Below, in pieces: positions 1 through 62,434 of a stretch of DNA of 62,434 nt. The notes under the pieces are model-generated. The model was not told the origin of the DNA, ran no database searches, and saw nothing but the letters and a program-made list of their open reading frames with translations. Source of the stretch: a virus; IMG/VR virus record IMGVR_UViG_3300042429_000522, positions 1 to 62,434 of that record. One strand, given 5' to 3'. The position numbers and the translations under genes were made by a program. Numbering within the stretch: the stretch's first letter is position 1; every line of letters starts with the position of its first letter.

Positions 1-290
1 ATCATCGAGCCGTACTCATCCGCCATGTCAAGTTGAGCCTCATACCAAAGCCCGGTATCGTCCATCTTGATGTAGCCTGTACCGATGCTCTTCTTGCCAA
101 CCTGTGCATCCATACCGTGGTGATAGTAGACGTTCAGCGGTACGCGCTTGCCTTCAGACATCGGGAATCCGTAGTCGGTTGACTTAGTGAAATAATCACC
201 CTCAAGGTCAGCACTCTGGGTATCGCCAAAGCGCACCAGATAACCCTTCACGTAACCAAGCCGGTCGCTCTTGATGCAGTCTGCGGTAGA
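1..290. repeat. Exact direct repeat, copy 1 (protease 5' part)
   Basis: These 290 bases recur without a mismatch at 31175-31464; the first difference is at base 291 (a here, t at 31465). The segment codes for the N-terminal part of the prohead protease. Because the window begins inside the repeat, its true left limit is unknown. The rest of the two genomes differs by roughly a fifth of bases, so perfect identity here marks a junction or a very recent exchange. Confidence 0.97.
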
Positions 291-305
291 AGTCAGCAAG
301 TCCAT
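1..305 (-). CDS. Prohead protease, N-terminal part (cut by window edge), unit A
   Basis: The product begins MDLLTSTADCIKSDRLGYVK and matches the first 100 or so residues of the full protease encoded at 30529-31479. It is the HK97-type serine protease that trims the scaffold domain of the capsid protein during head maturation. The start chosen is the ATG at 305, which lies 6 nt after a GATAGT element; an in-frame ATG at 334 overlaps the MuF stop (ATGA) and is an alternative giving ten more residues. The rest of the gene is missing from this end, but if unit A is circular it is completed by 30529-31174. Confidence 0.9.
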   Translation of the reverse strand, partial: MDLLTSTADCIKSDRLGYVKGYLVRFGDTQSADLEGDYFTKSTDYGFPMSEGKRVPLNVYYHHGMDAQVGKKSIGTGYIKMDDTGLWYEAQLDMADEYGSM

Positions 306-311
306 ACCCTC

Positions 312-322
312 ACTATCCCACA
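312..322 (-). promoter_or_regulatory. Late-type extended -10 element before protease, unit A
   Basis: On the minus strand the element reads TGTGGGATAGT, followed by 6 nt and the protease ATG at 305. It is one of six copies in the window, all just upstream of protease, portal or connector genes. TGG plus GATAGT has the form of an extended -10 box. The copy here is one base away from the TGTGGGATACT seen at the other five sites. Confidence 0.6.
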
Positions 323-331
323 GTGCATTTT

Positions 332-1474
332 TCATAGGTAGGTCGTTAGATCCGGTTGGTATCCCTCTAGGTCTCTAAGCGGTAATACCCGTGTGGTAGG
401 CCCCCAGTCAGCGTTAGGTACCACGGTTGCCATGTCACTGAGCGGTAGCCCTTCACTGTAAAGGTTGTAGCGGGCGGTGCCTAGTATCTGGTGGGCTTCA
501 ACCTGCGTAAGCCCATTTAGAATCTCTTCACCGGTTGCCACCTTTGGGCGGGTATCCGGGATGGAAGAATCGCCGGTAATCTCTGCCCATGAAAGCGTTT
601 CCGGTATCATCACGCATCTACAGTTAGGGTGGCTTGGCATGATGGTATCGGTGGCTTGCAAGGTGCCAGAGAGAGCCAAGCAGGCAAGGCACACCCGCGC
701 GTCTTGCGTAGCCTGCCGCCGGTATCCGGTCACTGCGCCATTCTCGGTGTATAGTTGCCGCTGTGCTTCCCGGCTTGCACGTATCATCTCGGTACGTGCT
801 ATTGTCTCTGCACGGCTTCTACCGATGTCAGCCGCCTTGCGTACCCGCCGTGCTACCGTGCGTGGGCCTTCACCTAACGAAATGCCTTGTACCAAAGCCA
901 TCTGCATAGCATCGGTGGTTACTTGTGGGATGGCATCGAATAGGACAGCCAAAGGCGAACCATCGCCTGCGAACCCGACAAAGGCCTGCAAGGCTTCGTC
1001 AGGTAGACTTGTCCATGAAGTACCAAGGGTAACGCCTGCGGGCTTGCGACCCGCTGCCGCTTCCACAAGGCGCGGCGTTGCCTCATTAGCAAGGATAGCG
1101 GCTTGTAGTTGCCCATCGGCTGTAATCACTGCCCCCTCTACCGAGAACTTTTTGAGGTTCTTTCCGAGCTGCTCAATGTTATCTATGATCCGCTGTCGCA
1201 TCCAAAGGATTGTCTCGGATGGCGGTTCCCCGTTAGCTTCACGCTCGGCTATCCGTCCCTCCAGCGCTTCAAGCTCATCGATGCTGGCCTTGGTTGCGGC
1301 TTTGTATGCGCGTTGCATACGGCTGATGGCTACACCTTCACGCTCTAGCAGGTCATTCCGGTACTTCTGGGATGCGGCATAGATTCTGCCCGTGCCGCTG
1401 TCTACTCGCTTGAGATTTCCTCCAGCGAATACCCGTAAAAAGGGTGCGACTTGTACACTACCCCCGGAGTGCAT
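332..1474 (-). CDS. MuF/SPP1 gp7-like head morphogenesis protein, unit A
   Basis: This 380-residue minor head protein sits next to the portal and is expected inside or at the portal vertex of the capsid, where MuF proteins assist head assembly and DNA ejection. The C-terminal half holds the Mu F-like domain: an ARTEMIRASREAQ helix near residue 225, then a CLACLALSGT segment and the closing MPSHPNCRCVMIP signature with its Cys-rich turn. The N-terminal part is helical. Its start (ATG at 1474) lies 73 nt inside the end of the portal gene; the same overlap in unit B, with both frames conserved, supports it. The stop overlaps a possible protease ATG. Confidence 0.88.
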   Translation of the reverse strand: MHSGGSVQVAPFLRVFAGGNLKRVDSGTGRIYAASQKYRNDLLEREGVAISRMQRAYKAATKASIDELEALEGRIAEREANGEPPSETILWMRQRIIDNIEQLGKNLKKFSVEGAVITADGQLQAAILANEATPRLVEAAAGRKPAGVTLGTSWTSLPDEALQAFVGFAGDGSPLAVLFDAIPQVTTDAMQMALVQGISLGEGPRTVARRVRKAADIGRSRAETIARTEMIRASREAQRQLYTENGAVTGYRRQATQDARVCLACLALSGTLQATDTIMPSHPNCRCVMIPETLSWAEITGDSSIPDTRPKVATGEEILNGLTQVEAHQILGTARYNLYSEGLPLSDMATVVPNADWGPTTRVLPLRDLEGYQPDLTTYL

Positions 1475-3255
1475 ACGTGGTCACCGTCAAGGCTCTTGCC
1501 GTCTGGCTGCATTGCGTCCCGCTTGGATGTAGACCAGCGGAACCCGGCATCACCGCCCCACAAGTCCCAGGCTACACGCCCCGGTGAAGGGAAACCTTCC
1601 TCGCCGCTGTTGAACCCTTCAGCCTTCTTGTCGACTTCATGCCGTGAAAAGAAAGAATACATCCGGAGGATGGTGTCTTCGGAAAGTTTCTCACCGTTGA
1701 CAATCTGGTTTGCTCGCGCAAGGCCTACCCGCGTCCCGCCATCGAATCCTTCTGCCTTCCAATCAAGCGCCCTTTGTGCTGCTTCAACCATGCCAGCGTT
1801 CGGTACAAACTTCATCTCGTACGCTTTGGCTTCATCCCGCAGGGTAACCGGTGCGGCTCCCGTGTGCTGTACTGGAAGGTTCAGGAAGTTGGTAACGCTA
1901 CCCGGGTCGTAGCCAGAGCGGATGAGGATACCTGCCGCGTTGGTTGTCTCTGCCAGCGATGCACCCGTGCCAGCCTGTACGCTGATGGCGGATGGATGCA
2001 GTACGCCGGTATCTTCCGGCACAGCTTCCAGCCCGGCTATGCGCTTGGCTTCAGCCCGATCAATGATGCCAGACTTGTACAGGCGCTCTGCCCGTGTGGC
2101 TTCCGCTTGCATATCATCGGCAAGCGCCCGCACGGTTTCAAGGTCGTACATTACATAATCACCCTGCTGTGTCTCAGGGTATTCCGGCAGCAGGTCAGCG
2201 GTGATGGCATCCGCCAAGGTACGGAGCAACGGCACCATGCCATCTTCCCATGCCGCCTGTTGCGCTCTCTCATAATTACTGTAGGTAGACCGCTCTAAGC
2301 CACTTCCAAGCCCTAAGACCATAGGGTTGATGCCAAGGGCTGAACAGATACGCTCCTCCGGTACACGCCTCACAGAATCCAAAGCAAGCTCGGAAGGAGT
2401 AAGGGATACCCTATCCATCTTGTACGCACCGGTCATAACCACGATACCGCCGCTACCGTCTCCGGTAAGGTCTTCATGCAGTTGCCGCTTGACCTGCCGA
2501 GCATCGTCCATGCTCATGTCTACCGATGTCTCTTTGGCATCAGGCCCGACAATCAATGACGGCATAGCCCCGTTAGCCAAGAGTCCATAAGCGGTAGTGC
2601 TTGCCGTGTTGTCGGTGGCAATCTCGCGCAGTACAGCGGTAAGCGGCGCACGGCCTATCCGGATATCGCTCGGGTCTCTGCCGTACCGGATGTGGATGAT
2701 GTCACTTACCGGGATGTCAAAGGAGCGCCCATCCGTGGTGTAGATGTAGTGGGTTAGCGGGTTTACGCCGTTACCTACCGGTCTGACCATGTCCTGCGGT
2801 AGAAACTGTAGAGCGGTCACCGTGCCACGGGTGGAAGAGCGAATCTTGCGGAGGTAGGTATTACCAAACAACTTATAGTCTTGGATGCACCAGCCCCAGA
2901 ATAAAGACCCCATTATCATCGGATCAGGTTGCGCCATGAGCTGAATAACCGGATGGTCTTCTACCGGCTCTGCCTGTTGAGAATCTATCGGTCGGTAGTA
3001 GCGTGGCGTGGCCTGTGGGTAGTTACGCACGTACCAGTCAATAGCACTAGCAACGACACCATTCAAGCCAAGGTCACCGGCAACTCTAGCCCAGTCCTTA
3101 GTACTTCCAGGGAGCGCCCGGCGCAGGAGTGTTTGCAGTTGACCAGAGCCGTAACCGGTTAGGTAGATGTCCCTAGACTGGCTAAGCGGCAATGGCAATG
3201 CCTGTGTCGGGTTGGCTGCGGCTTTACGGCCTAAGAAGCGGTCAAAGATACCCAT
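1402..3255 (-). CDS. Portal protein with extra C-terminal domain, unit A
   Basis: This is the dodecameric portal through which DNA enters the head (617 residues, HK97-type). The core spans roughly residues 1-440, with the DYKLFGNTYLRKIR and PEERICSALGINPMVLGLG stretches typical of the family. About residues 480-617 form an additional domain, including FFSRHEVDKKAEGF and GRVAWDLWGGDAGFRWS, which is seen fused to various phage head proteins. The start is MGIFDRF at 3255, because a TGTGGGATACT element ends 6 nt before it and no Shine-Dalgarno is present. A strong terminator lies just upstream, so this gene begins the portal-MuF-protease-capsid transcript. Confidence 0.92.
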   Translation of the reverse strand: MGIFDRFLGRKAAANPTQALPLPLSQSRDIYLTGYGSGQLQTLLRRALPGSTKDWARVAGDLGLNGVVASAIDWYVRNYPQATPRYYRPIDSQQAEPVEDHPVIQLMAQPDPMIMGSLFWGWCIQDYKLFGNTYLRKIRSSTRGTVTALQFLPQDMVRPVGNGVNPLTHYIYTTDGRSFDIPVSDIIHIRYGRDPSDIRIGRAPLTAVLREIATDNTASTTAYGLLANGAMPSLIVGPDAKETSVDMSMDDARQVKRQLHEDLTGDGSGGIVVMTGAYKMDRVSLTPSELALDSVRRVPEERICSALGINPMVLGLGSGLERSTYSNYERAQQAAWEDGMVPLLRTLADAITADLLPEYPETQQGDYVMYDLETVRALADDMQAEATRAERLYKSGIIDRAEAKRIAGLEAVPEDTGVLHPSAISVQAGTGASLAETTNAAGILIRSGYDPGSVTNFLNLPVQHTGAAPVTLRDEAKAYEMKFVPNAGMVEAAQRALDWKAEGFDGGTRVGLARANQIVNGEKLSEDTILRMYSFFSRHEVDKKAEGFNSGEEGFPSPGRVAWDLWGGDAGFRWSTSKRDAMQPDGKSLDGDHVCTPGVVYKSHPFYGYSLEEISSE

Positions 3256-3261
3256 GTCTTC

Positions 3262-3272
3262 AGTATCCCACA
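3262..3272 (-). promoter_or_regulatory. Late-type extended -10 element before portal, unit A
   Basis: The minus strand reads TGTGGGATACT, then GAAGAC and ATG. Ten bases upstream is the U-tract of an intrinsic terminator. With the usual 6-8 nt between -10 and start of transcription, the mRNA would begin at or next to the ATG, so it would be leaderless. No -35-like hexamer is conserved between the six copies. Confidence 0.65.
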
Positions 3273-3277
3273 AAAAG

Positions 3278-3300
3278 AAAAAGCCCCCTTGCGGGGGCCT
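3278..3300 (-). terminator. Intrinsic terminator between small ORF and portal, unit A
   Basis: Minus strand: GGCCCCC, loop GCAA, GGGGGC, then TTTTTC. It ends the transcript of the small gene at 3316-3552 and insulates the portal promoter that follows directly. Confidence 0.88.
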
Positions 3301-3315
3301 GTGGCGGTTGGCGGT

Positions 3316-3552
3316 TTAGATTGTTTTCATCTCGTAGCGGTATGCGTCTCCGCTTACGATGTAGGTCTTGACGTTGCCGTCTTCGCTTGAGCCTTCGTAA
3401 TACCAAGATGTTTCAGTGTCTGCGTTCATCTTGATAAGCGACTCTGCCCATTCACCGGCACACTGCCAAGTACCAACCGGTGCTACATCAACAACCACGC
3501 CATCCTCAGTCAACACTTGGCGAATCTCTTTGTTTGCGGTCTTCAGTTTCAT
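3316..3552 (-). CDS. Small hypothetical protein, unit A
   Basis: This is a 78-residue soluble protein beginning MKLKTANKEIRQVLTED; I do not recognise the family. The start at 3552 is set by a good ribosome-binding site (GGGAGATAGAGAT before ATG). It has its own promoter and terminator and sits between the large terminase and portal genes. Unit B carries two unrelated small genes at the same place, so the locus behaves as an exchangeable cargo site. Confidence 0.7.
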   Translation of the reverse strand: MKLKTANKEIRQVLTEDGVVVDVAPVGTWQCAGEWAESLIKMNADTETSWYYEGSSEDGNVKTYIVSGDAYRYEMKTI

Positions 3553-3579
3553 ATCTCTATCTCCCTGCTTGATGTCAAC

Positions 3580-3608
3580 AATATACACTGTAGGTATATA
3601 TACTGCAA
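3580..3608 (-). promoter_or_regulatory. Promoter for the small gene between terminase and portal, unit A
   Basis: The minus strand has TTGCAG, a 17-nt spacer and TATATT. The spacer contains GTATATATAC, a perfect 10-bp palindrome that also occurs at the same place in B (35050-35059), and similar TATATA tracts flank the repressor gene. It may be a repressor operator. Confidence 0.75.
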
Positions 3609-3627
3609 GGGTATAGAGGTATATATT

Positions 3628-4800
3628 TTAGACGGCTCCCCAAGAACGCTTTGATCCGCACACCTGCCAAGCATAGGCCAGGGCATCAACCACGTCATCA
3701 TGCCGCCCAACCGGGAAAGATAGCAACTCATCTTCAAAGTAAGCCGGGAGGCCTTGGCAGTGCATGACTTGGCTTTGCTCGTACCGGGCTTCGAGAGGCG
3801 CAAAGCGGGTCACTTTGTCACGGTCTGGCCGGATGCCCCGTATCGGCAACTTAGTACGCCGTAGGAGCTCCTGCACGACAGCGGCTTGGTATTGCACCTG
3901 CTCGATGCCGATCATGCTAGGATTCCACTTAGCCGCCATCATCTCGATGAACCGTAGCACGGAAGCAAAGTCCGCGCGGGTACGGTTGATGTCTCTAACG
4001 TAGATTGTCCCATCGTCACCACGGGAGACAACAGCAACCCCGGTGTAGTCGGCTTCACTCTTAGTGCTGATGGCAAGGTCAACCCCGATATAGGTGGGCA
4101 ACCCTTCAGGACAATCGCCATACCGCAACCACTCCCGCTTGATACGCGCTCCCGCCGCATCCACGAACTCCGCTAGATACTCCTGCCGGAAAGCAATCGA
4201 TGGCAAAGACTCACCCGCCTTGCCTACCTCCTCAGGATCTATCCAAGGGTTAGCCGTTGTAGGCATCTGCCAGCTCATCCAGTCAGCATCCGTAGCGGCC
4301 TGATTGTAGAGCGTCCTAAAATAGTTAGAGCCTTTAGGCGTACTGAGAAAGAACGCATCCCCCTTGTAATCGGTTAGCGTTGGGCGGATGGCTTCCGTCC
4401 AGGCTTGCTCTAAATGCCGTGCCATTGCCGCTTCGTCAATGATGACCCGCTTGTACTTTCTTCCACGGGCAACGGTGCTAGGATCATCCAAAGTCCAGTA
4501 GTCGATTGCTGCCCCGGTTATAAGCTCGATGCGCGGGGCTGGGCTTTGTACGGCTCGGCGGATAACCGGTGCATAGATACGCTTATGATCGGCGTATGCC
4601 TCTTCAAGCAAGCGGTAGGTAGGAGCGAACCACGCGCAGGGCAAGCCGTCAATCAATACTGGGTCAGATAAAAGGTTACCGCCTAGCGTTGTCTTACCAA
4701 AGCGTCTCCCGCAAGCAAGGACGTTGTACCGCTTGGCTTCCCGCAGGATGACCTGCTGGGCTTCATGCGGCCTTGGTAAGACTAATCGAATATCAGGCAA
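3628..4800 (-). CDS. terL: Terminase large subunit, unit A
   Basis: This is the packaging motor ATPase and headful or site nuclease (390 residues). Visible motifs are: Walker A CGRRFGKTT (residues 30-38), Walker B VIIDE (119-123), coupling motif STPKGS (about 153-158), and RNase H-like nuclease acids D241 (GVDLAIS), E300 (GIEQ) and D368/D369/D372 (HDDVVDALA). It overlaps the end of the methyltransferase gene by 19 nt. Length and motif order are normal for the family, and the B copy is collinear throughout. Confidence 0.96.
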   Translation of the reverse strand: MPDIRLVLPRPHEAQQVILREAKRYNVLACGRRFGKTTLGGNLLSDPVLIDGLPCAWFAPTYRLLEEAYADHKRIYAPVIRRAVQSPAPRIELITGAAIDYWTLDDPSTVARGRKYKRVIIDEAAMARHLEQAWTEAIRPTLTDYKGDAFFLSTPKGSNYFRTLYNQAATDADWMSWQMPTTANPWIDPEEVGKAGESLPSIAFRQEYLAEFVDAAGARIKREWLRYGDCPEGLPTYIGVDLAISTKSEADYTGVAVVSRGDDGTIYVRDINRTRADFASVLRFIEMMAAKWNPSMIGIEQVQYQAAVVQELLRRTKLPIRGIRPDRDKVTRFAPLEARYEQSQVMHCQGLPAYFEDELLSFPVGRHDDVVDALAYAWQVCGSKRSWGAV

Positions 4801-5876
4801 GGCTGGTACGCTTTCTCAGCTGCAAGGATACGGGCTTTCGCTATCTCGATGTAGTCTGCATCCATCTCGCAACCGATGAACCGGAAGCCTTCAAGCACTG
4901 CACCCCGCCCGGTGCTACCTGATCCAGTGAATGGGTCAAGCACTACACCGCCGGTAGGTGTAACCATGCGGCACAAGTAGCGCATTAGGTCGGTAGGCTT
5001 TACGGTTGGGTGGTTGTTATCGCACCCATCGTTTCGGTCTTCACTACTTGATTTTGAACAATAGAAAAATCTAGAATCTTCACCTATTGTTCTAACAACG
5101 TCAGGGCTACCATCGTGCAACACGTTAGCAGGCCAACGGCCCGATGGTTTATATTCTGACAAATCTACTTGATGTTGAATTCCTTCAGATATGAATGTTC
5201 CACCCTTGTCATTTATGTTGGTTGAGACTGGCTTATCCCATGCCTTTTCAAATCCATCATCGCAAGGTATCCGGCAACCGTCTATGTTGATTGCGCCTGT
5301 ACCCCACTCCTGCACGTTCTGCGCTACCGTGGCTTTGAAGGGCTTCCGTGCCATCGTGATAGGCTCCATGGCTGGCTTTAGTGCTGTACCCCAGCCCTGC
5401 CATTGTTTAGCCGCATCCGTGGCAGGGGCTGGAGGCACATAACCTTTTGTAGGAATAGTCTTACTGATGTTTGCATTGTGACTTGACCCGGCTACAGTGA
5501 AGCCCTTGAATTCCGGTTTGAGAATCCCTGCCTCCCTGTCAAATCCTTTACTCACATTGTGAGACTTAGGGAACCCACTACCATACATCCACGCTAACAT
5601 ATCCCGAATCTCAAACCCGGCATCTTCAATGCGTACCGCCATCCGGTGTTGAGTCCTAGTACCGGCAAACGCCAGCAGGTAACCGCCTGGCTTTAGCACT
5701 CGCAAGCATTCTGCCCATATCTCGGTAGATGGAACGTCATAATCCCAACGCTTGCCCATGAAGGATAAGCCGTACGGCGGATCGGTTACAACAGCATCAA
5801 CCGAGCAATCCGGCATGGTTCGTAGGATGTCAAGACAGTTGCCGTGGTGAAGCTCATGCACCGGGCTTATCCGCAT
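4782..5876 (-). CDS. DNA methyltransferase, beta class (N6-adenine or N4-cytosine), unit A only
   Basis: This 364-residue protein has the order DPPY (residues 32-35) first and the SAM-binding DPFTGSGSTG (314-323) last, which defines beta-class amino-methyltransferases. A HPTVKPTDLM motif precedes the SAM site. It should methylate exocyclic amines in phage DNA, giving protection from host restriction or a regulatory mark; the target sequence cannot be read from it. No partner nuclease lies nearby. The gene is inserted between small and large terminase genes and overlaps both (23 and 19 nt). Unit B has nothing here and instead carries a 7-deazaguanine cassette next door. Confidence 0.92.
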   Translation of the reverse strand: MRISPVHELHHGNCLDILRTMPDCSVDAVVTDPPYGLSFMGKRWDYDVPSTEIWAECLRVLKPGGYLLAFAGTRTQHRMAVRIEDAGFEIRDMLAWMYGSGFPKSHNVSKGFDREAGILKPEFKGFTVAGSSHNANISKTIPTKGYVPPAPATDAAKQWQGWGTALKPAMEPITMARKPFKATVAQNVQEWGTGAINIDGCRIPCDDGFEKAWDKPVSTNINDKGGTFISEGIQHQVDLSEYKPSGRWPANVLHDGSPDVVRTIGEDSRFFYCSKSSSEDRNDGCDNNHPTVKPTDLMRYLCRMVTPTGGVVLDPFTGSGSTGRGAVLEGFRFIGCEMDADYIEIAKARILAAEKAYQPCLIFD

Positions 5877-6225
5877 ACTCCACGATGACCTTGACCGGTG
5901 AACCGTCTGCGCCGGTCTGCTCTACTCTGCTAGACCAGTCGGCCTTGTGCTTGCGTTCAAGCCACCATGCGGCAGCTTGCCATGTCGTGCGGGTTGCATC
6001 TTGGATGACCTGAAGGTTGCGTAGCTCCGCTTCACCTTCTGCTTTTTCTACAGCGTATGAAAAATCTGAATATTCCTTGAGCCAGTTGGCAAGTGTAGTC
6101 TGATCAATACCAGCGGCAGCACAGGAAGCCCTGCGGGTGTTACCACCTCGCAGAGCGTCTGTGAGCTTGGCTACCGTTGCCGGTGTGTACTTGGTTGGTC
6201 TACCTGCTCCGGGTTGTGCTGCCAT
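5854..6225 (-). CDS. terS: Terminase small subunit-like HTH protein, unit A
   Basis: This 123-residue DNA-binding protein starts MAAQPGAGRPTKYTP. It has a helix-turn-helix (about residues 15-50, RRASCAAAGIDQTTLANWL), a helical middle and a short C-terminal tail shared with the B copy (SSRVEQTGADGSPVKVIVEY). Its place before terL and the GRPTKY start fit the small terminase that recognises packaging DNA. The MTase gene begins inside its 3' end. A general HTH regulator is the alternative. Confidence 0.8.
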   Translation of the reverse strand: MAAQPGAGRPTKYTPATVAKLTDALRGGNTRRASCAAAGIDQTTLANWLKEYSDFSYAVEKAEGEAELRNLQVIQDATRTTWQAAAWWLERKHKADWSSRVEQTGADGSPVKVIVEYADKPGA

Positions 6226-6242
6226 CTTCGTACTCCTTTTCT

Positions 6243-6431
6243 CTACTCATCTAGATTCTTCCTGATTTCCGCGCTGGTAGCCCAGAGCATAGCAGCCCTC
6301 ATCTTTTCTTTGCTGATGCCTTGGGCTTTAGCCTGTTTCTTTACATCAGCATACAACCAGCGAATATACAGTTCGTTGTATACCGCCAAGCATCCAGCCC
6401 CAACCAAAGCACCAATGGCAAATGGAATCAT
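6243..6431 (-). CDS. Small single-pass membrane protein, unit A
   Basis: This 62-residue protein has a hydrophobic N-terminal helix (IPFAIGALVGAGCLAVY) and a charged cytoplasmic-type tail rich in Lys, ending TSAEIRKNLDE. The start MIPFAIG at 6431 overlaps the previous stop as ATGA, as in B. The B version differs at only a few residues although its neighbours have changed completely, so it is under selection. Function unknown; a superinfection-exclusion or membrane anchor role would be a guess. Confidence 0.75.
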   Translation of the reverse strand: MIPFAIGALVGAGCLAVYNELYIRWLYADVKKQAKAQGISKEKMRAAMLWATSAEIRKNLDE

Positions 6432-6673
6432 TTGGTTTCTTCCCATATCGGCTCGCCGGTAACCGGATTGTACTTACCGATCATCCAGTCTTCGGCAAAA
6501 AGGTCACCAGCGGTAAGCCAGATGACGCTATTGTTTTCCTTCACCTCTGTACCCTCTGCAACGCTGAACACGTCCCAAAGTTCACTGAACCGGAAGTGTA
6601 GCCCATCAGGCCACAAAGCCCGGCGTATGGGCTTCTCTGCCAGCAAGGCATCAAGTGCCTGGTTGTACTTCAT
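6428..6673 (-). CDS. DUF2829/Tad2-like small protein, unit A
   Basis: This 81-residue protein begins MKYNQALDALLAEKPIRR and ends with WLTAGDLFAEDWMIGKYNP, the start and end signatures of the DUF2829 family (now called Tad2-like). Tad2 proteins of that family bind the cyclic ADP-ribose signal of the Thoeris defence and so block it. The assignment here is from pattern only. It is coupled by ATGA overlaps to ThyX upstream and the membrane protein downstream. Other Tad2-like copies are found in both units. Confidence 0.7.
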   Translation of the reverse strand: MKYNQALDALLAEKPIRRALWPDGLHFRFSELWDVFSVAEGTEVKENNSVIWLTAGDLFAEDWMIGKYNPVTGEPIWEETK

Positions 6674-7299
6674 TTGATTACTCCCATTGTGATCGGCAGG
6701 TGTTCAGCCATCAGTGCCTTGATGCTGTCTGCTATCTCCCTATGCTCTAGTTGCGTATCTTCCTGCGTCCTGAGCTGCACGTAGTGAATCCAAGACCGTA
6801 TCGTGCCAGACATATACAAGGTGGTTGGACAGCAAAGCGGTAATACCATTCTTGCCGTTTCCGCAGCGATACCGGCCTTGATTAGTTTGTTGTATGTCCA
6901 GTAGCCACGGGATACGGAAAGCTCAGCGTCTAAAATGACTCCTTGCATCTCGGCATCCAACTCTTTCCATTCTGGCAACGGTTGGGAGCTTTGCCGGTTA
7001 GTTGTACCAGCAAGCCTCATATCCCCCAGAATAGGGTAATCGTGAACCTCTGCGTACCGTTGTGAGAACTCTTGGAAAGAGAAACTTCGATGCCTAAGAA
7101 TCTGCGGTGCGATAGCACGGGTGGTCTTGATTTCCACGCACATACTAGCCATCTCAAAGATTGACCAGTGGCCGTGCTTGATGCAGTACTTTAGTAGCCC
7201 TGCCACGTCTGGGTTGTCTTGGTTGGATGGGTTGCTGACCCTCGCGCAGTATCCGATGACCTGCTCCGCTTCCGGCGTGATCCAGATTAGTTTTGTCAT
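6670..7299 (-). CDS. thyX: Flavin-dependent thymidylate synthase, unit A only
   Basis: ThyX converts dUMP to dTMP using FAD, NADPH and methylene-tetrahydrofolate, supplying thymidine for phage DNA synthesis. The ThyX signature RHRSFSFQEFSQRY lies at residues 69-82, preceded by HWSIFEM, with a C-terminal substrate-binding region around SWIHYVQLRTQEDTQ. At 209 residues it is of normal length. Start and stop both overlap neighbours as ATGA. Unit B lacks the gene and has more Tad2-like genes in this position. Confidence 0.95.
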   Translation of the reverse strand: MTKLIWITPEAEQVIGYCARVSNPSNQDNPDVAGLLKYCIKHGHWSIFEMASMCVEIKTTRAIAPQILRHRSFSFQEFSQRYAEVHDYPILGDMRLAGTTNRQSSQPLPEWKELDAEMQGVILDAELSVSRGYWTYNKLIKAGIAAETARMVLPLCCPTTLYMSGTIRSWIHYVQLRTQEDTQLEHREIADSIKALMAEHLPITMGVIK

Positions 7300-7709
7300 C
7301 CGTTGTATATCTCCCAGTCGAAAGCCAGTACATCAGCACTACCAAATGATGCCACCCGGCTGTAGTGCCGGTTCCCAGCACCATCAATGAGATACAAGCA
7401 TATCTTGCCATCAACGATTTGAAGGAACCAAGCGGCAGCGTGTCGGCGTACCGTCATGCCAGCCCGCAAGCGTTCAAGGGCGGAAGGAAAGCCACCGCCG
7501 GAAAGGTTCATCCGATGGGCTTCAATGCTCTTCAGCTGTTCTTCAGTCCGTTCTTTCAGCCACCGATTGACGGTTGTGTGTTGGAATCCTACAGCCCTTG
7601 CCGCTTCGTGGCATTTCATACCTTCAGCTACGAGGGTCTCGTATCGATCTAAAAGATGCTGTCGCTTTGCGCGGTTAGCAATCACCGATTCGTTTGGTCT
7701 ACCTGCCAT
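7296..7709 (-). CDS. HTH plus Tad2-like domain fusion, unit A
   Basis: This 137-residue protein has a helix-turn-helix over residues 10-55 (AARAVGFQHTTVNRWLKE). After a linker comes a DUF2829-like half (FPSALERLRAGMTVRRHAA near 75, closing ADVLAFDWEIYNG). The combination suggests a DNA-binding protein with a ligand-binding tail. Unit B has a counterpart at 40947-41378 whose C-terminal half matches (DGAGNRHHAGPAYFRGADVM) but whose N-terminal half differs. It is coupled to thyX by an ATGA overlap. No experimental function is known to me. Confidence 0.65.
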   Translation of the reverse strand: MAGRPNESVIANRAKRQHLLDRYETLVAEGMKCHEAARAVGFQHTTVNRWLKERTEEQLKSIEAHRMNLSGGGFPSALERLRAGMTVRRHAAAWFLQIVDGKICLYLIDGAGNRHYSRVASFGSADVLAFDWEIYNG

Positions 7710-7932
7710 TACTTATCTCCTTGGCATCATTTACTACCCGGTCGGCATACTCCCTGGAGCGTGTCACAAGGTAAGCGGCGTACCAGAGAACCTTTAGCCG
7801 GTCTTCTTCCGCCTGCCCTTTATGCTCCTGCCGCTGTAGGTATTTGAGAATAGAACCGCTGACGAAGTCGAGGTTCCAATCTTCGATTACCGCCAGCGCG
7901 TCAAGCTTGCCGACCGTGTAGTGGTTTCTCAC
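7699..7932 (-). CDS. DUF3310-like small protein, unit A
   Basis: This 77-residue protein carries the pattern ALAVIEDWNLDFVSGSILKY followed by LQRQEHKG and LKVLWYAAYL, typical of DUF3310 proteins (often labelled nucleotide-kinase-like in phage genomes, without proof). It lies directly after the SSB-like gene. The B homologue is 41627-41881. Confidence 0.7.
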   Translation of the reverse strand: MRNHYTVGKLDALAVIEDWNLDFVSGSILKYLQRQEHKGQAEEDRLKVLWYAAYLVTRSREYADRVVNDAKEISNGR

Positions 7933-8421
7933 CTATTCGTCAAACGGATCCGCGATGTCATCCGTTACCGGTACGGCTTTGCGTAGGGGCTTCGGTGGTG
8001 CAACCTTCACTGGCTTCACCGTTTCAACCACGTTGGTAAGTTCGCCGTTCATCTTCTGGCGTGTACCAACCACTACCTGCCATGGCTTGGCTTTGAGTGC
8101 CGGGAGGTCAAGGTTGCGGTATGCGTCTTGAGTCATACGCCCGACCATGCCATCAAGCAAAAGTGTCAGCTTGGCTTTGTCGTTGCCATAACTGGTTTTT
8201 GTGTACTGAACAAACCGGAAGGGTTGCCCATCATCATCGCCTACTTCGGTGGTCTCGAATACCCACTTTAGGTTTGGCTCCAACACGTTTGGATCATCAA
8301 ACGATTTGCTTTGTACGGCTTCAACGTCTACCAATGCACAGGCGTAAATGCCTGCCTCAGCTGTACTAAACTTTTTGCCACTTCCTTCACTGAAGGTCGT
8401 GTGCTGTGCAAAGAATCCCAT
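7933..8421 (-). CDS. SSB-like single-stranded DNA-binding protein, unit A
   Basis: This 162-residue protein begins MGFFAQHTTFSEGSGKKF. The middle is beta-rich and resembles phage OB-fold proteins, and the C-terminus is an acidic tip (DDIADPFDE) like that by which SSBs recruit partners. The start at 8421 is fixed by AAGGAG seven bases upstream. It lies in the replication block downstream of helicase, with its own promoter at 8474-8501. The SSB call rests on context and the acidic tail rather than a clear signature. Confidence 0.6.
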   Translation of the reverse strand: MGFFAQHTTFSEGSGKKFSTAEAGIYACALVDVEAVQSKSFDDPNVLEPNLKWVFETTEVGDDDGQPFRFVQYTKTSYGNDKAKLTLLLDGMVGRMTQDAYRNLDLPALKAKPWQVVVGTRQKMNGELTNVVETVKPVKVAPPKPLRKAVPVTDDIADPFDE

Positions 8422-8473
8422 TATCAAACTCCTTGGGCTACTGCCCGGTCGTTGGCACTATTGCCACACCAGT

Positions 8474-8501
8474 TATATACCCACTCAGTGGATATTGTCA
8501 A
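8474..8501 (-). promoter_or_regulatory. Promoter for SSB-like gene and downstream block, unit A
   Basis: Minus strand: TTGACA (8496-8501), a 16-nt spacer, TATATA (8474-8479). The same 16-nt arrangement (TTGCCA/TATATA) occurs in B at 43064-43091. It drives leftward transcription of SSB through terminase genes and is back to back with a rightward RNA promoter. Confidence 0.7.
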
Positions 8502-8517
8502 ACACTTATTTTCATCG

Positions 8518-8546
8518 GTACAAAGTTCCGACCCACTCCCTATAAT
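8518..8546 (+). promoter_or_regulatory. Promoter of the plus-strand structured RNA, unit A
   Basis: GTACAA, 17 nt, then a perfect TATAAT at 8541-8546. In B the same GTACAA-17-GATAAT arrangement is kept (43106-43134) while the spacer bases changed. The -35 is far from TTGACA, so a phage sigma or activator may be involved. Confidence 0.55.
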
Positions 8547-8550
8547 GGGC

Positions 8551-8657
8551 ATCAGTATGCCCGCCTAAGCGGGCGGTACTGATTGCCCATAGGGGGTTTT
8601 CAAAGGGGGATTTATCCTAACGGTACAAGAGTACAACTCTTAAGCGTACCGTTTTTT
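8551..8657 (+). ncRNA. Conserved structured noncoding RNA with terminator, unit A
   Basis: This is a 107-nt candidate transcript. The first hairpin pairs ATCAGTA with TACTGAT and encloses GCCCGC-CTAA-GCGGGC; in B the inner stem is GCCCTC/GAGGGC, a compensatory change. A purine-rich linker (AGGGGG, AAAGGGGGATTTATCCT) follows, and then a second hairpin, AACGGTAC/GTACCGTT with inner AAGAG/CTCTT, running into TTTT as an intrinsic terminator. No ORF of sense lies on this strand. It sits between the helicase and SSB-like genes. Role unknown: antisense or regulatory RNA, or a replication-origin transcript. Confidence 0.6.
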
Positions 8658-8669
8658 GTACCGATAGAT

Positions 8670-10046
8670 TTAGCCCACTTTTACCCAAGGACTACGAGCA
8701 TAATCCGGGTCAATCTTTCGTATCAAACCCATATCCCGCATCGAGTCCAGGAACTTCAAAGCCACCTGTTTATTGTTGCCAATCACCGCAGCTAAGGCAT
8801 TGCCAGACATCTTGTCATTCTGATCCAATGCGTTCAAAACACGCTCGATATATTGCTGTTCCCGCTCTGCTTCAGCACCGCCAACGCAGGGCTGTAAAAC
8901 GATAGAGCCATCCTCACGGGTAACAATCTTATATGACACTTCTACAAAGTCTTCCTCACCAATATGGCGCTGCTTAGTTGTCTTCATGGTGTAGATGCCG
9001 TCTTTGTTTTCAACCGTGGCCACAAGGTCAGCCTGTGCCGCAATCTCCCCCGCACCGCGCATAGCCTCATGAGCCACAGGGCCGGCGTGTATGCCCTTCT
9101 TGTGATGGTGTAGGGCAACTATAGCCGCGCCTGATTCATTGATGCCTTTCATCTGATCGTAGAGTTTAGCCATGTCGGTGTTTGAGTTTTCATCGTAGCC
9201 ATGAACGCGCACAAAGGTATCAAGGACAACGATGGATATCTCATGCTCTTTCACGTATGCAACGATGTCGGCTAAGTGTTCCGGGTTGTCAAGTTTCACC
9301 ATTTGCTTTTGCATGATGTGAACATTCTCTGCACCGTTAGCGCAGAGCTGGAAGAATCGTTGCCAGAAGCGCCCGATACCCATTTCCTCATTGATGTATA
9401 AAACCTTGCACTTTGTCGCTGGTAGGCTTCCCATCCATAGTGAACCATCAGAGCAAGCCCGCACAAGGTCTACAGCAATCCAAGATTTGCCTCCTCCTGG
9501 CGGTGCGGTAATGAAGTGCATACCGCCACGGGTGATGAAGTTTTCAACCAACCATTGGGCATCATCAGCGAGTGCGGCAGCATCGCAAAACTGTTGCCAG
9601 TTCATGAACTCCAGTTTCCGCTTAGGTGGAATCTTTGCGGCGAGCTGCTCCCGGAGCATTGCCGGGGTTAGCGGTTCCCGGTCGGACTCTGGCCAGTCAG
9701 ACCAAGCCCGCCCGGCTTTGAAGGCTACGTCTGCCTCATCCATCGGCGGATCACACCACTGCAGATTCCAAGCAAGCGCCGCCGGGTACGCTGAATCATA
9801 ATCGATGCCGGTAGAGCGGAGGTATCCGATATAAGCCGTTAGAGCGTTATCCCGCCCACCGTAAGGGCCGCCGCCCTCTGGATGCCGCGTATAAAGTTTC
9901 GCCATCGTGCCATCACCGGACGGCTCACCCGGTTCCCGTTGCTTACGCTCCGGCTTAGGGTCGGGAAAGTCCGGGATGTCCCAGATAGATGTGATTTTAG
10001 GATCCAAAGTAATACTCCATAATTTCCGGCAGGTCGGCACGGACAA
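8670..10046 (-). CDS. RepA-like replicative helicase/ATPase with PriCT-like N-terminus, unit A
   Basis: This is a 458-residue replication ATPase. Residues 65-130 resemble a primase C-terminal helical domain (GGRDNALTAYIGYLRSTG, then CDPPMDEADV). The AAA/RecA-like core follows, with Walker A APPGGGKSW (181-189), Walker B VVLDTF (D276) and the RepA-type ALHHHKKG loop (311-318). The last 80 residues form a winged-helix-like tail. It probably unwinds DNA at the phage fork together with the AEP primase. Translation starts at a TTG inside the primase gene (50-nt overlap), the same in B, so the two are coupled. Confidence 0.85.
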   Translation of the reverse strand: MSVPTCRKLWSITLDPKITSIWDIPDFPDPKPERKQREPGEPSGDGTMAKLYTRHPEGGGPYGGRDNALTAYIGYLRSTGIDYDSAYPAALAWNLQWCDPPMDEADVAFKAGRAWSDWPESDREPLTPAMLREQLAAKIPPKRKLEFMNWQQFCDAAALADDAQWLVENFITRGGMHFITAPPGGGKSWIAVDLVRACSDGSLWMGSLPATKCKVLYINEEMGIGRFWQRFFQLCANGAENVHIMQKQMVKLDNPEHLADIVAYVKEHEISIVVLDTFVRVHGYDENSNTDMAKLYDQMKGINESGAAIVALHHHKKGIHAGPVAHEAMRGAGEIAAQADLVATVENKDGIYTMKTTKQRHIGEEDFVEVSYKIVTREDGSIVLQPCVGGAEAEREQQYIERVLNALDQNDKMSGNALAAVIGNNKQVALKFLDSMRDMGLIRKIDPDYARSPWVKVG

Positions 10047-10866
10047 TGTCTAATCGATATTCCCAAGCGGCGTTGCTTTCAAACGCTTGACAGGCTTCCT
10101 CAGCTTCAAGGAAGAACACATCCAGTAGGTCGGTTATCCTACCGCTTGCATGGCGGATGCGGGGTACCGCTCTGCCGAGCTGCCCTTGCTTTGCGGAAGC
10201 CAGCAGGGCATCTAACCTGCCATCTTTTAGGTGCCGAACAATCAAGGATTCCTTGTGGGTTGGACGCATAGCCCCGCCCTTGAGCAACGTTACCGCCTTG
10301 GGTTCATCGGGATTCTTCCAGTTCAACGTACCGGGGATACGCATGATGCGATCAACATTACCTACCGGGTCAGTGCCTAGAATAATGCTGTTTTGCCAAG
10401 AGCGTATCTTTGCCTCAATGGCTGTACGGTCTTTGGTGTTGCGGCAGTTGGCAACCGCAGGGAGCATGACGTACCCGTGCCACCCATTGCCGGTGTGAAT
10501 CACGATGTCGCAGCCGTCAAGTAAATCTTGACTACTGCCGGGTACCTTAGCATCAAGGTCAATCCAAACGGAACCGACCTGCTCGATGCTATCCTTACCG
10601 AGCTTACGCCCTGGACCCGGAGGTGCAATCCTTGGGCATACCCCGCAGTACACATCGTAACCACGCATTGCAAGGCTCATGATGTGCTGGGTTAGGGCTT
10701 GCCCTTCTTCACCCTTTAGGCAATGTGGCAGCCTGTAGGTGGTTCTGTTAGCGTGGGGCTTGACCTTAGATAAAGGTCTGATCTCAATGAAGCCGTCAGA
10801 GTACGGCTTGAATAGATGCCGGAGAAAGGCGATAGCCTGACCCGCATCCGTGGCAGGGAGTGCCAT
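9997..10866 (-). CDS. Archaeo-eukaryotic-type primase (prim-pol), unit A
   Basis: This 289-residue primase of the AEP superfamily has the catalytic pair DLD in WIDLDAK (103-105), the HTGNGWHGY motif (124-132) standing for the sxH motif, and RIPGTLNWKNP, common to RepB-like phage primases. It makes primers, possibly acting as a polymerase, for the helicase encoded next. The start MALPATD at 10866 lies directly after a structured leader in which the region before the ATG is base-paired. The family is often found as a primase-helicase fusion; here the two halves are separate overlapping genes. Confidence 0.85.
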   Translation of the reverse strand: MALPATDAGQAIAFLRHLFKPYSDGFIEIRPLSKVKPHANRTTYRLPHCLKGEEGQALTQHIMSLAMRGYDVYCGVCPRIAPPGPGRKLGKDSIEQVGSVWIDLDAKVPGSSQDLLDGCDIVIHTGNGWHGYVMLPAVANCRNTKDRTAIEAKIRSWQNSIILGTDPVGNVDRIMRIPGTLNWKNPDEPKAVTLLKGGAMRPTHKESLIVRHLKDGRLDALLASAKQGQLGRAVPRIRHASGRITDLLDVFFLEAEEACQAFESNAAWEYRLDIVRADLPEIMEYYFGS

Positions 10867-10963
10867 GGGGTTACCTAATTTCCTGTGTATTACCTTCCGT
10901 GGAACCCTCGGTAGCTACTCCGAGGGTGGACAAAGTCCATAACCACAGGAAAGGTTACCCACA
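10867..10963 (-). promoter_or_regulatory. Structured 5' leader of the primase gene, unit A
   Basis: On the minus strand an outer 9-bp stem (CACAGGAAA at 10879-10887 with TTTCCTGTG at 10944-10952) encloses three hairpins: TGGAC-TTT-GTCCA, ACCCTCGG/CCGAGGGT with an 8-nt loop, and TTCC/GGAA. The bases just upstream of the ATG (AGGTAACC) can pair with GGTAACC at the 5' side, hiding the ribosome-binding region. B keeps the fold with different bases. A TATAAT overlapping the previous stop codon may be its -10. Confidence 0.6.
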
Positions 10964-11323
10964 TTATACATCAAAAGGAAAACCAACATGATCGGCTATC
11001 GCCTTGGCGGCATCGTGCCAAGAGTAGGCAACCACAAAAGTGTAGCCGTGCGGCTGGAGCGCATCCCGGAAGGATACCTGCCCCGGTGTAAGCCGACCTT
11101 TACCGGCCTTCATTTCGATGAACAGACCGGGAGTGGGAACCGGTAGAAAGATATCCCACACGCCCGCCCGTACTCCCATGGCCTTGAACTTTGCAGCTGT
11201 ACGCGGGTCACGGTAGCCACCGTTAGGGCAATGGTAGATGGTAGCAAGCTCAGGATGTTTAGCCGACATTAGGCGCACCCAAGTTATCAGGGCTATCTGC
11301 TCGCGGTCTTCAAGGTGCTTCAA
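10964..11323 (-). CDS. VRR-NUC domain nuclease, unit A
   Basis: This is a 119-residue stand-alone VRR-NUC endonuclease. The active-site pattern is D57 in GVWDIFLP, E70-M-K72 in LFIEMKAG, and Q82 in LTPGQ. Proteins of this family cleave branched DNA such as Holliday junctions or flaps and are common near phage replication genes. It is encoded between sigma factor and primase, with a 4-nt overlap to the sigma gene. Confidence 0.92.
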   Translation of the reverse strand: MKHLEDREQIALITWVRLMSAKHPELATIYHCPNGGYRDPRTAAKFKAMGVRAGVWDIFLPVPTPGLFIEMKAGKGRLTPGQVSFRDALQPHGYTFVVAYSWHDAAKAIADHVGFPFDV

Positions 11324-12153
11324 GTCAAATCCTCAACTTCGTACCGTCCCCGGATGGTTGCTAGGGCTGTCTCTATCTGCGCTTCAATGACGCTTACGGG
11401 AGTCTTGTACCGGCTGGCTATTGTCCGCAGGGTCTCCGGCTTACTACCATCCAAACCAAAGCGCCTCACAAGCAAATAGCGGGAATCGTCATCTAGGCTT
11501 AGCAAAGCATCACCAAGCCTATCTGCCCATGTATCTGCGATGTACGCCTCTTCGGGGCTTGTGGAGGCTCCTAGCACCCTGCAATCTTCATAGACTAACC
11601 CATCCGTGCCAGACACCGGGACATTGATACTAACCGGCTGTACTTGTTGGGAGTCCCTGGCGATGCCTATCATCGTAACCGATAGCCCGGTATAGATTGA
11701 TAGCTCCTCATCGGTTGGAGGTATGCCGTGCTGGTGGAGGTGTTGATCGTGTGCCTTGCGGATGCGTAGCCATTTGTAGATTGTGTGCTCGGATACCCGT
11801 ATGGTCTTGCTTTGGGTTGACTGATAACGGCGGTACTTTTGAATAATCCACTTCATTGCAAAGGTGCTGAATCTTAGCCCCCGGCTGGAATCCCACCGTT
11901 GTATGGCGATAATCAAGCCCTGAAGGCAAAACGCTACAGCATCTTCAAAGTCATCTTGCTTGTGTATCTGCTTGGCCATCTCTTTGCATAGGCCGGTGTT
12001 ACGGTGAACCATTTCCGCCATGCACTCTTTAGGCATGATGCCCGCTGCCCATGCTTGGTGTAGTAAGACCATCTCCTCGTGAGACAGTAAACGCTCCGGT
12101 GCCTTGGATAAAGCCCGGAGCGTCTGCCGTACAACGGATCTACTTGGTATCAA
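11320..12153 (-). CDS. Phage sigma-70 family factor, unit A
   Basis: This 277-residue protein has sigma region 2 (about 75-125, GLIIAIQRWDSSRGLRFSTF then WIIQKYRR), region 3 (about 140-190, PTDEELSIYTGLSV) and region 4 (about 225-275, LDDDSRYLLVRRFGLDG then an HTH). It is likely to redirect host RNA polymerase to phage promoters such as the TGTGGGATACT late elements. The start is a TTG at 12153 overlapping the upstream stop as TTGA, the same coupling as in B. Confidence 0.85.
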   Translation of the reverse strand: MIPSRSVVRQTLRALSKAPERLLSHEEMVLLHQAWAAGIMPKECMAEMVHRNTGLCKEMAKQIHKQDDFEDAVAFCLQGLIIAIQRWDSSRGLRFSTFAMKWIIQKYRRYQSTQSKTIRVSEHTIYKWLRIRKAHDQHLHQHGIPPTDEELSIYTGLSVTMIGIARDSQQVQPVSINVPVSGTDGLVYEDCRVLGASTSPEEAYIADTWADRLGDALLSLDDDSRYLLVRRFGLDGSKPETLRTIASRYKTPVSVIEAQIETALATIRGRYEVEDLT

Positions 12154-12497
12154 CTAAAGTCCATTTGTAGCTGCACTTCAACAGTTTCCAAAATGGAAAC
12201 AGTTGAGGTTATGTCTTCGATTTTCTCTAGATAAAAACGCCCATCAATGCATTTACCATCGGCCAACATATACGAATGCCAAAATCGCGTATCCTGCGTA
12301 TGCTTGCCCCTGACTGGTTGGCATTCAATGTGGTAATGCTCCGGCAATGGTTTTACTCCCAGTTGATTGATCTGTGCCAAGATATGAGTACAGGTACAAG
12401 GCCCATCAATGTCCACGATAACACCGACTGGCCCATGCTTGTGTTTGTAGAAGTCATCCCAGCACTGGAATACCGCTCCAAGCTTCATCCACGTCAT
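12150..12497 (-). CDS. Hypothetical protein, unit A only
   Basis: This 115-residue protein begins MTWMKLGAVFQCWDDFYKH, with several Cys and His (CTCTHILAQ, HYHIECQPV) that could bind metal, though no known spacing is evident. It is coupled by 4-nt overlaps to both neighbours. B has no equivalent; there the zinc-ribbon gene adjoins the sigma gene directly. I do not recognise it. Confidence 0.65.
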   Translation of the reverse strand: MTWMKLGAVFQCWDDFYKHKHGPVGVIVDIDGPCTCTHILAQINQLGVKPLPEHYHIECQPVRGKHTQDTRFWHSYMLADGKCIDGRFYLEKIEDITSTVSILETVEVQLQMDFS

Positions 12498-12937
12498 GCC
12501 ACCACCTCAAACTTCCACGTCTCGTAAGCTTTTTCAGGGATTGTAATCTCTGTTGTTTTGTACCAATCACCAGACGTAAGTTGCTTGCGATATTCCAGCA
12601 ACCTTCCACCTTCTAAGCGATACCGATAAAGCATGGAGCCTTGGGGACGAATCATACATCCCGCTACAAGTTTAGCCATTGCCTCGTTCCAATCAAAGCA
12701 TGGCAAGTCTGTACGGTTGCGCTCGTTGAGTAGCGGCCCATCATACGGATACGGTTCATCCATAATGATGTTCCATAGATCAGCATCCTTTTCAAGCCAC
12801 CGGCTAACGTTCTGCCAATACAACCCGGCTATGTCATAACAGGCATCGTACTTTGATTCACCGGCTTTGACTCGCTCAGCTACACGGCTTAGAATCTCAG
12901 CCTTTTCAGGCTTAGTTAGGAATCTACGCCGTTGCAT
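12494..12937 (-). CDS. HTH plus Tad2-like domain fusion, unit A only
   Basis: In this 147-residue protein, residues 5-55 form a helix-turn-helix (EKAEILSRVAERVKAGESKY then YWQNVSRWLEKD). Residues 80-147 follow the DUF2829 pattern: FDWNEAMAKLVAGCMIRP at the start and ETWKFEVV at the end. The layout is the same as in the product of 7296-7709, with little sequence identity. It lies in an A-specific insertion with 12150-12497, which suggests acquisition as a pair. Confidence 0.55.
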   Translation of the reverse strand: MQRRRFLTKPEKAEILSRVAERVKAGESKYDACYDIAGLYWQNVSRWLEKDADLWNIIMDEPYPYDGPLLNERNRTDLPCFDWNEAMAKLVAGCMIRPQGSMLYRYRLEGGRLLEYRKQLTSGDWYKTTEITIPEKAYETWKFEVVA

Positions 12938-13245
12938 TACTTCACACCCTGCGCCTTAAGTGCCGCTGGCTTTGTCTGATACTCGTACCGCATGGCATCG
13001 CGGGTAGCAGATACCAGCGCAAGGAACAGCATAACGGCTACCGCAGTAATCACACCTGCACGGATGGAATCCCGCACGGCCCGCTTCCGTCCAAGGTATG
13101 CAGACCGGTTAGCCTCCAGCGCATAGTGCCGATCCCTGAGCTTCTGCGCTTGCTCCTGCTGGTCTTGCCACTCGGATACACGGCAAGCCGTACAGGTCTT
13201 GTCAAAATCGATTACTTCGCTTCCACACTCTATGCATCGTCGCAT
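12937..13245 (-). CDS. Zinc-ribbon, coiled-coil, membrane-anchored protein, unit A
   Basis: This 102-residue protein has an N-terminal four-Cys zinc ribbon (CIECGSEV, CTACR at residues 4-22), a charged helical segment (QDQQEQAQKLRDRHYALEAN) and one transmembrane helix (AGVITAVAVMLFLALVSA, about 65-82) with a short basic tail. It is conserved in B. Its place between repressor and sigma genes suggests a role early after infection, but no function is known. The ribosome-binding site is AGGGAGATAA. Confidence 0.8.
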   Translation of the reverse strand: MRRCIECGSEVIDFDKTCTACRVSEWQDQQEQAQKLRDRHYALEANRSAYLGRKRAVRDSIRAGVITAVAVMLFLALVSATRDAMRYEYQTKPAALKAQGVK

Positions 13246-13264
13246 TTTCTTATCTCCCTAATCC

Positions 13265-13489
13265 TTATTCACCCGGTTGCTCTGGTGCTTCCGGTGCCTT
13301 GCCCTTGCGCAGGGTTCTACGCATCAATAACTGCTTGCTCAGTTCCGCAGGATCCATGTCCATCGCTTCAGCGAGAGCAATCAGGCTTGTATCTGATGGC
13401 GCTTTTTTACCGGTCATATAGTCACTGATGCGTGGCTGCTTGAAACCAGTACGCCGAGACAGTTCGTTTTGTGTCAATCCTCTAATCAT
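13265..13489 (-). CDS. Cro/CI-type (XRE) repressor, unit A
   Basis: This 74-residue protein is almost entirely a lambda-type HTH: LTQNELSRRTGFKQPRISDY is the turn and recognition helix, followed by MTGKKAPSDTSLIALAEAMD. No oligomerisation or cleavage domain follows, so it resembles Cro more than CI. It is divergent from the early plus operon, whose promoter it probably controls. No Shine-Dalgarno of normal spacing is present; a TATATA box ends 6 nt before the ATG, so the mRNA may be leaderless. Confidence 0.88.
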   Translation of the reverse strand: MIRGLTQNELSRRTGFKQPRISDYMTGKKAPSDTSLIALAEAMDMDPAELSKQLLMRRTLRKGKAPEAPEQPGE

Positions 13490-13495
13490 GCTCCA

Positions 13496-13526
13496 TATAT
13501 ACCACAGGAATATATTATTGTGTCAA
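13496..13526 (-). promoter_or_regulatory. Repressor promoter, unit A
   Basis: Minus strand: TTGACA (13521-13526), 19 nt, TGTGG then TATATA (13496-13501), 6 nt, ATG. The TGTGG-box-6-ATG geometry is the same as at the late structural genes. It overlaps the rightward promoter region, so repressor or polymerase competition is expected. Confidence 0.6.
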
Positions 13527-13530
13527 GGGT

Positions 13531-13559
13531 TTGACATATACACTTACTGGATATATTAT
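13531..13559 (+). promoter_or_regulatory. Early rightward promoter, unit A
   Basis: TTGACA (13531-13536), 17-nt spacer, TATTAT (13554-13559): a near-consensus housekeeping promoter. A GTACC-AAGG-GGTAC inverted repeat (13566-13579) follows and is kept exactly in B, just before the GGGAGATAA ribosome-binding site, so it may be an mRNA 5' hairpin or an operator. Confidence 0.8.
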
Positions 13560-13592
13560 TGATGTGTACCAAGGGGTACGGGAGATAAGACA

Positions 13593-13826
13593 ATGGACAG
13601 ACAGTTTGAACTCAAGGGTTGGGTTGCAATTTATCGGCGATATCAGAGCTATGGTTTATACGAATCAGTTGATGATGCAATAAGTGCGGGCGTTCAACAG
13701 TTCAAAAACAATGGTGCTTCATTTGATGTATTTGAAGGATCTAACAAGATGGCTTCGGTGCGTTATCAAAGAGAAGTAGTCACGAGCCGGATTCCTGAAT
13801 GGATTCCTACTATAGTTCGGTTTTAA
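13593..13826 (+). CDS. Early hypothetical protein, unit A only
   Basis: This 77-residue basic-to-neutral protein begins MDRQFELKGWVAIYRRYQSY. It is the first gene after the early promoter, with a GGGAGATAAGACA ribosome-binding site. There is no recognisable domain, and the gene in the same position in B is unrelated. Early position suggests host-takeover or anti-defence cargo, which is inference from location only. Confidence 0.65.
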   Translation: MDRQFELKGWVAIYRRYQSYGLYESVDDAISAGVQQFKNNGASFDVFEGSNKMASVRYQREVVTSRIPEWIPTIVRF

Positions 13827-13833
13827 GTTGCAA

Positions 13834-13851
13834 TGCCCCCGTAAGGGGGCA
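13834..13851 (+). promoter_or_regulatory. Intercistronic hairpin before a GGAGATAA ribosome-binding site, unit A
   Basis: TGCCCCC, loop GTAA, GGGGGCA, followed at once by AGGAGATAAGAG and ATG. There is no U-tract, so it is not a normal terminator. An equivalent hairpin (GCCCCC-GAAA-GGGGGC) occupies the same place in B. It probably acts as an mRNA stability or processing element. Confidence 0.65.
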
Positions 13852-13863
13852 AGGAGATAAGAG

Positions 13864-14112
13864 ATGAAGACATCAGCAATCGCAACAGTCAAGTGGGCAA
13901 TCGAAGAAGGCATGGGCCTTCAGCTCAGCAGTCCTTCAGGCTTGCACGATATCGACCTTGACGAAGCCATTGACGCAATCAACGAGTGTGAAGACGAAGA
14001 TATCCGGGTAGAAGATGATGTGGTCATCTTTGGCATGGGCGATGTCTGCATCAAGATTGCAGATCCAGATGACTACAACGCTGATGCATCCAACCACGTA
14101 ACGGGAGAATAA
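13864..14112 (+). CDS. Early acidic hypothetical protein, unit A
   Basis: This 82-residue, very acidic protein (ECEDEDIRVEDDVVIFGMGD in the middle, about residues 40-60) begins MKTSAIATVKWAIEEGMG. The composition resembles DNA-mimic or inhibitor proteins of phages, but no family is recognised. Good AAGGAGATAAGAG ribosome-binding site. Confidence 0.65.
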   Translation: MKTSAIATVKWAIEEGMGLQLSSPSGLHDIDLDEAIDAINECEDEDIRVEDDVVIFGMGDVCIKIADPDDYNADASNHVTGE

Positions 14113-14114
14113 GA

Positions 14115-14339
14115 ATGACAAAGAAAGACGCATACATCATTCTGACGTTAGCACTCAATGAAGGTCTGACGTTTGAAGGTGGCACCTACAAGGGTAACGT
14201 CCCTGTTGTGTATCGACAAGACCCATACTGGGTACACACCATCAACGATGGTGCAGGCTTCAACATCGAATACAAGTATCAACGAAAGTTTGCATGGCTT
14301 GGCTCACCTGACGAGCTGCGGGAGATAAAGAATGACTAG
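14115..14339 (+). CDS. Early hypothetical protein, unit A
   Basis: This 74-residue protein begins MTKKDAYIILTLALNEGL, with a short helix and a beta-rich remainder. There is a 2-nt gap after the previous gene and an 8-nt overlap with the ERF gene, so it is translated as part of the early operon. Not recognised, and no B homologue is evident. Confidence 0.6.
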   Translation: MTKKDAYIILTLALNEGLTFEGGTYKGNVPVVYRQDPYWVHTINDGAGFNIEYKYQRKFAWLGSPDELREIKND

Positions 14340-14823
14340 CAGCGAAACCATAGGGGCAATAGCCCCTTTCCTCATCAAGGCTCAAAGCCGTATGCAAGGC
14401 ATCAGCAAGGAAGGCAACAACCCTGCCTTCAAGTCCAAGTACGTCACCCTCGACAGCATCCTGGACGCTCTGCGCCCTATCCTTACAGCAAACGATTTGA
14501 TGCTAACCCAAGGCACCACGGAAACTCATGTCACAGATGGCAAGGTCACATCGATTACAGTAGAGAGCCGCATCATTCACGCTAGCGGTGAGTGGATCAG
14601 CACCACGGCAACCATCCCGGTAACCAAGCCTGATGCTCACGGGTTAGGCTCTGCTCTTACTTACGGCCGCCGGTATAGCGTGTCCGCTCTGCTGGCAATA
14701 AGTGCCGATGAAGACGATGATGCCAACGCATCGATAGCGCCCCGTGAGGACTTCCGTAGAGGCCCACAGGGCAACATTGTAATCGATGCCCCGCTGAAGG
14801 CTAGACCACTGGGAGGAAGATAA
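14332..14823 (+). CDS. erf: ERF-family single-strand annealing recombinase, unit A
   Basis: This 163-residue protein carries the ERF pattern: NPAFKSKYVTLDSILDALRP (about 29-48), VTSITVESRIIHASGEWIS, and HGLGSALTYGRRYSVSALLA (about 104-123). ERF anneals complementary single strands and promotes recombination or circularisation of phage DNA. It is preceded by GGGAGATAAAGA and followed without gap by the Gam-like gene. Confidence 0.92.
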   Translation: MTSSETIGAIAPFLIKAQSRMQGISKEGNNPAFKSKYVTLDSILDALRPILTANDLMLTQGTTETHVTDGKVTSITVESRIIHASGEWISTTATIPVTKPDAHGLGSALTYGRRYSVSALLAISADEDDDANASIAPREDFRRGPQGNIVIDAPLKARPLGGR

Positions 14824-15362
14824 TGGGATTTGATGTAATCGATGGCGAGCTGTACGACGAGGAAACCGGCGAGTATGCCGGCCCTGCTTCTGGCTGGATA
14901 AAGGGCAACGAATCACCGGAAGACTTGGCGCTCCTGGTGATGCGGAAGCGCATGGATATCGAGGCAGCCATAGATGCCGAGACAGCAAAGATGCACGTCA
15001 TCTTAGCAAACTGTACAGCCATGATCAATAAGCACGCGGCACGGCTTGCGTGGTTAGAGCGCCAGTACAACGCCCAGCTGCAAGACTTTGCAATGTCGCA
15101 GTTGCCGCGCAAGGCAGACGGCACACTCAAGGTTAAGACTTGGACTTGCCCATTCGGTACGGTTTCTTTCCGAACCGTTGCCGAGCGGGTCAAAGTGGTT
15201 GAGGAAGAGGAAGCCGTTGCATGGCTGATGCATCACAACCCGGATGCAGTCAAGACAAAGCACACCGTCTTGGTTAGCAAGCTCAGCGACTTTGCACTTG
15301 ACCAAGCGCCAGGGCTTGATCTAATACCGGCTTCAGAATCGGTAACAATAAAAACAGTTTGA
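14823..15362 (+). CDS. Gam-like host nuclease inhibitor candidate, unit A
   Basis: This 179-residue protein has a long central coiled coil (about 45-95, through AARLAWLERQYNAQLQDFA), then LPRKADGTLKVKTWTCPFGT and VSFRT, the pattern of Mu Gam/Gp157-type proteins next to annealases. Mu Gam binds DNA ends and shields them from RecBCD. The first 35 residues are an acidic extension. It starts at the stop of erf. The assignment to Gam rather than Gp157 is not certain. Confidence 0.65.
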   Translation: MGFDVIDGELYDEETGEYAGPASGWIKGNESPEDLALLVMRKRMDIEAAIDAETAKMHVILANCTAMINKHAARLAWLERQYNAQLQDFAMSQLPRKADGTLKVKTWTCPFGTVSFRTVAERVKVVEEEEAVAWLMHHNPDAVKTKHTVLVSKLSDFALDQAPGLDLIPASESVTIKTV

Positions 15363-15397
15363 CACTTATCCACATCCGGTGTATATTCCGGATGTGG
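15359..15397 (+). promoter_or_regulatory. Operator-flanked promoter of the A-specific moron gene
   Basis: TTGACA (15359-15364, overlapping the Gam stop), 17 nt, TATATT (15382-15387). The -10 region lies inside a perfect 10-bp inverted repeat CCACATCCGG (15370-15379) and CCGGATGTGG (15388-15397). A dimeric repressor bound here would block the promoter. The repeat occurs nowhere else that I see in the window. Confidence 0.78.
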
Positions 15398-15421
15398 TTA
15401 TACACCGCAGGGAGATAAAGA

Positions 15422-15754
15422 ATGACAGTAGTAGATGAGGTTTACACGATGGAGCGGTTGGAGGAAGTGCTTAAGCGCGACCATACAACCTTTGAAACAA
15501 TCGAGCTTGACTTTAGCGCAATGTGGAATGAGGCGCGGGGAGCCTACCAGTATCAACGCTCTATCCGTGTTAGCATCCACAACCTTTCCCGGATGCTCTG
15601 GTTCACGACCTGCAAGGGTGAATTGTTGAATGTTGTCTACAGCTCCGGTGGAGTAGACATCAACATCAGCATAGAGCAGTTCACGATGGGCGCTCCTGAT
15701 GATTGGGGTGTACGCGCTTGGATTGCACAGATGGCAAAAGAGTTGATGCCGTAG
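15422..15754 (+). CDS. A-specific hypothetical protein with its own promoter (moron)
   Basis: This 110-residue acidic protein begins MTVVDEVYTMERLEEVLKRD; the second half is beta-strand-like (RSIRVSIHNLSRMLWFTTCK). It has its own regulated promoter, a GGGAGATAAAGA ribosome-binding site and the operon terminator behind it. B goes straight from Gam-like gene to terminator. A separately controlled single gene at the end of an operon fits a moron. Function unknown. Confidence 0.7.
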   Translation: MTVVDEVYTMERLEEVLKRDHTTFETIELDFSAMWNEARGAYQYQRSIRVSIHNLSRMLWFTTCKGELLNVVYSSGGVDINISIEQFTMGAPDDWGVRAWIAQMAKELMP

Positions 15755-15819
15755 GGTAAACTGTAGGCACCCGCAAGGGAAACCAAAAACAACAACTGAT
15801 GCCGGAACTGATGGAAAGA

Positions 15820-15848
15820 GACCCGATCTAAACAATCGGGTCTTTTTT
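15820..15848 (+). terminator. Terminator of the early plus operon, unit A
   Basis: GACCCGAT, 7-nt loop, ATCGGGTC, then TTTTTT. It stands between the convergent early operon and endolysin gene, and B has the same element at 49025-49053. Confidence 0.92.
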
Positions 15849-15850
15849 CG

Positions 15851-16387
15851 TTACCAGTCGATGCTTACAAAACCGCCGTTACTGCCTAGCTCGCGCCATG
15901 CTCTAGCCTTACGGTAGACCCCGTCACCCTCGCGCTCTACCTTGTCTTCGTCTTCCATCTCTGGACTCGTGTTGCCCTCAACGGTCTTGACCCCCCAAGG
16001 AAATACACCTATCACAATGCCGATATGGGCAAGCCTGTTGAGCGGTGCAAACCAAAAGCAGCACAGGTCACCGATGCGTACTTTGGTAGGGTCGGCTTCG
16101 GCATCCTTGACGCTCAACCAGTTCTTTGTGCGCCGCGCCCAGTTGCCATGATCGGGACAGTAAGCCGAGCGTGGCCAGTCTAGGGGGATGCTTAGCGCCA
16201 AGTCATGAGCGGCATTCCTAAGCCGGTACACGACAAAGGCAGCACACCAAGGGCTACCGGGTGGCACAGGTGGAACCGTAGACGCTTGGTAGACTTCAAC
16301 CGCCTTGCCCCTGTTGTCCCCGGTCTCCTGAACACCAACATTGTCTAGGGCTTCTTTGGCTGCCCTTAAAGCGATAGGTCTACTCAT
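15851..16387 (-). CDS. Endolysin, CHAP/NlpC-type peptidase, unit A
   Basis: This 178-residue cysteine peptidase has catalytic Cys in PGSPWCAAFVVYRL (about residue 48), His in RLAHIGIVIG (about 118) and a following polar residue in VEGNTSPE. It would cleave peptidoglycan stem or bridge peptides at lysis. No signal peptide or cell-wall binding domain is visible, so release would depend on a holin. It is the last gene of the tail operon, preceded by a hairpin leader. Confidence 0.85.
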   Translation of the reverse strand: MSRPIALRAAKEALDNVGVQETGDNRGKAVEVYQASTVPPVPPGSPWCAAFVVYRLRNAAHDLALSIPLDWPRSAYCPDHGNWARRTKNWLSVKDAEADPTKVRIGDLCCFWFAPLNRLAHIGIVIGVFPWGVKTVEGNTSPEMEDEDKVEREGDGVYRKARAWRELGSNGGFVSIDW

Positions 16388-16483
16388 GGTGATATATTCC
16401 TTTTGTCGAACTTATCTCCCGACACGGTGGGCAGGCTAACTCCCAATGCTGTTTCCTCAAACTGCCCACCACCCCTTTTACCT
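16388..16483 (-). promoter_or_regulatory. Hairpin leader between tail fibre and endolysin, unit A
   Basis: This 96-nt gap has no gene. On the minus strand GGTGGGCAG (16462-16470) pairs with CTGCCCACC (16426-16434) around a 27-nt loop, then comes GTGTCGGGAGATAAG, then AAAAGGAATATATCACC and ATG. B keeps both stem arms exactly while the loop differs. No U-tract follows, so control or stabilisation of endolysin mRNA is more likely than termination. Confidence 0.6.
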
Positions 16484-19375
16484 TTAGGCGTATGTTCTAC
16501 CGCCATCCACTGATCTAACAACCGTGATGCCATTATGCTGATGGTTGTACACAATATAAAGGTCATCCAGCCGTTCATAGATTGATATTGAGTCATTAGC
16601 CACATTACTAGTAACAACGGTCGTGGCGGCCATTACAACGGTTCCTGAAGCATCAAGAATCTTGCTTTGGATATCACTTCCCGATGTACGCCAGATGTAG
16701 ATTTCCAGCCCTTGATTATCAACAACCAACGCTGGGTGTGACCCGCTTGCATTTATAACAGTTGCCACGCTTACCGTTCCCCCATCGTTGCTTGTGTAGT
16801 ACCGTTTCAGCCCACCGGCTTCCTCGGTAAAGATAATCGTTCCAAGGTCAGCATCACGCCGGAGGCATCGAATCGCAAGGTCGGTGACCCCTGTAATGGT
16901 TGTAGGTGTCTCGGTGTAGTCTGTACCTAATGGCCCGTTTGCTCGCCATAAACTAACATCACCACTTTGTACCGTTGCATAGAAATGTTCGTAGACTGGA
17001 TTCCTATCAGCCGAGAAAACGTTTCCGGCTGGTGCTGGATTCTTGAATACAAAGCGGTAAGACTTGTTGACAAATAATGGGTCAGGGTCTCCACTGTTCT
17101 GTGCTAGGCATATAGTGTTGTGATTCTTTTGACCTAAGCCCATTGGCTGGGCAGTGTAATATCTGCCGTATACATCAGACACACCGGAGCCACGAACGGA
17201 ACCGTTAGAGTCTAGTATGAGCTGCACGGTCTCAGCTTCAAGCGGGTCTGCATCAGTTGCAAGTACCAAGCCAGCAGACCGACCACGTTGGTACGAGACA
17301 GCCCCAATAGAAAGCCACAAGCTCCCTGCATCGTCCTGCTCAAACACATCAAAGATATCCGGTACAAAGTTCCCATTGATAGAGCGGAAGTACGTCTGTG
17401 CTAACACATCCGCTTCTGGACCATCGTCGCTTTGATCGGTTTCTACCCAGTTCTTTATTTGAGCTGAACCACCTACAGTTTTGAAGGTAGTACCGCCAAG
17501 CCAGTAAGCATGGCCTGAAGTGCTATTAGCGTAACCGTTACGGATATAACTTGCGCTTGTGAGTGGTGTGCTTGCGCTTGCCGTATAGCCTTGATGGCGC
17601 TTCACGGTTCCATCTACCGCGTTCATTGCAGATACAAAGTTTGCTATGGTGCTGATAGTGTTAGTCGCTGGAGTATTTTGCCAAACCGCCCAACCTTCCT
17701 CAGTCATGCTGTTACCTTGACAGTCAGCAATGAAGTGTCGATTGGTTGTGTAGGTTACTCCAGCAAACGTTGTGAACTGTTGTTTATTCCATGCTCTGGC
17801 TGGCATCCAGTAGCCCTTGGTGTAATCGGAATCTGGCCCTTGGACGGCTAGTTTGATATCACCCATAATCAACCCAGTATGACCTAATGCAATCTGCGTT
17901 ATACGGGTCACTCCCCAATAATCGCCGTCTTCCATTTGGGCAGCATTGGTCGGATCTAATGGGTTCATCCTTGGATATGGATGGTCGGTTTCATCTAGTG
18001 TGCTGGTCTTGTTTTGAGGGCTGCATAGGTCAAGGTACACATCAATAAAAGTTGCACTGTTCGTGCTTACTTCCCATGACTTTGTATTGTTGCCGGGTTG
18101 ATAGGTCACGCTTATCGTGCCGTTGTGAGTGGTTCCGGATGGTGCTTTTATCTGCACCTTCATGTAACGGTAAGAGTTCAACCCAAAGCCGGGAGCCGTG
18201 AAACTTCGAGTGTCTGCAATCGATGCCGTTGAAACGTCTACCTCATCGGCTTGAACAACCGAGGCTCCGGGGAACGACCAGCCACGCATCATCATCGTCG
18301 TATTAGTACTGTCATCACCGAGCGCTGTTAGGCTTGATGCTTTGATGTCTGCATAGATCAATGATGGGGTTGTGTCTACCGTTGTGCTTTGGCTTTGTGA
18401 GGTTGTACTTGGAGATGTAAGCGTGTCCGATACGTTGTACTTGGCTGAAGACCCGTCTTCTTGAAACTGCCCAGCCGTTGCAATGATGTCGCGGTATCCA
18501 ACGGGCATATCAAACCCAGTAATACGAACATCAAGGTCATCGTAATAGTTTAGGTTATAGCTCCGAATGCGCCCTTTCAATCGAACCAAGCGCCTCAGCG
18601 TGTAGTTAGAAACAACCTCAGCAATAGCGTGTGGATCTAAAGGTGTCGTTCCTTGCACAATACTTTGTGTGGCTGTGGTTGATTGCCCTCCAAAGGAATG
18701 AGCGTAACCCGGTACGCTTGTTGCTAGACTTACACCGTTGACTGTCTGTCCACCAATCGTGAAGGTTTTAGCCACGCCGGTATTGTTCTTGTAGAACCAA
18801 GCCGTTCTAAGGTCATGCGTCATGGCTGATGCACTAGTGATAACCCCAGAGGCTGTTGCTGTTTGTCCTGCGATTACAACCCGTGCAAATGCAGTACCGC
18901 CTACGTTGGCAGTCTCATAGTTGTTGTATGTGATGTCAGGATAATCACTGCCAGCACCACCGAACGCAGGCTGTGTAATATCCCAATACACCGTTGACTG
19001 ATTGACTTCACCGGTATATGTAGCAAGCAATGCCCCAACGTTCACGCTGATGCCTACAGCCGCTTGTGCAGCTGTACCTGTGCCGCTTTGTAGTATCAAA
19101 CTAGTTGTGTTGGTTGTGCCAAACCCATTATTACAAACGCACACTGCTCGTACATCCCAAGACCAAGACGATGTACCTAAACTAGATGAACCACCAATAC
19201 CTAATATCGTGACGGTTACGCTTTGCTGGTTGCTTCCAAAGTTGAAATATTGCGGGTAGAACTCAGCCAGGGGGTCAGGGGTTGGGACATCATTCGGGAA
19301 TACGTGTACCCTACATTCAAACGATGCCGTAGCACCAACAGTGCTTGTTCTTGCTCGGTCAATATAGACTGCCAT
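16484..19375 (-). CDS. Receptor-binding-type tail fibre, unit A
   Basis: This 963-residue protein is rich in Thr, Ser, Gly and beta strands and is placed after the tail hub. It ends with RSVDGGRTYA, which resembles a BNR/Asp-box (SxDxGxT) of beta-propeller sialidase-like folds; the last 200 residues have several strand repeats (LKRYYTSNDGGTVSVATVI). These features fit a distal tail protein that binds a cell-surface glycan. N-terminal sequence differs strongly from the B copy, whereas the C-terminal propeller is similar. TAATG overlap with the hub gene. Confidence 0.6.
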   Translation of the reverse strand: MAVYIDRARTSTVGATASFECRVHVFPNDVPTPDPLAEFYPQYFNFGSNQQSVTVTILGIGGSSSLGTSSWSWDVRAVCVCNNGFGTTNTTSLILQSGTGTAAQAAVGISVNVGALLATYTGEVNQSTVYWDITQPAFGGAGSDYPDITYNNYETANVGGTAFARVVIAGQTATASGVITSASAMTHDLRTAWFYKNNTGVAKTFTIGGQTVNGVSLATSVPGYAHSFGGQSTTATQSIVQGTTPLDPHAIAEVVSNYTLRRLVRLKGRIRSYNLNYYDDLDVRITGFDMPVGYRDIIATAGQFQEDGSSAKYNVSDTLTSPSTTSQSQSTTVDTTPSLIYADIKASSLTALGDDSTNTTMMMRGWSFPGASVVQADEVDVSTASIADTRSFTAPGFGLNSYRYMKVQIKAPSGTTHNGTISVTYQPGNNTKSWEVSTNSATFIDVYLDLCSPQNKTSTLDETDHPYPRMNPLDPTNAAQMEDGDYWGVTRITQIALGHTGLIMGDIKLAVQGPDSDYTKGYWMPARAWNKQQFTTFAGVTYTTNRHFIADCQGNSMTEEGWAVWQNTPATNTISTIANFVSAMNAVDGTVKRHQGYTASASTPLTSASYIRNGYANSTSGHAYWLGGTTFKTVGGSAQIKNWVETDQSDDGPEADVLAQTYFRSINGNFVPDIFDVFEQDDAGSLWLSIGAVSYQRGRSAGLVLATDADPLEAETVQLILDSNGSVRGSGVSDVYGRYYTAQPMGLGQKNHNTICLAQNSGDPDPLFVNKSYRFVFKNPAPAGNVFSADRNPVYEHFYATVQSGDVSLWRANGPLGTDYTETPTTITGVTDLAIRCLRRDADLGTIIFTEEAGGLKRYYTSNDGGTVSVATVINASGSHPALVVDNQGLEIYIWRTSGSDIQSKILDASGTVVMAATTVVTSNVANDSISIYERLDDLYIVYNHQHNGITVVRSVDGGRTYA

Positions 19376-21723
19376 TATCCACCCGGCCCCGGTACATAAG
19401 TGGTCACACCAGACTTGTATATGCCTTTATAGACACACTGCCGAATCGTAAAGGTGTTGTCTGTCACCTGCTCTTTTACAAACTGGATTTGAGGAATACT
19501 CACAACCTGATAAGTGCCGAGCGTTTCGGGAGGGTCAAGCGGGTTAGCAGGGTCTGACTCTTCTAGAATCTCAACCACGTCACCAATCCATACAATGTTT
19601 AGATGGTTGTTGACATCAAGATAAGTAAGCAGATCACTCTCCCACTCAATCAACTGCCGACCATTTACCAAGCGTTCACCTAGCAGCTCGGCAGCCTGAT
19701 CTACAGCCGCTTGACTTGTTAGGGATGGTTCACTTAGGATGTACTCTACCGGCCGTCCTCGCCAGTTCTGTGGCCTTGCAGAGGGTGCATAGGTTGGGTC
19801 TTGGCTGTTCACATCAACGTAAGTAAAGTTATAAAGTAATCGGTTCGTTTTAGGGTCTGCACCAATCACCGCAATCTGGTTTGCTTCCGGGCTTTCAAAG
19901 TACCGCTTCATGTTTCGTACGGTACGCTTTGCTCCCTGAGCTGCCGTATACCCACCGTAAGCAATGGCATCATAAGTAGACTGATAAAGCGTAACCGCAA
20001 TGGCAGTACCGACAGCGGTAGGGTCAGAGATAGCCAGCATATAACCGCCCACAGGTGTGCCGTTGGCTGTAGGCTTCCATCCCATAAACCAGTTCGCAAG
20101 GTAGGTATCACGGAAGCCTTGAAGGATACCGCCGGGATAATCACCACGCTTAGGTATCAAGGCATAACCAGCCTTTGATATCTCTGCGCTTTGTGGAATC
20201 GTAAAGGTGCTGCTGTGATTCTGCTGAAGATACACCGCAGGGTCATAACCTGCTAGCGGCATGATGTTGTAGAACACTTCGCCAATCGAATCACCATCAA
20301 GCGGTATTGATTCTTGACACATTGAAACGTCAAAGTCACCAAAGCGGTCTTCACCCGTAAACCTAAGCAAACTAAACTGCGGGCCACCCTCGCCGGGTTC
20401 ATAGATGATTTCTGGTGGGCTAAGTGTTCCACGGAACAAATCCACCCATACCTTAGTTGCATGGTTTGACTTGATCTGGATTGCTATTGGTCTATCACCG
20501 GTAATGGTTGGCTGAGAAACACCAAGGTCAATCAACCGCTTCACACGGGTAGTCATCTCAAGACTGGTTCTGCCATCTTCACCAAGCGAAAGGCTCAAAG
20601 ATTCAATGGCTGTTGTAATGTCTACATCATGATCTAAAGCCGTGCTGCTGTAGTCTGGATCCATCCAACCATCAGAGCAATACAAACCACTGTTTGTTCC
20701 GCCTGATGCAGCACTATAGGCAACCTTGATGCGTACATTCTTTCTTGTACCGTTAGGCACAAACGCAGGGTATCCAGCCACATCCTCAACGATAGAAGGC
20801 GTAATGGTTGGGTATGTAGCACCGTCACCAAAGTACTCGTGGTACGTCTGGAAGGTAGGTGTATTCCAATCACCTACAGTAGGGGCATAACGGAATAACT
20901 TAGGAGCGCCAAGGATGTAACCGGACTGTTCAAAGTAACATCTAGCAGCTTGGAAGGTTATCTTTCCGTTAGGCACTGTAACCGAAAACGTACCAGCCGG
21001 GATGATTGGTGCCGTTGCTATGTCGTTAGGGTAATCAAGATTCTCAAAGGTGTGGCTTAGACACGTCCCGTTATCAGTCCAAATCAGGAGCTCACGTCCA
21101 CGGAAGGGAATCAATAGTACATTGACGTACTTTTGTGCCGGGTTGAATATACTTGTATATGTTCGGGCGCTACTAAAGTTTGAACCAGACCGGTCGTATT
21201 CTTTTTGAAGCACTCCATTACGGAAGATGGCAATAGATCCGTTGTCTCTAAACTTCACCTGCACACTGAAGTTGTTAGGCGCTGAACCACCGGCGCCAAC
21301 GTTGTAGCCAAGCACCAAGAAAGTATCATCGCCTGATTCCTGAACACTGTTCCGGTAATACTTAAAGTACATCGGACAGTTAGCCGGTAGTGCTGTTGTT
21401 AGGTTGATAGGCAAAGTCGATGTAGACAGTTGCTTCAAGCCTTTATCATTGACACTTTTTGAGATTGACAGTTGATGCCACTTGGCAATGTCTGTGCCTG
21501 TGAAGTCACTGATGCCGTATCTGGCGTAGTTACCAGTAAAGGTTGACTTCCATGCGGTTGTAAGCGGTAAAGGCTTCAGCATGACCGTAGAAGTACACGG
21601 GTCAATCCATACGTTTTCAGACTTAGTAAAGTCCCAGGTGCTACCGTCAGCACCGACAGCAAGCCTGCCCTTGTATGGGCGTGGCTCGCTGATGTCCATG
21701 ATTACCCGCATCTGTCCAGCCAT
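19375..21723 (-). CDS. Putative tail-tip hub protein, unit A
   Basis: This 782-residue protein lies between tape measure and fibre, where siphoviruses encode the distal tail and hub proteins. Residues 370-500 include VDLFRGTLSPPEIIYEPGEG, a segment also clear in B. The C-terminal 130 residues (NWRGRPVEYILSEPSLTSQA, LIEWESDLL) are the best conserved. The N-terminal half looks like a lectin or jelly-roll domain by its alternating strands. No enzyme motif seen. Function by position and conservation only. Confidence 0.55.
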   Translation of the reverse strand: MAGQMRVIMDISEPRPYKGRLAVGADGSTWDFTKSENVWIDPCTSTVMLKPLPLTTAWKSTFTGNYARYGISDFTGTDIAKWHQLSISKSVNDKGLKQLSTSTLPINLTTALPANCPMYFKYYRNSVQESGDDTFLVLGYNVGAGGSAPNNFSVQVKFRDNGSIAIFRNGVLQKEYDRSGSNFSSARTYTSIFNPAQKYVNVLLIPFRGRELLIWTDNGTCLSHTFENLDYPNDIATAPIIPAGTFSVTVPNGKITFQAARCYFEQSGYILGAPKLFRYAPTVGDWNTPTFQTYHEYFGDGATYPTITPSIVEDVAGYPAFVPNGTRKNVRIKVAYSAASGGTNSGLYCSDGWMDPDYSSTALDHDVDITTAIESLSLSLGEDGRTSLEMTTRVKRLIDLGVSQPTITGDRPIAIQIKSNHATKVWVDLFRGTLSPPEIIYEPGEGGPQFSLLRFTGEDRFGDFDVSMCQESIPLDGDSIGEVFYNIMPLAGYDPAVYLQQNHSSTFTIPQSAEISKAGYALIPKRGDYPGGILQGFRDTYLANWFMGWKPTANGTPVGGYMLAISDPTAVGTAIAVTLYQSTYDAIAYGGYTAAQGAKRTVRNMKRYFESPEANQIAVIGADPKTNRLLYNFTYVDVNSQDPTYAPSARPQNWRGRPVEYILSEPSLTSQAAVDQAAELLGERLVNGRQLIEWESDLLTYLDVNNHLNIVWIGDVVEILEESDPANPLDPPETLGTYQVVSIPQIQFVKEQVTDNTFTIRQCVYKGIYKSGVTTYVPGPGG

Positions 21724-23321
21724 TAGCGCACCGGCATTCCCTGTCCACCATTGACGGCAAACAGAATATTATTTTGAATCATGTCTTTAATGCCACGGGT
21801 AACCATAGTGTCACCACGGATAGGCTTCACCTTAGTTATCTCACTACGGTAGTTCATACCCATACCTGCAAGTTCAGCACCCGTGATGCCGAGTCTGCCC
21901 ATCTCACCACCACCCAGCGTCTGCCGTCTAAGGTCAAGTAGATCCGCTGATTTCTTGGTATTGGATTCAATCTTTCCCAGAGTGGTTTTTACATCCTTTG
22001 TATCTTTTGGTTGTTTGATATCACCACCAGCACCAAACGGATCTTTTTTCTTTTTGTCATCTTCCTTAGCTTGGTTTAGTTTTGATTCAAGAGCATATCT
22101 AAACCCATAAAAGTCAGACATAACATTGCCTGTATCGCCCGTGGTTTTACCAGTTGGGTCAAACATTCTTGGCAGTGCCGTCAGTAGGGTCATGCTCCTT
22201 GAGCCAATGCGCTGAAGACTACCTAAGAATGTTTGGTCCTTGCTTACGTTCTCCCATTCTTTGATGATGTAAGAAAGGTTTCGTGGCAATATGTTTGCCA
22301 TAGATGCAAGCACCGCAACAATGTCCAAGAATACGGACTTGACATCAAGACCAACACCGACAATGGCTTCTAGTGGTTTCATCATCTGCTCGGCAAATAT
22401 CTGTGGAAATTGACTAGATGCAATTTCGCCAGCAATACCACCGATAGCCTTATAGAAAGGTTTCAAGGCGTTGTTTGTAACTTCACCAAACTTACGCTCA
22501 ATCATTTGCAGAGAATCTAGCGTTGTTGCCTTCAAAGCTTTAGTCGTATCGGCTGAACGCTTCAATGCACCGCTGTACTTTTCATCAATGATTTTTTCAA
22601 GTGCAACCATTGCTTCTTCGGCTGAACTTAGCAATGATCCACCAGCATCAAACTTGACACCCTTGGCAGCCATGTCTTTTTTGCTGATACCCATCGCGCC
22701 CATCACTTCAGCATCTGGCATCTGCCCCTGCTTAAGCATATTCATTGCACGGGTATACATCATCAGGCGTTCTTGGTCGGCTCCCATAGCCTGACCAAGT
22801 TTGGTAATCATTGGCAGAACGCGTTCTACATTCTGTCCAAAGGCAGCAAGGCTAACTGTAGATTGTTCAAGTTGTTGGGTAGTAAACTCTGACGGTCCGG
22901 CTTCCTTAGCAGCCAACGCCATGAGTTCTTGAGCCCGTCTAGCAGACCCGGTCAATCCTTCAAGCCGTGCCTTCATGGCTTCAAACTCTTCACCAGCCGC
23001 ACGGCTGTCAAACATCATCTTGTATGAAGCGGCAGATAAGCCAAACATAGCTGCAGTAAAACCAGCAACTGCGACGGCTCCAGCCCCAGCAGTACCAATA
23101 AAAACAGCCATGCGAGGTGTGATTGAGGCGTATGCTTTACCGACATTGGCTAGAGCATTGGCTACATTGACTCCAGCAATCTCTAAACCATCAAACGGCT
23201 TCTTTGTTTCATCGGCAGCCTTGGCTGTTTTCTTTAGGTCTTTCTCGGTCTCATTGAGTTTCCGCTTGACCTCGTCCCCACCTTGAGCGGAAAGTTTTAC
23301 TACAAGTTCTGCGACTGTCAT
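21723..23321 (-). CDS. Tape measure protein, unit A
   Basis: This 532-residue tail-length protein has an N-terminal coiled coil (about 15-45), a Gly/Ala-rich hydrophobic stretch (IGTAGAGAVAVAGFTAAMFG, about 75-95), the LSAAS to LTGSARRAQELMAL helical region, and a second hydrophobic segment. Using the usual 1.5 angstrom per residue, tail length would be near 80 nm. Its ATG overlaps the stop of the frameshifted GT product as ATGA. B's protein is 570 residues. Confidence 0.85.
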   Translation of the reverse strand: MTVAELVVKLSAQGGDEVKRKLNETEKDLKKTAKAADETKKPFDGLEIAGVNVANALANVGKAYASITPRMAVFIGTAGAGAVAVAGFTAAMFGLSAASYKMMFDSRAAGEEFEAMKARLEGLTGSARRAQELMALAAKEAGPSEFTTQQLEQSTVSLAAFGQNVERVLPMITKLGQAMGADQERLMMYTRAMNMLKQGQMPDAEVMGAMGISKKDMAAKGVKFDAGGSLLSSAEEAMVALEKIIDEKYSGALKRSADTTKALKATTLDSLQMIERKFGEVTNNALKPFYKAIGGIAGEIASSQFPQIFAEQMMKPLEAIVGVGLDVKSVFLDIVAVLASMANILPRNLSYIIKEWENVSKDQTFLGSLQRIGSRSMTLLTALPRMFDPTGKTTGDTGNVMSDFYGFRYALESKLNQAKEDDKKKKDPFGAGGDIKQPKDTKDVKTTLGKIESNTKKSADLLDLRRQTLGGGEMGRLGITGAELAGMGMNYRSEITKVKPIRGDTMVTRGIKDMIQNNILFAVNGGQGMPVR

Positions 23322-23874
23322 AGCACCCTACCTTGAAGACTTTTGATGAGGGCTTCCCACCGTGCATCTTCCATCTTGTCTTGATGCCTTCCAGCCCATA
23401 CAACCTCGTACACCTGCCCCATAGATAAATCAAGCTCGGAAGGATGCCGACCTAACCGGTTCACGGAGTAGTAGAGAAATTCTCCGGCTACTCCGTACAG
23501 GCGTTTTTTACTTCGATTACCTCTTCATCTACTGTGCCACGCTGGAAGTATTCCCAGTGCTTGGCAAAGATGAAAAGAAACACATCACGATGGTTACGGG
23601 CAAGACTACCAAAAGACCGGATAGGCGATACCTCAGTATCGGTGTCATCCTTTATGTAGGTCTTGCCAAGTAAACACACTTGATCCAACATCAGCGCCGG
23701 AAACTCAGGGAATGCAATCTTGATTTCTTGCTTGAGTTCCGGATTAGGGAAAAGGTCAGCAGCCCTTGGTTCTCGAAACCGGATGATGTCATGCTCCCCG
23801 GTTACTTCAAACAGATCGATTACAAGGGCTGTTTTTTCTTCCCGCTTCAGCGCATCAATGCGGGCTAATCCCAT
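23318..23874 (-). CDS. Tail assembly chaperone GT, produced by -1 frameshift, unit A
   Basis: Reading 23874 down to 23503, slipping back one base on A AAA AAC, then 23503 down to 23318 gives a 185-residue fusion. The added 61-residue T part starts RLYGVAGEFLYYSVNRLGRH and reaches the stop that overlaps the tape measure ATG. The T part aligns with that of B (LNRHPSETDL against LGRHPSELDL), which is strong support for translation of this frame. G and GT chaperones coat the tape measure during tail assembly. Confidence 0.88.
23488..23874 (-). CDS. Tail assembly chaperone G (unshifted), unit A
   Basis: This 128-residue protein starts MGLARIDALKREEKTALVID; the FREPRAADLFPNPELK segment (about 33-48) is shared with B and with other phage tail chaperones. 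It follows the tail tube gene. The zero frame ends at TAG only four codons after the slippery site, as in lambda-like G/GT systems. Confidence 0.82.
   Translation of the reverse strand: MGLARIDALKREEKTALVIDLFEVTGEHDIIRFREPRAADLFPNPELKQEIKIAFPEFPALMLDQVCLLGKTYIKDDTDTEVSPIRSFGSLARNHRDVFLFIFAKHWEYFQRGTVDEEVIEVKNACTE
23503..23509 (-). other. Programmed -1 frameshift slippery heptamer, unit A
   Basis: A AAA AAC in the correct phase (codons GTA AAA AAC) at codon 124 of gene G. The identical heptamer at the same relative place in B (56710-56716) is conserved although neighbouring codons changed. Confidence 0.9.
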
Positions 23875-24320
23875 TAACTAACCACCGTCGTGAAGCCGAA
23901 TCCACCAAGGGTGATTGTTGCGGTCTCTGTGCTGACTTCACCGGGTGTAAGGTTGATAGTTGCATCTGTAACCAAACCATTGTAAACCTTGGTCATTGAT
24001 GCGACAGTACCAGCACCGTCAAGGTCAATCTCAACCTTGCACAAGTAACCAACCTTGTCACGGAAGATAGGCCCGGTTGTCTTGTCTACATAAAGCTCGA
24101 TTTCAAGCGTACCGGTTTTACGGGTTTCAAGTGTTTCGATCACAGTAGAACACAAGGTAGATAGGTCAATCGTGCTTGACTGGATTGAAGCCCGGACGCT
24201 CTTTGATTGACAGGTGTAAGCGGTTGAAGGAGATGCAGGTGTAGGCGATGCGCCAAGCTGCGCGTCAGTACCAAACGATACTTCAACGGTTGCATTGCTG
24301 ACTAGAATAGGTGCTGGCAT
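23874..24320 (-). CDS. Major tail (tube) protein, unit A
   Basis: This 148-residue beta-rich protein (ESFGT-like opening, VRASIQSSTIDLSTLCSTVI, long strand region, TETATITLGGFGFTTVVS at the end) is followed by the G/GT genes, the classic order for the tail tube. Its hexamers stack around the tape measure. The B copy has the same length and strand pattern. Confidence 0.82.
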   Translation of the reverse strand: MPAPILVSNATVEVSFGTDAQLGASPTPASPSTAYTCQSKSVRASIQSSTIDLSTLCSTVIETLETRKTGTLEIELYVDKTTGPIFRDKVGYLCKVEIDLDGAGTVASMTKVYNGLVTDATINLTPGEVSTETATITLGGFGFTTVVS

Positions 24321-24323
24321 AAG

Positions 24324-24800
24324 TTACTCCACAGACTGAATGATGTACGTGGCGGTTACGGCAACATCAGTCCGACCACCTTCCGATAAAACAAAGGATT
24401 GCCCAGCAACGTCACGGGTACAAAACAGGTTAGGCGTGGTGGTTGTTACCTTCTGCCCATCGAGCAGAGTATCAATCCTTGCCATTATTGTTTGCGCTCT
24501 TGCCATGCTTAAGGCTCCACTTGCAGTATCCCACACGGTGATTCTGTACCCGCTATCGGTCAAGAACCGACCATTACAAAGGCTACGCTCAAGCACGGCT
24601 TGTGATGCAGACGTGAAGACCACGTAAGGCACCTGTACTGGTCTGCGGCTGATAGGGTCTACCTGTGGCGCAACGGCGTTGTAGATGCCCATCTGATAAC
24701 CGTTTGGCTCGTTGTTAGGAGCAAGTAAACCAAGCAGGGTAGCGTCACCGGTTAGGGTTTCGTAAATCCACTGGTCTATAGTTGGCAGTTCGTATGACAT
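24324..24800 (-). CDS. Tail terminator/completion protein, unit A
   Basis: This 158-residue protein begins MSYELPTIDQWIYETLTGDA and contains PYVVFTSASQ and YRITVWDTASGAL, which resemble DUF3168-type tail terminators that cap the tail and join it to the head. It sits between the gp10-like and tube genes, as expected for that role. Internal TGTGGGATACT within the VWDT codons looks like coincidence. Confidence 0.7.
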   Translation of the reverse strand: MSYELPTIDQWIYETLTGDATLLGLLAPNNEPNGYQMGIYNAVAPQVDPISRRPVQVPYVVFTSASQAVLERSLCNGRFLTDSGYRITVWDTASGALSMARAQTIMARIDTLLDGQKVTTTTPNLFCTRDVAGQSFVLSEGGRTDVAVTATYIIQSVE

Positions 24801-25243
24801 TACTGGCCTCGTAAAACACTTCTAAGCGCACGAACAAAGATAGGCCGGATTGCCATAAGAGCCGGTTCCATAAACGGGCGAGCTGGTACGGTGTTGCCAC
24901 CCTTTGAAGTCCATCCAAGTTCAAGCGGTACTGCGTACTTTGCATCGGCTTTGATCGTTGCAGATACGCCCTTACTTCGATCTAGTTGCATTGCATGGTT
25001 TATGCTGTTCGCAAGAAAGCCGGTATCACTGTTAGGTGGTGAACCCGGAGGGCTTGACCAATGAACAATGTCATTGTCCTTGCCACTCCTGTATTCTCTA
25101 TAGTGTCCGCTGTTTGTAGTAATACTGGTTTTGGCGTTGGCTTCAACGTCTGCCGCAGCTTTACCTACAATCATGGTTATCTTGCCTAGATTCGCCTTGT
25201 ACGCATCTAGGGCAGTGGTCTTCAAGGACACAGTTACATTCAC
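24800..25243 (-). CDS. HK97 gp10-like neck/tail-completion protein, unit A
   Basis: In this 147-residue protein the pattern VEANAKTSI, HWSSPPGSPPNSDTGFLANS, YAVPLELGW and PARPFMEPAL is that of the HK97-gp10 family, which acts in head-tail joining. The start is a GTG overlapping the previous stop as GTGA, conserved in B. The order gp10-terminator-tube is standard. Confidence 0.85.
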   Translation of the reverse strand: MNVTVSLKTTALDAYKANLGKITMIVGKAAADVEANAKTSITTNSGHYREYRSGKDNDIVHWSSPPGSPPNSDTGFLANSINHAMQLDRSKGVSATIKADAKYAVPLELGWTSKGGNTVPARPFMEPALMAIRPIFVRALRSVLRGQ

Positions 25244-25593
25244 GGAGCCAGCACCTGTATCTGTAAAGGGCCAAAGCGGCGCACCGTGGTTGACACCGTG
25301 AAGGATATCGTTAGCCTGATATCTGCCGCTGTACCGTAAGCCGCAGGGTTCAACACCGACAAGATGCCTTGTGCGCTGTACTGCTTGGTTAGCGTAACGC
25401 TACCGGACGGGAATGTATACGTCGAGCCGGTCTGGATGTTGGTAAAGGTTGCACCGAGTGTACCGGTAGTGATGTCTACCGGGCTTCCCAGTTCATCCAC
25501 CAGACGCACCACATAACTGTGCCAGTCACCGACCCATGCGGAGACTTGCACGACCTGCTGAGGGTCTTCAGTAAGGTCAAAGATTAGTGCCAT
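25240..25593 (-). CDS. BppU-like single-domain protein, unit A
   Basis: This 117-residue beta-sandwich-like protein begins MALIFDLTEDPQQVVQVSAW and ends TTVRRFGPLQIQVLAP. It resembles the C-terminal domain of the product encoded directly upstream at 25593-27608 (which ends DTQVFGPLRIYVRDI), so a domain duplication is likely. Such BppU-N-type domains attach appendages to the virion. Highly conserved in B. Confidence 0.6.
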   Translation of the reverse strand: MALIFDLTEDPQQVVQVSAWVGDWHSYVVRLVDELGSPVDITTGTLGATFTNIQTGSTYTFPSGSVTLTKQYSAQGILSVLNPAAYGTAADIRLTISFTVSTTVRRFGPLQIQVLAP

Positions 25594-27608
25594 TAGATGT
25601 CCCTCACATAGATGCGGAGTGGGCCGAAAACTTGCGTGTCGTTTGCCGTTGTTGACCTTGTGATCGTAGCGGTGTAAGTCCCTGGCGTGTTCGTTACGGT
25701 GGTGTCAATCGTAAAGGTTGCCCTGCCATCAGCTGCATACGTTGCTGTACAGGAGTAAGTGTCTACCAAGGTTGCACCAGAGTTGTAGACCTTAGCCGTA
25801 ACCGTTGCTGAGGTAATGTCTATCCCTGCGCCGTTGTTGTCTACACACTGGATGTCTACTCCGTGCTGTGCGCCCTTCTGAATGTCTAGCGGATCAGATG
25901 CCCCAAGGCCGTCAGCCCTTACTTCAAAAGGCCCCATGCGAACCAGAGCGGCAGAGGTTACCGGGGTAACCAACTCAGCATTCACATACTGCCCAAAGGT
26001 ACCGGCAGTGACATGATTGGTTCTAAGCTCATCCCAAACATTACCCGCAACATCACCGACCTCTTGATCAATGCTGTTAGTAAGTTGGTTAGTTTCGTTG
26101 AGTACTCCACCGAATGTCGTAGCCGTTGCATAGCCAGCAGGACTCTCACCCCACACCGCTGCGGCTGTCTGCGCTGCCGTCAATCCACCACTTGAAAGTG
26201 TAACGGTCAAGACTGCTCCATTCGTGCCGCTTGCACCACGCACCACGATCGTGACATCAGATGCGCCAGCGGCGAAAGCGGCGTTAGGAACATCTAAACG
26301 ATACACGCCCGGCACTAGGGAGGACGATATTTCTGCAAAGCCACCAGATGACCACGCGCCTGTGGGTGTCTGCGTGACCAGCGTGATAGCCACCGGAGCG
26401 GCTTGGTTGCGGACGTAGTATGCCGCTAGACCGGATGTTGCAAAGGTTAGCCCTGTAGCACCGAGGTAGAGTTCGATGCTTTGTGATGTTGAACCGGGAG
26501 CGATGGTGATGGTTGATGCATTGCGCTCGGTTGGAGCATAGTAGCCTACCCCACCAATGTTGCGGAATGTGGCAGAACCTGCATCAGGACTTGTACCAGA
26601 CCAAGCAATACCATACAGGTCGGTTGCTGGCGCACCTGTTGCACTTCCAAAGTTCGTATTAGGGCTGCCATTATATGAACCAAAAAACTGCACAGGGTTC
26701 ATGCCGGTTAATAGTGTATATCCGGTTTCAAATCCCGGTAAACCAACTGCGGTACTTGATACCGATGATGGAACATTTGTAAAAGTAGTACCACAGGCAA
26801 TGTACCGGCAGTTTGTCTGTGTCCCACTTGATGAGTTTGTAAAGGACGCACCTGTTACACAACCATAAAAAAGATTGTTTTGTATGGTTAATTGCTGTGT
26901 ACCAGATTGACCAATACCCTGAAGATTTTGATTTATAAAATGGCAGTTAGTAACAGACAATGTCAAGTTGGTAGGAAGAACTCCAACGCTAAGCCCGATA
27001 AATAAACAGTCAGTAACCGAAGATGTATCTGTAACAACATTTTGACCTGTTGAAACGAAATGAGACCCAAGCGCTACTGTTGTCCCTATAAAAATACAAC
27101 TTTTTACTGTAAAGTCAAGTGCGGTAGATGTCGCAGCCGTCATGTTCATCAGCCAAACAGTATTTTGTGCACTTAGTTGGAATACACATTTATCAAATGT
27201 GTTGTATCGACCAGTCAAAAGATTGATACCCGGAACTGCCGTTGTGCAGTTTAGTACAAACTCCAAGTTATTGAAATACAGATAACTTTTACTTGTCCCT
27301 GATATGGTGGTGCCTGCGTAAATACTTGCACCTGATACGGTTGTGAACGCACCAATCTGAACACGTCCAGCATTTACACCGGGGAACTGCGCCGCTGTAG
27401 GGTCACCTGTGATATAGGTGGTTGCGCTGTATGTGCCTCCGATTGTCACCTGCTCACCGTATAAACCGGGAGCGATGTAAACCGTATCACCTGAGCCTAT
27501 ACCAGTGGCTCCCAGTGCTTTTTGTATGGTCTGCCACGCTAGACCGACCGTAGAGCCTAAACCAGTATTACTGTTGTTACCGTCTGGTCTAACATAGTAA
27601 GTTGCCAT
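25593..27608 (-). CDS. Beta-helix appendage/tailspike-type protein, unit A
   Basis: This is a 671-residue protein. Residues 1-300 read as a right-handed parallel beta helix of the pectate-lyase type (YYVRPDGNNSNTGLG, DTVYIAPGLYGEQVTI, repeated short strands with Asn and Thr). Residues 350-470 hold an APGSTSQSIELYLGATGL domain. The last 110 residues form a BppU-like attachment domain almost identical in protein to B. The helix part differs completely from B, as expected for a receptor-interacting domain. It is unusually placed between head and tail genes. Confidence 0.65.
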   Translation of the reverse strand: MATYYVRPDGNNSNTGLGSTVGLAWQTIQKALGATGIGSGDTVYIAPGLYGEQVTIGGTYSATTYITGDPTAAQFPGVNAGRVQIGAFTTVSGASIYAGTTISGTSKSYLYFNNLEFVLNCTTAVPGINLLTGRYNTFDKCVFQLSAQNTVWLMNMTAATSTALDFTVKSCIFIGTTVALGSHFVSTGQNVVTDTSSVTDCLFIGLSVGVLPTNLTLSVTNCHFINQNLQGIGQSGTQQLTIQNNLFYGCVTGASFTNSSSGTQTNCRYIACGTTFTNVPSSVSSTAVGLPGFETGYTLLTGMNPVQFFGSYNGSPNTNFGSATGAPATDLYGIAWSGTSPDAGSATFRNIGGVGYYAPTERNASTITIAPGSTSQSIELYLGATGLTFATSGLAAYYVRNQAAPVAITLVTQTPTGAWSSGGFAEISSSLVPGVYRLDVPNAAFAAGASDVTIVVRGASGTNGAVLTVTLSSGGLTAAQTAAAVWGESPAGYATATTFGGVLNETNQLTNSIDQEVGDVAGNVWDELRTNHVTAGTFGQYVNAELVTPVTSAALVRMGPFEVRADGLGASDPLDIQKGAQHGVDIQCVDNNGAGIDITSATVTAKVYNSGATLVDTYSCTATYAADGRATFTIDTTVTNTPGTYTATITRSTTANDTQVFGPLRIYVRDI

Positions 27609-27835
27609 TATTCAGCGGTTCCATTTACGATTTCTTGAGCCATAACAACTGCGAACTGATTGGAATAGTTCAACTGAAACTGAGCATCCTGAGTAACCCA
27701 CCAACCGAAAACGCTCGTACCATTCTCACCAAACGTGCCGAGTAGGTTGCCATCATTATCATAGATATCACCAAAGACAATCCAGTCACCGGGGCTCAAT
27801 GGATTAGGCTCCAGCCGATAGTTTTGCAGGTTCAT
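27608..27835 (-). CDS. Small hypothetical protein, unit A
   Basis: This 75-residue soluble protein begins MNLQNYRLEPNPLSPGDWIV and ends with VMAQEIVNGTAE. B has a clear homologue ending in the same EIVNGTAE. It overlaps both neighbours by 1-4 nt, between the membrane protein and the beta-helix genes. A virion accessory or folding factor for the spike is possible. Not recognised. Confidence 0.65.
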   Translation of the reverse strand: MNLQNYRLEPNPLSPGDWIVFGDIYDNDGNLLGTFGENGTSVFGWWVTQDAQFQLNYSNQFAVVMAQEIVNGTAE

Positions 27836-28083
27836 TTGCCCACCTTCAGGCTGTTCGCTTGCACACCCTTGAAAGGCATCGTGAGGAACGCCAGCACACT
27901 GCTCACCGCAGCGGAGACACCCGCCGCTACCGCCTTCGAGCCGTAGAGTGCTAGCACTGCGCCCAGTTCAGAAATATCTTTGGCTTCAGCGGTGCGTACG
28001 CCATCGCCGAAGACGCTGGTGAATGCAGCTACGAAAGCCACGATCACAACGACCACCAACCTTTTGATGCTGATACTGTTCAT
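27832..28083 (-). CDS. Small membrane protein, holin candidate, unit A
   Basis: This 83-residue protein has two hydrophobic segments, VVVVIVAFVAAFTSVF (about 9-24) and GVSAAVSSVLAFLTM (about 54-68), and a basic end FKGVQANSLKVGK. The size and two-helix layout fit a holin that would release the endolysin. B's version is about 80 percent identical in protein. It overlaps the coiled-coil membrane gene, so the two may act as a pair. Confidence 0.6.
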   Translation of the reverse strand: MNSISIKRLVVVVIVAFVAAFTSVFGDGVRTAEAKDISELGAVLALYGSKAVAAGVSAAVSSVLAFLTMPFKGVQANSLKVGK

Positions 28084-28307
28084 CTTTGTATGATCGCCTC
28101 CAGCGCGGAAACCTTGTTCTCGAGTTTACCGAGTCTTTGTTCTATGCGGCGCACTTCCTGCTGCTGCCCGTCTAAGGTGTTGATGATGTGCGCCACCTGA
28201 GTCTCCAGGCGCGTCAACCTGACTTGTAGTGCGACCCAAGCGGCACCGATTGACATAGTCGTAATAAAGGCTTGTATGCCAATCTGAACCCACATCTCTG
28301 CCGTCAT
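28080..28307 (-). CDS. Membrane-anchored coiled-coil protein (XhlA-like), unit A
   Basis: This 75-residue protein has one N-terminal transmembrane helix (IGIQAFITTMSIGAAWVAL) followed by a heptad coiled coil (VRLTRLETQVAHIINTLDG to the end). The layout is like Bacillus XhlA, which works with a small holin in lysis. B's homologue keeps the layout with little sequence identity. Confidence 0.5.
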   Translation of the reverse strand: MTAEMWVQIGIQAFITTMSIGAAWVALQVRLTRLETQVAHIINTLDGQQQEVRRIEQRLGKLENKVSALEAIIQR

Positions 28308-28669
28308 GATGTCCGCTCCACTAATCCTACGTGCTGTACTAAAAGTTCGGTCTGTCCAAAGTCTGACCCGATCACATCGTAATACTTTGAGTCATCACCA
28401 ACCCGGTAGACCCTGTCCTGCGGCATCACGTCAGCACCGACAGCAATTATCAGCGTCCACTGTGCAGATGACTGGATGCCACCGCCTACGATAGATTCTG
28501 TGTCGCTCTGGTTGGTTAGCCTAGCGTTGTACTCGGCAACCTTACGCCACGTTTCTGTAGCACCGCCCCTGCCGTCTTCGGTAAGCGTGAAGCGGTGTAT
28601 TTCTACTCGGTCTTGGCACAGGTTGCGTACCATGCCAGCTTGAAGCGTTGCGCGTAGAATCGGACTCAT
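28304..28669 (-). CDS. Head completion/stopper protein, unit A
   Basis: This 121-residue protein carries NLCQDRVEIHRFTLTEDGRG and SDTESIVGGGIQSSAQWTLI, a beta-barrel pattern of SPP1 gp16/HK97 gp9-type stoppers that close the portal after packaging. It lies directly behind the connector gene with a 4-nt overlap. Nearly identical protein in B. Confidence 0.72.
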   Translation of the reverse strand: MSPILRATLQAGMVRNLCQDRVEIHRFTLTEDGRGGATETWRKVAEYNARLTNQSDTESIVGGGIQSSAQWTLIIAVGADVMPQDRVYRVGDDSKYYDVIGSDFGQTELLVQHVGLVERTS

Positions 28670-29163
28670 GCGAACACCAAGGGACGATATCGTTCAGCCA
28701 TCGAAAGGCAGTGCGCTTTGAGTTGGGAAAGCTTCACATCGCTGGTGCCTTCTTTAGCATCGATGTCTGAAGCACACCGTGATGCTTTTATAAGCCAGCC
28801 CTGCCGGGTGGCTGTCCTGACATCGTAGCGCTCGATGTTAGCAGGCCCCATGTCTACCCATGTAAGCCGTGGATTAGATGCGCCATCCTCAATACTGAAG
28901 CCTTGAAACTGGTAAGCAGGGTACACGGGGTAATCGGGTTGTGTCGTGCCTGATGTTCCAGCAACACGGCACTCGTAAACCCTGCCGTTAGGCGTTGTAG
29001 GCACTACACGGTCACCGACAGAGTAAGCCGTGCTTACAGCCCAAGTGGTGAACCGGGAGAAGGAATCAAGGATGCTCCCTATGTCGGTGGTGGACATCTG
29101 CGGATAGGACTGGGCATCCACAAAAAGGGAAACCTGCGCTATCGCTTCGGCTCGTGTCATCAT
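28666..29163 (-). CDS. Head-tail connector protein, unit A
   Basis: This 165-residue protein starts MMTRAEAIAQVSLFVDAQSY at 29163, 6 nt after a TGTGGGATACT element; upstream in-frame codons run back through the terminator and are not used. It is mostly helical (SYPQMSTTDIGSILDSFSRF), with a small beta insertion. Position between capsid and stopper fits the adaptor ring below the portal. Confidence 0.75.
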   Translation of the reverse strand: MMTRAEAIAQVSLFVDAQSYPQMSTTDIGSILDSFSRFTTWAVSTAYSVGDRVVPTTPNGRVYECRVAGTSGTTQPDYPVYPAYQFQGFSIEDGASNPRLTWVDMGPANIERYDVRTATRQGWLIKASRCASDIDAKEGTSDVKLSQLKAHCLSMAERYRPLVFA

Positions 29164-29169
29164 GGTTTC

Positions 29170-29180
29170 AGTATCCCACA
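29170..29180 (-). promoter_or_regulatory. Late-type extended -10 element before connector, unit A
   Basis: TGTGGGATACT, GAAACC, ATG on the minus strand, directly after the capsid terminator. It should start the long connector-tail-lysis transcript. No Shine-Dalgarno intervenes. Confidence 0.65.
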
Positions 29181-29186
29181 CAAAGG

Positions 29187-29215
29187 AAAAGCCCCCGGCA
29201 CGTCTGCCGAGGGCT
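29187..29215 (-). terminator. Capsid operon terminator, unit A
   Basis: Minus strand: AGCCCTCGGCA, loop GACG, TGCCGGGGGCT, then TTTCC. It ends the portal-to-capsid transcript. Confidence 0.88.
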
Positions 29216-29233
29216 TGAGTAGAACCGAGCCGC

Positions 29234-30532
29234 TTAGGAAGCGGTTGTGGTTGCGAGAACGATAAGCGAACCAGGCACCTTAGATGCAGCGGAAGCGTTG
29301 ACGTTTCCAACATCGTGAGCGTTGAAAGCAAACCGCTCTGTAGCCTTGTAGGTAAGAGCGTCTTCGACAAACTTCACCTGATCGGAAACCTCAACCGTCA
29401 TTGCGCGACGGTCACCGAATGCTACACCCTTAGTAAGGTCACCAAGGATTGCAACAGGGATTGTTGCAGCTGGTGCCTTTGGCATATTCTGTACCCACTC
29501 GATCGGATAGCCGAACAGCGTAGGTGCTTGGGTGTATGCGTTCTGAATGTCGAGGATTGCGTTACCGCCAAGAGCGATAAGTTTGTCCGCAACACCGTTA
29601 AAGAACAGGTCTTTATGCATATACCACTTGGCATTGTCCGCATACGTTGGCAACTTTGCAACCATGGCTTGGAAGTTAGCCAGTGTGAAGTTGCTGAATG
29701 CAGCACCGGAAAGTGCAGCACCAAGAACAACACCAGCGATGTTAGCCTTGGTCGCGTTCAAGCCGTAGACAGCATTGAGGATACCAGTGATGCTTCCATA
29801 AGTGGATGTACCGTCACCGTTGAAACAAGCGTTATCTTCTTCCTTAGCGATTGCATATGCCATGTCACGGGCAAGGGCTGCGCCAAGGTCGATGACCGTA
29901 TCTTCGCCAAGTTCCTTGGATGCAATCGTAAGAACAGCAAGCTTCTTTGCGCTCAGGGAAACCTGCGCGAAAGTCAGCTGCGAATCGGTAATTGCTGTCG
30001 CTTCGGATGCGTAGTAGACCGTTGTGCTACCGGTTGCACTTGGAACCAAAAGGGTATCCGATGACATAGGGTAGATGCGGCTGTTGCGGCGAGCAACGCC
30101 GTACATTTCACGGAGGTAGATAAGGTCGCTGGACACGATGTTAGGAACCGTAAAACCACCGGCAGTGTCTGTGCCTTCGTTCTGTGCCTTCATGTGTCCG
30201 TTGGACTGGAGCCACTTTGTAGCGGACTTGACACCGGCAAGGTGGCGAGCGAACTGCCCAAAGGTGTAAGCCTTCAGGTTCTTCTCATCAGCGGATCCGT
30301 TGAACGGGTTACGCTGAACGTTGATGCCGCCCTTCCAAGGCTGAGGGTCAACCGCAGGTGTTACGACAGGAGCGGAAGCGCCGAGGCTCTTGATTGTCTC
30401 TACACGCTCTTCAATGTTCTTTGCTTCGGCCATGATGGACTTAACCTGTGCGAGGTCACCATCGCCGGAAGCCAGCTCACGGGCTGTAGCCAGAAGCGTT
30501 TCACGCTTGGCTGTCAGTTGTTCGATATTCAT
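29234..30532 (-). CDS. HK97-type major capsid protein, unit A
   Basis: This is a 432-residue protein. The first 110 residues are a charged helical scaffold (delta) domain (AKNIEERVETIKSL). The fold proper follows: GTDTAGGFTVPNIVSSDLIY, E-loop region with YYASEATAI, the long spine helix AKEEDNACFNGDGTSTYGSI, and a C-terminal P-domain strand VAFGDRRAMTVEVSDQ. Cleavage by the adjacent protease is expected near residue 110. The ATG overlaps the protease stop (ATGA). Confidence 0.93.
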   Translation of the reverse strand: MNIEQLTAKRETLLATARELASGDGDLAQVKSIMAEAKNIEERVETIKSLGASAPVVTPAVDPQPWKGGINVQRNPFNGSADEKNLKAYTFGQFARHLAGVKSATKWLQSNGHMKAQNEGTDTAGGFTVPNIVSSDLIYLREMYGVARRNSRIYPMSSDTLLVPSATGSTTVYYASEATAITDSQLTFAQVSLSAKKLAVLTIASKELGEDTVIDLGAALARDMAYAIAKEEDNACFNGDGTSTYGSITGILNAVYGLNATKANIAGVVLGAALSGAAFSNFTLANFQAMVAKLPTYADNAKWYMHKDLFFNGVADKLIALGGNAILDIQNAYTQAPTLFGYPIEWVQNMPKAPAATIPVAILGDLTKGVAFGDRRAMTVEVSDQVKFVEDALTYKATERFAFNAHDVGNVNASAASKVPGSLIVLATTTAS

Positions 30533-31479
30533 AGTTGTGTTAGCAACTCCAGACGTGCCAGCAGTTCCTGGCGCTCGTCATTGTCGTGGGCTTTCGCCTC
30601 TACTACGAGTTCCGGTTGCACTTCTGGCTGGTCTGCGTCCCGCAGTGAATCCCAGACTACAGGTGCTAAGCGCTTGGCGCTCGCCCGGCTAAGACCGACT
30701 GCATCCCGCAGTCGACGTTCTACACCCCGCAGGGATGCGGGTTGTACGCTCTTCATGCCGTGCATGGCGTATAGCCCCTTAGCACGTCGAGCAAATTCAT
30801 CAATGATGGCATCCGCCATGCTCTGATCGGATACGACTTCAATGGCTCCACAAAGCGCATCGTAGTAGGCTTCCAATCCTTCGTGGATAAGGTCACCTTC
30901 GGACTCATCGTATACCGACATAGCGTACTCTTCCGGGGACTGTTCAGGCATTGGAGCCATGACCATCTCTTCTTCTTCCATCATAGGCTCCATGCCGTAG
31001 TACTCCTTGAGGGTTTTGACGCTGTTACGATATTCGGCTGGTGTCGGGGTAATCGATGCCTCGGCGATAGGCCAGCGTGTGATTTCAGCGGCACCGCCCA
31101 TGCTCTTGCGCTCTACCAGATGACCGGCAGCACCGGAGGAAAAGCCCATCTTGCCTTGCTTGCAGAGCTTCGCGATCATCGAGCCGTACTCATCCGCCAT
31201 GTCAAGTTGAGCCTCATACCAAAGCCCGGTATCGTCCATCTTGATGTAGCCTGTACCGATGCTCTTCTTGCCAACCTGTGCATCCATACCGTGGTGATAG
31301 TAGACGTTCAGCGGTACGCGCTTGCCTTCAGACATCGGGAATCCGTAGTCGGTTGACTTAGTGAAATAATCACCCTCAAGGTCAGCACTCTGGGTATCGC
31401 CAAAGCGCACCAGATAACCCTTCACGTAACCAAGCCGGTCGCTCTTGATGCAGTCTGCGGTAGATGTCAGCACGTCCAT
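30529..31479 (-). CDS. Prohead protease, at the A/B junction
   Basis: This 316-residue HK97 U35-type protease has catalytic His in VYYHHGMDAQVGKKSIG and Ser in KMGFSSGAAGHLVER. The region from 150 on is an acidic scaffold-like tail (MEEEEMVMAPMPEQSPEEYA) and a helical end. The start MDVLTST at 31479 is 6 nt after the promoter element. Codons 6 to about 102 fall in the exact 290-bp repeat: promoter and first codons are B-type, the C-terminal part adjoins A's capsid gene, so this copy is formally a hybrid. Confidence 0.9.
   Translation of the reverse strand: MDVLTSTADCIKSDRLGYVKGYLVRFGDTQSADLEGDYFTKSTDYGFPMSEGKRVPLNVYYHHGMDAQVGKKSIGTGYIKMDDTGLWYEAQLDMADEYGSMIAKLCKQGKMGFSSGAAGHLVERKSMGGAAEITRWPIAEASITPTPAEYRNSVKTLKEYYGMEPMMEEEEMVMAPMPEQSPEEYAMSVYDESEGDLIHEGLEAYYDALCGAIEVVSDQSMADAIIDEFARRAKGLYAMHGMKSVQPASLRGVERRLRDAVGLSRASAKRLAPVVWDSLRDADQPEVQPELVVEAKAHDNDERQELLARLELLTQL
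31175..31464. repeat. Exact direct repeat, copy 2 (junction of the two phage units)
   Basis: Identical to bases 1-290. Left of it lies unit A (capsid side), right of it unit B (MuF side). It is the point at which sequence changes from one genome to the other. Confidence 0.97.
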
Positions 31480-31485
31480 GGTGTA

Positions 31486-31496
31486 AGTATCCCACA
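31486..31496 (-). promoter_or_regulatory. Late-type extended -10 element before protease, unit B
   Basis: TGTGGGATACT, TACACC, ATG on the minus strand, between the MuF stop (31506) and protease start. This gives protease and capsid an additional transcript beyond that from the portal promoter. Confidence 0.65.
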
Positions 31497-31505
31497 CGGT
31501 ATCTT

Positions 31506-32651
31506 TTATTCGAATGTCGTTAGATCTGGTTCGTAACCCTCTAGGTCTCTAAGCGGTAGCACCCGTGTAGTAGGACCCCAGTCGGCATTCTGAACCACGG
31601 TTGCCATGTCACTGAGAGGCAACCCTTCTGCGTAAAGGGCGTACCGTGATTTGCCTAGGATTTGTTGAGCCTCCATAGCGGTTAGCCCACGCAAGATATC
31701 TTCACCGGTAACCGGCTTAGGTCGTGTATCAGGGATGCTACTATCCCCGGTTATCTCTGCCCAGCTCAAGGTTACCGGAATCATCACGCACCGACAGTTC
31801 GGATGGCTTGGCATAATCTCATCGGTGGTTGATAGCGTACCAGACAAAGCCAAACACGCAAGGCAAACCCTGCTGTCCTGCGTTGCTTGGCGTCGGTACC
31901 CTGTCACCGCTGGGTTCTGCGTGTAAAGTTGCCGTTGTGCTTCACGGGCACTTCGGATCATCTCAGTACGTGCTATCGTCTCTGCTCGGTAGCGTCCAAT
32001 GTCTGCAGCTTTGCGTACCCGACGTGCTACGGTTCGTGGACCTTCACCAAGGGAAATACCCTGTACAAGTGCCATCTGCATGGCATCCGTGGTTACCTGC
32101 GGTATGGTCGCAAATAACTCACCCAAAGGGCTTCCATCACCCGCCATGCCGACAAAGGCTTGGAGCTGTTCGTCTGGTAGGTTTGTCCATGAACTTCCGA
32201 GGCTAACACCCGCCGGTTTACGACCTGCCGCCGCTTCAACCATGCCGACGCTCGCCTCATTCGCAAGGACTGCTGATTCAAGTTGTCCATCAGCCGTTAT
32301 CGTAGCCCCCTCGATGCTAAACTTTTTGAGATTCCTACCTAACTCTTCAATGTTATCGATGATGCGTTGACGCATCCAGAGTATGGTGTCGGACGGGTGT
32401 TCACCGTTATCTAGCCGTTCTTGGATACGACCCTCTAGTGCTTCCAGTTCATCGATGCTTGCCTTTGTGGCTGCCCTGTATGCCCGTTGCATCCGGCTGA
32501 TGGCTACACCTTCACGTTCCAAAAGTTCATTACGAAACTTTTGACTGGCTGCATAGAGTCGAGCACTGTCGTTGTTTACTCTTTTGAGATGCTTTCCATC
32601 TCGTACCCGTAAAAAGGGTGAGACTTGTACACTACCCCCGGAGTGCAGCAA
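31506..32651 (-). CDS. MuF/SPP1 gp7-like head morphogenesis protein, unit B
   Basis: This 381-residue protein is the counterpart of 332-1474 with the same MuF region (ARTEMIRSAREAQRQLYT, CLACLALSGT, PSHPNCRCVMIPV). Differences cluster in the N-terminal 30 residues and a few loops. The apparent start is TTG (followed by LHSGGSVQV) 76 nt inside the portal gene. A uses ATG at the equivalent place, which supports the reading of such overlapping starts. Confidence 0.87.
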   Translation of the reverse strand: MLHSGGSVQVSPFLRVRDGKHLKRVNNDSARLYAASQKFRNELLEREGVAISRMQRAYRAATKASIDELEALEGRIQERLDNGEHPSDTILWMRQRIIDNIEELGRNLKKFSIEGATITADGQLESAVLANEASVGMVEAAAGRKPAGVSLGSSWTNLPDEQLQAFVGMAGDGSPLGELFATIPQVTTDAMQMALVQGISLGEGPRTVARRVRKAADIGRYRAETIARTEMIRSAREAQRQLYTQNPAVTGYRRQATQDSRVCLACLALSGTLSTTDEIMPSHPNCRCVMIPVTLSWAEITGDSSIPDTRPKPVTGEDILRGLTAMEAQQILGKSRYALYAEGLPLSDMATVVQNADWGPTTRVLPLRDLEGYEPDLTTFE

Positions 32652-34420
32652 TCAACGCTCTTGCCGTCAGGTTGCATAGCGTTACGTTTGGATGTTGACC
32701 ACCGGAAACCTGCATCGCCGCCCCATAAGTCCCAAGCAACACGCCCCGGACTAGGGAAACCGTCTTCGCCACTGTTGAAGCCTTCAGCCTTCTTGTCTAC
32801 CTCATGTCGGCTAAAGAAACTGTACATCCTAAGTATCGTGTCATCGGATAGATTCTCACGGTTGACAATCTGGTTAGCCCTTGCCAAACCTATTCGCGTG
32901 CCACCGCTGAACCCTTCAGCCTTCCAATCAAGCGCACGCTGTGCAGCTGAAACCATGCCGTCGTTTGGTACAGCCTTGACATCGTAGCTCTTGGCTTCAT
33001 CACGCAAGGTAACCGGTGCGGCTCCTGTGTGCTGTACTGGGAGGTTGAGGAAGTTAGTAACACTGCCCGGATCGTAACCGGAACGAATCAAGATACCTGC
33101 CGCGTTGGTTGTCTCTGCTAGGGATGCACCGGTGCCAGCCTGAACACTGATTGCGGATGGATGCAATACCCCGGTATCTTCCGGCACTGCTTCAAGACCG
33201 GCTATGCGCTTGGCTTCAGCACGATCAATAATGCCAGCCTTGTACAACCGCTCTGCACGTTCCGCTTCAGCAGCAAGGTCATCAGCCAATGCACGTACGG
33301 TTTCAAGGTCGTACTGTATGAAGTCACCCTCTTGTGTTTCTGGGTACTCCGGCAGGAGGTCAGCAGTGATTGCATCGGCAAGGGTGCGGAGCAGAGGAAC
33401 CATGCCATCTTCCCACGCCGCTTGTTGAGCGCGCTCGTAATTACTGTAGGTAGACCTTTCAAGACCTGAGCCAAGACCTAGCACCATCGGGTTGATACCA
33501 AGGGCTGAACAGATACGCTCCTCTGGTACACGCCTAACCGAATCCAAAGCAAGCTCGGACGGTGTAAGGCTAACACGATCAAGTTTATACGCACCGGTCA
33601 TCACCACGATGCCACCTGAACCGTCCCCGGTAAGGTCTTCATGTAGTTGGCGCTTGACCTGCCGGGCATCATCGATGCTAATGTCTACGGTCTGGTCTTT
33701 GGCATCAGGACCAACGATAAGCGATGGCATAGCGCCGTTAGCAAGCAAACCATAAGCAGTTGTACTGGCTGTATTGTCGGTAGCAATCTCACGCAGTACA
33801 GCCATAACAGGAGACCTACCCAAGCGGATATCTTGCGGGTCCCGGTTGTACCTTATGTGGATGATGTCAGAAACGGGGATGTCAAAGGAGCGACCATCAG
33901 TGGTGTAAACGTAATGGGTTAGCGGGTTTACACCGTTACCGACAGGTCTAACCATGTCCTGCGGAAGGAACTGTAAAGCAGTCACCACGCCACGGGTTGT
34001 AGATCTAATCTTGCGTAGGTAGGTGTTGCCAAACAATTTATAATCTTGTATGACCCAGCCCCAAAATAAGCTGCCCATAATCATTGGATCAGGTTGAGCC
34101 ATGAGCTGTAGCACCGGGTGGTCTTCTACCGGCTCTGCCTGTTGGCTGTCTACCGGTCGGTAGTACTTTGGTGTGGCTTGGGGATAGTTCCGGACATACC
34201 AATCAATGGCAGATGCCACGATGCCGTTCAAGCCAAGGTCACCGGCTATGCGGGACCAGTCTTTGGTTGATCCGGGCAATGCACGGCGCAGCAAGTTCTG
34301 CAGCTGACCTGAGCCGTACCCAGTAAGGTAAATGTCCCGTGACTGGCTGAGTGGCAACGGCAATGCTTGTGTCGGGTTGGCTACGGCTTTACGTCCTAGG
34401 AAGCGGTCAAATATACCCAT
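32576..34420 (-). CDS. Portal protein with extra C-terminal domain, unit B
   Basis: This 614-residue orthologue of the A portal begins MGIFDRFLGRK at 34420. The core is nearly unchanged in protein, including the GLGSGLERSTYSNYERAQQA segment. The added C-terminal domain (EVDKKAEGFNSGEDGF, AWDLWGGDAGFRWSTS) is present. The last 15 residues differ from A (CCTPGVV against HVCTPGVV), changing the codon where MuF starts. The start lies 5 nt after the late element; A has 6. Confidence 0.92.
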   Translation of the reverse strand: MGIFDRFLGRKAVANPTQALPLPLSQSRDIYLTGYGSGQLQNLLRRALPGSTKDWSRIAGDLGLNGIVASAIDWYVRNYPQATPKYYRPVDSQQAEPVEDHPVLQLMAQPDPMIMGSLFWGWVIQDYKLFGNTYLRKIRSTTRGVVTALQFLPQDMVRPVGNGVNPLTHYVYTTDGRSFDIPVSDIIHIRYNRDPQDIRLGRSPVMAVLREIATDNTASTTAYGLLANGAMPSLIVGPDAKDQTVDISIDDARQVKRQLHEDLTGDGSGGIVVMTGAYKLDRVSLTPSELALDSVRRVPEERICSALGINPMVLGLGSGLERSTYSNYERAQQAAWEDGMVPLLRTLADAITADLLPEYPETQEGDFIQYDLETVRALADDLAAEAERAERLYKAGIIDRAEAKRIAGLEAVPEDTGVLHPSAISVQAGTGASLAETTNAAGILIRSGYDPGSVTNFLNLPVQHTGAAPVTLRDEAKSYDVKAVPNDGMVSAAQRALDWKAEGFSGGTRIGLARANQIVNRENLSDDTILRMYSFFSRHEVDKKAEGFNSGEDGFPSPGRVAWDLWGGDAGFRWSTSKRNAMQPDGKSVDCCTPGVVYKSHPFYGYEMESISKE

Positions 34421-34425
34421 GCCCT

Positions 34426-34436
34426 AGTATCCCACA
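34426..34436 (-). promoter_or_regulatory. Late-type extended -10 element before portal, unit B
   Basis: TGTGGGATACT, AGGGC, ATG. The 5-nt gap shifts the reading frame relative to the other copies, showing that the DNA element and not an encoded WDT peptide is conserved. Confidence 0.65.
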
Positions 34437-34441
34437 GAAAC

Positions 34442-34462
34442 AAAAAGCCCCCTTACGGGGGC
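34442..34462 (-). terminator. Intrinsic terminator before portal, unit B
   Basis: Minus strand: GCCCCC, GTAA, GGGGGC, TTTTTG. Same role as 3278-3300 in A. Confidence 0.88.
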
Positions 34463-34480
34463 GTGTGGTGGTTTGTAGGT

Positions 34481-34765
34481 TTAGATGGTTGATATCGCTA
34501 TGCGTGCCATCTTAGCAAACTCGGTTTCAAGGTCTGTAACAACTTCACCGGTAGTTACATCCACATACAACTTTGCGTTGATGATGCGTCCAGCCTTGCT
34601 GTTGCTGATTCTCTCACCGTTCAATGTAACGTTGCGTAGTGATCCGGATTTGTAACATTCAACCTCAAGACCCAGAATGTTTTGTGGTTTGAAGTAAACC
34701 CGGTGGTTAACACCACCCGTCCACTCCTTGCCTCCTGCCTGTACCAACCGTGTAATAAGTTCCAT
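34481..34765 (-). CDS. Small hypothetical protein, unit B
   Basis: This 94-residue basic, beta-rich protein begins MELITRLVQAGGKEWTGGVN; the ribosome-binding site is AGGGAGATATAACA. It occupies the cargo locus between portal and terminase but shows no similarity to the A gene there. Not recognised. Confidence 0.65.
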   Translation of the reverse strand: MELITRLVQAGGKEWTGGVNHRVYFKPQNILGLEVECYKSGSLRNVTLNGERISNSKAGRIINAKLYVDVTTGEVVTDLETEFAKMARIAISTI

Positions 34766-34767
34766 TG

Positions 34768-35016
34768 TTATATCTCCCTGTTGTTGATTCTATTTACGGT
34801 AGTTGAGATGTATTCCCAATCTACTTGATAAGGGTAATGTAGCGATTCTGATAGAAAGTCGTAAACACCGGGTTCATTATCTATCAAGTCCGCGATAATC
34901 TCAAAGCACACTATTTCTGCTATGCCTGCACTCATTGGATCACCATAATTGTCGTACGTTACAAGTGTGTCCGTACAATGTTCAAGCATGTTTTGAGTTT
35001 CGTTGTTTGTCTTCAT
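34768..35016 (-). CDS. Small acidic hypothetical protein, unit B
   Basis: This 82-residue acidic protein begins MKTNNETQNMLEHCTDTLVT, with a ribosome-binding site AAGGGGATTGCT. It is first in the two-gene cargo operon after the promoter at 35037-35065. Predicted helical with a net negative charge, as many phage inhibitors are. No family recognised. Confidence 0.62.
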   Translation of the reverse strand: MKTNNETQNMLEHCTDTLVTYDNYGDPMSAGIAEIVCFEIIADLIDNEPGVYDFLSESLHYPYQVDWEYISTTVNRINNREI

Positions 35017-35036
35017 AGCAATCCCCTTGGACTACT

Positions 35037-35065
35037 AATATACACTTTAGGTATATATACGACAA
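35037..35065 (-). promoter_or_regulatory. Promoter of the cargo locus, unit B
   Basis: Minus strand: TTGTCG, 17 nt containing GTATATATAC, TATATT. The palindrome and -10 are conserved with A while the genes driven are different. Confidence 0.72.
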
Positions 35066-35084
35066 GACGACAAGTATATATATT

Positions 35085-36257
35085 TTAGACGGCACCCCAG
35101 CCCTTGCGTTGTCCGATCACCTGCCAAGCATAAGCCATTGCGTCTACAACGTCATCATGCCTGCCAACTGGGAACGACAATAGTTCATCCTGCCAGTATG
35201 GTGGCAACCCTTCAGCGTGTACGACTTGCCCTTGCTCGTACCGGGCTTCCAATGGTCCAAAGCGGGTCACTTTGTCACGGTCTGGTCTGATGCCCCGGAT
35301 AGGCAGTTTAGTCCGCCTCATGAGCTCTTGAACGACAGCGGCTTGGTACTGAACCTGCTCGATGCCAATCATCGTAGGTTTCCACTTTTCAGCCATCATC
35401 TCGATGAACCTTAGCACGGATGCAAAGTCGGCACGGGTACGGTTGACATCCAATACATAAATAGTCCCGTCATCACCACGTGATAAAGCAACCACGGCTG
35501 TGTAGTCTGCTTCAGCCTTGGTACTGATAGCAAGGTCAACACCAAGGTAGACGGGCAAGCCTTCAGGTGCATCACCAAAACGCAACCACTCTCGCTTGAT
35601 ACGGGCACCAGCTGCATCAACGAACTCTGCTAAGTACTCTTGTCGAAAGGCTATGCTAGGCAATGATTCACCAGCCTTGGCTACCTCAGCTGCATCTATC
35701 CAAGGGTTCGCCGTGGTTGGCATCTGCCAGCTCATCCAGTCTGGATCTAAAGCAGCCATGCTGTGCAGGGTCTTGAAGTAGTTGCTACCCTTGGGAGTGC
35801 TTAGGAAGAAAGCATCTCCCCGGTAGTCGGTAAGCGTTGGGCGGATAGCCTCCGTCCACGCTTGTTCCAAGTGCCTTGCCATGGCGGCTTCATCAATGAT
35901 AACCCGCTTGTACTTTCGTCCACGGGCTACCGTAGACGGGTCATCAAGCGTCCAATAATCGATTGCCGCCCCGGTTATCAGTTCAATCCTTGGGGCTGGT
36001 GTTTGTACAGCCCTTCGGATGACAGGCGCATATATCCTTTTATGGTCGTTATATGCCTCTTCTAGAAGCCGGTAGGTAGGTGCGAACCAAGCACACGGCA
36101 AGCCGTGCTGGAGTACCGGATCCGATAGCAGATTCCCACCAAGCGTTGTTTTACCGAAACGTCTGCCACAGGCAAGAACATTGAACCGCTTGGCTTCTCG
36201 CAAGATTACCTGCTGGGCTTCGTGTGGCTTAGGAAGCACCAGCCTGATATCAGCCAT
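35085..36257 (-). CDS. terL: Terminase large subunit, unit B
   Basis: This 390-residue protein has the same length and motifs as the A copy: Walker A CGRRFGKTT, VIIDE, STPKGS, GVDLAIS, GIEQ and HDDVVDAMAYA. Most protein changes from A are conservative although many codons differ. Start MADIRL overlaps the small terminase stop by 8 nt, since no methyltransferase gene intervenes here. Confidence 0.96.
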   Translation of the reverse strand: MADIRLVLPKPHEAQQVILREAKRFNVLACGRRFGKTTLGGNLLSDPVLQHGLPCAWFAPTYRLLEEAYNDHKRIYAPVIRRAVQTPAPRIELITGAAIDYWTLDDPSTVARGRKYKRVIIDEAAMARHLEQAWTEAIRPTLTDYRGDAFFLSTPKGSNYFKTLHSMAALDPDWMSWQMPTTANPWIDAAEVAKAGESLPSIAFRQEYLAEFVDAAGARIKREWLRFGDAPEGLPVYLGVDLAISTKAEADYTAVVALSRGDDGTIYVLDVNRTRADFASVLRFIEMMAEKWKPTMIGIEQVQYQAAVVQELMRRTKLPIRGIRPDRDKVTRFGPLEARYEQGQVVHAEGLPPYWQDELLSFPVGRHDDVVDAMAYAWQVIGQRKGWGAV

Positions 36258-36606
36258 TGGGTTTATCTGCGTACTCTACGATCACCTTCACCGGTGAGCC
36301 GTCTGCCCCGGTTTGCTCTACCCTACTTGACCACTCAACCTTATGCTTACGTTCTAGCCACCATGCTGCAGCTTGCCACGTGGTGTCAGCTGCACGTTGG
36401 ATGATAGCAACGTTCCGCACCTCAGCATCACACTCTGCCTTTTTTATTGCATCCGCGAAATCCGCGTTGGTTTTGAGCCAAGCAGCCAGCGTGTCTTCTG
36501 AGATACCGGCGTAACCACATGATGCCCGGCGGGTATTACCCGACCGTAAGGCTTGTGTGATGCGTTGTACAACCTCTTCATTGTACTTAGTTGGTCTACC
36601 TGCCAT
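36250..36606 (-). CDS. terS: Terminase small subunit-like HTH protein, unit B
   Basis: In this 118-residue protein, MAGRPTKYNEEVVQRITQAL leads into the HTH (TRRASCGYAGISEDTLAAWL), and the SSRVEQTGADGSPVKV tail is identical to A. It is placed 1 nt after folE, so it is co-transcribed with the deazaguanine cassette. Confidence 0.8.
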   Translation of the reverse strand: MAGRPTKYNEEVVQRITQALRSGNTRRASCGYAGISEDTLAAWLKTNADFADAIKKAECDAEVRNVAIIQRAADTTWQAAAWWLERKHKVEWSSRVEQTGADGSPVKVIVEYADKPNG

Positions 36607-36607
36607 A

Positions 36608-37162
36608 TCAAGTCACCAAAGCCATAAACTCAGCACGTGCAGCCGTGTTGTATCTAAATGCTCCAATGGTTGCCGACGTAACCATCTCGGCGTTTGGTTG
36701 CTTTACACCACGGCAACCCATACACAAGTGCTTGGCTTTTATCACGACACCAACGCCCACCGGGTTTAGATGCTCCATCATTGCATTAGCAATCTCTTGT
36801 GTTAGGCGTTCCTGTACCTGCAACCGTTTAGCAAAACACTCAACCAACCTTGGTATCTTAGACAAGCCAACAACCCGGTCTGTTGGAATGTAAGCAACCG
36901 ATGCCTCACCAATAAACGGTAGCAGATGATGTTCGCAGGTGCTGTAAAAAGTAATGCCGCGAACAATAATCATTTCGTCGCATGGCACATCAAATGTACG
37001 GCTTAGAATCTTAGCCGGGTCTTCGTGATATCCAGCGGTGATTTCCGTCCAAGCTCGTAATACTCGGTCAGGTGTATCTATCAAACCTTCACGGGTATCG
37101 TCTTCCCCAATGTGTGCAAGTAATGTTTTTACTGCATCAATGGCATCGTCTTTAGTAACCAT
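36608..37162 (-). CDS. folE: GTP cyclohydrolase I, unit B
   Basis: FolE makes 7,8-dihydroneopterin triphosphate from GTP, the first step toward 7-deazaguanines. The full 184 residues are present: zinc ligands C76 and H79 in STCEHHLLPF and C147 in HLCMGCRGVKQ, plus the substrate loop KIPRLVECFAKRLQVQERLT. It is last of the six-gene cassette; start ATG at 37162 overlaps the QueE stop. A phage copy relieves dependence on host folate flux. No A homologue. Confidence 0.96.
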   Translation of the reverse strand: MVTKDDAIDAVKTLLAHIGEDDTREGLIDTPDRVLRAWTEITAGYHEDPAKILSRTFDVPCDEMIIVRGITFYSTCEHHLLPFIGEASVAYIPTDRVVGLSKIPRLVECFAKRLQVQERLTQEIANAMMEHLNPVGVGVVIKAKHLCMGCRGVKQPNAEMVTSATIGAFRYNTAARAEFMALVT

Positions 37163-37853
37163 TTTTTATGTTCCCTCCCAGTGGTATCAAACGCTTGTCG
37201 GCATGTTGGTCGTATAGATCTGCCTTGTACATTTTATGTATTTGGTATCCTGCTCTGAATGGTTCACCGTGTGTTTTTACATAATTTACTATCAGCTGCT
37301 TTACAGTATCGTCGTTATGTTTAGACCACTCTGGATGTAACCAAACCGGGGCATCAGGTTGCCGTGCTTGTATCACTGCTAACCCATCAATTATTGATGC
37401 TTCATTCTCAACAATGATTTTGAACTCGTTAGCCTTGGCTACATTTTCAATCAATGGTGCTGTAGCGAAAGGTTTAGGGGACAATGTAATCCAAGCGTCC
37501 ACGTTGCCTATTGATCGATGACCCGCTGTTTCAATATGCACTGGTCGTTTTGTATGGTTGATTATCTCGGTAATGAGTGGTTCCAAGTTATACATTGCCG
37601 GTTCCCCACCGGTAATCACCGTGTATGCAAATCTAGCATCTGTTGGTATCAAGGCAACTAAATCTGCAGCTGTATACCGTGTTATGTAATCCGGTTTCCA
37701 ATCCTTATGCCACGTACCAGCAGAGTCACAGAAGTGGCACTTTTGGTCACAACCGTACAACCTGAGAAAGTAGGCTGCTTGCCCAGCATAAACACCTTCA
37801 CCTTGGAACGATAAGAACCGCTCTTGTAGTGCGTATATTGGATTGTTACTCAT
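37152..37853 (-). CDS. queE: 7-carboxy-7-deazaguanine synthase, unit B
   Basis: This 233-residue radical SAM enzyme converts carboxytetrahydropterin to CDG. The cluster-binding motif is C35-x3-C39-x2-C42 (GCDQKCHFCDSAGTW), preceded by FLSFQGEGVYAGQAAYFLRL, with GGEP around residue 82. The start chosen is MSNNPIYALQ at 37853, 8 nt inside queD; a longer in-frame start 36 bases upstream lacks support. Confidence 0.95.
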   Translation of the reverse strand: MSNNPIYALQERFLSFQGEGVYAGQAAYFLRLYGCDQKCHFCDSAGTWHKDWKPDYITRYTAADLVALIPTDARFAYTVITGGEPAMYNLEPLITEIINHTKRPVHIETAGHRSIGNVDAWITLSPKPFATAPLIENVAKANEFKIIVENEASIIDGLAVIQARQPDAPVWLHPEWSKHNDDTVKQLIVNYVKTHGEPFRAGYQIHKMYKADLYDQHADKRLIPLGGNIKNGY

Positions 37854-38220
37854 GGCAATACGCTGCGTAGGTCTTCCAGTCTCCTGCACGCTCAGTTACA
37901 CGCACCTCACGCAATACAACCCCATCCGGTAACTTTAGCAGGTTATTAGCCACGACCCATAAGTGTTGGGCAAGTAACTCGGATGACGGGTTGAAATCAA
38001 GAACCACATTTAGGTCTTGGTGATCTAGTGATTGAATGGTTGGTTTGATTGCGTTGCGTATTTCATCAAACGATATCAACCATCCACGATGGTCTAAGGT
38101 GGTTCCTTGTATAAAAAACTGCGCCTCCCAGTTATGTCCATGATTTTTTGAGCATGGTCCATCATCTTTTGGATTATGGTGTGCAGCACAAAACTCAAAC
38201 GATTTTGTTATTGTAAACAT
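37846..38220 (-). CDS. queD: 6-carboxytetrahydropterin synthase, unit B
   Basis: This 124-residue QueD/PTPS-family enzyme produces 6-carboxy-tetrahydropterin. It shows zinc ligands H14, H27 and H29, the nucleophile C23 in PCSKNHGHNWE, the DH pair 66-67 in SLDHQDLN, and E110 in RVTERAGDW. It is well preceded by AAGGGGA. It lies between the methyltransferase and queE. A variant of QueD with another activity cannot be excluded by eye. Confidence 0.92.
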   Translation of the reverse strand: MFTITKSFEFCAAHHNPKDDGPCSKNHGHNWEAQFFIQGTTLDHRGWLISFDEIRNAIKPTIQSLDHQDLNVVLDFNPSSELLAQHLWVVANNLLKLPDGVVLREVRVTERAGDWKTYAAYCHE

Positions 38221-38232
38221 CGCGTCCCCTTG

Positions 38233-38814
38233 TTACTTTATCCACCAAGCGCATAGCGTTTCATCATGTATGGATTTACCCATGACCCCAAACCGTTCAA
38301 CATAGAAATCAGGTTGTACTGTGTAATCAATTTTATATAACCTCTTTATGTTGTTTTTGTTGGTGTCGTATAAAAGCTCTAACACTTGATCTAGCGTCCG
38401 AAAGTTTTTGTGTTCTTCGTTTGTGGTTTGTGCCTGTTTTGCCTTGATGTCTTTATTCGTAAACTGAATAAGCAAGATAGGAACGGTCACACGGTTTATC
38501 AATGCTTTGATTTCATCGTCGGTTAGATAATGTAATACGTGTCGCATCAAAACCATTGATGCATCAGGTGGTACCTGATAGGTGTTTATGTTGCTACAAA
38601 TATCCGGCTCCATATCCGGATTGTTATCAACCGTAACAACTTCATTGTTATCAAACCAACGTTTCGATAATCCGTTACCACCACCCAAATCATAAACAAT
38701 GCCTGATGGTATTTCATTACTGATGCAATCAGTGGCTATTGATAAAGAGTAAAAGTAAAGCAACTTTGATGTGGCGCTTTTACCTTTACCAAACGTGTTC
38801 GCGTGATCCATCAT
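38233..38814 (-). CDS. Class I SAM methyltransferase in the deazaguanine cassette, unit B
   Basis: In this 193-residue protein, motif I is IVYDLGGGNGLS (39-50), an acidic end of strand 2 (VVTVDNNPD) follows, and SMVLMRHVLHYLTDDEI is motif IV/post-IV. There is no DPPY or ProCys motif, so it is not a normal DNA base methyltransferase; small-molecule methylation or modification of an already inserted 7-deazaguanine is more likely. It overlaps dpdA by 4 nt (ATGA). I recall that some virus 7-deazaguanine clusters include an added methyltransferase, but whether this is the same family is not known. Base composition is clearly more AT-rich than flanking genes. Confidence 0.75.
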   Translation of the reverse strand: MMDHANTFGKGKSATSKLLYFYSLSIATDCISNEIPSGIVYDLGGGNGLSKRWFDNNEVVTVDNNPDMEPDICSNINTYQVPPDASMVLMRHVLHYLTDDEIKALINRVTVPILLIQFTNKDIKAKQAQTTNEEHKNFRTLDQVLELLYDTNKNNIKRLYKIDYTVQPDFYVERFGVMGKSIHDETLCAWWIK

Positions 38815-39659
38815 CTGCTTGTTACCTTTAGAGCTTGCTCACGGTCGAATGCTTCCAAGACAATATGTAAAGCCTTAGTGGTTGTAAGAGACAAAACGAT
38901 TTTAGTATTGAATAACCGTTGACAATCCGCAGCAAACCTAAGTGTTGACTGAGCACCAAGGAATCTAGACATGCTCTGTCCACCATGCCAAGATTCTTCC
39001 GAACGAGCATCCTTCAGTGTGTACCCGTAACTTTTTATAGCATCGGCTTGCTCATCGGTGATTTTGGTTTTTAGATCTGTCCGTGCGATTACTACAGTTT
39101 TGCCTTTACCAACATACAAAGGTAAGTGACCCATACGGGCACCATACTCCCATGTTGACGCATCCGCACTGTACGGTTTGTACTTAGCAATCAATGATTT
39201 ATTCAAGCTGCCCAACAGGTGTACCGGTTTTTTATTTGTTTCCAATACGTGTTTAGCCCAACCCAAACCACCACCGCCAGCCCCTTTGTTTGTGTTGATA
39301 CCACCAACAGCAACCAAGTCCGAGTGTTCATACATGCTGGCAATCTCGTATGGTTTAGCCCCCGGTGTAGCAATAGGTATCGTGTCGATACCTTGGCTGC
39401 AGAGATACCGATAGTTCTCTTCTGTTTTGATTGGGTCACCAATGACATCAAGTGTGAAGATACGGTCTGGCTTGATAGGAAATGTTTTTACAAAGTTAGC
39501 AAATTCGTCTACAGGTGTAGCTGCTTTGTTTGCTTTGTATGTCGTAAAAGCACCTGAGTCCATCCAGAACTTATGACCCTTTGATGCAGCATCAGCGCAG
39601 GCTTGTATCAAGCCCACATCCAAGTATGGGTATGCAACAAGAAAGTTGAAATGATCCAC
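38811..39659 (-). CDS. dpdA: DpdA-like 7-deazaguanine DNA transglycosylase, unit B
   Basis: This 282-residue TGT-fold protein of the phage DpdA kind should exchange guanine in DNA for a 7-deazaguanine base. Seen: FWMDSGAFTTYKANKAATPV with D34, the DVIGDPIKTEENY segment, GGINTNKGAGGGGLGWAKHV, and SADASTWEYGARMGHLP with D166 as candidate nucleophile. The tRNA-type zinc site of bacterial TGT is absent. GTG start overlapping the ParB-like stop (TAGTG). Confidence 0.88.
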   Translation of the reverse strand: MDHFNFLVAYPYLDVGLIQACADAASKGHKFWMDSGAFTTYKANKAATPVDEFANFVKTFPIKPDRIFTLDVIGDPIKTEENYRYLCSQGIDTIPIATPGAKPYEIASMYEHSDLVAVGGINTNKGAGGGGLGWAKHVLETNKKPVHLLGSLNKSLIAKYKPYSADASTWEYGARMGHLPLYVGKGKTVVIARTDLKTKITDEQADAIKSYGYTLKDARSEESWHGGQSMSRFLGAQSTLRFAADCQRLFNTKIVLSLTTTKALHIVLEAFDREQALKVTSR

Positions 39660-40237
39660 TAATTTTCTATCCTTGCGTCATCAATAATTGATATTGCCTG
39701 AGCAACGACATTGGTTAGTTGATCAGCATCAGATTGTGAACATGAGACGGTTAGCGTAAACCGTAATGGCCCATCATTGGGTTCCAACGTGTTTGCTTTA
39801 TCCGCAATATTGTTATCCCAAACACCGGCAATCTCGTTTATAAGTTCGTTTAGATCATCGGTTGAGTATCCGGTACCATCCAAGCCAATAGGTGTATTAG
39901 CAAGTTCAGCAAGGATGTCGGTAATCTTGGTCGTGTCATCTTGCCCGATACGGGTAGTCCTGTTATCAACCACAAGGATACGCAGCTCTTCTTCCGGTGT
40001 AACGTCAACCCATTGAACAGGTACGGTTTCCCAGCCTAGCGCCTTGGCAGCCATCACCCGATGATTTCCCGCTAGGATGTGCTTAGTACTCGTGTTGACA
40101 ACCACAGAGCCGTACCAACCATTGACAGCTAGACTGGTTTTGATGGCTTCTATATCACCGTGGTTGGCGTTGCGTGGGTGGTGCTTGAGCAGATCTATCG
40201 CAACCTGCTCAATACCTTTGTTTATTACTCTACTCAT
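39659..40237 (-). CDS. ParB/sulfiredoxin-fold protein, unit B
   Basis: This 192-residue protein starts with a ParB-like N-terminal domain: VAIDLLKHHPRNANHGDIEA, then ILAGNHRVMAAKALGWETVP (55-74) and a VVDNRTTRIGQDD segment. ParB-fold nucleases or NTP-binding proteins are frequent beside phage DNA-modification genes. It is first of the cassette, so probably a partner of DpdA rather than a plasmid partition protein; no ParA is present. Confidence 0.82.
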   Translation of the reverse strand: MSRVINKGIEQVAIDLLKHHPRNANHGDIEAIKTSLAVNGWYGSVVVNTSTKHILAGNHRVMAAKALGWETVPVQWVDVTPEEELRILVVDNRTTRIGQDDTTKITDILAELANTPIGLDGTGYSTDDLNELINEIAGVWDNNIADKANTLEPNDGPLRFTLTVSCSQSDADQLTNVVAQAISIIDDARIEN

Positions 40238-40418
40238 CTAGATTCTTCCGTATCTCGGCACTGGTAGCCCAAAGCATAGCCGCCCGCATCTTTTCTTTGC
40301 TGATGCCCTGAGCCTTAGCCTTTTTTTTCACATCGTTATACAACCAACGGTTATACAGCTCGTTGTACACGGCTAGGCACCCAGCCCCCACCAAAGCACC
40401 AATGGCAAAAGGTATCAT
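40230..40418 (-). CDS. Small single-pass membrane protein, unit B
   Basis: This 62-residue protein differs from the A copy (6243-6431) at only a few residues, with the same N-terminal transmembrane helix and TSAEIRKNLDE end. It overlaps the Tad2-like gene upstream by ATGA, and the ParB-like gene starts 8 nt inside its 3' end. In A the same gene adjoins the small terminase, so the deazaguanine cassette sits exactly between these two conserved genes. Confidence 0.75.
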   Translation of the reverse strand: MIPFAIGALVGAGCLAVYNELYNRWLYNDVKKKAKAQGISKEKMRAAMLWATSAEIRKNLDE

Positions 40419-40714
40419 CTTGGGTCTGCCTCATGTCCTTTGTCTCCAACGATGTTGTTCCAGTCAACACCCCAACCATTTCTACGATTTGGTTGTCCAC
40501 ACTCCCAATCAGTAGCACATATCCATTCAGTTGATAACCGTGTTCCTGAATATTCAACGCCACCTTGACCGACCAAACGCATCAAGCAAACATCGCCAAC
40601 TAATGAACTTTCATCTTTAGTACTTTGATCAAGAGCAAACCAACCGGTTGGAGCACTTTTCCTGCGTATTGCCTTACCATTCAATAAAGCACGCATCGCT
40701 CTATCTATCATCAT
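40415..40714 (-). CDS. DUF2829/Tad2-like protein, unit B
   Basis: This 99-residue protein begins MMIDRAMRALLNGKAIRRKS and has the closing STEWICATDWECG typical of the family near residue 70, followed by a Gly/Asn-rich tail of about 25 residues not found in other copies. Two more family members follow directly upstream in the same operon. Confidence 0.6.
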   Translation of the reverse strand: MMIDRAMRALLNGKAIRRKSAPTGWFALDQSTKDESSLVGDVCLMRLVGQGGVEYSGTRLSTEWICATDWECGQPNRRNGWGVDWNNIVGDKGHEADPR

Positions 40715-40950
40715 TTGGCAACCTCCCCGGTTCGCGGATCAAGTACAACTACTGCCCAGTCGTTAGCAAACAAATCACCGGGTGACAATGTAAGCTCTTC
40801 CATCTGCCGTACCGCTTCACCGGTTGTGTGGACTTCAAAAGCATTCCAAAGCTCGCTATACCTGATGAAGACATGTCCGTCCCAATCTTGCCGCCATACA
40901 GCGTTGCCACCACCAGCCATCAAGGCTTGTATTACATCTCCAAATCTCAT
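40711..40950 (-). CDS. DUF2829/Tad2-like protein, unit B
   Basis: In this 79-residue protein, MRFGDVIQALMAGGGNAVWR opens it and LSPGDLFANDWAVVVLDPRT closes it, very close to the A copy at 6428-6673 (GDLFAEDW, YSELWNAF against FSELWDVF). The start is taken at 40950 because it overlaps the upstream stop as ATGA, like its neighbours; an ATG five codons earlier is possible. Orthologue of the A gene despite the changed surroundings. Confidence 0.7.
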   Translation of the reverse strand: MRFGDVIQALMAGGGNAVWRQDWDGHVFIRYSELWNAFEVHTTGEAVRQMEELTLSPGDLFANDWAVVVLDPRTGEVAK

Positions 40951-41378
40951 TTGACTATCACCCAATCAGTAGCCATTACATCAGCACCACGGAAGTAAGC
41001 AGGTCCTGCATGGTGCCGGTTACCTGCACCGTCTAATTTGAACATCACAAGTTGACCATGCTGGATAGCGTAGTGTAACCTTGCTCCGTCTCGGCAAATG
41101 TATCGGTCTTCCTTCATGTGAACGATGGCACCGCTAAAACTCATGTGGCATTGTGGATGGCGTGTAGTTGGTGCAAAGGTTGCTACTTGATCAGTACATA
41201 ACGGCTGGTAACCAAGGCTTGTAGCGTAGGTCAGTAGTTCGGGATTCCGTACCCACTTCTCGACGCTTTGTCGCGTGGTCATGTTTTTGGCTGTCGGCCA
41301 GCTGCCCGTCTCGTTATAGATTTCCATTGCTTGGCGGATGCGCTCTTTTTTTTCATCAACACTAAATGCTAACGCCAT
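40947..41378 (-). CDS. HTH-like plus Tad2-like domain fusion, unit B
   Basis: In this 143-residue protein, residues 8-60 look like a small HTH (KKERIRQAMEIYNETGSWPT then RQSVEKWVRNPELL). Residues 78-143 follow the family pattern and match the A fusion at 7296-7709 over DGAGNRHHAGPAYFRGADVM and ATDWVIVK. Domain swapping at the N-terminus between A and B suggests that the C-terminal ligand-type domain is the conserved part. Confidence 0.6.
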   Translation of the reverse strand: MALAFSVDEKKERIRQAMEIYNETGSWPTAKNMTTRQSVEKWVRNPELLTYATSLGYQPLCTDQVATFAPTTRHPQCHMSFSGAIVHMKEDRYICRDGARLHYAIQHGQLVMFKLDGAGNRHHAGPAYFRGADVMATDWVIVK

Positions 41379-41643
41379 ACAAATCCTCCGCTCTCAATAA
41401 ACGGGTGTATTGTTTGCTACCCCTGCGTGTAAAGATTCTGCCATCGTTGGCAAGCTTAGCCAATGCCCTAGTGTATGTTGCCGTTGCAAACCCATACTCA
41501 GACATGATTTGCTTACAATCTCTGGTGGACAACAAACCTTTATTCTTCTTCAGCTCAAAAACAATAATGCTTGAGCATTGATCCAACCGTGTATCGAACT
41601 CTGACGTTACTGCTAACGCATACGCCTCATTTAGTTTGCTCAT
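41362..41643 (-). CDS. Small winged-helix-like protein, unit B
   Basis: This 93-residue protein has a predicted winged helix: STRDCKQIMSEYGFATATYT (recognition helix) followed by RALAKLANDGRIFTRRGSKQ (wing). Probably DNA-binding. It overlaps both neighbours by about 17 nt. B-specific; no orthologue in A. Confidence 0.6.
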   Translation of the reverse strand: MSKLNEAYALAVTSEFDTRLDQCSSIIVFELKKNKGLLSTRDCKQIMSEYGFATATYTRALAKLANDGRIFTRRGSKQYTRLLRAEDLYGVSI

Positions 41644-41881
41644 TTATCTCCTCGGCTTCCTTGGCTATTCGGTCAGCAAAGGTCGTGTCCTTGGTGGCTG
41701 TGTAAGCCATATACCAAAGCGCCTTGATGCTGTCAGCGTTAGCCGTACCTTTGTGTGGACAACGCTGTAGGTACTTGATAACGTTCCCAGCTGCAAAGTC
41801 TAACCCCCAGTCGTCGATGACGCTGAGGGCTTGTATTTTTGTAGTCCGGTAATGCCCGGTCAATATTCTAGAATCTCCCAT
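41627..41881 (-). CDS. DUF3310-like small protein, unit B
   Basis: This 84-residue homologue of 7699-7932 has ALSVIDDWGLDFAAGNVIKY then CPHKGTANADSIKALWYMAY. The N-terminal extension before the HYRTTK motif is weakly supported, so the true start may lie a few codons later. Confidence 0.68.
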   Translation of the reverse strand: MGDSRILTGHYRTTKIQALSVIDDWGLDFAAGNVIKYLQRCPHKGTANADSIKALWYMAYTATKDTTFADRIAKEAEEINEQTK

Positions 41882-42069
41882 CCATCACACAAAACGAAAT
41901 CCTGAAGAATGCTGTTTTGTGTAAGGATGTGTGCTTCTTTGTCGTTCAGAGTAATCTTGTCGGCTACCACTTCGATGTAGCGTCCTTCAGCCCAAACAAC
42001 GCATCGAACCTTGCTCCCAAGGCGTAGTGCCTTGAGAGCTTCAGTTGCTGTGCATGGTGTTGCTGTCAT
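41860..42069 (-). CDS. Minimal DUF2829/Tad2-like protein, unit B
   Basis: This is a 69-residue protein. TATEALKALRLGSKVRCVVW opens with the usual helix and beta turn, RYIEVVADKITL follows, and LCDGWEILEY closes. It is the shortest copy in the window. Overlaps the DUF3310 gene and the 42066-42404 gene. Confidence 0.5.
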   Translation of the reverse strand: MTATPCTATEALKALRLGSKVRCVVWAEGRYIEVVADKITLNDKEAHILTQNSILQDFVLCDGWEILEY

Positions 42070-42404
42070 ACGGTTACCGGTTCCGTTTGCTTGTGCATCA
42101 TCCGGTCAATGTTGTATGCAACTGCCCAGATATCTGCAATAACGTCTGCTACCTTCAGGTCGTTTACCCAGTAAGGATTCTGGATACATTCACCGTGCCA
42201 GTTTTTGCAATCCCAAATGCCAGCATCTGTGCCGATAGAAATCATCAAGTGCAGCTCACCTTTGTGCATATGCACTTCGCTATGATCGGAGCTAACCTGA
42301 ATCAGTAGCGGGCTATCGATAACTGCAAACGGCTCATGCTTGTTGATGGTCTTTTGTGCCAAGTCTGTAAGGACTTCGGCTATGGTCTTCATTGTTTCTG
42401 TCAT
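42066..42404 (-). CDS. Hypothetical protein, unit B only
   Basis: This 112-residue protein begins MTETMKTIAEVLTDLAQKTI, with a beta-rich His-containing middle (SSDHSEVHMHKGELHLMISI) that might bind metal. It has a GGGAGATAA ribosome-binding site preceded by a strong hairpin. Not recognised. Confidence 0.6.
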   Translation of the reverse strand: MTETMKTIAEVLTDLAQKTINKHEPFAVIDSPLLIQVSSDHSEVHMHKGELHLMISIGTDAGIWDCKNWHGECIQNPYWVNDLKVADVIADIWAVAYNIDRMMHKQTEPVTV

Positions 42405-42410
42405 TGTTTA

Positions 42411-42444
42411 TCTCCCAAAGTTGGGAGGGATTGTAGTCCCTCCC
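42411..42444 (-). promoter_or_regulatory. Hairpin followed by GGGAGATAA ribosome-binding site, unit B
   Basis: Minus strand: GGGAGGGA (42437-42444), loop CTACAA, TCCCTCCC (42423-42430), then AACTTT and GGGAGATAAAC before the ATG at 42404. It has no U-tract and belongs to the hairpin-plus-RBS module seen in four other places. Confidence 0.6.
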
Positions 42445-42463
42445 GTATACAAGTTACCCGTAT

Positions 42464-42952
42464 TTACTCCCCTTCAAACGGGTCTTCGATGTCATCAACC
42501 GGTACGGCTTTGCGCAGTGGTTTTGTAGCTGCAACCTTTACCGGCTTGACGGTTTCGATAACGTTGGTCATCTCACCGTTCATCTTCTGGCGGGTACCTA
42601 CAACAACTTGCCATTGCTTGGATTTGAGAACATCCATATCAAGGTCTTGGAACTGTTGGCTGGTCATCCGTCCAACCATGCCATCAAGCAATATTGTCAG
42701 CTTAGCCTTGTCGTTGCCGTAGTAGGTCTTGGTGTACTGAGCAAACCGAAAAGGTTGGCCGTCTTCGTCTCCAACTTCGGTGCTTTCGAAAATCCATTTG
42801 AAGTTCGGTTCGAGTACGTTAGGGTCATCAAAACTCTTGCCCTGTACCGCTTCACAATCGATCAAAGCACAGATGTAGATACCCTGCTCGGCCACACTGT
42901 ACTTCTTCCCGCCACCTTCCGAGAACTTCCCGTGTTGTGCAAAAAATCCCAT
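42464..42952 (-). CDS. SSB-like single-stranded DNA-binding protein, unit B
   Basis: This is a 162-residue orthologue of 7933-8421. The start MGFFAQHGKF at 42952 follows AAGGAG; an ATG six codons earlier would place the ribosome-binding site inside the gene. The protein ends with an acidic tip (DDIEDPFEGE). Strongly conserved core (QGKSFDDPNVLEPNFKWIFE). Confidence 0.6.
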   Translation of the reverse strand: MGFFAQHGKFSEGGGKKYSVAEQGIYICALIDCEAVQGKSFDDPNVLEPNFKWIFESTEVGDEDGQPFRFAQYTKTYYGNDKAKLTILLDGMVGRMTSQQFQDLDMDVLKSKQWQVVVGTRQKMNGEMTNVIETVKPVKVAATKPLRKAVPVDDIEDPFEGE

Positions 42953-43063
42953 TACAACTCCTTGAGCCACTGGCTCTTTGATATGTCGATGATGAAAAGG
43001 TCTTTACCGGAACCACTGGGGCCGCCCTTGCGAGCATTTTCACATCCATCACCGACACATCAA

Positions 43064-43091
43064 TATATACCCAACCGATATACACTGGCAA
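43064..43091 (-). promoter_or_regulatory. Promoter for SSB-like gene, unit B
   Basis: TTGCCA (43086-43091), 16 nt, TATATA (43064-43069) on the minus strand. A leader of about 105 nt follows in B, longer than in A, with GAGCC-AGT-GGCTC directly before the AAGGAG site. Confidence 0.6.
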
Positions 43092-43105
43092 ACATTATTT
43101 CGGTG

Positions 43106-43134
43106 GTACAAACTTACGACCTCTACCGGATAAT
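43106..43134 (+). promoter_or_regulatory. Promoter of the plus-strand structured RNA, unit B
   Basis: GTACAA, 17 nt, GATAAT. Same spacing as the A promoter with a changed spacer sequence. Confidence 0.5.
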
Positions 43135-43138
43135 GGGC

Positions 43139-43245
43139 ATCAGTATGCCCTCCTTATGAGGGCGGTACTGATTGCCCATAGGGGGATTCAAAGGGGGATT
43201 TATCCTAACGGTACAAAAGTACAACACTTAACTGTACCGTTTTTT
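43139..43245 (+). ncRNA. Conserved structured noncoding RNA with terminator, unit B
   Basis: This is the counterpart of 8551-8657. The inner stem is GCCCTC-CTTAT-GAGGGC where A has GCCCGC/GCGGGC; the ATCAGTA/TACTGAT stem is unchanged. The linker AAAGGGGGATTTATCCT is identical. The terminator stem AACGGTAC/GTACCGTT is kept while the inner loop changed. Compensatory change plus identical unpaired linker point to a functional RNA. Confidence 0.6.
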
Positions 43246-43257
43246 GTACCGTTGTTT

Positions 43258-44625
43258 TTAGCCCGCTTTGATCCAAGGACTACGAGCAAATTCAGGGTCA
43301 ATCTTGCGTATCAAACCCTGCTCCTTCAGTGATTCCAACAGTGCTAGTGCAACCTGTTTATTGCCACCTATGATGCCAGCTAAACTGTTGCCGGACATCT
43401 TTTCGTTCTGATCTAAAGCATTCATAACCCGCTCGGTTAGTTGCTGTTCCTTGGTTGCTTCAGCCCCACCAACGCAGTGTTGTAAACGCATACCACCGGC
43501 TTCATCAGTAACGATTTGATACGACAACTCAACAAAGTCCTCTTCGCCTATATGGCGTTGCTTTGTGGTCTTTAGGGTATAGATGCCATCTTTGTTCTCA
43601 ACCGTGGCTACAAGGTCAGCCTGTGCCGCAATCTCACCTGCACCACGCATCGCCTCGTGAGCCACTGGACCAGCGTGTATGCCCTTTTTATGATGGTGTA
43701 GTGCTATTATCGCTGCCCCTGATTCGTTGATGCCCTTCATGCGATCATAGAGCTTAGCCATGTCAGTGTTGCTGTTCTCGTCGTATCCATGAACACGAAC
43801 AAAGGTGTCAAGAATAACAATGGCTATCTGATGCTCCTTCACGTACGCGACAATGTCTGCCATGTGTTCTGGGTTATCTAGTTTGACCATTTGCTTTTGC
43901 ATGACGTGAACGTTCTCACAAGCTGCAGGACACAACTTATAAAAGCGTTGAAAGAACCTACCTATGCCCATCTCTTCGTTTATGTACAAGACGTTGCACT
44001 GCGTAACCGGTAGGCAACCCATCCAAAGTGAACCATCAGAACACGCCCGGACAAGGTCCACGGCAATCCACGATTTACCACCACCCGGCGGTGCCGTGAT
44101 GAAGTGCATACCGCCACGGGTTATAAGATTCTCAACCAACCACTGAGCATCGTCGGCTAATGCTGCAGCATCACAGAATGCTTGCCAGTTGAGGAACTCT
44201 AGTTTGCGTTTAGGTTGAACCTTTACTTTTAGTTCATCCCTAAGCATTGCCGGTGTAAGTGGTGGCAAATCTGAGTCTTTCCAATCAGACCAAGCCCTGC
44301 CAATCTTTTCATAGACTTCCCACTCTTCCATTGGTGGGTCACAAAACCGTTTATTCCAATCAAGGATTGCCGGTGCTGCGAAGTCAATGTGCGTACGTGT
44401 GGATCTCATGTAGCCAACACAAGCGGTTAGAGCATTATCCCTACCACCGTATGGTCCGCCACCTTCAGGATGCCGTTGTCTAAGTTTGGCTAATGTTCCA
44501 TCATCGGTATATTCGCCGGGTTGCCGCTCTTCCCGTGGCTTGCGCTTTGGTGTCGGGTCAAGTTCATCAAACCATTCATCTGCCAAAGTAGTACTCCATG
44601 ATCTCCGGCAGGTCTGCTCGGACAA
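43258..44625 (-). CDS. RepA-like replicative helicase/ATPase, unit B
   Basis: This 455-residue protein has the same design as the A copy: PriCT-like N-terminus (GGRDNALTACVGYMRSTR), Walker A APPGGGKSW, Walker B VILDTFVR, ALHHHKKG. The N-terminal 40 residues and the linker before the ATPase are the most diverged parts. TTG start inside the primase gene. Confidence 0.85.
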   Translation of the reverse strand: MSEQTCRRSWSTTLADEWFDELDPTPKRKPREERQPGEYTDDGTLAKLRQRHPEGGGPYGGRDNALTACVGYMRSTRTHIDFAAPAILDWNKRFCDPPMEEWEVYEKIGRAWSDWKDSDLPPLTPAMLRDELKVKVQPKRKLEFLNWQAFCDAAALADDAQWLVENLITRGGMHFITAPPGGGKSWIAVDLVRACSDGSLWMGCLPVTQCNVLYINEEMGIGRFFQRFYKLCPAACENVHVMQKQMVKLDNPEHMADIVAYVKEHQIAIVILDTFVRVHGYDENSNTDMAKLYDRMKGINESGAAIIALHHHKKGIHAGPVAHEAMRGAGEIAAQADLVATVENKDGIYTLKTTKQRHIGEEDFVELSYQIVTDEAGGMRLQHCVGGAEATKEQQLTERVMNALDQNEKMSGNSLAGIIGGNKQVALALLESLKEQGLIRKIDPEFARSPWIKAG

Positions 44626-45445
44626 TGTCTAGTAAGAACGACCATCCTGCATCAACTTTTGATTTTATGCAAGCCTGTTCAACCTCTAGGAAAAAGGTAT
44701 CAAGGCAACCGGTGTAGCGTCCTGAAGCGTGGTGTATCATCGGGCTTGCGTGTCCCAGCTCGCCAGCCTTAGCGGATGCCAGCAGGGCATCAAGCCGTGC
44801 ATCACCCAGAATCTCAACTACCAAGGATTCCTTGTAAGTTGGTTTCATCCCTCCACCCTTGAGCAAAGTTACCGGCTTGGGTTCATCAGGATTCTTCCAG
44901 TTCAGTGTGCCGGGGATACGCAGGATGCGGTCAAGATTAGACACGTTATCAGTACCGGGTAAAACCTTGTCTGCAAAGTCTCGTATGCGACCTTCCATCG
45001 CTGACCGTTCTCGTGTGGATCCACAAGCCTTGGCTGATGACAGCACCTTGTACCCGTGCCAACCATTGCCCGTGTGAACCACTATGTCACAGGTATCAAG
45101 TAATCCTTGACTGCTGCCGGGTACCTTTGAATCTAAATCTATCCACACTGCACCGACCTGTTCAATGGAATCCTTGCCGAGCTTACGTCCCGGTCCTTCA
45201 GGTGCAGCACGTGGACATACCCCGCAGTAGACATCGTAACCACGAATGGCTAGACTGATGATGTGCTGGGTAAGTGCTTGTCCTTCATCACCCCGCAAAC
45301 AATGGGGGAGTCTGTAGGTGGTTCTGTTAGCATGGGGCTTGACCTTAGATAAAGGTCTGATTTCGATAAAGCCGTCTTGATACGGTTTGAAAAGATGCCG
45401 CAGGAAAGCAATTGCCATCCCGGCATCCGTGGCTGGTATAGCCAT
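44576..45445 (-). CDS. Archaeo-eukaryotic-type primase (prim-pol), unit B
   Basis: This 289-residue orthologue of the A primase has exactly the same length: WIDLDSK, HTGNGWHGYKVL and RIPGTLNWKNP. Divergence is greatest at residues 135-165. Start MAIPATD at 45445 after the structured leader. Confidence 0.85.
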   Translation of the reverse strand: MAIPATDAGMAIAFLRHLFKPYQDGFIEIRPLSKVKPHANRTTYRLPHCLRGDEGQALTQHIISLAIRGYDVYCGVCPRAAPEGPGRKLGKDSIEQVGAVWIDLDSKVPGSSQGLLDTCDIVVHTGNGWHGYKVLSSAKACGSTRERSAMEGRIRDFADKVLPGTDNVSNLDRILRIPGTLNWKNPDEPKPVTLLKGGGMKPTYKESLVVEILGDARLDALLASAKAGELGHASPMIHHASGRYTGCLDTFFLEVEQACIKSKVDAGWSFLLDIVRADLPEIMEYYFGR

Positions 45446-45549
45446 GGGTGTAACCTGTTGTCCTTAGAGATACCTGCTACTGGTACCCCTCCGGTAGCTA
45501 CTCCGGAGGGTGGACAAAGTCCATAACCAGAAGGACAGGTTCACCAACA
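45446..45549 (-). promoter_or_regulatory. Structured 5' leader of the primase gene, unit B
   Basis: The outer stem is AACCTG plus TCCTT paired with AAGGA plus CAGGTT with a 3-nt bulge, different bases from A in the same place. The enclosed hairpins are TGGAC-TTT-GTCCA (identical), CCCTCCGG/CCGGAGGG (A: ACCCTCGG/CCGAGGGT) and GGTACC/GGTATC. The CAGGTT arm lies about 7 nt before the primase ATG and is paired, as in A. Confidence 0.6.
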
Positions 45550-45909
45550 TTATACATTGAATGTAAAGCCCACATGATCCGCTATAGCCCGTGCTGCATC
45601 GTGCCACGTGTAAGCCACCACAAACGAATACCCGTGTGGTTGTAAGGCATCACGAAAGGATACTTGCCCCGGTGTCAACCTACCCTTACCGGCTTTCATC
45701 TCGATAAAAAGACCCGGTGATGGAGCAGGGAGAAAGATATCCCAGACACCCGGTTTGACTCCCATGGCTTTGAACTTTGCAGCTGTCCTTGGATCTCTAT
45801 AGCCACCGTTAGGACAATGGTATATGGTGGCAAGCTCAGGATGCTGGTTAGTCATCAAGCGTACCCAAGTAATCAGCGCTATCTGCTCCCGGTCTTCAAG
45901 ATGTTTCAT
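45550..45909 (-). CDS. VRR-NUC domain nuclease, unit B
   Basis: This is a 119-residue nuclease with the same active-site pattern (GVWDIFLP, LFIEMKAG, LTPGQ). One of the best conserved proteins of the pair. It overlaps the sigma gene by 14 nt. Confidence 0.92.
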   Translation of the reverse strand: MKHLEDREQIALITWVRLMTNQHPELATIYHCPNGGYRDPRTAAKFKAMGVKPGVWDIFLPAPSPGLFIEMKAGKGRLTPGQVSFRDALQPHGYSFVVAYTWHDAARAIADHVGFTFNV

Positions 45910-46717
45910 GTATGGTTCTCAGTTGATCAAACGCCTTGTAAATGCGCTCTTTGACTACTGATGGCGGTATACGGTACCGACTGGCTACCATGTGGATGCT
46001 TTGGGGTACACGCCCATCAAGCCCAAGATGTAGGGCTATCATCTGCCGGGTCTCATCATCAAGTGCGCCTAAGGCTGTCATCAGAGTACCTCCCTCAGCG
46101 TCAGAAAAATACTCATCCTCGGCAGATGCTGTAGATCCAAAGATAGCAGTATCGCCAAGCACGAGCTGGGAACCCTGTACCGGGGTCTCAATGGATAGTG
46201 GTTCGATGCCTGATGCCGTGCGGCATATCTCGATGGTTTCAATGGTCATACCGCTACGTTCTGATAACTCTTCATCGGTCGGTGGTCTACGCAGCTCCAG
46301 TTCCAAGATGACGTAAAAGCGTTTGAGTTTATGCCACTTCACTAGTGCGTGTTCGGCTATCCGGATGGTTCGGTATTGGTTAGATTGATATCGTCTAAGT
46401 TTCTGGTAAAGCCAAGGATGAGCGTAAGTGCTAAACCTTAGACCACGCTCAGGCTCCCACTTTTCGATGGCACGAATCAAGCCCTCAACGCAGTACTGGC
46501 AAGCATCCACAAAGTGTTCTTTGTGCTTGATAACCTTACAGACTTCACGAACGAAAGCAAAGTTATGGCGAATCATAGCCTCAAAGCAATCATCTTTATG
46601 GATGTCGTTAGCCCAACCGTAGTGGAGTAAAACCATCTCGTCGTGAGACAACAAACGCTCCGGCGCCTTATGTAAAGCCCGGAGCGTCTGCCGAATAATA
46701 CTTGGTCTTGGTGTCAA
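45896..46717 (-). CDS. Phage sigma-70 family factor, unit B
   Basis: This 273-residue protein has region 2 around GLIRAIEKWEPERGLRFSTY, region 3 around PPTDEELSERSGMT, and region 4 around LDDETRQMIALHLGLDG. I place the start at the TTG at 46717, which follows AAGGAG and overlaps the zinc-ribbon stop as TTGA exactly as in A; an ATG at 46759 would add 14 residues not present in A. More diverged from A than the replication proteins, notably in regions 3 and 4. Confidence 0.82.
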   Translation of the reverse strand: MTPRPSIIRQTLRALHKAPERLLSHDEMVLLHYGWANDIHKDDCFEAMIRHNFAFVREVCKVIKHKEHFVDACQYCVEGLIRAIEKWEPERGLRFSTYAHPWLYQKLRRYQSNQYRTIRIAEHALVKWHKLKRFYVILELELRRPPTDEELSERSGMTIETIEICRTASGIEPLSIETPVQGSQLVLGDTAIFGSTASAEDEYFSDAEGGTLMTALGALDDETRQMIALHLGLDGRVPQSIHMVASRYRIPPSVVKERIYKAFDQLRTIHETS

Positions 46718-47022
46718 CGCACTCCTTGCGCTCGTAGCAGTGCTGGTTTGGTTTCCCATTCGTATCGTAAAGCGTCCTTAGCTGCAGAGATCATGCCAAG
46801 TAAAAGTAGCACACTTACCGCACAAATAACACCTGCACGAATAGAATCCCTAACAGCACGGTTACGGCTGAGGTAGGCTGTTCTGTGTGCTTCCAATGCA
46901 TAAGCCTTCTCACGAGCCTGTCGGGTTTGCTCCTGTTGGTCTTGCCATTCTGCCATCCGGCAAGCCATACAAATCGAATCGTCATCCATCACGTTATGCG
47001 CACAGTCGTTGCATCGTTGCAT
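46714..47022 (-). CDS. Zinc-ribbon, coiled-coil, membrane-anchored protein, unit B
   Basis: This 102-residue protein is the same length as A: Cys pairs at the start (CNDCAHNV, CMACR), a charged helix (QDQQEQTRQAREKAYALEAH), one transmembrane helix (AGVICAVSVLLLLGMIS) and a basic tail. Directly upstream of sigma in B. Confidence 0.8.
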   Translation of the reverse strand: MQRCNDCAHNVMDDDSICMACRMAEWQDQQEQTRQAREKAYALEAHRTAYLSRNRAVRDSIRAGVICAVSVLLLLGMISAAKDALRYEWETKPALLRAQGVR

Positions 47023-47041
47023 CGTCTTTTCTCCCTAACCT

Positions 47042-47263
47042 TTAGTTGTCAAACGTCTCTGTCTCAATGGTCGGCTTGATCCGACTCTTACGGCGAATAG
47101 CCAACAGCCTTACCAAGTCTTCCTCTGGCATGTTCATGGCTTCAGCAAGCTTAGTAAGGTTGCTTGCTTGTGGTATCTTTTTTCCTTGCATCCAGTCGGA
47201 TACTTGGGGCTGAGATGCACCAATACGTCTTGCTAACTCTAGTTGTGATAATCCTCTAATCAT
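47042..47263 (-). CDS. Cro/CI-type (XRE) repressor, unit B
   Basis: In this 73-residue protein, LSQLELARRIGASQPQVSDW is the HTH. Recognition-helix residues differ from A (KQPRIS against SQPQVS), so operator preference may differ and the phages could be heteroimmune. As in A, a TATATA box lies 6 nt before the ATG. Confidence 0.87.
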   Translation of the reverse strand: MIRGLSQLELARRIGASQPQVSDWMQGKKIPQASNLTKLAEAMNMPEEDLVRLLAIRRKSRIKPTIETETFDN

Positions 47264-47269
47264 GTTCCA

Positions 47270-47300
47270 TATATACCATATGTATATATTATTGTGTCAA
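47270..47300 (-). promoter_or_regulatory. Repressor promoter, unit B
   Basis: TTGACA (47295-47300), 19 nt, TATGG then TATATA (47270-47275), 6 nt, ATG on the minus strand. Same spacing as A. Confidence 0.58.
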
Positions 47301-47303
47301 GGC

Positions 47304-47332
47304 TTGCAATATATATACTTTTTTTGTATATT
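47304..47332 (+). promoter_or_regulatory. Early rightward promoter, unit B
   Basis: TTGCAA (47304-47309), 17 nt, TATATT (47327-47332). The GTACC-AAGG-GGTAC hairpin (47339-47352) follows, identical to A. Confidence 0.78.
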
Positions 47333-47366
47333 GTTTATGTACCAAGGGGTACGGGAGATAAAGACA

Positions 47367-47609
47367 ATGGGACTTATACTTACAAGCGCAAACGGTTCAT
47401 CAGGAAACAAAGTAGCAAAGTACATTGAAGCAGTACATCCAGAAATGAAAATGAGTACTGGCATTGCAATGAGAATTGCAAACGACATGATGGATAAAAC
47501 AGAGCGTAAGCAGTTATCGCCACTAGGCAAACGAGAGTTTGCACGAATCATTGAAGAAGTATTGAGCGAAAACACTTACATCAATGAGTGGCCATACAAA
47601 GTTAGGTAA
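47367..47609 (+). CDS. Early hypothetical protein, unit B only
   Basis: This 80-residue basic helical protein starts MGLILTSANGSSGNKVAKYI at the ATG after GGGAGATAAAGACA; codons upstream run through the promoter and are not used. First gene after the early promoter, unrelated to the A gene in that slot. Confidence 0.65.
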   Translation: MGLILTSANGSSGNKVAKYIEAVHPEMKMSTGIAMRIANDMMDKTERKQLSPLGKREFARIIEEVLSENTYINEWPYKVR

Positions 47610-47617
47610 ATGAGATA

Positions 47618-47633
47618 GCCCCCGAAAGGGGGC
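47618..47633 (+). promoter_or_regulatory. Intercistronic hairpin before GGGAGATAA, unit B
   Basis: GCCCCC-GAAA-GGGGGC immediately followed by AGGGAGATAAAAG and ATG. Equivalent to 13834-13851, with a GNRA-type loop here. Confidence 0.62.
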
Positions 47634-47646
47634 AGGGAGATAAAAG

Positions 47647-47916
47647 ATGACAGTATATGCAGATGACTGGCTAGAGGTCTACATACCTAGAGACCTACTC
47701 GATGAGGTTGAGTATTACTCTGATGGTGGACACGGTTACAAGTGCGGTTCAGTCTTTGCCATGAAGCACGAAGAGACCGCAGACTACATTATGAGCAACC
47801 GCGACAGTCAGCTTGCAAAACACTTTGTGGATGATGGCGGTATTGATCTAGACAACCGGGTTGAAGTAATCAAGCACATTGATTACATAAATAGACGGAT
47901 GGGAGAAGAGATTTGA
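47647..47916 (+). CDS. Early acidic hypothetical protein, unit B
   Basis: This 89-residue acidic protein begins MTVYADDWLEVYIPRDLLDE. It has no similarity to A early genes that I can see. Last before erf, with a TGA overlapping the erf TTG. Confidence 0.62.
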   Translation: MTVYADDWLEVYIPRDLLDEVEYYSDGGHGYKCGSVFAMKHEETADYIMSNRDSQLAKHFVDDGGIDLDNRVEVIKHIDYINRRMGEEI

Positions 47917-48398
47917 CAAGCAGCGAAACTATAGGGGCAATAGCCCCTGCACTCATCAAGGCACAAAGCCAAATGCAAGGCATCAGTAAGGAGGGTAAAA
48001 ACCCAGCCTTCAAATCCAAGTACGTAACCTTAGATTCCATCTTGGACACCTTACGCCCTATCCTTACATCAAACGGCTTGATGCTTACACAGGGTAGCCA
48101 GCAACCTGAGACCATGCAGTCAGTTACCGTAGAATCCCGCATCATCCATACAAGCGGTGAATGGATCAGTACGACGGTAACCATCCCGGTAACCAAACCG
48201 GATGCTCACGGCTTAGGTTCAGCTCTTACTTATGGACGCCGGTATTCGGTCTCCGCTCTGCTGGCAATAAGTGCTGATGAAGACGATGATGCCAACGGAG
48301 CGATAGCACCCCGTGAAGATTACCGTAATGTTATAAAAGGCAACATTGTATCTATGACACCAATCAAGACAGCAAGACCACTGGAAGGAAATAGATAA
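47913..48398 (+). CDS. erf: ERF-family single-strand annealing recombinase, unit B
   Basis: In this 161-residue protein, NPAFKSKYVTLDSILDTLRP and HGLGSALTYGRRYSVSALLA are as in A. The start is TTG, where A has ATG at the same point (both continue TSSETIGAIAP), and it overlaps the preceding stop as TTGA. The stretch between them (SQQPETMQ) is two residues shorter than in A. Confidence 0.92.
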   Translation: MTSSETIGAIAPALIKAQSQMQGISKEGKNPAFKSKYVTLDSILDTLRPILTSNGLMLTQGSQQPETMQSVTVESRIIHTSGEWISTTVTIPVTKPDAHGLGSALTYGRRYSVSALLAISADEDDDANGAIAPREDYRNVIKGNIVSMTPIKTARPLEGNR

Positions 48399-48964
48399 TG
48401 GCTTTTGACATCATAGATGGTGAGCTGTACGACGATGAGACCGGCGAATATGCCGGTCCTGCGTCCGGCTGGATAACAGGCAACGAATCACCGGAAGACC
48501 TTGCCTTGTTGGTCATGCGTAAACGGATGGACATAGAGGCAGCCATTGATGCCGAGACGGCTAAGATGCATACCATCTTGGCAAACTGTACGAACATCAT
48601 CGGCAAGCAGACCGCAAGGCTTGAGTGGTTACAATCCAAGTACGATGCCGAGCTGCAAAACTACGCAATGAGCCAACTACCGCGCAAGGCTGACGGATCA
48701 CTGAAAGCCAAGACGTGGACGTGCCCTTACGGTACGGTTGCTTTTCGTACACTACTCCCCAAGGTTGCCGTAGTGGATGAGGATGTTGCTTTGGCATGGG
48801 TACGCAAGAACTGTCCTGCAGCCATCAAAATCAAAGAATCCATCTTGGTGAGTCAACTACCTGAGCCAATCAAGAGCGCCATGCTTGAGAATCCAGCGGA
48901 TGCTAAGAAGGCTGGGTTTGTGGTTCACCCTGAAGCACAAGCAGTTACCATCAAAACGGTATAA
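48398..48964 (+). CDS. Gam-like host nuclease inhibitor candidate, unit B
   Basis: This 188-residue orthologue of 14823-15362 has the acidic N-terminus nearly identical (IDGELYDDETGEYAGPASGW), the coiled coil and LPRKADGSLKAKTWTCPYGT conserved, and a C-terminus with a longer loop (VKSAML-like, ENPADAKKAG). It ends the early operon in B, where no moron follows. Confidence 0.65.
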   Translation: MAFDIIDGELYDDETGEYAGPASGWITGNESPEDLALLVMRKRMDIEAAIDAETAKMHTILANCTNIIGKQTARLEWLQSKYDAELQNYAMSQLPRKADGSLKAKTWTCPYGTVAFRTLLPKVAVVDEDVALAWVRKNCPAAIKIKESILVSQLPEPIKSAMLENPADAKKAGFVVHPEAQAVTIKTV

Positions 48965-49024
48965 TGCTAACACCCGCAAGGGAAACCAAAAAAAAAACAA
49001 CTGATGCCGGAACTGATGAGGAAA

Positions 49025-49053
49025 GACCCGATCTAAAAAGTCGGGTCTTTTTT
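49025..49053 (+). terminator. Terminator of the early plus operon, unit B
   Basis: GACCCGA, 9-nt loop, TCGGGTC, TTTTTT. Confidence 0.92.
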
Positions 49054-49055
49054 CG

Positions 49056-49592
49056 TTACCAATCGATGCTTACAAAGCCGCCGTTGCTTCCAAGCTCGCG
49101 CCATGCTCTAGCCTTGCGGTAGACACCGTCCCCTTCACGCTCTGGCTTGTCTTCGTCTTCCATTTCTGGGCTTGTATTACCCTCTACGGTTTTGACACCC
49201 CAAGGGAAAACACCTGTCACGATTCCGATATGAGCCAACCGGTTGAGCGGTGCAAACCAAAAGCATATCAAGTCACCGATACGCACCTTGGTAGGGTCTG
49301 CTTCAGCATCCTTCACCGATACCCAGTTCTTGGTACTTCTTGCCCAGTTGCCATGATCGGGACAGTAAGCCGAGCGTGGCCAGTCTAGGGGGATGCTTAG
49401 GGCTAGGTCATGAGCTGCATTCCGTAGCCGATAGACCACAAAGGCGGCACACCAAGGGCTACCGGGGGGGACAGGTGGAACTGTAGACGCTTGGTAGGTC
49501 TCAACCGCCTTGCCGCGATTGTCCCCGGTCTCCTGAACCCCGACATTATCTAGCGCTTCCTTAGCTGCACGTAAAGCGATTGGTCGTAGCAT
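49056..49592 (-). CDS. Endolysin, CHAP/NlpC-type peptidase, unit B
   Basis: This 178-residue protein is nearly the same as A: PGSPWCAAFVVYRL, RLAHIGIVTG, VEGNTSPEMEDED. High conservation of endolysin between A and B suggests hosts with the same wall type. Confidence 0.85.
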   Translation of the reverse strand: MLRPIALRAAKEALDNVGVQETGDNRGKAVETYQASTVPPVPPGSPWCAAFVVYRLRNAAHDLALSIPLDWPRSAYCPDHGNWARSTKNWVSVKDAEADPTKVRIGDLICFWFAPLNRLAHIGIVTGVFPWGVKTVEGNTSPEMEDEDKPEREGDGVYRKARAWRELGSNGGFVSIDW

Positions 49593-49681
49593 GATATATT
49601 CCTTTTGTCGACTTTATCTCCCGACACGGTGGGCAGTACTCCCGGTTGCTGTTTCCTCAACCTGCCCACCACCCCTTTCCT
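49593..49681 (-). promoter_or_regulatory. Hairpin leader between tail fibre and endolysin, unit B
   Basis: An 89-nt gap without a gene. Stem arms GGTGGGCAG (49662-49670) and CTGCCCACC (49628-49636) on the minus strand, then GTGTCGGGAGATAAAG and AAAAGGAATATATC before the ATG. Loop shorter than in A by two bases. Confidence 0.58.
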
Positions 49682-52618
49682 TTAGGCGAATGTCTCGCCA
49701 TCATCCACACTAACCAACTGCGTGATACCTGCCGATGTGCTGTGGTAGTAAAGGTACCAGTTACCTAACCGCCAAGATATAGCCGTCTGGTCGTTCTGTA
49801 CCCCGCTGGCTACCACCGCAGATGATGCCGTGATGATGTTTCCTTGCGGATCATAGATAACCCGGTGGAGGTCGTTGCCTGTATGCCGGAAGCAAACGAT
49901 ACGCTTACCCATGGGGTTGATTCCCACGCTTACGTGTGTCCCTGCTGCACTAACTACTGTTGCCACGGATACCGTCCCTCCCTCATTGTCTGTGTAGTAG
50001 GAATCAATCCCACCACCTGATTGCTTCTCAACCAAGATATACAACCTGCCGGATGCGCTCGTAGGGTCGTAGGCAATGGCCACGCAGTCAACCGCCGTAA
50101 TGCTGGTGGTTACTTCGACAAAGTTGGTAGCGTTCGGGCCATCGGCAAAGTGAAGTACCACGGTATGTGATTCAACATTAGCATAGCAAAGTCGTTGGTT
50201 TGGGGCTACATCAACTGACAGACAACCACCTGCAGCCGTCAACGCACGGAACCAAGAACGGAACCGGTGGCTGGTATGTAGCGGATCTATACCGATATTG
50301 TTAGTGCCTTGTACGGCATCATGGTTGCTTTCACCTAAGCCCCAAGGTGTTGACGTGTAATATCGTCCTTGAGCATCCAGCGTGCTATCGGTTCCACGGT
50401 TCGCGCTAGTTGATGTAAGCAAGAGGTCAACTGTACCGGTGGTCTCAGGGTCTCCTGCGCTATCTAAGATAGCACCGTGAGCAATACCCCTGAGCAAGGA
50501 ACCACCCGCTAAGTACAGCCCGGCTTCAGTGCCACCGTTGACATCAAACGGGTCATTTAGATCCGGTGGAAAGTTGCCATTGATACGGTCAAAGAGCGTC
50601 TGGGCTACGATGGTACCCTGCGCAAGCTGATGCCCGTAAGCAAAGTCTGTACCGGTTGTAGCGTGTGGTGTGGCAAGGATACCGCCACCCCTTAGCCAAG
50701 TGCTGTAGCCGGTAACTCCGTTGAGGAAACAATCCCGCAAGGGTGGTTGTGATGCCGAGCAGGTAGCACCAGCCGGGTATGCTACCGAGTTCGTTGCCAC
50801 CCAGCCGGGATGCCGAACGATGCTATTATCCGATGCGTTGATCTGGTCGCATAGCTCGCTGATGGTTACCGGGTCAACGCTGTACGATGTAACCCCGGTA
50901 GCACCACCGACCGTCATCTGCCAGTAAACATCGCTTTCTTCTTCAGTCCTACCATCGCGGTCTTGTTGCCAAAATCGTCTACCGTAGTAGTACGTGGTGG
51001 TTTCTACCTCTGCAACGATTGCCGGTGTGATGCGCTCAAACGCCGCCGTGAAAGTATCCGGTACATAAGTGCTGTCCGTGTTGGTGTAGGTTAGGGTTGT
51101 TGTACCAATGTCAATAGATCCACTAGACACCCGTAACCGTTGACATGAAGTAATACCCCAGTAAGCCGAGTCTACAGACTCACTACCGGCAAAGCTGCTT
51201 GATGCAACATTTTTCCTTGGGTACGGGTTGTCCTTGTCATCCGTTGCCGGTAAGGCACCAAGGCTCCAAATGTCAGGGCTGCATAGGTCAAGGGTAACCG
51301 TGCTGTATGAGGTCGTAGGCGCCACAACCTGCCATCTTTTCGTGTTGCCGTGGTAATCAGTCAGTTCGATGTAGCCGGTTTGGTTGGTGCCGCTTTGTGC
51401 TTTTATTTGTATGGCAAGATACCGGTATCCGCTGGTGCCTTGGTAAGGCGTGTATGTCCTGTCGTTGCCTGTGCCGGGGATAGAACGGTTGTTTGTCTCA
51501 GCGATAGCCCAACCGTTGAAGCGGAAACCACGGAACAGCACACGGTTGTCGTTATCCGAATCACCGTTGGTTGTTAGTCCGGTGGTAGACAATGCAGCTG
51601 ATATCCACTCTGGTACATCATTCAGCGATGTTGATAGGCTTGCGGTACCAACTACTGGGTCTGTAAGGCTAGTGTTTGCGCTGTAGTCGTTGAAGGTATC
51701 CTGCCCACCGTATGACCCGCCTGAGCTTAGAATCGTACGGGTGCCACCGTCATAACCGGTTACAAATACATTTAGGTTGTCGGGGTACGCACCCTCCCAA
51801 GCCCGTATCCTTCCGACAATAGAGACAGCACGAGCAAGGCATACCGTGGTGCTGATGGTTCCAGACCCTGACTGGTATATTCCAAACGCATCAACTTCAC
51901 CTTCAAGCGATAATGACCACTCAGTAGCAGACTGCATCCCCTTAGTTTGTGCGTGTGTGATATCCGGTACGGTGGTTCCGTTTACCTTGATGTTAGTGAC
52001 ACCAAAGTTGTGTGTTTGTGGACCGGTGCAGAATCCGGAAGCACTTAGTGATGCTTTGTAGTTTGCTGTTTGCCTTGTGGCGCTTACGGTATTTGTAGCC
52101 GTGACTGTTGACCCGCCGACAGACAGACTACAGGTGGCGGTACTTCCAACCGTGCTACGTTCATACCAAGTATAAGACGTAAGGCTTGGAAACTGAGTTG
52201 GTGCGCTGGATGAAGAAAACGCAGCTTCGGCAACGTCCCAAAGTTTATCGGTTCCTACGCTTGCGCTGAATGCTCCGGCATACGTTGCTGAACCATAAGC
52301 AAAGTAAGCGGTAGATGTTCCTGATGCAATCGTTACCGTTGTTACTTGCGTGGCACCGTGGCCGTTGTTTACTGTAACAACCGCCTGTATATCCCATCCC
52401 CAAGTTGTCGAGTTGATGCCATAACTAACACCATCAACAGCTATTGAACCGGAAAAGCCTAAGTGATTACTGAATGTAAAGTCGGTGTGCTTATCTAGGT
52501 ACTGGTCTTCCCAAGTTGGCGGAATCGCAATACCGATAGGGTTGATAAAAGTAATGGTTACGTCTTGCGTGTGATCCATTGCAAGCGTGGATGTACGGGT
52601 ACCGTCAAGGTATGGCAT
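49682..52618 (-). CDS. Receptor-binding-type tail fibre, unit B
   Basis: This 978-residue protein is Thr/Ser/Gly-rich, with the same beginning theme (RTSTL), a strand-rich middle and a C-terminal Asp-box-like end (LVSVDDGETFA). The middle 600 residues align poorly with A, so host range may differ. TAATG-type junction with the hub gene. Confidence 0.6.
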   Translation of the reverse strand: MPYLDGTRTSTLAMDHTQDVTITFINPIGIAIPPTWEDQYLDKHTDFTFSNHLGFSGSIAVDGVSYGINSTTWGWDIQAVVTVNNGHGATQVTTVTIASGTSTAYFAYGSATYAGAFSASVGTDKLWDVAEAAFSSSSAPTQFPSLTSYTWYERSTVGSTATCSLSVGGSTVTATNTVSATRQTANYKASLSASGFCTGPQTHNFGVTNIKVNGTTVPDITHAQTKGMQSATEWSLSLEGEVDAFGIYQSGSGTISTTVCLARAVSIVGRIRAWEGAYPDNLNVFVTGYDGGTRTILSSGGSYGGQDTFNDYSANTSLTDPVVGTASLSTSLNDVPEWISAALSTTGLTTNGDSDNDNRVLFRGFRFNGWAIAETNNRSIPGTGNDRTYTPYQGTSGYRYLAIQIKAQSGTNQTGYIELTDYHGNTKRWQVVAPTTSYSTVTLDLCSPDIWSLGALPATDDKDNPYPRKNVASSSFAGSESVDSAYWGITSCQRLRVSSGSIDIGTTTLTYTNTDSTYVPDTFTAAFERITPAIVAEVETTTYYYGRRFWQQDRDGRTEEESDVYWQMTVGGATGVTSYSVDPVTISELCDQINASDNSIVRHPGWVATNSVAYPAGATCSASQPPLRDCFLNGVTGYSTWLRGGGILATPHATTGTDFAYGHQLAQGTIVAQTLFDRINGNFPPDLNDPFDVNGGTEAGLYLAGGSLLRGIAHGAILDSAGDPETTGTVDLLLTSTSANRGTDSTLDAQGRYYTSTPWGLGESNHDAVQGTNNIGIDPLHTSHRFRSWFRALTAAGGCLSVDVAPNQRLCYANVESHTVVLHFADGPNATNFVEVTTSITAVDCVAIAYDPTSASGRLYILVEKQSGGGIDSYYTDNEGGTVSVATVVSAAGTHVSVGINPMGKRIVCFRHTGNDLHRVIYDPQGNIITASSAVVASGVQNDQTAISWRLGNWYLYYHSTSAGITQLVSVDDGETFA

Positions 52619-54828
52619 TAGATTTTCTGCCCACGGTAAACGGCTTTGCGTACGCTAAACCCGGATGTCTGCTCGGTAACAAAGTCAATCGATGGGATAC
52701 CGATAATGCGGTAATCACCCTTTGTAGTTGTTCCGTCCGGCTCCATGATACGCACCACATCACCAAGCCATAAAGGACGGTTGTTGGATGACAAGACCAG
52801 TAGATCCGATTCCCACTCAATCAAGATTCTTCCCGTAGTCAACCGGCTGTATAGGATGTCGCAAGCAGCATCAACAGCATCCTGTGTAGTTAGGGTTGGG
52901 TCTCTTAGTTGATACGGAACAGGACGCCCACGCCAGTTGTAGGGTCTACTTGCAGGTGCCGTGCTTGCAGTCTCTGCTGCACCGTCTACCAGTGACTTTG
53001 TAATAAACAAGCCGGTTGCTGGGTCTTGCCCTACAACCTGCACCTGTGTTGCCTCTGGTGTTTCGTAGTGGCTTGACATAGCCCGTACAACACGCTTAGG
53101 GCGTAGTACTTCAGTAACACCTGCAGTGGTTGCAGCTGCGATGCTTTGGTATAGCGTTATGGCTGGAGTGGTTGTAGCCAGTGCCGGGTCAATCCAGTAA
53201 TACAAATATCCGGATGTAGTAGGCATCCAGCCGGTGATGTAGTTAGCAGCGTAGTCGTTCTTGAGCTTGTCTATGTAACCACCGACCGTGTCGAAAAAGT
53301 CAGGAGCCAAAGCATATTGACCCTTTGAAATGTTAGGGCTGTACGGCAAGTCGATAGATGGAAAGTCACCACCAAGGTAAGGTCCTGAGCCATCTGGATA
53401 ACCTGCTATATCTAGCAAGTCCAATAAAGCACTACTAAAAAGCAAACCATCATAAGGGTAAGACTCAACGATGTAAGCGAGGTCAAAGTCACGGCTACGA
53501 TCTTGCCCGGCATAGACAAACACCGACCAGTCCCTCGTCGTATCGCCTTGCTCGTATGTAATCTCTGGTGGTGTAAGGGTGCCACGGAATACGTCTATGT
53601 ATGTTGGTGAGACTGCCCCATCGCTTAGGGCAATCCGGATTGGTCGGTCTGAAGTAATCTGCGGTTGGTCGACTCCCGCATCCGTGATGGGCTTCCTGCG
53701 GGTTGTTAGGCTACACGTAGCCCTTCCGTCATCGTCAACACTGATACTCACCCGCTCAACATCACAGGTGATGTCTACCGGATCATTAGCGGTTGAACCG
53801 GCAGCAGGCTGGTAAACCATATCAACTTCGTAGAATCCATACGTTGCCGCACCGGTTGCACTTGTAAGGCTTACCTTTGCCCGTACGTTAGTGATGACAC
53901 CGTTAGGTGTGTATGCTGTTAGGTCATCCTTAACCACGCTATACGAGGCGGATGCAGTGCCGGTGCCTATCTGGTCATACGCAAAGGTATCAGTAAAGGT
54001 TGCACCGGTGGGAGGTGCATACCGTAACTTCTTCACCGGGCTGACGGCATAACCTGACGTAGCAAATTGCAGCTTTGCCAGCTGAACGGATGCTTGCCCA
54101 GCAGGTACCAACCAAGAGAACGCGGCGGCAGGTGTGATCGTATTACTCGTCAATGCAGACAGGTCACCAAAGACATGGCTAAAAGCCAAGCCATTAGATG
54201 CAACCACGACAAGCTCACGCCGTCGGCAGGGAATCATCATAATGGTGATGAACTGGGAGTTTACCGAGGATAGAAAAGCAACGTTAGCAGTTGGTGCGAT
54301 GTTGGAATCATTCTTTTGATAACTACCAACTAGCACTCCAGACTTGTACACCTGTGCGCTTCCGTTAGCCCCAAACCAGACCTCTACGGAACCAGCCGAA
54401 CCAACGCCCCACCCTGCCTTAAGAATCGTGCTATCGTCCGAATCCTTTAGCCCCGGTACATAGAGGGACAGATAGGCTGATTGGTTAGCACTCCATGCCG
54501 TGGTAAGCGTAGCCCGCTCGGTAACATTCAAGGACTGTAGGTAATAATCTCCGGATGCTTTTATCTGCATCTGCTTCCATGATGCCGCAGTTGGTAAGGT
54601 GTAGTCGGTCTTTTGAAATCGGGCGTAGTTACCAGCAAAGGTTGTACGCCATGCAGCCGTAGTCGGTAGAGGAGCAAGCATCAAGGTTAGGGTAGTAGGG
54701 TCAAGCCATACACCGCTGCTCTTGGCTAAGTCCCATGTAGTACCGTCAGCTGCAACAACCAACCGCCCCTTCTGTGGGCGTGGTTCCGGGCAGTCGACTT
54801 CGATCAATAAAGGCCAAGCGTTCGCCAT
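52618..54828 (-). CDS. Putative tail-tip hub protein, unit B
   Basis: This 736-residue orthologue of 19375-21723 keeps IDVFRGTLTPPEITYEQGDT, YNWRGRPVPYQLRDPTLTTQ and LIEWESDLLVL. It is shorter than A by about 46 residues, mostly in the N-terminal half and at the C-terminus. Confidence 0.55.
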   Translation of the reverse strand: MANAWPLLIEVDCPEPRPQKGRLVVAADGTTWDLAKSSGVWLDPTTLTLMLAPLPTTAAWRTTFAGNYARFQKTDYTLPTAASWKQMQIKASGDYYLQSLNVTERATLTTAWSANQSAYLSLYVPGLKDSDDSTILKAGWGVGSAGSVEVWFGANGSAQVYKSGVLVGSYQKNDSNIAPTANVAFLSSVNSQFITIMMIPCRRRELVVVASNGLAFSHVFGDLSALTSNTITPAAAFSWLVPAGQASVQLAKLQFATSGYAVSPVKKLRYAPPTGATFTDTFAYDQIGTGTASASYSVVKDDLTAYTPNGVITNVRAKVSLTSATGAATYGFYEVDMVYQPAAGSTANDPVDITCDVERVSISVDDDGRATCSLTTRRKPITDAGVDQPQITSDRPIRIALSDGAVSPTYIDVFRGTLTPPEITYEQGDTTRDWSVFVYAGQDRSRDFDLAYIVESYPYDGLLFSSALLDLLDIAGYPDGSGPYLGGDFPSIDLPYSPNISKGQYALAPDFFDTVGGYIDKLKNDYAANYITGWMPTTSGYLYYWIDPALATTTPAITLYQSIAAATTAGVTEVLRPKRVVRAMSSHYETPEATQVQVVGQDPATGLFITKSLVDGAAETASTAPASRPYNWRGRPVPYQLRDPTLTTQDAVDAACDILYSRLTTGRILIEWESDLLVLSSNNRPLWLGDVVRIMEPDGTTTKGDYRIIGIPSIDFVTEQTSGFSVRKAVYRGQKI

Positions 54829-56540
54829 CAGAACCTCTTCATAATTCCGGGCGTACCGTTGCGCCTTGCTTCATCACGGATAACAGATCGAACTGCTCGT
54901 TCCAACTCAGTACCGGCAGGTATCAAGCCACGGTTACCACCGCCCATGAAATCACCCATCCGGATACCACCACCACCGCCTACAGCCATCTCGGCAGCCG
55001 TAACGCCCATCTGTCCAAGTTGCCCACCACCAAGCGTCTCACGGCGTAGGGTAAGAGCATCAGCCGCTGTTTTCGTATTGTCTGCAATCCTGCCAATGTT
55101 GTCAGCGATTGACGGTCCACCTAAACCACCACCGGTGCCTTGGGCACCACCGTAAATCATGCCACCCGGTAAACCTTGCGGGCTGAGGTTACCCATGATT
55201 GCGCGTTGATATTGCTCTGCTATTGCGTTTGCATTTGCAGCTACACCCGGAAGCATAAAGTAAGGCGAACTTGGAGCCATTTTAGGTGGTTCTAAATTCT
55301 GTGTAGGTATTGGTATTTGCCCTGCATTTGGAGCTAGTATTCCGCTACCTTTAAACGGCTTTACCCCCGGCAAGTTCACCATTCCAAGAGTAAGTATTTG
55401 AATGGCTATTTTTATTCCATCAAGGATAGGTTGAAAGAACTCAGCAAAAGAAGTGCCAAAGTCTTTTATACCGGTTTGCATTGTAGACATAAACTCATTC
55501 CACTTACCGGCAGCCCATGTATATGCTTCACCAAAATAATAAATGATTGAGTCTTTTACGAACACAAAACCAACGCCAATATCGTGTATCAGTGCGTTCC
55601 AGAAGTTAGGTATCTGGCTCATGTAAGCCATGATGTTTGCGATTGCGCCGATCATAAACTCTTGAAAGTTAGCAACACCTGTACCACTTAGCATCTTTGC
55701 AAAGACATCCTGAACCACACCGGACTTACCAACAGCCGAGAACACCTCACCTATCTGCTTGCCAATGTTAGTAATCAAATCAATAAGGCGCATGGTGCCA
55801 CCTTCAGCACTACTGAAGATATCAAGGATGCCACGACCAATCGGAAGGAAGGCTTGCTCTAGCGCATCCTGTAGATTCTCAAACGTAGTCAAGGCAGAGG
55901 TGGTTGCCTTGGGTAATTGCTCAAGCCCTGCAATAATCTTGCCGATGGCAACGTCTGCTGACATCCCCATCTTCTGAATGGCTTCAGTGGATGCCGTGCC
56001 AAAAGCAGATACCAAGACCTGTCGGATCTGTGGGACGCGCTCGGCTATCTGGTTGATTTCTTCAGCTGATATTGCTCCCTTGCTGGCTATCTGACCAAGG
56101 GCAAGGATGACCCCGTCCAGTTCTGATTTGCCTTTGCCAACCAATGCAAGCGCATTGCCAAAAGCCATCAATGCCCGTTCGGATGTTTGAGCAGATAACC
56201 CTGCGGCTTCAAGGTTAAGAACACCTGCACGAACCTCTGTAAGCCCCAATCCGGGGAGTTTTGCTATCTCCTGTAGCCTTGCCAGTTGGGCTTGCAGTTC
56301 CTGTGCATTCTTCGCATATGCAGCCAAGCCACGAACCTGTGAGTCGTAAGCCATTGCAGCTTGTACCCCGGTTACAGAAGCGAAAGAGTTTTGTGCTATC
56401 TCGAATAGCCGGGTGGCATCTGCCGCAGTGCGGATTGCTTCACCTACACTTTTAGCCGACTGACCTACCCGGCTCAAAGCACGAACAGCAGCGGCTTCAC
56501 CAACTACAGAAATCTTAGCCGTCAGTTCCGCTACTGTCAT
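54828..56540 (-). CDS. Tape measure protein, unit B
   Basis: This 570-residue protein has an N-terminal helix region (QSAKSVGEAIRTAADATRLF), the typical AISAEEINQIAERVPQIRQV tape-measure segment, a transmembrane-like middle (IQILTLGMVNLPGV) and a Gly-rich tail. The central sequence is of a different subtype from A, so the tape measure was exchanged or diverged, while the last 100 residues (LRRETLGGGQLGQMGVTAAE) match A. Confidence 0.87.
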   Translation of the reverse strand: MTVAELTAKISVVGEAAAVRALSRVGQSAKSVGEAIRTAADATRLFEIAQNSFASVTGVQAAMAYDSQVRGLAAYAKNAQELQAQLARLQEIAKLPGLGLTEVRAGVLNLEAAGLSAQTSERALMAFGNALALVGKGKSELDGVILALGQIASKGAISAEEINQIAERVPQIRQVLVSAFGTASTEAIQKMGMSADVAIGKIIAGLEQLPKATTSALTTFENLQDALEQAFLPIGRGILDIFSSAEGGTMRLIDLITNIGKQIGEVFSAVGKSGVVQDVFAKMLSGTGVANFQEFMIGAIANIMAYMSQIPNFWNALIHDIGVGFVFVKDSIIYYFGEAYTWAAGKWNEFMSTMQTGIKDFGTSFAEFFQPILDGIKIAIQILTLGMVNLPGVKPFKGSGILAPNAGQIPIPTQNLEPPKMAPSSPYFMLPGVAANANAIAEQYQRAIMGNLSPQGLPGGMIYGGAQGTGGGLGGPSIADNIGRIADNTKTAADALTLRRETLGGGQLGQMGVTAAEMAVGGGGGIRMGDFMGGGNRGLIPAGTELERAVRSVIRDEARRNGTPGIMKRF

Positions 56541-57087
56541 TACCTGCCTCCGAACAATGCACCCAGCATCTCGACCTGTTGCTTTTCTATCTCTTGTCCA
56601 ATCATAGCCACCTCGGCTATTTGGTCAAGGGTTAGGTCGGTCTCTGATGGGTGCCGGTTGAGATACTTCACGGTGTAGTAAGCAACCTGACTTGCTACAC
56701 CTCTAAGGCGTTTTTTGCTTCTTTTACCCGACCCTGTAGGTCATCGGTCGGGTACCAAGAGATGAACTCCCCAAGGATTCTAAAGAACGTTTGTTTACTA
56801 GTACGTGCCAGATTACCAAAAGCCCGTAGTGGTGATTCTTCTGAGCTATCAGTAGGGTCTGCTACATAGCAACGACCAAGCAAGTAAATCTGATAAAGCA
56901 TCGCTTCGGGAAACTCAGCAAAGGCTACACGCAGTGATCCAAGTTCTTTAGCATCAGGGAAGAGGTCTGCCGCCTTCGGTTCACGGAAGCGGAGTTCTGC
57001 GCCGTCACCAGCGACATCGGACAGGTCTACGGTAAGTAGACCCTTGTCCGTGTCTTTAGGTATTTGTTTTAGGGATTGAAGTGCCAT
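56540..57087 (-). CDS. Tail assembly chaperone GT, produced by -1 frameshift, unit B
   Basis: Reading 57087 to 56710, slipping one base on A AAA AAC, then 56710 to 56540 gives 182 residues. The T part starts RLRGVASQVAYYTVKYLNRH and ends GALFGGR at a TAA that overlaps the tape measure ATG (TAATG). It matches the T part of A. Confidence 0.88.
56695..57087 (-). CDS. Tail assembly chaperone G (unshifted), unit B
   Basis: This 130-residue protein includes FREPKAADLFPDAKELGSLR, the counterpart of the A segment. Zero-frame stop four codons after the slippery site. Confidence 0.82.
   Translation of the reverse strand: MALQSLKQIPKDTDKGLLTVDLSDVAGDGAELRFREPKAADLFPDAKELGSLRVAFAEFPEAMLYQIYLLGRCYVADPTDSSEESPLRAFGNLARTSKQTFFRILGEFISWYPTDDLQGRVKEAKNALEV
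56710..56716 (-). other. Programmed -1 frameshift slippery heptamer, unit B
   Basis: A AAA AAC in phase (GCA AAA AAC) at codon 126 of gene G. Confidence 0.9.
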
Positions 57088-57098
57088 GGCTTAGTGTA

Positions 57099-57533
57099 CT
57101 ACGACCAAGCAGTAGTCACGCCATTCGCTCCAAGGGTAATGGTTGCCGACTCGGTCAAAGCCTCTTCGTTTGCGATGTTGAGACCAGTACCGGTTACAAC
57201 GCCTACAAAGGTCTTAGCGGTAAGGGTTCCGGGTGTAACTACAATCTGGCAGTAGTAACCGTCTTTGCCAAAGAAGATAGGGTTTACAACGGAATCGACC
57301 AAGAACTCGACCTCAACGGATCCGTTAGCCTTGGTGACCTGAGCCTTGTTTTGAGCATCACAAAGTGCGCTAACATCCACGGTATTGACCGATGAACTAA
57401 AGCGTACCGAGCGAGCAATACAGGTATAAGTCTCAGCCGTGAAGGCTGAAGGCGTACCGTCTTGGTAGCCACCGAAAGCGACCGTGACAACACAATTCTC
57501 ACCGATAAGCGCACTTGTTCTTGTAAAAGGCAT
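57099..57533 (-). CDS. Major tail (tube) protein, unit B
   Basis: This 144-residue beta-rich protein (VRFSSSVNTVDVSALCDAQN, SATITLGANGVTTAWS at the end) has the same position and size as A but low identity. Confidence 0.8.
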   Translation of the reverse strand: MPFTRTSALIGENCVVTVAFGGYQDGTPSAFTAETYTCIARSVRFSSSVNTVDVSALCDAQNKAQVTKANGSVEVEFLVDSVVNPIFFGKDGYYCQIVVTPGTLTAKTFVGVVTGTGLNIANEEALTESATITLGANGVTTAWS

Positions 57534-57542
57534 AATTTACTC

Positions 57543-58022
57543 CTACTGTTGCGTGACGAATCGGTACACCGCTGTCACTCCAAAATCTGTACGACCACCA
57601 CTTTCCAAGCCGAACGTTTGAGCAGTTGATTCCCGCCTAACATAAAACCTTGGCGTGGTACTCGAAACGTGAATATTGTCTAGTAGTGTGTCAATGCGGG
57701 ACATGATGGTAGCCGAGCTTGACATCGATACCGCACCTGTAGCAGTATCCCACACGGTGATTCTATAGGTTGGGTAGGTGAAGACCCGGCTACCGCATAG
57801 CGTGTCTTGGTCTTGCCCAGCACTGCCAGCACGGTCAAAGACCACGTAAGGTGTAACCGGTTGCTTGCGTGATATCGGGTCTATCTGTGGAGCAATGGTG
57901 TTATAGATTGACATCTGGAAACCGTTGGGCTTGTTATCAGGTGCAAGCAAACCCATCAAGGTAGCATCACCTGTCAGGGTGTCGTAGATCCACTGCTCAA
58001 TCACCGCTGGTTCAAATGCCAT
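57543..58022 (-). CDS. Tail terminator/completion protein, unit B
   Basis: In this 159-residue orthologue of 24324-24800, IEQWIYDTLTGDATLMGLLA and YRITVWDTATGAVSM are conserved, with different loops at the centre. Confidence 0.7.
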   Translation of the reverse strand: MAFEPAVIEQWIYDTLTGDATLMGLLAPDNKPNGFQMSIYNTIAPQIDPISRKQPVTPYVVFDRAGSAGQDQDTLCGSRVFTYPTYRITVWDTATGAVSMSSSATIMSRIDTLLDNIHVSSTTPRFYVRRESTAQTFGLESGGRTDFGVTAVYRFVTQQ

Positions 58023-58453
58023 TACTTGTTACCCTTCAGTATAACTTTTACCGCAGCTTGAAAAGCCGGGGCTTCCTTTTCAACTGCCGGACGCAGGAAC
58101 GGTCGAGCCGGTACGTGGTTACCAGACTTTGACATCCAACCAAGTTCCAGCGGTATGCCGTACTTTGCACCAACTGAAACCTCTGCTGATGTCTTGCCGG
58201 TCATCTTGCTTTGGATGCTGTTTGCCAGTTCACCTAAATCATTATTCGGTGGAGTGCCGGGAGGGCTTGACCAGTGCGGATGTTCTTTGCGTCCGGGATA
58301 CTTTTTGTATTGCCCGTTTGACATCTCGATGCTTTGTTTTGCGTTGCCTTCGATGTTAGCTGCAGCAGTACCTACAGCAACAGAAAGTTGGCGTAGATTC
58401 TTTTGATAAGAATCTAGCCGTACTTTCTTTAGGCTTACCGACATCTTTATCAC
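58022..58453 (-). CDS. HK97 gp10-like neck/tail-completion protein, unit B
   Basis: This 143-residue protein has IEGNAKQSI, HWSSPPGTPPNNDLGELANS, YGIPLELGW, PARPFLRPAV. The GTG start overlaps the previous stop (GTGA) as in A; an internal ATG three codons later is possible. Confidence 0.85.
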   Translation of the reverse strand: MIKMSVSLKKVRLDSYQKNLRQLSVAVGTAAANIEGNAKQSIEMSNGQYKKYPGRKEHPHWSSPPGTPPNNDLGELANSIQSKMTGKTSAEVSVGAKYGIPLELGWMSKSGNHVPARPFLRPAVEKEAPAFQAAVKVILKGNK

Positions 58454-58803
58454 GGAGCAAGAACCTCAATCTCAAGCGGACCGAAACGTCTTACCGTGGT
58501 ACTGACCGTGAAGGATACGGTTATCCGAATCATCGCTGCAGTAGGATATGCAGCCGGGTTTAGGATGCTTAGAATACCTTGTGCGCTGTACTGCTTCGTA
58601 AGGGTCACGGATCCAGATGGAAACGTATACGTGGACCCCGTAGCAATGTTGGTAAAGGTTACGCCGAGAGTGCCAGTGGTAATGTCAACAGGGCTACCCA
58701 ACTCATCCACCAAGCGCACCACGTAACTGTGCCAATCACCTACCCACGCACTGGCTTGTATGACCTGCTGAGGGTCTTCGGTCAAATCATAAATCAATGC
58801 CAT
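58450..58803 (-). CDS. BppU-like single-domain protein, unit B
   Basis: This is a 117-residue protein, close to identical to A except for conservative changes (ATGSTYTFPSGSVTLTKQYS). The strong constraint suggests a structural virion role rather than a receptor contact. Confidence 0.6.
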   Translation of the reverse strand: MALIYDLTEDPQQVIQASAWVGDWHSYVVRLVDELGSPVDITTGTLGVTFTNIATGSTYTFPSGSVTLTKQYSAQGILSILNPAAYPTAAMIRITVSFTVSTTVRRFGPLEIEVLAP

Positions 58804-60791
58804 TAGATGTCCCTCACATAGATGCGCAAAGGTCCGAACACCTGCGTATCAGATGCACCTGTTGTGCGTGTAATCGTTGCCGTGTAGGTACCCGGAGTGT
58901 TGGTTACCGTGGTGTCAATGGTAAACGTAGCCCTGCCATCAGCTGCATAGGTTGCCGTACAAGCGTACGTGTCTACCAAGGTTGCACCGGAGTTGTAGAC
59001 CTTAGCCGTTACCGTTGCGCTCGTGATGTCAATCCCGGCGCCGTTGTTGTCTACACACTGAATGTCTACGCCGTGCTGTGCGCCCTTCTGGATGTCCAGT
59101 GGATCACTTGCTCCTAACCCGTCAGCCTTGACCTCATAAGGCCCCATCCGTACCAGAGCGGCAGAGGTGATAGGCGTTAGTAAGTCTGCGCTGATGTAGT
59201 CTGTACCGTTGTGCAGTAGTGCGCCTTCAAGCTCATCTGCCGCCGCAGTACTACCGCTGATAGATGCCACGTTACTATTCTGGATAGCATAACCAATCGA
59301 GCCAGCGGTTGCATAGGATGTGCCAACTGCATCAAGAACAGCCGATGCAGTCTGTGCAGATGTCAATCCACCAGAGGATAACTTGACTGTCATTACCGCG
59401 CCGTTAGTACCGCTTGCACCACGCACCACGATAGTCACGTCATCAGCACCAGCAGCCAGTGCAGCGTCAGGAATGTCGAGTCTGTACACGCCCGGCATAT
59501 TGGTAGCGTCTACCTCCGCAAAGCCGCCAGAAGTCCACGCCTGAGCGATGGTACGGGCTACCAGCGGGATTGATACAGATGCTGTGCGTGTCCGGTTGTA
59601 GCGAGCTGATAGACCAGCGGTGGATGCTGTTAGACCTGTAGCACCAAGGTAGAGTTCGATGGATTGTGATGTGCTACCGGGGGCTATTGTGATGCTGTTC
59701 GTATCAGATGGATTGAAGAATCGAATCACATTGTTCCGACCTGCAAATGTGTAACTTGCTCTGTCTGGTGTTGTTTGATACCAAGGTACACCATCGATAT
59801 CGGTTGCAGGTGCGCCAGATACAACACCGCTCGCGATTGCACGACTACCTAAATAAGGTCCGAAGAATGAAGGTGAAGGAATACCGGCAAGTGCGGAGTA
59901 TCCGTAGTCAAGACCAATCGTGCCACCCCGAATGGTGTTAGCACCAACAGCCATATTAAAGTAATCACCAAATACAACATTGTAATCTTCGTCGCAGGAG
60001 CCGATTACTCCGCCCTGTATATAACCGTTGAATGCCATCAATATGGAGTTTCTCACAACAGATGGAGTGGCGGTGTTAGAACTGTACAACGCCAAACTAA
60101 TGCCACCCCCCAAAGCAGTGCAGTTATAAATAACAACATTTCCACCATTTGTATTACTAGAACCAGATGGTGTTGTTGCCATATTTATAAGTGTGCCGAT
60201 ACAAAAACAATCCGTTATCGTCAATCCCACGTTATAGTTACCGCTATGTGTTGGCACACCAAACGCAATAGCGATTGATGCCAACGGTGCAAAAGTACAT
60301 TTTGAAAATGAAGCGTTTACCGCTACACCCGCTGATGTTGTCATGCTAACAGATGGTTGACGTAGATTAGAAAATGTGCATTTTGTAAAACTAAAGTCTG
60401 AACACGTTGTCAGGTTTAAAGCAGCCTGACTGACTGTCGTTCCGTAGCCTTCAAAATAGATGCCGTCAAAACTCCAGTAACTGCGACTGGTAGCGGTTAG
60501 CATCGTAGCGTTAGTCGGGTTTGCTGTGTCACTTAAAATGTTCGTGATGCGTACAATACCGGGTGCGATGCCGCTGATGTTTTGAGTTGAGCCAGCGTCT
60601 CCGATGAACTGGATAGTGTTTCCTGCTGTGCCAGATACACCAAGTGTATACGTGCCACGATAAGTGCCGGGAGCGATATAGACAATGTCACCTGCTCCAG
60701 CAGTTGAGAACGCTATAGCCAACGATGTAGGAGCATTGACAGTGCCGGGATAGGCGGCAGAGCCAGATGAACTAACGTATGCGGTTGCCAT
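58803..60791 (-). CDS. Beta-helix appendage/tailspike-type protein, unit B
   Basis: In this 662-residue protein the N-terminal beta-helix (DIVYIAPGTYRGTYTLGVSG and following short strands) is unrelated in detail to A. From about residue 365 (APGSTSQSIELYLGATGL) homology returns, and the last 110 residues are almost unchanged. It is a modular spike with an exchanged head and a conserved foot. Confidence 0.65.
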   Translation of the reverse strand: MATAYVSSSGSAAYPGTVNAPTSLAIAFSTAGAGDIVYIAPGTYRGTYTLGVSGTAGNTIQFIGDAGSTQNISGIAPGIVRITNILSDTANPTNATMLTATSRSYWSFDGIYFEGYGTTVSQAALNLTTCSDFSFTKCTFSNLRQPSVSMTTSAGVAVNASFSKCTFAPLASIAIAFGVPTHSGNYNVGLTITDCFCIGTLINMATTPSGSSNTNGGNVVIYNCTALGGGISLALYSSNTATPSVVRNSILMAFNGYIQGGVIGSCDEDYNVVFGDYFNMAVGANTIRGGTIGLDYGYSALAGIPSPSFFGPYLGSRAIASGVVSGAPATDIDGVPWYQTTPDRASYTFAGRNNVIRFFNPSDTNSITIAPGSTSQSIELYLGATGLTASTAGLSARYNRTRTASVSIPLVARTIAQAWTSGGFAEVDATNMPGVYRLDIPDAALAAGADDVTIVVRGASGTNGAVMTVKLSSGGLTSAQTASAVLDAVGTSYATAGSIGYAIQNSNVASISGSTAAADELEGALLHNGTDYISADLLTPITSAALVRMGPYEVKADGLGASDPLDIQKGAQHGVDIQCVDNNGAGIDITSATVTAKVYNSGATLVDTYACTATYAADGRATFTIDTTVTNTPGTYTATITRTTGASDTQVFGPLRIYVRDI

Positions 60792-61018
60792 TATTCAGCC
60801 GTTCCATTCACAATCTCTGCACCCATCAACGGTACAAAACGCATGACAAGGTCGTATTGAAATTGGTAGTCCTGCTGTGGAAACCACTGGAATACACTTG
60901 TCCCATTAGGCCCAAAGTCAGCAACGAACACGCCATCATCGGTGTAGATTTCACCGAACACCAGCCAGTCATAATTTGGTGTTAACTGCTGTTCGATGCG
61001 TACATTTTGATAGACCAT
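60791..61018 (-). CDS. Small hypothetical protein, unit B
   Basis: This 75-residue homologue of 27608-27835 ends GAEIVNGTAE and contains GPNGTSVFQW for A's GENGTSVFGW. Role unknown. Confidence 0.65.
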   Translation of the reverse strand: MVYQNVRIEQQLTPNYDWLVFGEIYTDDGVFVADFGPNGTSVFQWFPQQDYQFQYDLVMRFVPLMGAEIVNGTAE

Positions 61019-61269
61019 TACTTGCCCACCTTCAGCGAGTTCGCCTGCACACCCTTGAAAGGCATCGTGAGGAAGCCCAGCGCAGCAGACATCGCAGCAG
61101 TAAGACCAGCCGCTACAGCCTTGCTCCCGTACAGTGCCATCACTGCGCCAAGCTCGGCAATGTCCTTGGCTTCTGCCGTACGTACGCCATCACCAAAGAC
61201 CGTGCTGAAGGACGCGACGAATGCGATCAAGACAACCACCAGTAACCTGCCAATGCTTATGCTACCCAT
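61018..61269 (-). CDS. Small membrane protein, holin candidate, unit B
   Basis: This 83-residue protein has two hydrophobic segments (LLVVVLIAFVASFSTVF, GLTAAMSAALGFLTMPF) and the conserved end KGVQANSLKVGK. Confidence 0.6.
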   Translation of the reverse strand: MGSISIGRLLVVVLIAFVASFSTVFGDGVRTAEAKDIAELGAVMALYGSKAVAAGLTAAMSAALGFLTMPFKGVQANSLKVGK

Positions 61270-61474
61270 GCCGTGCCTCCAGTGCCGCTACTCGCTCGCT
61301 CAGTCGCGCTATCGCTTTTTTGATAATGACCAAGTCTGCCTCGGTCTGCTTTGCATCGTGAACCAAGATGCGGATGTCGCTCTTGATATCAAAAAGCATT
61401 TTGTATAAGCCGCTGATACTTGCTATCAAGGGAATCACAATCACGGCTCCAAGCTGCATCCATTCTGCCATCAC
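61262..61474 (-). CDS. Membrane-anchored coiled-coil protein (XhlA-like), unit B
   Basis: This 70-residue protein has one transmembrane helix (LGAVIVIPLIASISGLY) followed by a coiled coil (IKKAIARLSERVAALEAR). Sequence differs from A; layout is the same. Confidence 0.5.
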   Translation of the reverse strand: MMAEWMQLGAVIVIPLIASISGLYKMLFDIKSDIRILVHDAKQTEADLVIIKKAIARLSERVAALEARHG

Positions 61475-61836
61475 GCTACACGCTCCACCAGCCCACAGTG
61501 CTGTACTAAAAGTTCGGTCTGTCCAAAGTCTGATCCGACAACATCGTAATACTTGGAATCATCACCTACCCGGTACACCCTATCCTGTGGCATCACATCA
61601 GCCCCTACAGCAATGATTAGCGTCCACTGGGCAGATGATGCAATCGAGCCACCTACAATCGATTCTGTGTCACTCTGGTTGGTTAGGCGTGCGTTATACT
61701 CTGCAACCTTGCGCCATGTCTCAGTGACTCCACCACGGCCATCTTCGGTCAAGGTGAAGCGGTGAATCTCTACGCGGTCTTGGCACAAGTTGCGTACCAT
61801 GCCGGCTTGGATGGTTGAGCGGAGGATAGGACTCAT
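61471..61836 (-). CDS. Head completion/stopper protein, unit B
   Basis: This 121-residue protein is nearly identical to A (NLCQDRVEIHRFTLTEDGRG, SDTESIVGGSIASSAQWTLI). Confidence 0.72.
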   Translation of the reverse strand: MSPILRSTIQAGMVRNLCQDRVEIHRFTLTEDGRGGVTETWRKVAEYNARLTNQSDTESIVGGSIASSAQWTLIIAVGADVMPQDRVYRVGDDSKYYDVVGSDFGQTELLVQHCGLVERVA

Positions 61837-62330
61837 GCGAACACCACCGGTCTAAACTTGTCTGCCATGGTCAAGCAGTTCTGCATCAACTGGCTAAGCT
61901 TGACATCGCTTGTGCCTTCCTTAGCATCGATGTCTGCCGCTACTCTCGATGCCTTGATAAGCCACGCTTGCCGGGTTGCCATGCGTACGTCGTAGCGCTC
62001 TACGTTGATCGGGCCAGCATCAACCCAAGTTAGGTTAGGGTCGCTTGTGCCTTCGTCTACTTCCCAGCCTTTGAACTGATACGGCGGATAGGCAGGGAAC
62101 TCTGGTTGTGTAGCCCCTGAGGTACCGGCTACCCTGCACTCGTATACCCGTCCGTTGGGCGTTGTAGGAACCACACGGTCACCGACGGCGTAAGTGGTTG
62201 CCGCTGTCCAAGTGGTGAAGCGGGAAAAGGAATCAAGGATGGAGCCGATGTCCGTAGTAGACATCTGCGGGTAACTTTGAGCGGACACAAATAGTGATAC
62301 TTGTGCGATTGCCTCGGCTCTGGTCATCAT
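61833..62330 (-). CDS. Head-tail connector protein, unit B
   Basis: This 165-residue protein begins MMTRAEAIAQVSLFVSAQSY at 62330, 6 nt after the late element. Counterpart of 28666-29163. Confidence 0.75.
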   Translation of the reverse strand: MMTRAEAIAQVSLFVSAQSYPQMSTTDIGSILDSFSRFTTWTAATTYAVGDRVVPTTPNGRVYECRVAGTSGATQPEFPAYPPYQFKGWEVDEGTSDPNLTWVDAGPINVERYDVRMATRQAWLIKASRVAADIDAKEGTSDVKLSQLMQNCLTMADKFRPVVFA

Positions 62331-62336
62331 GGTTTC

Positions 62337-62347
62337 AGTATCCCACA
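62337..62347 (-). promoter_or_regulatory. Late-type extended -10 element before connector, unit B
   Basis: TGTGGGATACT, GAAACC, ATG; identical to the A copy at 29170-29180. Confidence 0.65.
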
Positions 62348-62353
62348 CAAAGG

Positions 62354-62383
62354 AAAAGCCCCCGGCACGTCTGCCGAGGGCTT
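62354..62383 (-). terminator. Capsid operon terminator, unit B
   Basis: Same hairpin as 29187-29215 (AGCCCTCGGCA, GACG, TGCCGGGGGCT, TTTCC). Confidence 0.87.
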
Positions 62384-62402
62384 GAGATAAGAACCGCTAG
62401 GC

Positions 62403-62434
62403 TTATGTAGCTGCGGATGCTCCGACGATAAGGC
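62403..62434 (-). CDS. Major capsid protein, last codons only (cut by window edge), unit B
   Basis: The end reads L-I-V-G-A-S-A-A-T-stop, aligning with the A capsid end (SLIVLATTTAS). The remaining gene of about 1.27 kb lies beyond the window. The terminator follows, as in A. Confidence 0.75.
   Translation of the reverse strand, partial: LIVGASAAT

Follow-up and report, generated by a model that had tools for sequence, protein, structure and literature searches.

A predicted class I methyltransferase in the position of QueC in a phage 7-deazaguanine DNA-modification cassette

Gene content and setting of the cassette

The window, that is, the whole 62,434-base viral record analyzed here, carries on its minus strand a cassette of six genes coding for a ParB-like protein, DpdA, a class I SAM methyltransferase (MT), QueD, QueE, and FolE, directly followed by terS (Table 1). 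A first-pass annotation of the sequence had proposed this six-gene arrangement with intact motifs, and profile searches and alignments confirmed it. FolE, QueD, and QueE, which phage 7-deazaguanine DNA modification requires, are all present with intact motifs, including the CxxxCxxC cysteines of QueE (C47, C51, and C54) and residues C76, H79, and C147 of FolE, which are invariant in the respective family alignments. The ATG at 37853, and not the GTG at 37889, is probably the true start of QueE. The DpdA gene is preceded by a ParB-like gene in nearly all related cassettes, and the ParB-like protein is a probable DNA-binding or targeting partner.

Table 1. Genes of the cassette and its boundaries in the window
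Feature	Coordinates	Strand	Length	Evidence or remark
Small membrane protein	40230..40418	-		Boundary gene upstream of the cassette
ParB-like protein	39659..40237	-	192 aa	First cassette gene; PHROG 723, E=8e-39; PF02195, 6e-5
DpdA2-like DNA-guanine transglycosylase	38811..39659	-	282 aa	PHROG 887 (queuine tRNA-ribosyltransferase), E=5e-17
Class I SAM methyltransferase (MT)	38233..38814	-	193 aa	In the QueC slot; fold, motif I
QueD, 6-carboxytetrahydropterin synthase	37846..38220	-	124 aa	PF01242 (PTPS), 5.5e-28; TIGR03367, 4e-22
QueE, CDG (7-carboxy-7-deazaguanine) synthase	37152..37889	-		PHROG 2076 (QueE-like radical SAM), 6e-30; TIGR04322, 8e-23
FolE, GTP cyclohydrolase I	36608..37162	-	184 aa	PF01227, E=7e-74
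Small terminase subunit (terS)	36250..36606	-		Boundary gene directly downstream of FolE; PHROG 4102, 1.4e-28

In phage A, the same small membrane gene ends just before the start of terS, whereas in the window (phage B) 3.6 kb lie between the two genes, a comparison that the first-pass annotation had drawn correctly. Its description of the cassette as inserted holds for the position, but the insertion event itself is not established. Two loci (L008 and L009) that fall outside the A and B pair according to TerL (88% identity between A and B, and 75-77% to L008/L009) also carry a cassette beside terS, so that it could equally well have been lost in A or inserted in B.

DpdA retains the features of a transglycosylase

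The transglycosylase that a phage 7-deazaguanine system requires is also encoded, as indicated by the match to PHROG 887, the catalytic aspartates, and the TGT fold. Residues D34 and D166, previously singled out as the ones to be verified by alignment, are both kept and, like D71, are invariant among 37 aligned relatives; H147 is also conserved. The top PDB match of the AlphaFold2 model of DpdA (pLDDT 92.5) was the archaeosine TGT 1j2b (E=3.6e-4, probability 1.00). Residues 119-131 comprise the loop GGINTNKGAGGGG. A change in the DpdA loop, GG[I/L]N instead of GGLVG, partly tracks the presence of MT. As a specificity marker, this loop is suggestive and was not retained: L009 combines GG[I/L]N with QueC, distant MT-type DpdAs are devoid of it, and an independent-pairs test lacked power.

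MT takes the place of QueC in many lineages

The preQ0 subtype of these systems comprises FolE, QueD, QueE, QueC, and DpdA, and QueC is missing from the window. This absence, already pointed out from the sequence, also applies to the rest of the record, since the PF06508 profile gave no match across its full length; the control gave a match in 12 of 14 genomes. The two closest relatives of DpdA, found in L008 and L009 (55% and 47% identical, respectively), belong to cassettes with the gene order ParB-DpdA-QueC-QueD-QueE-FolE-TerS-TerL, and the window has MT exactly at the QueC position. The DpdA tree joins the window with L008 (support 97) and these two with L009 (support 99), and the MT label undergoes seven changes on this tree, at least four of them forced by strong branches. 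A natural allele series was also identified, in which L025 carries QueC, L093-L095 carry MT, and L011/L012 carry neither; the flanks are 72-82% identical at the DNA level, and what lies between DpdA and FolE is cleanly exchanged. Judging from gene content and order, many phage lineages carry MT instead of QueC in this slot.

A scan seeded by the MT family alone recovered 29 viral loci, every one of them with queuosine-pathway genes near MT. QueC was absent in 28 of these loci, MT and a genuine QueC being found together in L089, and DpdA was detected in all but one (L090). The MT gene adjoins DpdA in nearly all MT loci, and in about half of them there is a 4-nt overlap between its start and the stop of DpdA; no additional gene was found to be common to the MT cassettes of all lineages. 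Collapsing the cassettes at 80% DpdA identity yielded 117 non-redundant ones, including 81 with QueC only, 17 with MT only, 10 with only a small QueD-like protein, one with both QueC and MT, and eight with none of the three. The mutual exclusion of QueC and MT over this set is highly significant (Fisher p=5.7e-10), and no locus with both was found in a FolE-seeded sample that was blind to MT and QueC. Because of the eight cassettes devoid of all three proteins, QueC can also be missing without replacement by MT. The small QueD-like protein, which we assume is perhaps DpdL, a published decarboxylase, represents a third exclusive alternative for filling the slot; a model built for this protein detected no second, small QueD-like protein in the window. 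A UbiE-like methyltransferase of L059, considered as a second QueC-replacing family, was discarded, as the search recovered only L059.

To account for the lack of QueC, the first-pass annotation had offered either a host QueC or the insertion of CDG or a CDG derivative. In the former case, the host enzyme would turn phage-boosted CDG into preQ0, DpdA would insert preQ0, and MT would act elsewhere or on inserted preQ0/ADG. Although genes for the queuosine pathway are present in many hosts of DpdA phages (PMC6884629), this explanation accounts neither for the loss of QueC alone, with FolE, QueD, and QueE kept, nor for the fact that several lineages have the same MT family where QueC used to be. 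We therefore regard the involvement of a host QueC as rather improbable and favor the branch leading to a CDG derivative.

Sequence and predicted structure of MT

Only weak matches to MT were found in Pfam profiles. Its motif I reads DLGGGNG, and residues D42, G44, G45, G48, and D63 are invariant in 21 family members. Further invariant residues are R91, H95, Q117, R139, Y171, and R174. The AlphaFold2 model (pLDDT 91.9) displays a Rossmann-like fold that, together with motif I and the Foldseek results, identifies the protein as a class I SAM methyltransferase. The closest PDB structures in the Foldseek search were BioC (1.8e-9), followed by CmoA, a plant OMT, BelI, and CysG. These best neighbors of the predicted model are small-molecule methyltransferases, and no DNA methyltransferase was found among its best 50 structural matches. 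BioC is a carboxyl O-methyltransferase (malonyl-ACP); with about 12% identity and a TM of about 0.65, the likeness of MT to carboxyl methyltransferases is at the superfamily level. A PDB sequence search with the 21-member MT profile returned only weak matches to plant O-methyltransferases (E=0.02).

On sequence grounds, the MT family is phage-restricted. The only bacterial homologue detected was a MAG sequence (L109) that matched weakly over 61 residues, and no queuosine genes were found in the stretch of L109 examined. In named phage records, tblastn searches with four family members as queries did not find MT (50,697 records).

These data bear on the possibility that DpdA inserts plain CDG, resulting in dCDG, and that MT is carried along as an orphan enzyme with an independent role, acting on DNA or in host takeover. 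The otherwise closely related cassette of L011/L012, without both QueC and MT, would be in agreement with this, as would dCDG, which has reportedly been found in phage DNA. However, MT was seen only with these genes (29/29 viral loci), it occupies the QueC position or adjoins DpdA in almost every locus, and its best 50 matches do not include structures of DNA methyltransferases, all of which renders this explanation improbable.

Proposed pathway and implications

We infer that the substrate of MT is CDG or a CDG-derived base, and the following account of its methylation site and biological role is the one towards which we lean. QueE would produce CDG, which QueC would turn into preQ0; acting from the QueC position, MT would methylate CDG instead, most likely at the carboxylate, giving rise to the methyl ester 7-methoxycarbonyl-7-deazaguanine. 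Probably with assistance from the ParB-like protein, DpdA would exchange guanine in phage DNA for the methylated base, and methylation could take place either before or after this insertion. The N7 position would be masked by the new base, shielding the DNA from restriction enzymes. A precedent for methylation of a nucleobase carboxylate is provided by CmoM, which acts on tRNA cmo5U (PMC12783734). The earlier proposal that a CDG pathway with DpdA and without QueC might generate an unusual base is supported, but it had missed MT as a stand-in for QueC.

Alternatively, MT could methylate CDG or inserted dCDG off the carboxylate, at O6, N2, or C7 after CO2 loss. Class I folds perform O-, N-, and C-methylation, and HuiC, from the huimycin cluster, has been proposed to methylate a 7-deazaguanine at the 6-oxygen (PMC7439116). 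Nevertheless, HuiC works alongside QueC and not as its substitute, it is the carboxylate that remains free when QueC is absent, and the best structural neighbor of MT is a carboxyl methyltransferase, so that methylation at these other sites seems unlikely.

The broader reading of carboxylate methylation, in which a widespread family of QueC-replacing phage methyltransferases makes an undescribed DNA base, the CDG methyl ester, and constitutes a third CDG-consuming branch, is plausible but put forward tentatively. The other two branches in that reading are QueC (preQ0) and the QueD-like protein.

The repeated gene-for-gene swap predicts both a DNA modification, with a methylated and probably undescribed base, and an enzyme activity. 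This queuosine-type branch point is directly testable, as it involves one small soluble enzyme, CDG as substrate, and a mass shift of +14 relative to CDG. It is also suggested that phages diversify the modification via a single slot, which may hold QueC, MT, or the QueD-like protein, while the insertion engine, DpdA, is common to all. If true, a base with a masked carboxyl group would extend what is known of anti-restriction chemistry in phage DNA.

Comparison with known systems

QueC-less cassettes and dCDG are already known, and we found no report of MT replacing QueC. The preQ0-type phages, such as Escherichia phage CAjan and Mycobacterium phage Rosebush, share with the window DpdA, FolE, QueD, and QueE, as well as insertion by transglycosylase with no amidotransferase, but differ in that the window has MT in place of QueC (PMC6884629). 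Mycobacterium phage Bipper also encodes DpdA, FolE, QueD, and QueE without QueC, and CDG was suggested in 2019 as the base of this QueC-less phage (PMC6884629). In the same study, genes of phage 9g were reconstituted in E. coli devoid of queC and queD. It differs from the window in MT, a family not found in the phage record collection by tblastn with four members. Microbacterium phages Megan and Nicole72 exhibit the same order as the window (ParB - DpdA - ... - QueD - QueE - FolE - TerL), but contain QueC and two DpdA copies.

Concerning 7-deazaguanine tailoring, DpdL, DpdM, and DpdN, together with dCDG, dDG, and mdPreQ1 in phages, were reportedly described in 2023. DpdL is said to use CDG, and DpdM is said to be a methyltransferase with a non-classical fold that acts on dPreQ1, a base whose synthetic route includes QueC. 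By its model and Foldseek matches, the MT of the window is instead a class I enzyme, and it replaces QueC. Finally, CmoM and BioC differ from MT in their substrates, and MT does not belong with them at the sequence level, but they share with it the proposed reaction, the formation of a carboxylate methyl ester.

Organization of the deazaguanine cassette

Two related phages lie head to tail in the window, which is an entire IMG/VR record of 62,434 bases: a truncated phage A and a complete phage B, followed by a fragment, C, which may be the remainder of phage A; the arrangement may reflect tandem prophages, a concatemer or an assembly join. Profiling of ten non-cassette genes revealed no integrase; the window does contain Erf-like, Gam-like, DnaB-like and sigma-factor-like genes.

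The first-pass annotation had described a six-gene cassette before terS in phage B. This was borne out, as the genes are flanked by a small membrane gene and terS and profile searches were significant for all of them except MT, a small class I SAM methyltransferase (Table). QueE retains its three cluster cysteines and FolE its zinc-ligand motif. A search of the remaining record for QueC, which converts the QueE product 7-carboxy-7-deazaguanine (CDG) to preQ0, had also been proposed; no match was found anywhere in the 62,434 bases, the identical search being positive in 12 of 14 control genomes. The earlier reading of a missing QueC stands, but it was incomplete: it did not recognize that the place of QueC is taken by MT, a conserved methyltransferase restricted to phages, which adds to the interest of the finding.

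Features of the window and of compared loci (L numbers)
Feature	Position	Strand	Remark
Phage A	left part of window		truncated
Phage B	about 13.5-47 kb		complete
Piece C	right end of window		fragment
ParB-like	40237-39659	-	high-significance profile match
DpdA	39659-38811	-	high-significance profile match
MT	38814-38233	-	only cassette gene without such a match
QueD	38220-37846	-	high-significance profile match
QueE	37889-37152	-	high-significance profile match; ATG start 37853 likely
FolE	37162-36608	-	high-significance profile match
QueC	L089:3775-4407		after FolE, outside usual slot
UbiE-like methyltransferase	L059:4234-4983		between FolE and QueD, QueC-less cassette
Phosphoribosyltransferase-like	L011:2693-3076, L029:3793-4227		in or beside QueC-less cassettes
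Gene-product-88-like	L144:5443-6156		PF17338 confirmed
Gene-product-88-like	L008:6253-6963, L009:4199-4951, L146:6589-7242		by resemblance
QueD-like	L113:6111-6488, L146:1640-2005, L153:7331-7681, L138:6129-6479		nine further loci
Putative vitamin-uptake transporter	L138:6461-6967		PF02592, slightly below cut-off
Putative vitamin-uptake transporter	L140:4784-5287		by resemblance to that of L138

The transglycosylase DpdA is a plausible enzyme, judging from its sequence and model. Residues D34, D71, D166 and H147 are invariant across 37 relatives, the first-pass annotation having singled out D34 and D166 as key, and the AlphaFold2 model (pLDDT 92.5) best matched archaeosine tRNA-guanine transglycosylase 1j2b in the PDB (E=3.6e-4, probability 1.00, with a modest TM-score of 0.44).

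A methyltransferase at the position of QueC

A DpdA alignment, run against 2.9 million viral contigs, yielded 80 loci, most frequently arranged as ParB - DpdA - QueC - (QueD, QueE, FolE, either order) - terminase. The closest DpdA relatives of the window, L008 (55%) and L009 (47%), belong to its phage group (TerL 75-77% identical) and have the cassette at the same position adjoining terS, but QueC occupies precisely the position that MT holds in the window. In other metagenomes, cassettes nearly identical to that of the window (L001, L002, L003) possess MT and lack QueC. The exchange was also found between close relatives, in a group comprising L025 (QueC), L093-L095 (MT) and L011/L012 (neither), whose DNA is 72-82% identical on both slot flanks. 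When MT presence is mapped onto the DpdA tree, it requires 7 changes, at least 4 of them forced by well-supported branches, and thus the swap has occurred repeatedly. In many loci the MT gene and the end of dpdA overlap directly, and in L100, L101, L104 and L106 MT lies near dpdA even though the biosynthesis genes sit elsewhere.

An MT alignment, used in a scan of its own, retrieved 29 viral loci, all with queuosine-pathway genes nearby. DpdA was detected in 28 (exception, L090) and QueC was absent from 28, the exception being L089, the single cassette with both MT and QueC, whose QueC is genuine. Members from different lineages share only 31-40% identity with the window MT, yet the family is strongly patterned (FGxW, DxGGxNGL, RxVLHYLTD, QF, FRT, FYxxRL, HxE). 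With four different members as queries, it was not found in 50,697 phage records; bacterial genomes gave one weak 61-residue match and nothing else, and a viral protein model library one full-length, unnamed relative (A0A6J5MXR3, TM 0.86).

Gene-product-88-like proteins were also observed beside several deazaguanine cassettes. A search with the UbiE-like methyltransferase of L059, which differs from MT, gave no second contig.

Mutual exclusion of QueC, MT and a QueD-like protein

Among 143 cassettes with DpdA, QueD, QueE and FolE, 92 carried only QueC, 26 only MT and 13 only a small QueD-like protein, one had QueC and MT, 11 had none and other combinations were not found; since loci came from DpdA-, MT- and FolE-seeded scans, these proportions are not natural frequencies, and on short contigs a cassette may lack a gene because the contig ends there. 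After collapse at 80% DpdA identity (81, 17, 10, 1 and 8, respectively), exclusion held for MT versus QueC (Fisher p=5.7e-10) and QueD-like versus QueC (p=2e-6); an earlier FolE-based collapse gave p=2e-10. The FolE-seeded scan, blind to QueC and MT, returned zero loci with both.

The QueD-like protein (115-125 aa; HRHxF...DRxxEF...SCE...ED.E.GA), confined to cassettes lacking QueC and MT, was encountered in isolated phages as well (Acidovorax ACP17, Pseudomonas PA5oct group). DpdL, a CDG decarboxylase already published, may be this protein. Cui 2023 reportedly found that phage DNA can contain dCDG and dDG, and described DpdL, DpdM and DpdN as enzymes. Two QueD-like cassettes contain putative transporters of PF02592 type, a family that includes the preQ0 transporter YhhQ.

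Predicted role of the methyltransferase

In DpdA, we compared the loop that in TGT is established to lie at the 7-substituent. Within the main clade it reads GGLVG in QueC-type enzymes versus GG[I/L]N in MT-type ones. GGIN also occurs in two types with neither gene (L011, L030) and, despite QueC, in L009, and distant MT-type DpdAs differ. A phylogeny-aware test of the association had no power, and the loop is a possible trace of specificity, taken as a lead only.

A QueC-less phage has been noted before, with CDG proposed as the base (Hutinet 2019, PMC6884629). In the open-licence papers searched, a set outside which many papers lie, nothing was found on QueC being replaced by a methyltransferase.

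The AlphaFold2 model of MT (193 residues, pLDDT 91.9) is a compact class I methyltransferase. Its closest PDB structures are small-molecule methyltransferases, BioC first, then CmoA, isoflavone O-methyltransferase, BelI and CysG, with no DNA methyltransferase among the top 50 matches. BioC methylates a free carboxyl group. Without QueC, the pathway would stop at CDG, whose distinguishing group is the carboxylate, and the simplest reading is that MT methylates this carboxylate, on free CDG or inserted dCDG. In tRNA, CmoM is known to turn the carboxylate of a nucleobase into a methyl ester (PMC12783734), and the methyltransferase of huimycin synthesis is proposed to act on 7-deazaguanine at a position other than that proposed here (PMC7439116).
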